From positions 1 through 12,471 of the forward strand of contig DLXW01000303.1 in NCBI GenBank assembly GCA_003448685.1: a stretch of DNA of 12,471 nucleotides. The letters run 5' to 3'. Within the stretch, counting starts at the first letter, position 1, and each line of letters opens with the position of its first letter. Under the pieces are notes generated by a model. It saw only the letters and a program-made list of their open reading frames with translations, did not search any database and was not told the DNA's origin. The stretch is from Cyanothece sp. UBA12306. Lineage in GTDB: Bacteria > Cyanobacteriota > Cyanobacteriia > Cyanobacteriales > Microcystaceae. A program made the position numbers and the translations under genes. Shown here piece by piece: positions 1 through 12,471 of this stretch.

Positions 1-493
1 TCAAACCCAATTTTCTGGTGAATAGTTCAAATCCTGCACCGAAGACCCCTTTGATGTTTCGAGATTTCCAATGTTTATCAATAATTGAACCGTCAGGTCC
101 GATGATCGTAGTGATCGAGAGTACGTGGTTAGGCCATGCAGTATCTTTGGCATAAGAGCCAAACACAATATAGTTACCATATTCTTGTGCTTTTTTACCA
201 ATTGCCTCTGTCTCTTCTCCTGGAATTTCAATGGCCAACTTGAGAATATCCTGGCGATTCCATTTATTAGAGTAACCAGTAATCGGAAATTCGTGAAATA
301 ACAGCAGATCTTTGGGTCCACCCCAGTTGTTAGCAACGTCAATTAGTTCTAACATATGGTTTAGATTATCAAGACGGGTAGATTGAAGATTATTTACATC
401 TACGGCGCGAATTCTCGATTGGATAACAATCAATCGGATCGTCGGTTTACTTAACTCAACGCATTCATAATTACCCATCTGTGAAGAAGTCAT
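1..493 (-). CDS. Nitrilase-superfamily carbon-nitrogen hydrolase, N-terminal part (cut by window edge)
   Basis: I translated this from the minus strand. It starts at ATG 493-491 (MTSSQMGNYE) and stays open for 164 codons to the window edge. The catalytic Glu region of nitrilases/amidases is visible as LLLFHEFPITGY (Glu68), after a GG-containing loop. A GEET..IG..A.EYGNYIVFGSY block follows, then IIGPDGSIIDKHWKSRN, which matches the strand and active-site Lys region (probably Lys140). The nucleophilic Cys would lie outside the window, so the protein is partial at its C-terminus. The family hydrolyses non-peptide C-N bonds in amides or nitriles; the substrate here cannot be told. A second ATG at 478-476 is an alternative start, and neither has a clear Shine-Dalgarno sequence. 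It shares its strand with tadA but is separated by 228 bp. A link to phycoerythrin is not indicated. Confidence 0.8.
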   Translation of the reverse strand, partial: MTSSQMGNYECVELSKPTIRLIVIQSRIRAVDVNNLQSTRLDNLNHMLELIDVANNWGGPKDLLLFHEFPITGYSNKWNRQDILKLAIEIPGEETEAIGKKAQEYGNYIVFGSYAKDTAWPNHVLSITTIIGPDGSIIDKHWKSRNIKGVFGAGFELFTRKLGL

Positions 494-671
494 TAGTTAT
501 TTTAAATTAAAGTTTAGCTATTGCTAGATTGTACCAAGTTGTTGATACTATAGCAGCCCTATTCCATTGGTGAGCAAAATATCTGACGAATAAGGGGTAA
601 ACAAAACATACTGACCGGACAATTTTAGATAAAAGATTAAAAACGGTTTCCCCAAGTCTTTTAAGCAGGGG

Positions 672-706
672 AAAATCCAAAATCCAAAATCTAAAATCTA
701 AAATCG
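672..706. repeat. Tandem heptamer repeat (AAAATCN)x5
   Basis: Five contiguous 7-bp units: AAAATCC, AAAATCC, AAAATCT, AAAATCT, AAAATCG. They resemble the short tandemly repeated heptamers known from filamentous cyanobacteria. They lie between the nitrilase-like gene and the tadA stop. A 7-bp inverted repeat TTTCCCC/GGGGAAA (647-653 and 668-674) sits just before and partly overlaps the first unit. A related copy of the whole arrangement lies downstream of cpeF. The open frame across 507-725 is a by-product of this repeat. Confidence 0.8.
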
Positions 707-721
707 ATTTGACATTTAGTT

Positions 722-1186
722 TCACCGAACTTGTTTAACAAACCACTGTTGTAACTGTTCTCGACATTCTGCTTCTAAAATACCCGAAAGAACGGCTAAG
801 CGATGATTGGAACAGAAACTATCGGGTAAATTCATCACAGTACGAATGGTTCCTGATTTAGGATCATCGCATCCATAGACTAATAATCCTAAACGAGACT
901 GAATAATTGCACCTGTACACATGGGACAGGGTTCTAGGGTAACGTAAAGGGTACAATCATTTAAGTGCCAATTTTGTAGGATTTTACTTGCGCTACGGAT
1001 AGCTAAAATTTCGGCATGGGCTGTAGGATCTTGATCAGTTTCCTTGCGGTTTCCTGACTCTGCTAATAAGTTACCTTTACTATCAACAATAATTGCTCCT
1101 ACAGGAACTTCTCCACTGTCTCCTGCTATTTTAGCTTGTTTTAAGGCTTTTTCCATCCAATGACGATGGATCTGATATGAAATCAT
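722..1186 (-). CDS. tadA: tRNA-specific adenosine deaminase TadA
   Basis: This 154-aa cytidine/deoxycytidylate-deaminase-fold protein is the usual length for TadA. TadA deaminates adenosine-34 to inosine in the wobble position of tRNA-Arg(ACG), in the cytoplasm. The zinc and catalytic motifs are intact: PTAHAEILAI gives His57 (Zn) and Glu59 (proton shuttle), and LEPCPMCTGAI gives Cys87 and Cys90 (Zn). The GEVPVGAIIV strand and the N-terminal helix with MEKALKQA are also typical. I keep ATG 1186-1184; an internal ATG at codon 11 (MEKALKQA) is a reasonable alternative. The start overlaps the TAA of a decayed transposase fragment (TAATG), so the immediate upstream region is of mobile origin. This is a housekeeping gene and probably an incidental neighbour of the phycoerythrin genes. 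Confidence 0.95.
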   Translation of the reverse strand: MISYQIHRHWMEKALKQAKIAGDSGEVPVGAIIVDSKGNLLAESGNRKETDQDPTAHAEILAIRSASKILQNWHLNDCTLYVTLEPCPMCTGAIIQSRLGLLVYGCDDPKSGTIRTVMNLPDSFCSNHRLAVLSGILEAECREQLQQWFVKQVR

Positions 1187-1311
1187 TATATTCTGACTTC
1201 CAAACTACAGCGATCTATGGGACACTTTCTCGAAACAATCCCATATTTTAGTTCCCTCAAGGCATAGTTATAGGAACGGCGACAAATTTCTGGCCATTCG
1301 TCTAACGGTTT
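1186..1311 (-). pseudogene. Decayed TnpB (IS200/IS605 OrfB, IS891/IS1341-type) N-terminal fragment
   Basis: A short open stretch of 41 codons lies between an in-frame TAA (1314-1312) and the TAA at 1188-1186. It reads KPLDEWPEICRRSYNYALR, then ELKYGIVSRKCPIDRCSLE and VRI. The DEWPE..RR.YNYALRE and SRKCPIDRCSLE blocks resemble, from memory, the N-terminal region of cyanobacterial TnpB/IS605 OrfB proteins. No start codon, no RuvC motifs and no zinc ribbon remain, so it is a relic. Its stop overlaps the tadA ATG as TAATG, and its upstream end lies 15 bp from the cpeZ stop. The identification rests on recognised sequence pattern only and needs a database comparison. Confidence 0.55.
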
Positions 1312-1326
1312 TTATGGTTTAGATGT

Positions 1327-1938
1327 TCAATAACTTCGATTATAGTTGCTTACTAAATCCAAACGAGATAAAGCACTCGTAGCTGATTCCCGCACATAGG
1401 AATCCACCAATTCATCATTGGCAAATGTTGTGAGGACTTCAGCACACTTGGGATCTCCAATCGAAGCGAGTGCGTTGACAATTGCTACCTGCACCGCCAC
1501 GTTATCTGTTGTCTTCAAAGACTCCACTAAAATATCGAAAGCAGCTGACCCCATTTGACCCAAAGCCATTACCGATGCAATATGAACCACTGGATTGGGG
1601 TCATTGATAGCCGTTTTCAATCCCTGCAAACCAGCTTCAGGAAAAGGTAAATCGGGATAATTAACGGCAATTTGTGCCAAGGCTTTGGCTGCACTTCCCC
1701 GTACAGTTACATTTTCACTATGCAGCAAAGACTCAACCACCGATGGAACAGCATCTACCCCAATTACCCCTAATGTTTTAACGGCTGCTCGACGATAAGT
1801 TGTATCCACTTCATCCAAAATACCCATCAGACGAGGAATAGTATTTTCATCGCGGGACTCGGCGATTTCAAACATTGCCTGCTCCCGTAGATGAGGGTTT
1901 GGGTGTTTTAGTCTTTCAAATAGAGAATCCATCGTCAT
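1327..1938 (-). CDS. cpeZ: CpeZ, HEAT-repeat partner of the CpeY phycoerythrobilin lyase
   Basis: This 203-aa all-helical HEAT/Armadillo-repeat protein has the length and sequence of CpeZ. Characteristic blocks are SLFERLKHPNPHLREQAM at the N-terminus, ENTIPRLMGILDE.DTTYRRAAVK, NVTVRGSAAKALAQIAVN, DPNPVVHIASVMALG, and YVRESATSALSRL near the C-terminus. In Fremyella diplosiphon, CpeZ acts with CpeY and behaves as a chaperone-like helper that improves PEB attachment to alpha-phycoerythrin. The gene is downstream of cpeY on the same strand with a 241-bp gap, the usual cpeYZ order. The start ATG 1938-1936 has a second ATG two codons in (MTMDSLF), and no strong Shine-Dalgarno is visible. The long AT-rich gap may hold its own promoter or a processing site, which is inference. 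Confidence 0.93.
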   Translation of the reverse strand: MTMDSLFERLKHPNPHLREQAMFEIAESRDENTIPRLMGILDEVDTTYRRAAVKTLGVIGVDAVPSVVESLLHSENVTVRGSAAKALAQIAVNYPDLPFPEAGLQGLKTAINDPNPVVHIASVMALGQMGSAAFDILVESLKTTDNVAVQVAIVNALASIGDPKCAEVLTTFANDELVDSYVRESATSALSRLDLVSNYNRSY

Positions 1939-2179
1939 ACAATTACAAATTCAAAGAAGTGGAAATTTGAAAATTATCCTTAATTACTCTGCTGCCTCTC
2001 CGTTATCAATTTTTCCATTCTAGCACTTAATTCAAAAACAAGTCAATGATTAACCGATTAAGATTGAAACATAATTCCTATGGACTTCCAAATAAAAAAA
2101 TAACCAATCTTAGTAGGTGAGCTTCGGAGCAGGGAGAGGAAGGGTTTACAATTTGGGCAATTTATTTTTTGTAGTTCCC

Positions 2180-3505
2180 CTAGACATTAATGTCCAGGTA
2201 TGTCGAGTCTGGCCGAGGTTTTTGACTTTTAGAAAAACCTCTTGAGTAAACGGCTTTAGCTCGGACCAACCAGTCGGGCTCGTTGACTGCGATATCATGA
2301 CCAGTTTCAAAACCAAGTTTTTCGAGTGCCATCAACGCAGCGTATTTCAGAACCCAGTTTTTTTCCGAGAGACTCTCTTGTAGAGCAGGAATAGCCCGTA
2401 CTTCCCCCAGTTCTCCCAATGCGATGGCGGCTGCAGCTCGTGATTTCTGAAATTGAGGTTGACGATTATGCAATGCTTCTAGCAGTAAATCATAGGCTGG
2501 AGCATATTTCAACCAGCCTAATAGTTTTGTGACATGAAAATGAGCTCCATAATCACTATGAGCTTCTTCGGTATAAGTAGCCAATAGTGCAGCGGGTGAG
2601 TTCTTTGAATAATGGTCGAGAATCGTTTTACTAGCTAAATAACATTTTCCAAAGTCAGTTTCATATAATGTCCTCACCAAAATCGTTAAATCTGGCGTTT
2701 CCTCGTAGGTATGCACTAAATCCAAATCATCGGGATGATCTCGCAACGTCTGCTCTAAATGGGGTTGAATCATTTTAAAAGTGATTTCCTCAGTTGGAAT
2801 ACCTGCTTCTGCCAGCATCCGAATACCCCGAAGTCGAAACACTAAGGAGACAGGACATCGAGCAATATTGGGAATGGCATCGTAGTAACGAGAATCGATC
2901 AAATCCTGAATAGACAACCGCCTCGCTAACACATTTGAGTGTCCCAACATAGCCACAACTTTTCCCATCTGAGAATAATCCTTGGTAAAACGGCAGACTG
3001 AAGTTATGGCGGCACTGGCAGTTGGGGGGTCAGGATTATCTACAAATCGGCGAATTCGCTCTAGAGCCGGTCTATAATTTAACTTAGTCAGGGTATGAAT
3101 AATTATGCGGTGAGTTTGCCCAGGTTTTTCCAGCAACTGAGCTACATCTTCGAGAATATGGTCGTCAGTCGTTCCAATTTCTCCAATCGCCCAGACGGCA
3201 TTTTCTACTGTGTAGCAGTCGTCATCGTTTAAACAGCTGTGAATAATTTCCAAAGCTTGTTTGGCCTTCAGTCTCCCGAGAGTCTCTATGGACTTTCGAC
3301 GCACGATCCGATTATCGAGAGTGGGATCGTCGTTCTGTACTGCCCGCATCAAAGCATTGATAGCCCGTTCTGTTGGAAAGTTAACCAAATGGGATGCAGC
3401 GATGTAGCGAGAGTCATGTTCTTTAATCTGGTCTTGGGGAGTATCTAAAACATTGATTGCCTGGTCTTCCGTCAGATTGAAGAAGTTAAAAAAGCGTTTA
3501 TCCAT
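2180..3505 (-). CDS. cpeY: CpeY, E/F-type phycoerythrobilin lyase for alpha-phycoerythrin
   Basis: This 441-aa protein matches CpeY over its full usual length. It begins MDKRFFNFFNLTEDQA, followed by IAASHLVNF and the signature block DNRIVRRKSIETLGRLKA. HEAT repeats include DDDCYTVENAVWAIGEIG, LEKPGQTHRIIIHTLTKLNY and DPPTASAAITSVCRF. A central SLVFRLRGIRMLAEAG segment and a C-terminal pair of repeats (AAAAIALGELGEVRAIPALQ and WVLKYAALMALEKLG) complete the solenoid. In Fremyella, CpeY attaches phycoerythrobilin to Cys82 of alpha-PE, helped by CpeZ. That acceptor is present here in cpeA. The gene is divergent from cpeF, 104 bp apart, so the two lyases may share a regulatory region. No clear Shine-Dalgarno precedes the ATG at 3505-3503. 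Confidence 0.95.
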   Translation of the reverse strand: MDKRFFNFFNLTEDQAINVLDTPQDQIKEHDSRYIAASHLVNFPTERAINALMRAVQNDDPTLDNRIVRRKSIETLGRLKAKQALEIIHSCLNDDDCYTVENAVWAIGEIGTTDDHILEDVAQLLEKPGQTHRIIIHTLTKLNYRPALERIRRFVDNPDPPTASAAITSVCRFTKDYSQMGKVVAMLGHSNVLARRLSIQDLIDSRYYDAIPNIARCPVSLVFRLRGIRMLAEAGIPTEEITFKMIQPHLEQTLRDHPDDLDLVHTYEETPDLTILVRTLYETDFGKCYLASKTILDHYSKNSPAALLATYTEEAHSDYGAHFHVTKLLGWLKYAPAYDLLLEALHNRQPQFQKSRAAAAIALGELGEVRAIPALQESLSEKNWVLKYAALMALEKLGFETGHDIAVNEPDWLVRAKAVYSRGFSKSQKPRPDSTYLDINV

Positions 3506-3609
3506 AAACTTTATGGTAAGATGCAGCTAACTTAGAATTATACCTTGATTTTGATCTCACAAATTGACTAGAGTTGAAATAGAGATCTAAACAAATACGG
3601 GAAAATATC
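3506..3609. promoter_or_regulatory. Divergent cpeY/cpeF intergenic control region
   Basis: The 104-bp AT-rich space between divergent lyase genes must hold at least the cpeF promoter and probably the cpeY promoter. On the + strand a TTGACT at 3564-3569 is followed at 16-17 bp by TCTAAA (3586-3591), a weak match to a sigma70 -35/-10 pair for cpeF. A GGGA (3599-3602) sits 7 nt before the GTG start of cpeF and may serve as its ribosome binding site. Assignment of individual elements is tentative. Confidence 0.4.
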
Positions 3610-4464
3610 GTGTTAACACCCGAACAAACAGATAACTTACTTGAGAAAATTGCTGAAGAAATTAGCCTCAAAACTTTCGACTCAAATAACCAGCAACTTT
3701 TGAAATCTCTGGTTGAATGTTTGGGCGATACGCGAGGGATGACTCGACTGCGTGCTGCACAGACTCTCGGAGAAATTGGTCAGCCAGCAACTCCTTTTTT
3801 ATTAGACGCTTTAGCCAATCACTCAAATGTAGTTGTACGAAGGGCTGCTGCTAAAACTTTAACACTGATCGCCGATCCTCAGACTATTCCCCAGTTAATC
3901 GAATCTTTCCTCAATGATGAAGATACTGTGGTTCAAGGCTCATCAGTAGGCGCATTAGCCCGTATGGGAGAAGCGGGAGTTCTTCCCTTACTCGACATTT
4001 TAGGCTCGCCAGATGTTCCAGAAAGTGCTAAAGGTCATGCTGCCTGGGCCTTAGCCTTTATTGGGGCCAAAGCTAAAGAGCATTTATATCAGGCAGTTTC
4101 CCATTATTCCCCAGTGGTTCGCGCAGCTGTTGTCGGGGCGATCGCCAAAGTCGCGGCCGAAGAACCTGATCAAGATTTATTGGATATCTTGGTCAAGTCT
4201 CTGAGTGATAGCAACTCAAACGTACGCTGTGAAACAGCCGCAGTCTTAGGAAACCTGACTTATAAGCCTGCTATCCCTAATCTTGTTGAGTTGCTAAATC
4301 ATGTTGATGAAGAAACCAGAAAATCGTCAGCATTGTCCTTGATGAAGATTGGTGATCCCATGGTTTTAGAACCTTTACAAGAGGCCTTAAACTCTGAATC
4401 CGCAACAGCAGTTCAGTCAATCATAAAACTAGCAATTTCTCAACTTGAACGTACCCGTGACTAA
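3610..4464 (+). CDS. cpeF: CpeF, HEAT-repeat lyase for doubly linked PEB on beta-phycoerythrin
   Basis: This 284-aa E/F-clan HEAT-repeat protein agrees with CpeF (formerly MpeV-like) in length and motifs. It has GDTRGMTRLRAAQTLGEIG near residues 40-58, NVVVRRAAAKTLTLIADP, DEDTVVQGSSVGALARMGE, ESAKGHAAWALAFIGAKAKE, SPVVRAAVVGAIAKVA, NVRCETAAVLGNLTYKPAIP and a C-terminal KLAISQLER. In Fremyella, CpeF is needed for the doubly linked PEB at Cys48/Cys59 of beta-PE, both of which are present in the cpeB here. The start is GTG 3610-3612 (MLTPEQTDNLLEKIAEE), supported by the GGGA a short distance upstream and by the N-terminal match to the family. It diverges from cpeY and ends 16 bp before a long inverted repeat. 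The close paralogue MpeV is a possible alternative name, but a cpeY/cpeZ/C-PE setting favours CpeF. Confidence 0.85.
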   Translation: MLTPEQTDNLLEKIAEEISLKTFDSNNQQLLKSLVECLGDTRGMTRLRAAQTLGEIGQPATPFLLDALANHSNVVVRRAAAKTLTLIADPQTIPQLIESFLNDEDTVVQGSSVGALARMGEAGVLPLLDILGSPDVPESAKGHAAWALAFIGAKAKEHLYQAVSHYSPVVRAAVVGAIAKVAAEEPDQDLLDILVKSLSDSNSNVRCETAAVLGNLTYKPAIPNLVELLNHVDEETRKSSALSLMKIGDPMVLEPLQEALNSESATAVQSIIKLAISQLERTRD

Positions 4465-4480
4465 GGCTTATTTTGACCAA

Positions 4481-4547
4481 AGATTTTAGATTGGAGATTG
4501 AAAAGACACAGGCTCCTGTCTTAAAAGCCTTGGAAAATCTAAAATCT
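4481..4547. repeat. Nested inverted repeat downstream of cpeF
   Basis: AGATTTTAGATT (4481-4492) is exactly complementary to AATCTAAAATCT (4536-4547), giving a 12-bp stem. An alternative 10-bp partner TCTAAAATCT occurs at 4552-4561. Inside the loop, AAGACA (4503-4508) pairs with TGTCTT (4517-4522). The arrangement starts 16 bp after the cpeF stop and could act as a bidirectional terminator or a 3' stabilising structure. The heptamer-like AAAATCT units link it to the repeat at 672-706. Confidence 0.7.
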
Positions 4548-4673
4548 ACCCTCTAAAATCTGAAATCTATAGCAGTACGTATTTTGGTTAGGACATTTAT
4601 CGAAATTATTGGGTCTAAAACCTGACTTTTTAAAGCGAGGCATAAATCCTCGTTACAAAAACTACTTCTGTAC

Positions 4674-4694
4674 GGGCTTAATATTGTTAAGCCC
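4674..4694. terminator. Hairpin GGGCTTAA/TTAAGCCC, possible terminator
   Basis: A perfect 8-bp stem (4674-4681 with 4687-4694) closes a 5-nt loop. It lies between convergent genes, where transcripts of cpeBA and cpeF would need to end. There is no immediate T-tract on either strand, so an intrinsic terminator is only possible, and it may instead be an RNA 3'-end stabiliser. Confidence 0.35.
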
Positions 4695-4978
4695 CCACTG
4701 ACTTCTGACTTCGTTAACTACTCCGAAGCTCCGAAGCTCCCTGCTAAAAGACTTATTCAGCAGACCCTAAAATAGTAGCGAGCCTAGAAATTCTCGGCTA
4801 TCACTTAACCTGATTAGGCAGAGCAACTAGCAAAGAGTCTCTAGACTCGCAATTGAGAATCTATCCCGTCACCAATGTACCGATTTTATTAATCACCTGA
4901 GTTCGATATAAGGATCTTAGTAGACAACTTATCAAAATTAGGAGTCTCAAACTCTGACTCTCTCGTTGAAAAAATCAT

Positions 4979-5013
4979 AACTCTGAACTCTGAACTCTGA
5001 ATTGCGAACTCAC
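4979..5013. repeat. Heptamer repeat (AACTCTG), three exact and two degenerate units
   Basis: Three exact AACTCTG units (4979-4999) are followed in the same 7-bp phase by AATTGCG and AACTCAC. The array ends 17 bp from the cpeA stop, so it lies in the cpeA 3' untranslated region. It is a short tandemly repeated heptamer typical of some cyanobacterial spacers. Confidence 0.75.
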
Positions 5014-5030
5014 GTTAATCGGTTAATGGA

Positions 5031-5528
<498 letters not shown>

Positions 5529-5603
5529 TTAATGATCTCCCTAAAATAGTAGTGTTGATGATTGTTTGATGTTTTCGCTGAACAAGTCTTTAGGTTAATC
5601 AAA

Positions 5604-6352
<749 letters not shown>

Positions 6353-7684
6353 ATGCAAAACCCCAGCGGTCATCAAACAGGAAAAGCCGAGAAGCAGTTG
6401 CTAGATATGCTGCACGAAAGGCTAAGAAAAATAGAAGGAGATGCTCAGACTAAGGCGGGAGAAATCGAGTTAATTAAGCAAAAAATTCGGGAACTTCTCC
6501 CGAGTGTAGACACAGGAAAAGCACTCCCCTATAAGAAGACGCTAAGTGGCAGAATACAGGTTTTGCATCTAAATTACACGCGAAGCCAGACAGATGAACC
6601 TATCGAGACAGAAATAGATTACTTGAAGTTCTTTGCTAGAACAGTGGCAGAACTTGGTTTACGACTAGAAATCTTGACCAACGGAAAAAGTCGACAGGAT
6701 ATTGAAGAGGAATTAGCGAAAGATGAATATGAGGCACTCGAGTACACGATAACCGAAAGTCAGTTCCCTGTGTGGAAGTGGGCAGAAGACAGTGTGGAAT
6801 ACTTAGAAAATGGGCGAGTGGCTATCCCTTACCAATTCAATGACAAACTACTCGAATGGGCGATGACAGAGGGAAGGAGACATCGATGGCAAGGGAAAAT
6901 AGATCAAGAGAACTTAGAAGAAGCACTACGAGAAGATCACTTATGGATTCCTTTGGGGATAAGAGTTAATGCTTCAAAAATGGGATGGGAACTCGAGTGT
7001 GCCGCGTCAACCGCAGAACAAGATGTCGCTCACATCAGAGCATATATAGAAGGAGGGAACATGATCACAGGAGAAGATGCGACAGGCAAACCAGTGATTG
7101 TAGTTGGCAAAGACGCGATCGCCGCAACAGCCTACATTTACCAACTCAATGACAACGATGTGAGGAGAATTATCTGCGAAGATTTTGGTTTGGAAAGCAT
7201 CGAACAAGTTATTTGTATAGAACAGCCAGGACAATTCCATCTGGACATGGGTATGCTGTTTATCGGAAATGGTGTAGTTATAGTCAACGATAGCAGCGCG
7301 ATGCTTAAAGACGCGATTGAGATGGCAGAAATAGTCCCTTGCTTAACAACTCAGAAAATGGCAGCAAAGCTGAAGTTGCAATATCAACTAGAGGAGGAAG
7401 CCACAAAAGATCTAAAAGCAGCAGGGATAGAAGTCAGACGAGAGAAACTAGAACAGGATGTTCTTTATAACTTCTTTAACGGTGAGTTCGTAGAGGGAAA
7501 AGATGGATTTAACTATTACATAACCAACGGAGGACCACAAGAACACGAGGAAAGGTTTAAGACTTTGATGGTAAAGGAATGGAAAGTAGTGAAAAAAGTC
7601 ATCTTCAGTCCTAAAGAGGCAACACACAAGAGTCTACAAGAAAGAGGAGGAGTAGGATGCCGAATCAAGGGAACAAACAAGTAA
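6353..7684 (+). CDS. Pentein-fold (agmatine/arginine deiminase-like) protein of unknown function next to cpeBA
   Basis: I do not recognise this 443-aa protein by name, but its motif order fits the pentein superfamily (agmatine/peptidylarginine deiminases, arginine deiminases, amidinotransferases). VWKWAEDSVEYLENG (around Asp146) resembles the W.RD.GP loop. EGGNMITG (Glu233-Asn236) matches the EGG(N/D) motif. FHLDMGMLF (His296, Asp298) matches the H-x-D catalytic motif. The C-terminal GGVGCRIKG (Cys436) matches the GG..C nucleophile motif, placed as usual a few residues before the end. Residues 8-50 are charged and helix-like. Members act on guanidino groups of arginine or related compounds through a Cys thioester-like intermediate. 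The substrate is unknown. The gene is divergent from cpeB and uses AGA/AGG for 13 of 22 arginines, unlike pebA. No strong Shine-Dalgarno precedes the ATG; the length and motifs support the start only loosely. Confidence 0.75.
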   Translation: MQNPSGHQTGKAEKQLLDMLHERLRKIEGDAQTKAGEIELIKQKIRELLPSVDTGKALPYKKTLSGRIQVLHLNYTRSQTDEPIETEIDYLKFFARTVAELGLRLEILTNGKSRQDIEEELAKDEYEALEYTITESQFPVWKWAEDSVEYLENGRVAIPYQFNDKLLEWAMTEGRRHRWQGKIDQENLEEALREDHLWIPLGIRVNASKMGWELECAASTAEQDVAHIRAYIEGGNMITGEDATGKPVIVVGKDAIAATAYIYQLNDNDVRRIICEDFGLESIEQVICIEQPGQFHLDMGMLFIGNGVVIVNDSSAMLKDAIEMAEIVPCLTTQKMAAKLKLQYQLEEEATKDLKAAGIEVRREKLEQDVLYNFFNGEFVEGKDGFNYYITNGGPQEHEERFKTLMVKEWKVVKKVIFSPKEATHKSLQERGGVGCRIKGTNK

Positions 7685-7978
7685 TATTCATCTTTTTTAG
7701 AGGTTAGTATCTGAAATCTAGATAAAAATGTTGCGATTTCTGAAATGAGACATAGTCTAACGATACAATGATTGTGGCGTTCTCCCACTGTTAACCGTAA
7801 GTGGTATACCGCTACGCGAAAGGCAAAAGGCATTCATGATAAAGGCAAAAGTAGGCTAGACAAGGGTTTCAAGCTCTGAGACTGTCCTCAAGTTTTTGCG
7901 TAGTGCTATATAACGGGAGGGCAATTGCGACATTAAGTCGGGTGTGCAAACCAATATGAGCGACTCTGGAATTTGATT
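7685..7978. other. Spacer without a gene, with a small direct repeat
   Basis: I see no credible coding frame in these 294 bp. AAAGGCAAAAG occurs twice (7819-7829 and 7841-7851), spaced 22 bp start to start, like a decayed GGCAAAA heptamer array. GAAATC (7713-7718) and GATTTC (7735-7740) form a weak inverted repeat after the pentein-like gene. A six-codon frame (ATG 7956 to TGA 7974-7976) ends just before the ATG of the next gene. The promoter of the HEAT/DUF1838/peb genes may lie here but cannot be placed. Confidence 0.5.
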
Positions 7979-8635
7979 ATGGAAATCGATCAGATAAAAG
8001 CGAATTTAAAAGCTGCCGACTCTCAGCAGCGACTCAAGGCCATTACGGAGTTAAAAAATTATGAGGCGAATATAGCGGTTCCACTCCTGAGAAGCGTTAT
8101 GGGAGATCCAGAGTTTTTAGTCCGTTCCTTTGTTTCGATGGGATTGGGTAAACAACTAACAGCTGACTCGTTGGCGACCTTATTGGAAATCGTGAAGTTT
8201 GACCAAGATCCTAATGTCCGAGCCGAAGCAGCTAATTCGCTGTCAATGTTTGGCGAAGTAGTGGGTCCTCATTTGCTGCGGGCGTTTATCCAAGATGATA
8301 GCTGGCTAGTGCGCCGCACCATTCTAGCAGCTTTGATGGATTTGAATTGTCCAGAAGAACTATTCGAGGTCTGTATTTGTGGCCTAATGGGAGAAGATCT
8401 TACAGTACAAGAGACAGCACTCAAGGGTTTTAGTTTCCTGGCAGGTACAAGCAAACAAGAAGCAGCTAAAAATCAACTATTATCAAGGGTACAAGATCCC
8501 CAACCTCACATTCGCTATGGTGTTGCTAAGGCCTTGAGAAAATTTGAGGGGTCTGAAGTTCGTGAGGCTCTTTCTCAGCTTAAACAAGATCAAGACCATC
8601 GAGTTGTCGGGGCGGTTTTGGAGCAATTACTTTGA
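7979..8635 (+). CDS. HEAT-repeat protein of the bilin-lyase-like (E/F) clan
   Basis: This 218-aa helical repeat protein starts MEIDQIKANLKAADSQQRLK. It has several HEAT units: DPEFLVRSFVSMGLGKQ, DPNVRAEAANSLSMFGEVV, DDSWLVRRTILAALMDL, DLTVQETALKGFSFLAG and DPQPHIRYGVAKALRKFEG. The recurring D-P/D-x-x-V-R pattern is shared with CpeY, CpeZ, CpeF and CpcE/CpcF. However, similar HEAT proteins occur in cyanobacteria without phycoerythrin, so lyase activity cannot be assumed. A role as a lyase-like or chaperone-like helper is inference from location. I chose ATG 7979; an in-frame TTG at 7973 would add two residues. The stop (TGA 8633-8635) overlaps a TTG that could start the following DUF1838 gene, so the two are likely translated from one message. 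Confidence 0.75.
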   Translation: MEIDQIKANLKAADSQQRLKAITELKNYEANIAVPLLRSVMGDPEFLVRSFVSMGLGKQLTADSLATLLEIVKFDQDPNVRAEAANSLSMFGEVVGPHLLRAFIQDDSWLVRRTILAALMDLNCPEELFEVCICGLMGEDLTVQETALKGFSFLAGTSKQEAAKNQLLSRVQDPQPHIRYGVAKALRKFEGSEVREALSQLKQDQDHRVVGAVLEQLL

Positions 8636-8652
8636 CTGGAAATTTTGATTTT

Positions 8653-9453
8653 ATGAGAGATTATTTAGAAGATTATGAATTGAGTACCCTAGTTTTCTAC
8701 AAAAAGAACCATGGTCAACAACTTTACTATGAATGGTCTGGAGAAGTTTGGTGGATAGAAGAACCAGGTAAACCAAAAGAGAAGCTATTCTCAATTATCG
8801 GCATGAATGCCACTAAAATACTACTCAAATCCCATCCTGACCATGGTGAAATAGGATATCGACTCAATAGGGAGATTGGATTATTTTGTGACCAGATGAC
8901 TGGCGAAATCTTGCATTACTGGAAGCCAAGAAAAGATGTCCAAGAGGTTCCAGTGGTGCATATTGCTAACCGAATGGTACAAGGATCACCCCGAACCAGC
9001 AAAATAATTATTCCTCAAGGACAGGGATATGTGACTAAAGTTAAGGAAATTCCTCTGGAATATCCTCACCCGTTAGCCACTGATCCCCAATATAAGGATT
9101 ATTGCCCTGGGGAGACTTTCAAAGGAGTTGAGTATTTTACCTCGAGTTTTGCTCGACCTGGGGTAACAGAAATCCCCCCAGCTAAATGGGCTAGAGATTG
9201 CCCCTGGTTACCTTGGATGAAGTTGGGATACGGTCATCCCGCTCGATTAAGGTTTGAAACAACTATCTCCAGAGTTAAGTCTTTTGAGCAAATTAATCCT
9301 AAATTAGTCAAGCTAGTCAGGGAAAAATTGCCAATCTATGAATTTACCCCAGACGAGTGCGACGAAGCAAATATGACAAGTCTTCTCTACTTTAGAAAAC
9401 ACTTTGAGTCATACTTGAGAGGAGAAATTTTTCCAATCGCAGAAGATGTATAA
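8653..9453 (+). CDS. DUF1838 family protein
   Basis: This is a 267-aa protein from ATG 8653. An overlapping TTG at 8632 would give 273 residues and a TTGA overlap with the upstream stop. The pattern agrees with DUF1838: WSGEVWWIEEPGKP, LFSIIGMNATK, then REIGLFCDQMTGEILHYW, VPVVHIANRMVQG, and the late block WARDCPWLPWMKLGYGHP followed by LPIYEFTPDE. The family has no established biochemical activity that I can name. There is no signal peptide or membrane segment, so it should be cytoplasmic. It follows the HEAT-repeat gene with almost no gap and lies 163 bp before pebA, all on the + strand. It could belong to a chromophore or phycobiliprotein assembly function, but that is inference from position. 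Confidence 0.75.
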   Translation: MRDYLEDYELSTLVFYKKNHGQQLYYEWSGEVWWIEEPGKPKEKLFSIIGMNATKILLKSHPDHGEIGYRLNREIGLFCDQMTGEILHYWKPRKDVQEVPVVHIANRMVQGSPRTSKIIIPQGQGYVTKVKEIPLEYPHPLATDPQYKDYCPGETFKGVEYFTSSFARPGVTEIPPAKWARDCPWLPWMKLGYGHPARLRFETTISRVKSFEQINPKLVKLVREKLPIYEFTPDECDEANMTSLLYFRKHFESYLRGEIFPIAEDV

Positions 9454-9616
9454 TTGACCAGGCTTGTGACCGGAAATTTTGGGATTTAAGCTCCGTTATT
9501 AGTCCCTCATAACCTGAGTTAATATTAAGATTTGTGACTTTCTTGGTGAGAAATGAGACAGGGGCGAAGTCTTTTCTTTATCTTCGGAAAAGGTTTTAGT
9601 ATCTCTTCTTCACTCT
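9454..9616. promoter_or_regulatory. Upstream region of pebA
   Basis: This 163-bp AT-rich spacer contains a probable pebA promoter or read-through leader. The segment before the pebA ATG is pyrimidine-rich (TCTCTTCTTCACTCT) and has no Shine-Dalgarno, in contrast to cpeB and cpeA. No recognisable operator was found. Confidence 0.3.
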
Positions 9617-10351
9617 ATGTTTCAGCCTTTTCTCCAACACCTAGAAAAAGAACTGTTTAGTCGCTTTACTCTAAGCAGTCGTCCTATCGCTCCAGAATTG
9701 GAATTTCAAATCAGCCAACGGGGAAAAAATCCCGCCATGATTGAAAGCTGGTGCTATCAATGTCCTCAGTTGCGAAAAATCCGTTACACTTATATTAATG
9801 CTGGGGAAACAGCCCAAATTTTTAATAGTGTTATTTATCCGAGCTATCAATATGATTTGCCTTTGCTGGGCGTTGATTTTTTAGCCTTTGGTCAGAAAAA
9901 AATCTTAGTGGTTTTGGATTTTCAACCCCTGTTCCGTGACCCAGATTATCTAGAAAAATATATTAAACCTATGGCACCGATTCGTGAGAAATATAATGAA
10001 TTGGCACAAGACTTAGAGATGAAGTTTTATGATGCCAATCAGTATTTTTCTCCCTATTTATTATTTGCTAAAACTGATGCCCAAACGGTTGTTAATCGTC
10101 TCTTTCCTGCTTATCAAGAATATCTTCAATTATATTGGCAACTCGTAGAACAAGCCCAGCCCAAAACAGATCCTGCTGAGATTGAACGGATCGTCAAGGC
10201 CCAGAAAGATTACGACCAATATAGTGCGGAGCGAGATCCTGCCTCAGGGCTATTTAGTAGCTATTTCGGTCATGAATGGTCTGAAGAATTCCTTCATGAA
10301 TTTTTGTTTGAAGATGCTGTTTCTGTCCCTGTCGCTGCGGAGAAAAAATAA
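9617..10351 (+). CDS. pebA: PebA, 15,16-dihydrobiliverdin:ferredoxin oxidoreductase
   Basis: This 244-aa ferredoxin-dependent bilin reductase is the usual PebA length. PebA reduces the C15=C16 bond of biliverdin IX-alpha to 15,16-dihydrobiliverdin, the first step to phycoerythrobilin, with electrons from ferredoxin. Family blocks are present: RKIRYTYINAGETAQIFNSV, YDLPLLGVDFLAFG with the conserved active-site Asp87, VVLDFQPL, FDBR-typical YFSPYLLF, and YSAERDPASGLF with Asp207 before the C-terminal FLHEFLF. The ERDPA.GLF...FG..WS..FLHEFLF end separates it from PebB. PebB is encoded downstream, but 381 bp away instead of directly adjacent, because a mobile-element relic lies between. No Shine-Dalgarno is visible. 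All ten arginines use CGN codons. Confidence 0.95.
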   Translation: MFQPFLQHLEKELFSRFTLSSRPIAPELEFQISQRGKNPAMIESWCYQCPQLRKIRYTYINAGETAQIFNSVIYPSYQYDLPLLGVDFLAFGQKKILVVLDFQPLFRDPDYLEKYIKPMAPIREKYNELAQDLEMKFYDANQYFSPYLLFAKTDAQTVVNRLFPAYQEYLQLYWQLVEQAQPKTDPAEIERIVKAQKDYDQYSAERDPASGLFSSYFGHEWSEEFLHEFLFEDAVSVPVAAEKK

Positions 10352-10732
10352 GGCGATTTCATCGAAAAATTTGGTTTGGAAACCCCTCCCTAAGAAGTTT
10401 CAGTAGATCGCAAAGTTAGCTGTTGGGACTGCAAGGGAGCTTAGGAGCAGGGGGCAGGGGAGATTATTATCAATAAAATTATAGCAAAGATAATTATATG
10501 ATCGAACAACTAGGTAAAATCTTCGTGGGAACTAAACGACCAGCATTTAACTCAAACAAAATTTGCCGTAATGGCAACTAGGGTAGGGCATACCCAAAGT
10601 TAACGCGCCCCGAGAGAACCACCTCTGGCTTGGATACCGCAAGGAGTCTAGGTTAAGTGGACTCAGTGAACCAAGAATCTCCCGATTTACAATCGGGAGA
10701 GTGTCAAAGATTAATGACTCTTTAAATCAAAT
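10352..10732. other. pebA-pebB spacer, largely a decayed insertion
   Basis: I see no intact gene in these 381 bp. The first part is AT-rich with a G-rich segment GGAGCAGGGGGCAGGGGAGA (10442-10461) related to motifs at 2119-2140 and, inverted, at 4721-4745. The second part, from about 10565, looks like the right end and omega-RNA region of an IS200/IS605-type element and is listed separately. pebB begins 26 bp after the end of that relic and lacks a Shine-Dalgarno. Confidence 0.7.
10565..10707 (+). mobile_element. IS200/IS605-type (tnpB-associated) right-end relic with omega-RNA-like structure
   Basis: The segment has the look of the 3' end of cyanobacterial tnpB elements. A GGGTA/TACCC hairpin (10581-10595) comes first, then CCGAGAGAACCACCTCTGG with an AGAG/CTCT stem (10613-10626). 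It ends with a perfect 9-bp hairpin CTCCCGATT/AATCGGGAG (10679-10687 and 10691-10699) and then AGTGTCAA. The closing TCAA matches the right-end cleavage tetranucleotide known for IS608. Such ends encode the omega (reRNA) scaffold that guides TnpB; the guide would be the bases just after 10707. No TnpB or TnpA frame remains, so this is a solo end or decayed copy. The left boundary is uncertain. Confidence 0.6.
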
Positions 10733-11488
10733 ATGACCCTCTACCAACCTTTCTTAGACTATGCTTTTACCCTAATGCAAGACCAACTTTCCTTGCAGCC
10801 CTATCCAATTCCTGAAGGGTTTGAGAGAAAAGAAGAGACCACAGGGAAGGGAAAAAGACTCGAAAGCGTTGTCACCACCAGCTATGCTTTTAAATCTCCC
10901 AAACTCAGACAAATTCGAGCCGCTCACGTTCAAGGGGGCAGTTCCCTACAAGTTCTCAACTTTGTCATCTTCCCACAGTTAACTTATGATTTGCCCTTTT
11001 TTGGGGCGGATTTAGTGACTTTGCCTGGGGGACACCTCATTGCTTTGGATATGCAGCCTCTCTTCCACGATGAGGCTTACCAGCAACAATATACTGAGCC
11101 GATCTTGCCCCTCTTCAAAAGCCACCAACAGCATTTACCCTGGGGGGGAGACTTTCCAGAAGAAGCGAAACCCTTCTTTTCTCCAGCCTTCTTATGGACT
11201 CGTCCCCAGGAGACAGAAGTGGTAGTAACAAGAGTTTTTGAGGCTTTTAAGGACTATCTCCAAGCTTATTTGAATTTCGTAGAGCAAGCCGAACCAGTTA
11301 CTGATAGTCAAAGACTTGAAGAGATTCTTCAAGCACAAAGGCGTTACATCGCTTATCGAGCAGATAAAGACCCTGCGCGAGGAATGTTTACTCGTCTTTA
11401 TGGGGAAACATGGACAGAGGAGTATATTCATGGATTCCTCTTTGATTTAGAACGATACTTATTTGGAAAACAATTAAAAGAATATTAA
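10733..11488 (+). CDS. pebB: PebB, phycoerythrobilin:ferredoxin oxidoreductase
   Basis: This 251-aa ferredoxin-dependent bilin reductase reduces the A-ring diene of 15,16-dihydrobiliverdin to phycoerythrobilin, completing the pathway begun by PebA. PebB-specific blocks are [10 protein letters not shown] at the start, [20 protein letters not shown], and [20 protein letters not shown] with the conserved Asp93. These are followed by [18 protein letters not shown] and [17 protein letters not shown] with Asp213, and a [12 protein letters not shown] end. The length is normal for the family and all key regions are intact. The start at ATG 10733 gives the expected N-terminus, though no Shine-Dalgarno precedes it. 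Its leader is contributed partly by the IS200/IS605-type relic upstream, so it may depend on pebA read-through or on a newer promoter. cpcL follows after 138 bp. Confidence 0.95.
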
Positions 11489-11626
11489 GTTTTTTGACCA
11501 AACCAGACAAAAAATCCCTTTGATCCTATAAGATCAAGACTAATCACATCAGACTAGAGCAGGAATGGGGTAGTTAACCTGCTTTACCAAAACCCTAAAA
11601 CAAAATCCTATAATTGATCAACCAAT
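11489..11626. promoter_or_regulatory. pebB-cpcL spacer
   Basis: These 138 bp contain TTGATC (11520-11525) and GATCAA (11532-11537), a 6-bp inverted repeat with a 6-nt loop and no T-run, which could be an operator or weak terminator. The rest is AT-rich. I looked for the tandem CTTTNCNATTT-type sites recalled for CcaR control of cpcG2/cpeC genes and did not find a convincing pair. Confidence 0.3.
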
Positions 11627-12373
11627 ATGACTATTCCCTTACTCAGCTATTCTCCCACCACTCAAAACCAGCGCGTCGCTGGCTATGGAATCTTTGGTGA
11701 TGAACAGCCGAGACTTTACAATACTCAGACCCTACCTTCACCTGCTGAGATGGATAGTTTAATCCGAGCAGCCTACCGACAGATTTTTAACGAGCAGCAA
11801 ATGTTGGAGAGTAACCGCCAAAAACCCTTAGAATCTCAACTAAGATCTGGTCAAATCACAGTAAGGGATTTTATTCGCGAGCTATTACTTTCTGAGCCTT
11901 TTGTTACGCGCAATTATCAACCGAATAACAACTATCGCCTTGTGGAGATGTGCGTCCAAAGGGTTTTGGGACGGAAGGTTTACAGCGAGCGCGAAAAGAT
12001 GGCCTGGTCTATTGTTGTAGCGACTAAAGGGTTACGAGGGTTTGTTAACGACCTACTTAACAGTGAAGAGTATTTCAATAACTTTGGTGACGATACTGTT
12101 CCCTACCAACGGCGGCGTATTTTGCCGAGCCAATCTCTTGGGGAGTTACCCTTCGCCCGTATGCCTCGGTATGGAGCCGACCACCGCACTCAATTGGAGG
12201 CAATGGGCTATTTCCGTCCCCTCCAACTCGCTTATCGCTGGGCATGGCAGCAACCCCCTTATCCAGCCTGGGTTCGTTTGATGGGTAAAGTCATTACTCT
12301 TACTGGAGCAGGATTATTAGTAATTGGTTTTATTGCCATCGCCCTAGCCGCTTGGGAGATCATTAGTCTCTAG
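11627..12373 (+). CDS. cpcL: CpcL/CpcG2-type membrane-anchored phycobilisome rod linker
   Basis: This 248-aa protein begins [20 protein letters not shown], the start shared by CpcG-type rod-core linkers. It contains a phycobilisome linker (Pfam PBS_linker) domain over roughly residues 18-180, with [52 protein letters not shown] and [19 protein letters not shown]. Residues about 222-246 ([20 protein letters not shown] and onward) form one hydrophobic membrane segment at the C-terminus. That segment is the hallmark of CpcL (Synechocystis CpcG2), which anchors core-less rods to the thylakoid membrane and serves mainly photosystem I. It is 138 bp downstream of pebB on the same strand. Ordinary CpcG1/CpcG4 rod-core linkers lack this segment, so CpcL is preferred. 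Confidence 0.92.
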
Positions 12374-12471
12374 TTGAGAAAAAATGTGCAGATAATGGGG
12401 CGCAGAAAAATTCTACGCTCATTGATGGATCTGCTTCAGTCAAATCTAGTTACCTAAAATGTCAGATGAAT
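12374..12471. other. Downstream end of window, no gene assigned
   Basis: These 98 bp after cpcL contain an imperfect stem, GCGCAGAA (12401-12408) against TTCTACGC with one mismatch, that could end the cpcL transcript. An ATG at 12459 (MSDE) runs off the window end and is too short to judge. Confidence 0.3.

Follow-up and report, generated by a model that had tools for sequence, protein, structure and literature searches.

A pentein-fold protein linked to phycoerythrin genes in cyanobacteria covaries with arginine 148 of CpeB

What might an enzyme of the guanidino-group type be doing among the genes for phycoerythrin (PE)? The question is raised by a 12,471-nucleotide contig of Cyanothece sp. 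UBA12306 (GCA_003448685.1, DLXW01000303.1), the whole of which is referred to here as the window. Its PE gene cluster comprises tadA, a HEAT-repeat gene, cpeY, a second HEAT gene, cpeBA and the pentein ORF under study, followed by a third HEAT gene, a DUF1838 gene, pebA, pebB and a phycobilisome linker gene. CpeY (2180–3505, minus strand), the bilin lyase for CpeA, scored 749.8 bits against an NCBIfam cut-off of 600, and the bilin reductases PebA and PebB (9617–11488, plus strand; 9617–10351 and 10733–11488) also scored above their NCBIfam cut-offs. A 284-aa HEAT-repeat protein encoded at 3610–4464 (plus strand) might be CpeF, the lyase of the doubly linked bilin. The C-PE alpha subunit is encoded by cpeA (5031–5525, minus strand) and the 184-aa beta subunit by cpeB (5604–6158, minus strand), whose bilin sites, according to a C-PE structure report (PMC5783998), are Cys48 and Cys59 (doubly linked bilin), Cys80 and Cys165.

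The pentein gene and its protein

The PE-linked pentein gene (6353–7684, plus strand) starts 194 bp (6159–6352) from the cpeB start codon, on the opposite strand. An earlier note on this DNA had assigned the ORF to the pentein superfamily from its motifs, and the 443-aa translation confirmed both the ORF and the residues, which occur in the order WAED (D146), EGGN (E233), HLD (H296, D298) and GGVGC (C436). Model comparison confirmed the predicted pentein propeller fold of guanidino-group enzymes. The ordered catalytic set of Asp, Glu, His-x-Asp and C-terminal Cys, which the note had pointed out, was conserved in two alignments. In a 59-row alignment including the query, E233, H296, D298 and C436 were invariant in all 59 rows, and D146 was Asp in all 57 rows with a letter at that site. 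In 20 rows that include homologues as distant as 20% identity, D146, H296 and D298 did not vary, while E233 and C436 were found in 90% of rows or more, the exceptions being a row with QGG and a row truncated ahead of the Cys. Because the catalytic residues are kept across the 59-row alignment, the motif is not a chance match. Comparison with three relatives gave dN of 0.11–0.13 and dS of 0.53–0.66, values in keeping with purifying selection. The protein also has N-terminal helices and conserved R175 and R178 between D146 and E233.

Searches found 169 relatives at E ≤ 1e-3, with one match for the window pentein in its own genome. Among the 120 matches listed, all that were named by their source were called 'hypothetical protein', and three were also annotated as arginine deiminase by UniRef. 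No named family scored above its cut-off in Pfam, NCBIfam, PHROGs or the PDB, using both single-sequence and profile searches. Pfam gave a HAD-like family (E 0.03, below cut-off), NCBIfam an SDR family (20.6 bits, where the cut-off is 413), and PHROGs gave a family at E 0.006 with its function given as 'unknown'. The agmatine deiminase family PF04371, one of the profiles with which the earlier note had proposed to check the fold, gave no match at E ≤ 1 in the Pfam search, nor did the PADI domain PF03068, and eCIS_core was absent from the protein in the same search. Direct profile comparison between agmatine deiminase and the pentein family was weak (probability 18% and 5%), so the pentein assignment rests on fold and motifs. 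The window's genome encodes a separate canonical agmatine deiminase (PF04371, E 8.7e-111) and a separate PADI-type protein (locus L103; PF03068, E 2.0e-156). The former lies at 2876–3925 (minus strand) of locus L056, beside an apparent carbon-nitrogen hydrolase.

Two groups of distant homologues were observed. In three proteins of 663–785 aa (P0132, P0147 and P0150), the pentein domain is preceded at the N-terminus by an eCIS_core domain (DUF4157), and these are apparent deiminase-like cargo of contractile injection systems. Three pentein-like relatives from another class of the same phylum (L029, 1261–2643, minus strand; L030, 229–2172, plus strand, running off its contig; L031, 1006–2106, minus strand) share 20–27% identity and have EGGN or QGGN and FHID, with no Pfam match above cut-off.

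Association with phycoerythrin genes

The pentein was present in 14 of the 388 class genomes sampled. CpeY scored above cut-off in 78 of the 388 and in 10 of the 14 carriers (Fisher 3e-5), while 68 of the 78 genomes with CpeY had no pentein, which is thus an accessory gene among PE genomes. All 8 sampled genomes of a Leptolyngbya-like genus carried it, as did 4 of 9 from a Crocosphaera-like genus; absence from MAGs may reflect incompleteness (G653, for example, is 73% complete). Cyanobacterial carriers numbered 25, consisting of the window's genome, 23 further genomes and genome G211, and include the culturable Leptolyngbya sp. PCC 7375 (locus L016). A PE marker, defined as CpeY above cut-off or CpeB of at least 78% identity, was found in 23 of these 25. 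Restriction of orthologues to PE strains, which the earlier note had proposed surveying, was thus borne out by these 23, but not shown for the carrier MAGs G397 and G403 (91–93% complete, as G645 and G557), in which neither CpeY above cut-off nor a C-PE-type CpeB was found, nor for two actinobacterial genomes lacking CpeY. The latter account for two of 25 pentein loci (L025 and L026), and inspection of their neighbour lists by eye revealed no PE or eCIS gene.

The flanks of the 23 cyanobacterial loci (L002–L024) were examined over up to 10 kb, often ended by a contig edge, and contained cpeA or cpeB in 13, which bears out the link to PE genes. One further flank (L010) held a HEAT lyase-like gene and linkers, and four (L005, L013, L014 and L019) held nothing beyond linker-type genes or a HEAT gene; such genes are not necessarily PE genes. 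Five (L003, L008, L009, L012 and L017) contained no PE-cluster gene. In the window and in four Crocosphaera loci (L002, L004, L006 and L007), the pentein gene and cpeBA point away from each other; in seven others its divergent neighbours are phycobilisome-linker genes. The arrangement beside cpeBA that the note had proposed surveying thus recurs in these loci without being general. A peptide-maturation role, suggested by an asparagine-synthase-like neighbour in Adonisia, was set aside; the neighbour's Pfam match is below cut-off.

In the window, L002 and L007, the pentein gene lies between cpeBA and pebAB, with pebAB on the pentein strand; in L002 no other window-type gene intervenes between the pentein gene and pebA. 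The interval is variable among relatives: the HEAT-repeat and DUF1838 genes found there in the window (7973–9453) are both missing from L002, and DUF1838 is missing from L007. A DUF1838 gene also occurs near PE genes in L078. In G143, which belongs to the window's genus by kinship, cpeBA adjoins pebAB and the pentein gene is absent. The 303-bp gap between them corresponds to a carrier-type cpeB leader joined to a pebA leader, with no recognisable pentein remnant. The note had seen the 194-bp region as a control region shared by cpeBA and the pentein gene. Its best-conserved part, a 39-bp block upstream of cpeB (approximately 6275–6313), is near-identical in six loci of the Crocosphaera type, whether or not they have the pentein. 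Since a relative that lacks the pentein gene has the block as well, it belongs to cpeB, and it is a possible PE control element.

Covariation with CpeB residue 148

If an enzyme modifies arginines of PE, its presence might show in which PE positions are arginine, and alignment columns of CpeB and CpeA were therefore compared between carriers and non-carriers. In the first comparison (15 carrier and 38 non-carrier CpeB sequences), Arg148 was found in all 14 carriers with the position and in 16 of 38 non-carriers. In the full set, all 21 carriers had Arg at residue 148, compared with 19 of 49 non-carriers (Fisher 4.5e-7), the remaining non-carriers having Phe (17), Leu (9), and Asn, Ser, Met and Gln (one each). 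This set excludes 4 of 25 carriers (G392, G397, G403 and G211) and 32 of 81 non-carriers without a CpeB of at least 78% identity and at least 140 residues in the fetched DNA, and for G401, whose CpeB copies are partial, the copy spanning position 148 was used. The corresponding codon in the window is CGT at 5715–5717 (minus strand). Carrier G211 and non-carrier G642 were recovered later. G211, whose pentein is about 54% identical and lies in a fetched stretch of 4.2 kb that contains no PE gene, has Arg148; the non-carriers G659, G642 and G653, also examined later, have Phe, Leu and Met. Five further contigs appearing to hold both genes, each matched to a pentein through the equal length of the longest contig, gave Arg148 in 6 of 6 CpeB sequences, compared with 54 of 114 among the CpeB listed. 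G143, nested among carriers and lacking the pentein, has Leu148.

Dependent and independent trait models were compared on a tree using a purpose-written script, with 734 of 804 residue-site tests finished (CpeB 84/84, CpeA 83/83, CpeY 567/637). CpeB Arg148 ranked first of the 734 with LR 29.6 on a tree built without column 148, ahead of the runner-up, CpeB site 54 (LR 18.0), and retained LR 25.0 on trees without any CpeB column (CpeA plus CpeY, or CpeY alone). None of 400 simulations without dependence reached the observed LR, the maximum being 15.8. Such likelihood tests can overstate when one state is fixed, so the count of independent carrier/non-carrier pairs is the more sober figure. Of eight pairs on the tree, five were for Arg148, none against and three tied, giving a one-sided p of about 0.03 (tree support of the five pairs 0.72, 0.93, 0.90, 1.0 and 0.53). 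Arg148 was the only 5:0 result among 2407 residue-site combinations. These results show that the pentein gene covaries with CpeB Arg148, within a comparison that covers CpeB, CpeA and CpeY, and with five Crocosphaera-like non-carriers (5/9) outside the PE/residue-148 test. CpeA Met90, which had matched Arg148 in strength in the initial comparison, reached only LR 10–12 on three trees and was set aside. Residue 139 (141 in PMC9705338, the source of the marker) is His in all 70 rows, so by this marker PEB/PUB status is no confounder. The presence of Arg148 in 19 of 49 non-carriers implies that the arginine does not need the enzyme, while the enzyme would need the arginine. One of these non-carriers, G042, has a CpeB identical to that of PDB 7ap5.

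Two side observations concern CpeB. Residue 54, between the bilin cysteines 48 and 59, shows a Val to Ile change that also tracks the pentein (15 of 21 carriers and 4 of 49 non-carriers). Some carriers (loci L113, L114, L123 and L118) have a CpeB-like gene (59–68% identity) without the 146–152 insertion or with Gln at 148, mostly beside a normal C-PE-type CpeB.

The structural setting of residue 148 is known from the C-PE of Phormidium sp. A09DM, determined at 1.14 Å (PMC5783998) and sought only after the statistics had singled out the position. The Phormidium CpeB has 184 residues, and its numbering is the same as in the window. According to that report, Arg148 lies within a seven-residue insertion over the solvent side of the pigment, and in ten of twelve subunits its side chain stacks on ring C of the Cys48/Cys59 bilin and bonds ring D, whereas crystal contacts bend it away in the remaining two. 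Among the residues that touch the bilin it is described there as the only one without strong conservation in 34 PE beta sequences, and the blue edge of the PE band is tentatively attributed to the doubly linked phycoerythrobilin. The presence of Arg148 in this structure (PMC5783998) was counted against a modification at the site, the strain lying outside the carrier/non-carrier set.

Candidate functions and comparison with known systems

The simplest account suggested by fold, motif, PE linkage and covariation is that the pentein deiminates CpeB Arg148. We tentatively hold, with slightly less than even confidence, that it is an active pentein-superfamily enzyme acting on protein arginine, with CpeB Arg148 as its likeliest substrate and citrulline as the putative product. 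A more specific version is possible but rather doubtful, in which the protein would be a dedicated phycobiliprotein-arginine deiminase, from a family partly fused to injection-cargo domains, that puts citrulline at CpeB 148 and thereby tunes the chromophore. The earlier note's guess that the protein might modify arginines on phycobiliproteins thus acquires a candidate residue, and its interpretation as a whole is partly supported.

Habitat could drive both the pentein and Arg148. This would suit the alternative raised in the earlier note, a small-molecule guanidino hydrolase, acting on arginine, agmatine or another compound and co-expressed with PE genes in phycobilisome nitrogen traffic, for which the Arg148 link would reflect habitat or lineage. 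We regard this as unlikely: the genome already has a canonical agmatine deiminase and a PADI-type protein, and it leaves unexplained both why a bilin-stacking arginine is the best tracker among 734 tests and why G143 lacks the pentein and Arg148 together. It is improbable that the pentein modifies another phycobilisome protein (linkers, CpeA or a lyase), with the change at CpeB 148 as compensation in the same complex. Its divergence from linker genes in seven loci fits such a substrate, linkers being outside the covariation test, but among 28 finished Arg tests in CpeB, CpeA and CpeY (70 CpeY tests not run) only CpeB 148 exceeded LR 7.2. A non-catalytic, chaperone-like assembly factor, gripping Arg148 while a lyase attaches the doubly linked bilin, has a precedent in the chaperone-like CpeZ of PE assembly (PMC7948978) and would suit a gene located among lyase genes; given that the catalytic residues including Cys436 are unchanged in the 59 aligned sequences, we consider it quite improbable. 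Least probable is a used or retired contractile-injection cargo that only by accident lies in PE clusters, as the eCIS_core fusions among its relatives might suggest; the window protein itself lacks eCIS_core, and 23 of its 25 cyanobacterial carriers have a PE genome.

For deimination of Arg148, a mechanism can be proposed from the catalytic roles of the corresponding residues in agmatine deiminase and peptidylarginine deiminases (PADs). By this analogy, the guanidinium of Arg148, on the exposed 146–152 loop, would be held by D146 and D298, followed by attack of Cys436 on the guanidinium carbon, with H296 and E233 driving ammonia release to give citrulline. With the neutral citrulline, both the stacking of residue 148 on ring C and its bonding to ring D of the phycoerythrobilin at Cys48/Cys59 would become weaker, and the weakened contact may tune or finish the doubly linked chromophore, with a possible spectral effect. 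No tie between a deiminase or citrulline and a phycobiliprotein was found among the papers listed by searches of open-licence literature, at most 20 per search. If correct, phycobilisome maturation would gain a step of a new kind, in which an arginine in contact with a chromophore is edited, and this would bear on why the sole variable bilin-contact residue of PE beta subunits (PMC5783998) varies. The proposal is directly testable, as it predicts that trypsin no longer cuts at one site and that the mass shifts by 0.984 Da. A family left almost wholly as 'hypothetical protein' in the sources listed would thereby be offered a function, and attention is drawn to the fusion of a deiminase-like domain with eCIS_core.

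Among known systems, the window pentein differs from agmatine deiminase/iminohydrolase (PF04371) in its N-terminal helices, R175/R178, PE-gene linkage and lack of a match to that family, and from the cyanobacterial and animal PADI-type (PF03068) and Porphyromonas (PPAD) peptidylarginine deiminases in having no PF03068 match. The eCIS-associated cargo proteins (eCIS_core/DUF4157; PMC8213781 and PMC11297309) are comparable through the three homologues above, in which eCIS_core is fused to the pentein domain; the window protein is without it and is linked to PE genes. With the PE maturation factors CpeF/MpeV and CpeZ, the pentein would share its target region, that of the doubly linked bilin at Cys48/59 of CpeB (PMC9705338 and PMC7948978); those factors belong to the E/F-type lyase clan, whereas the window protein is a pentein.
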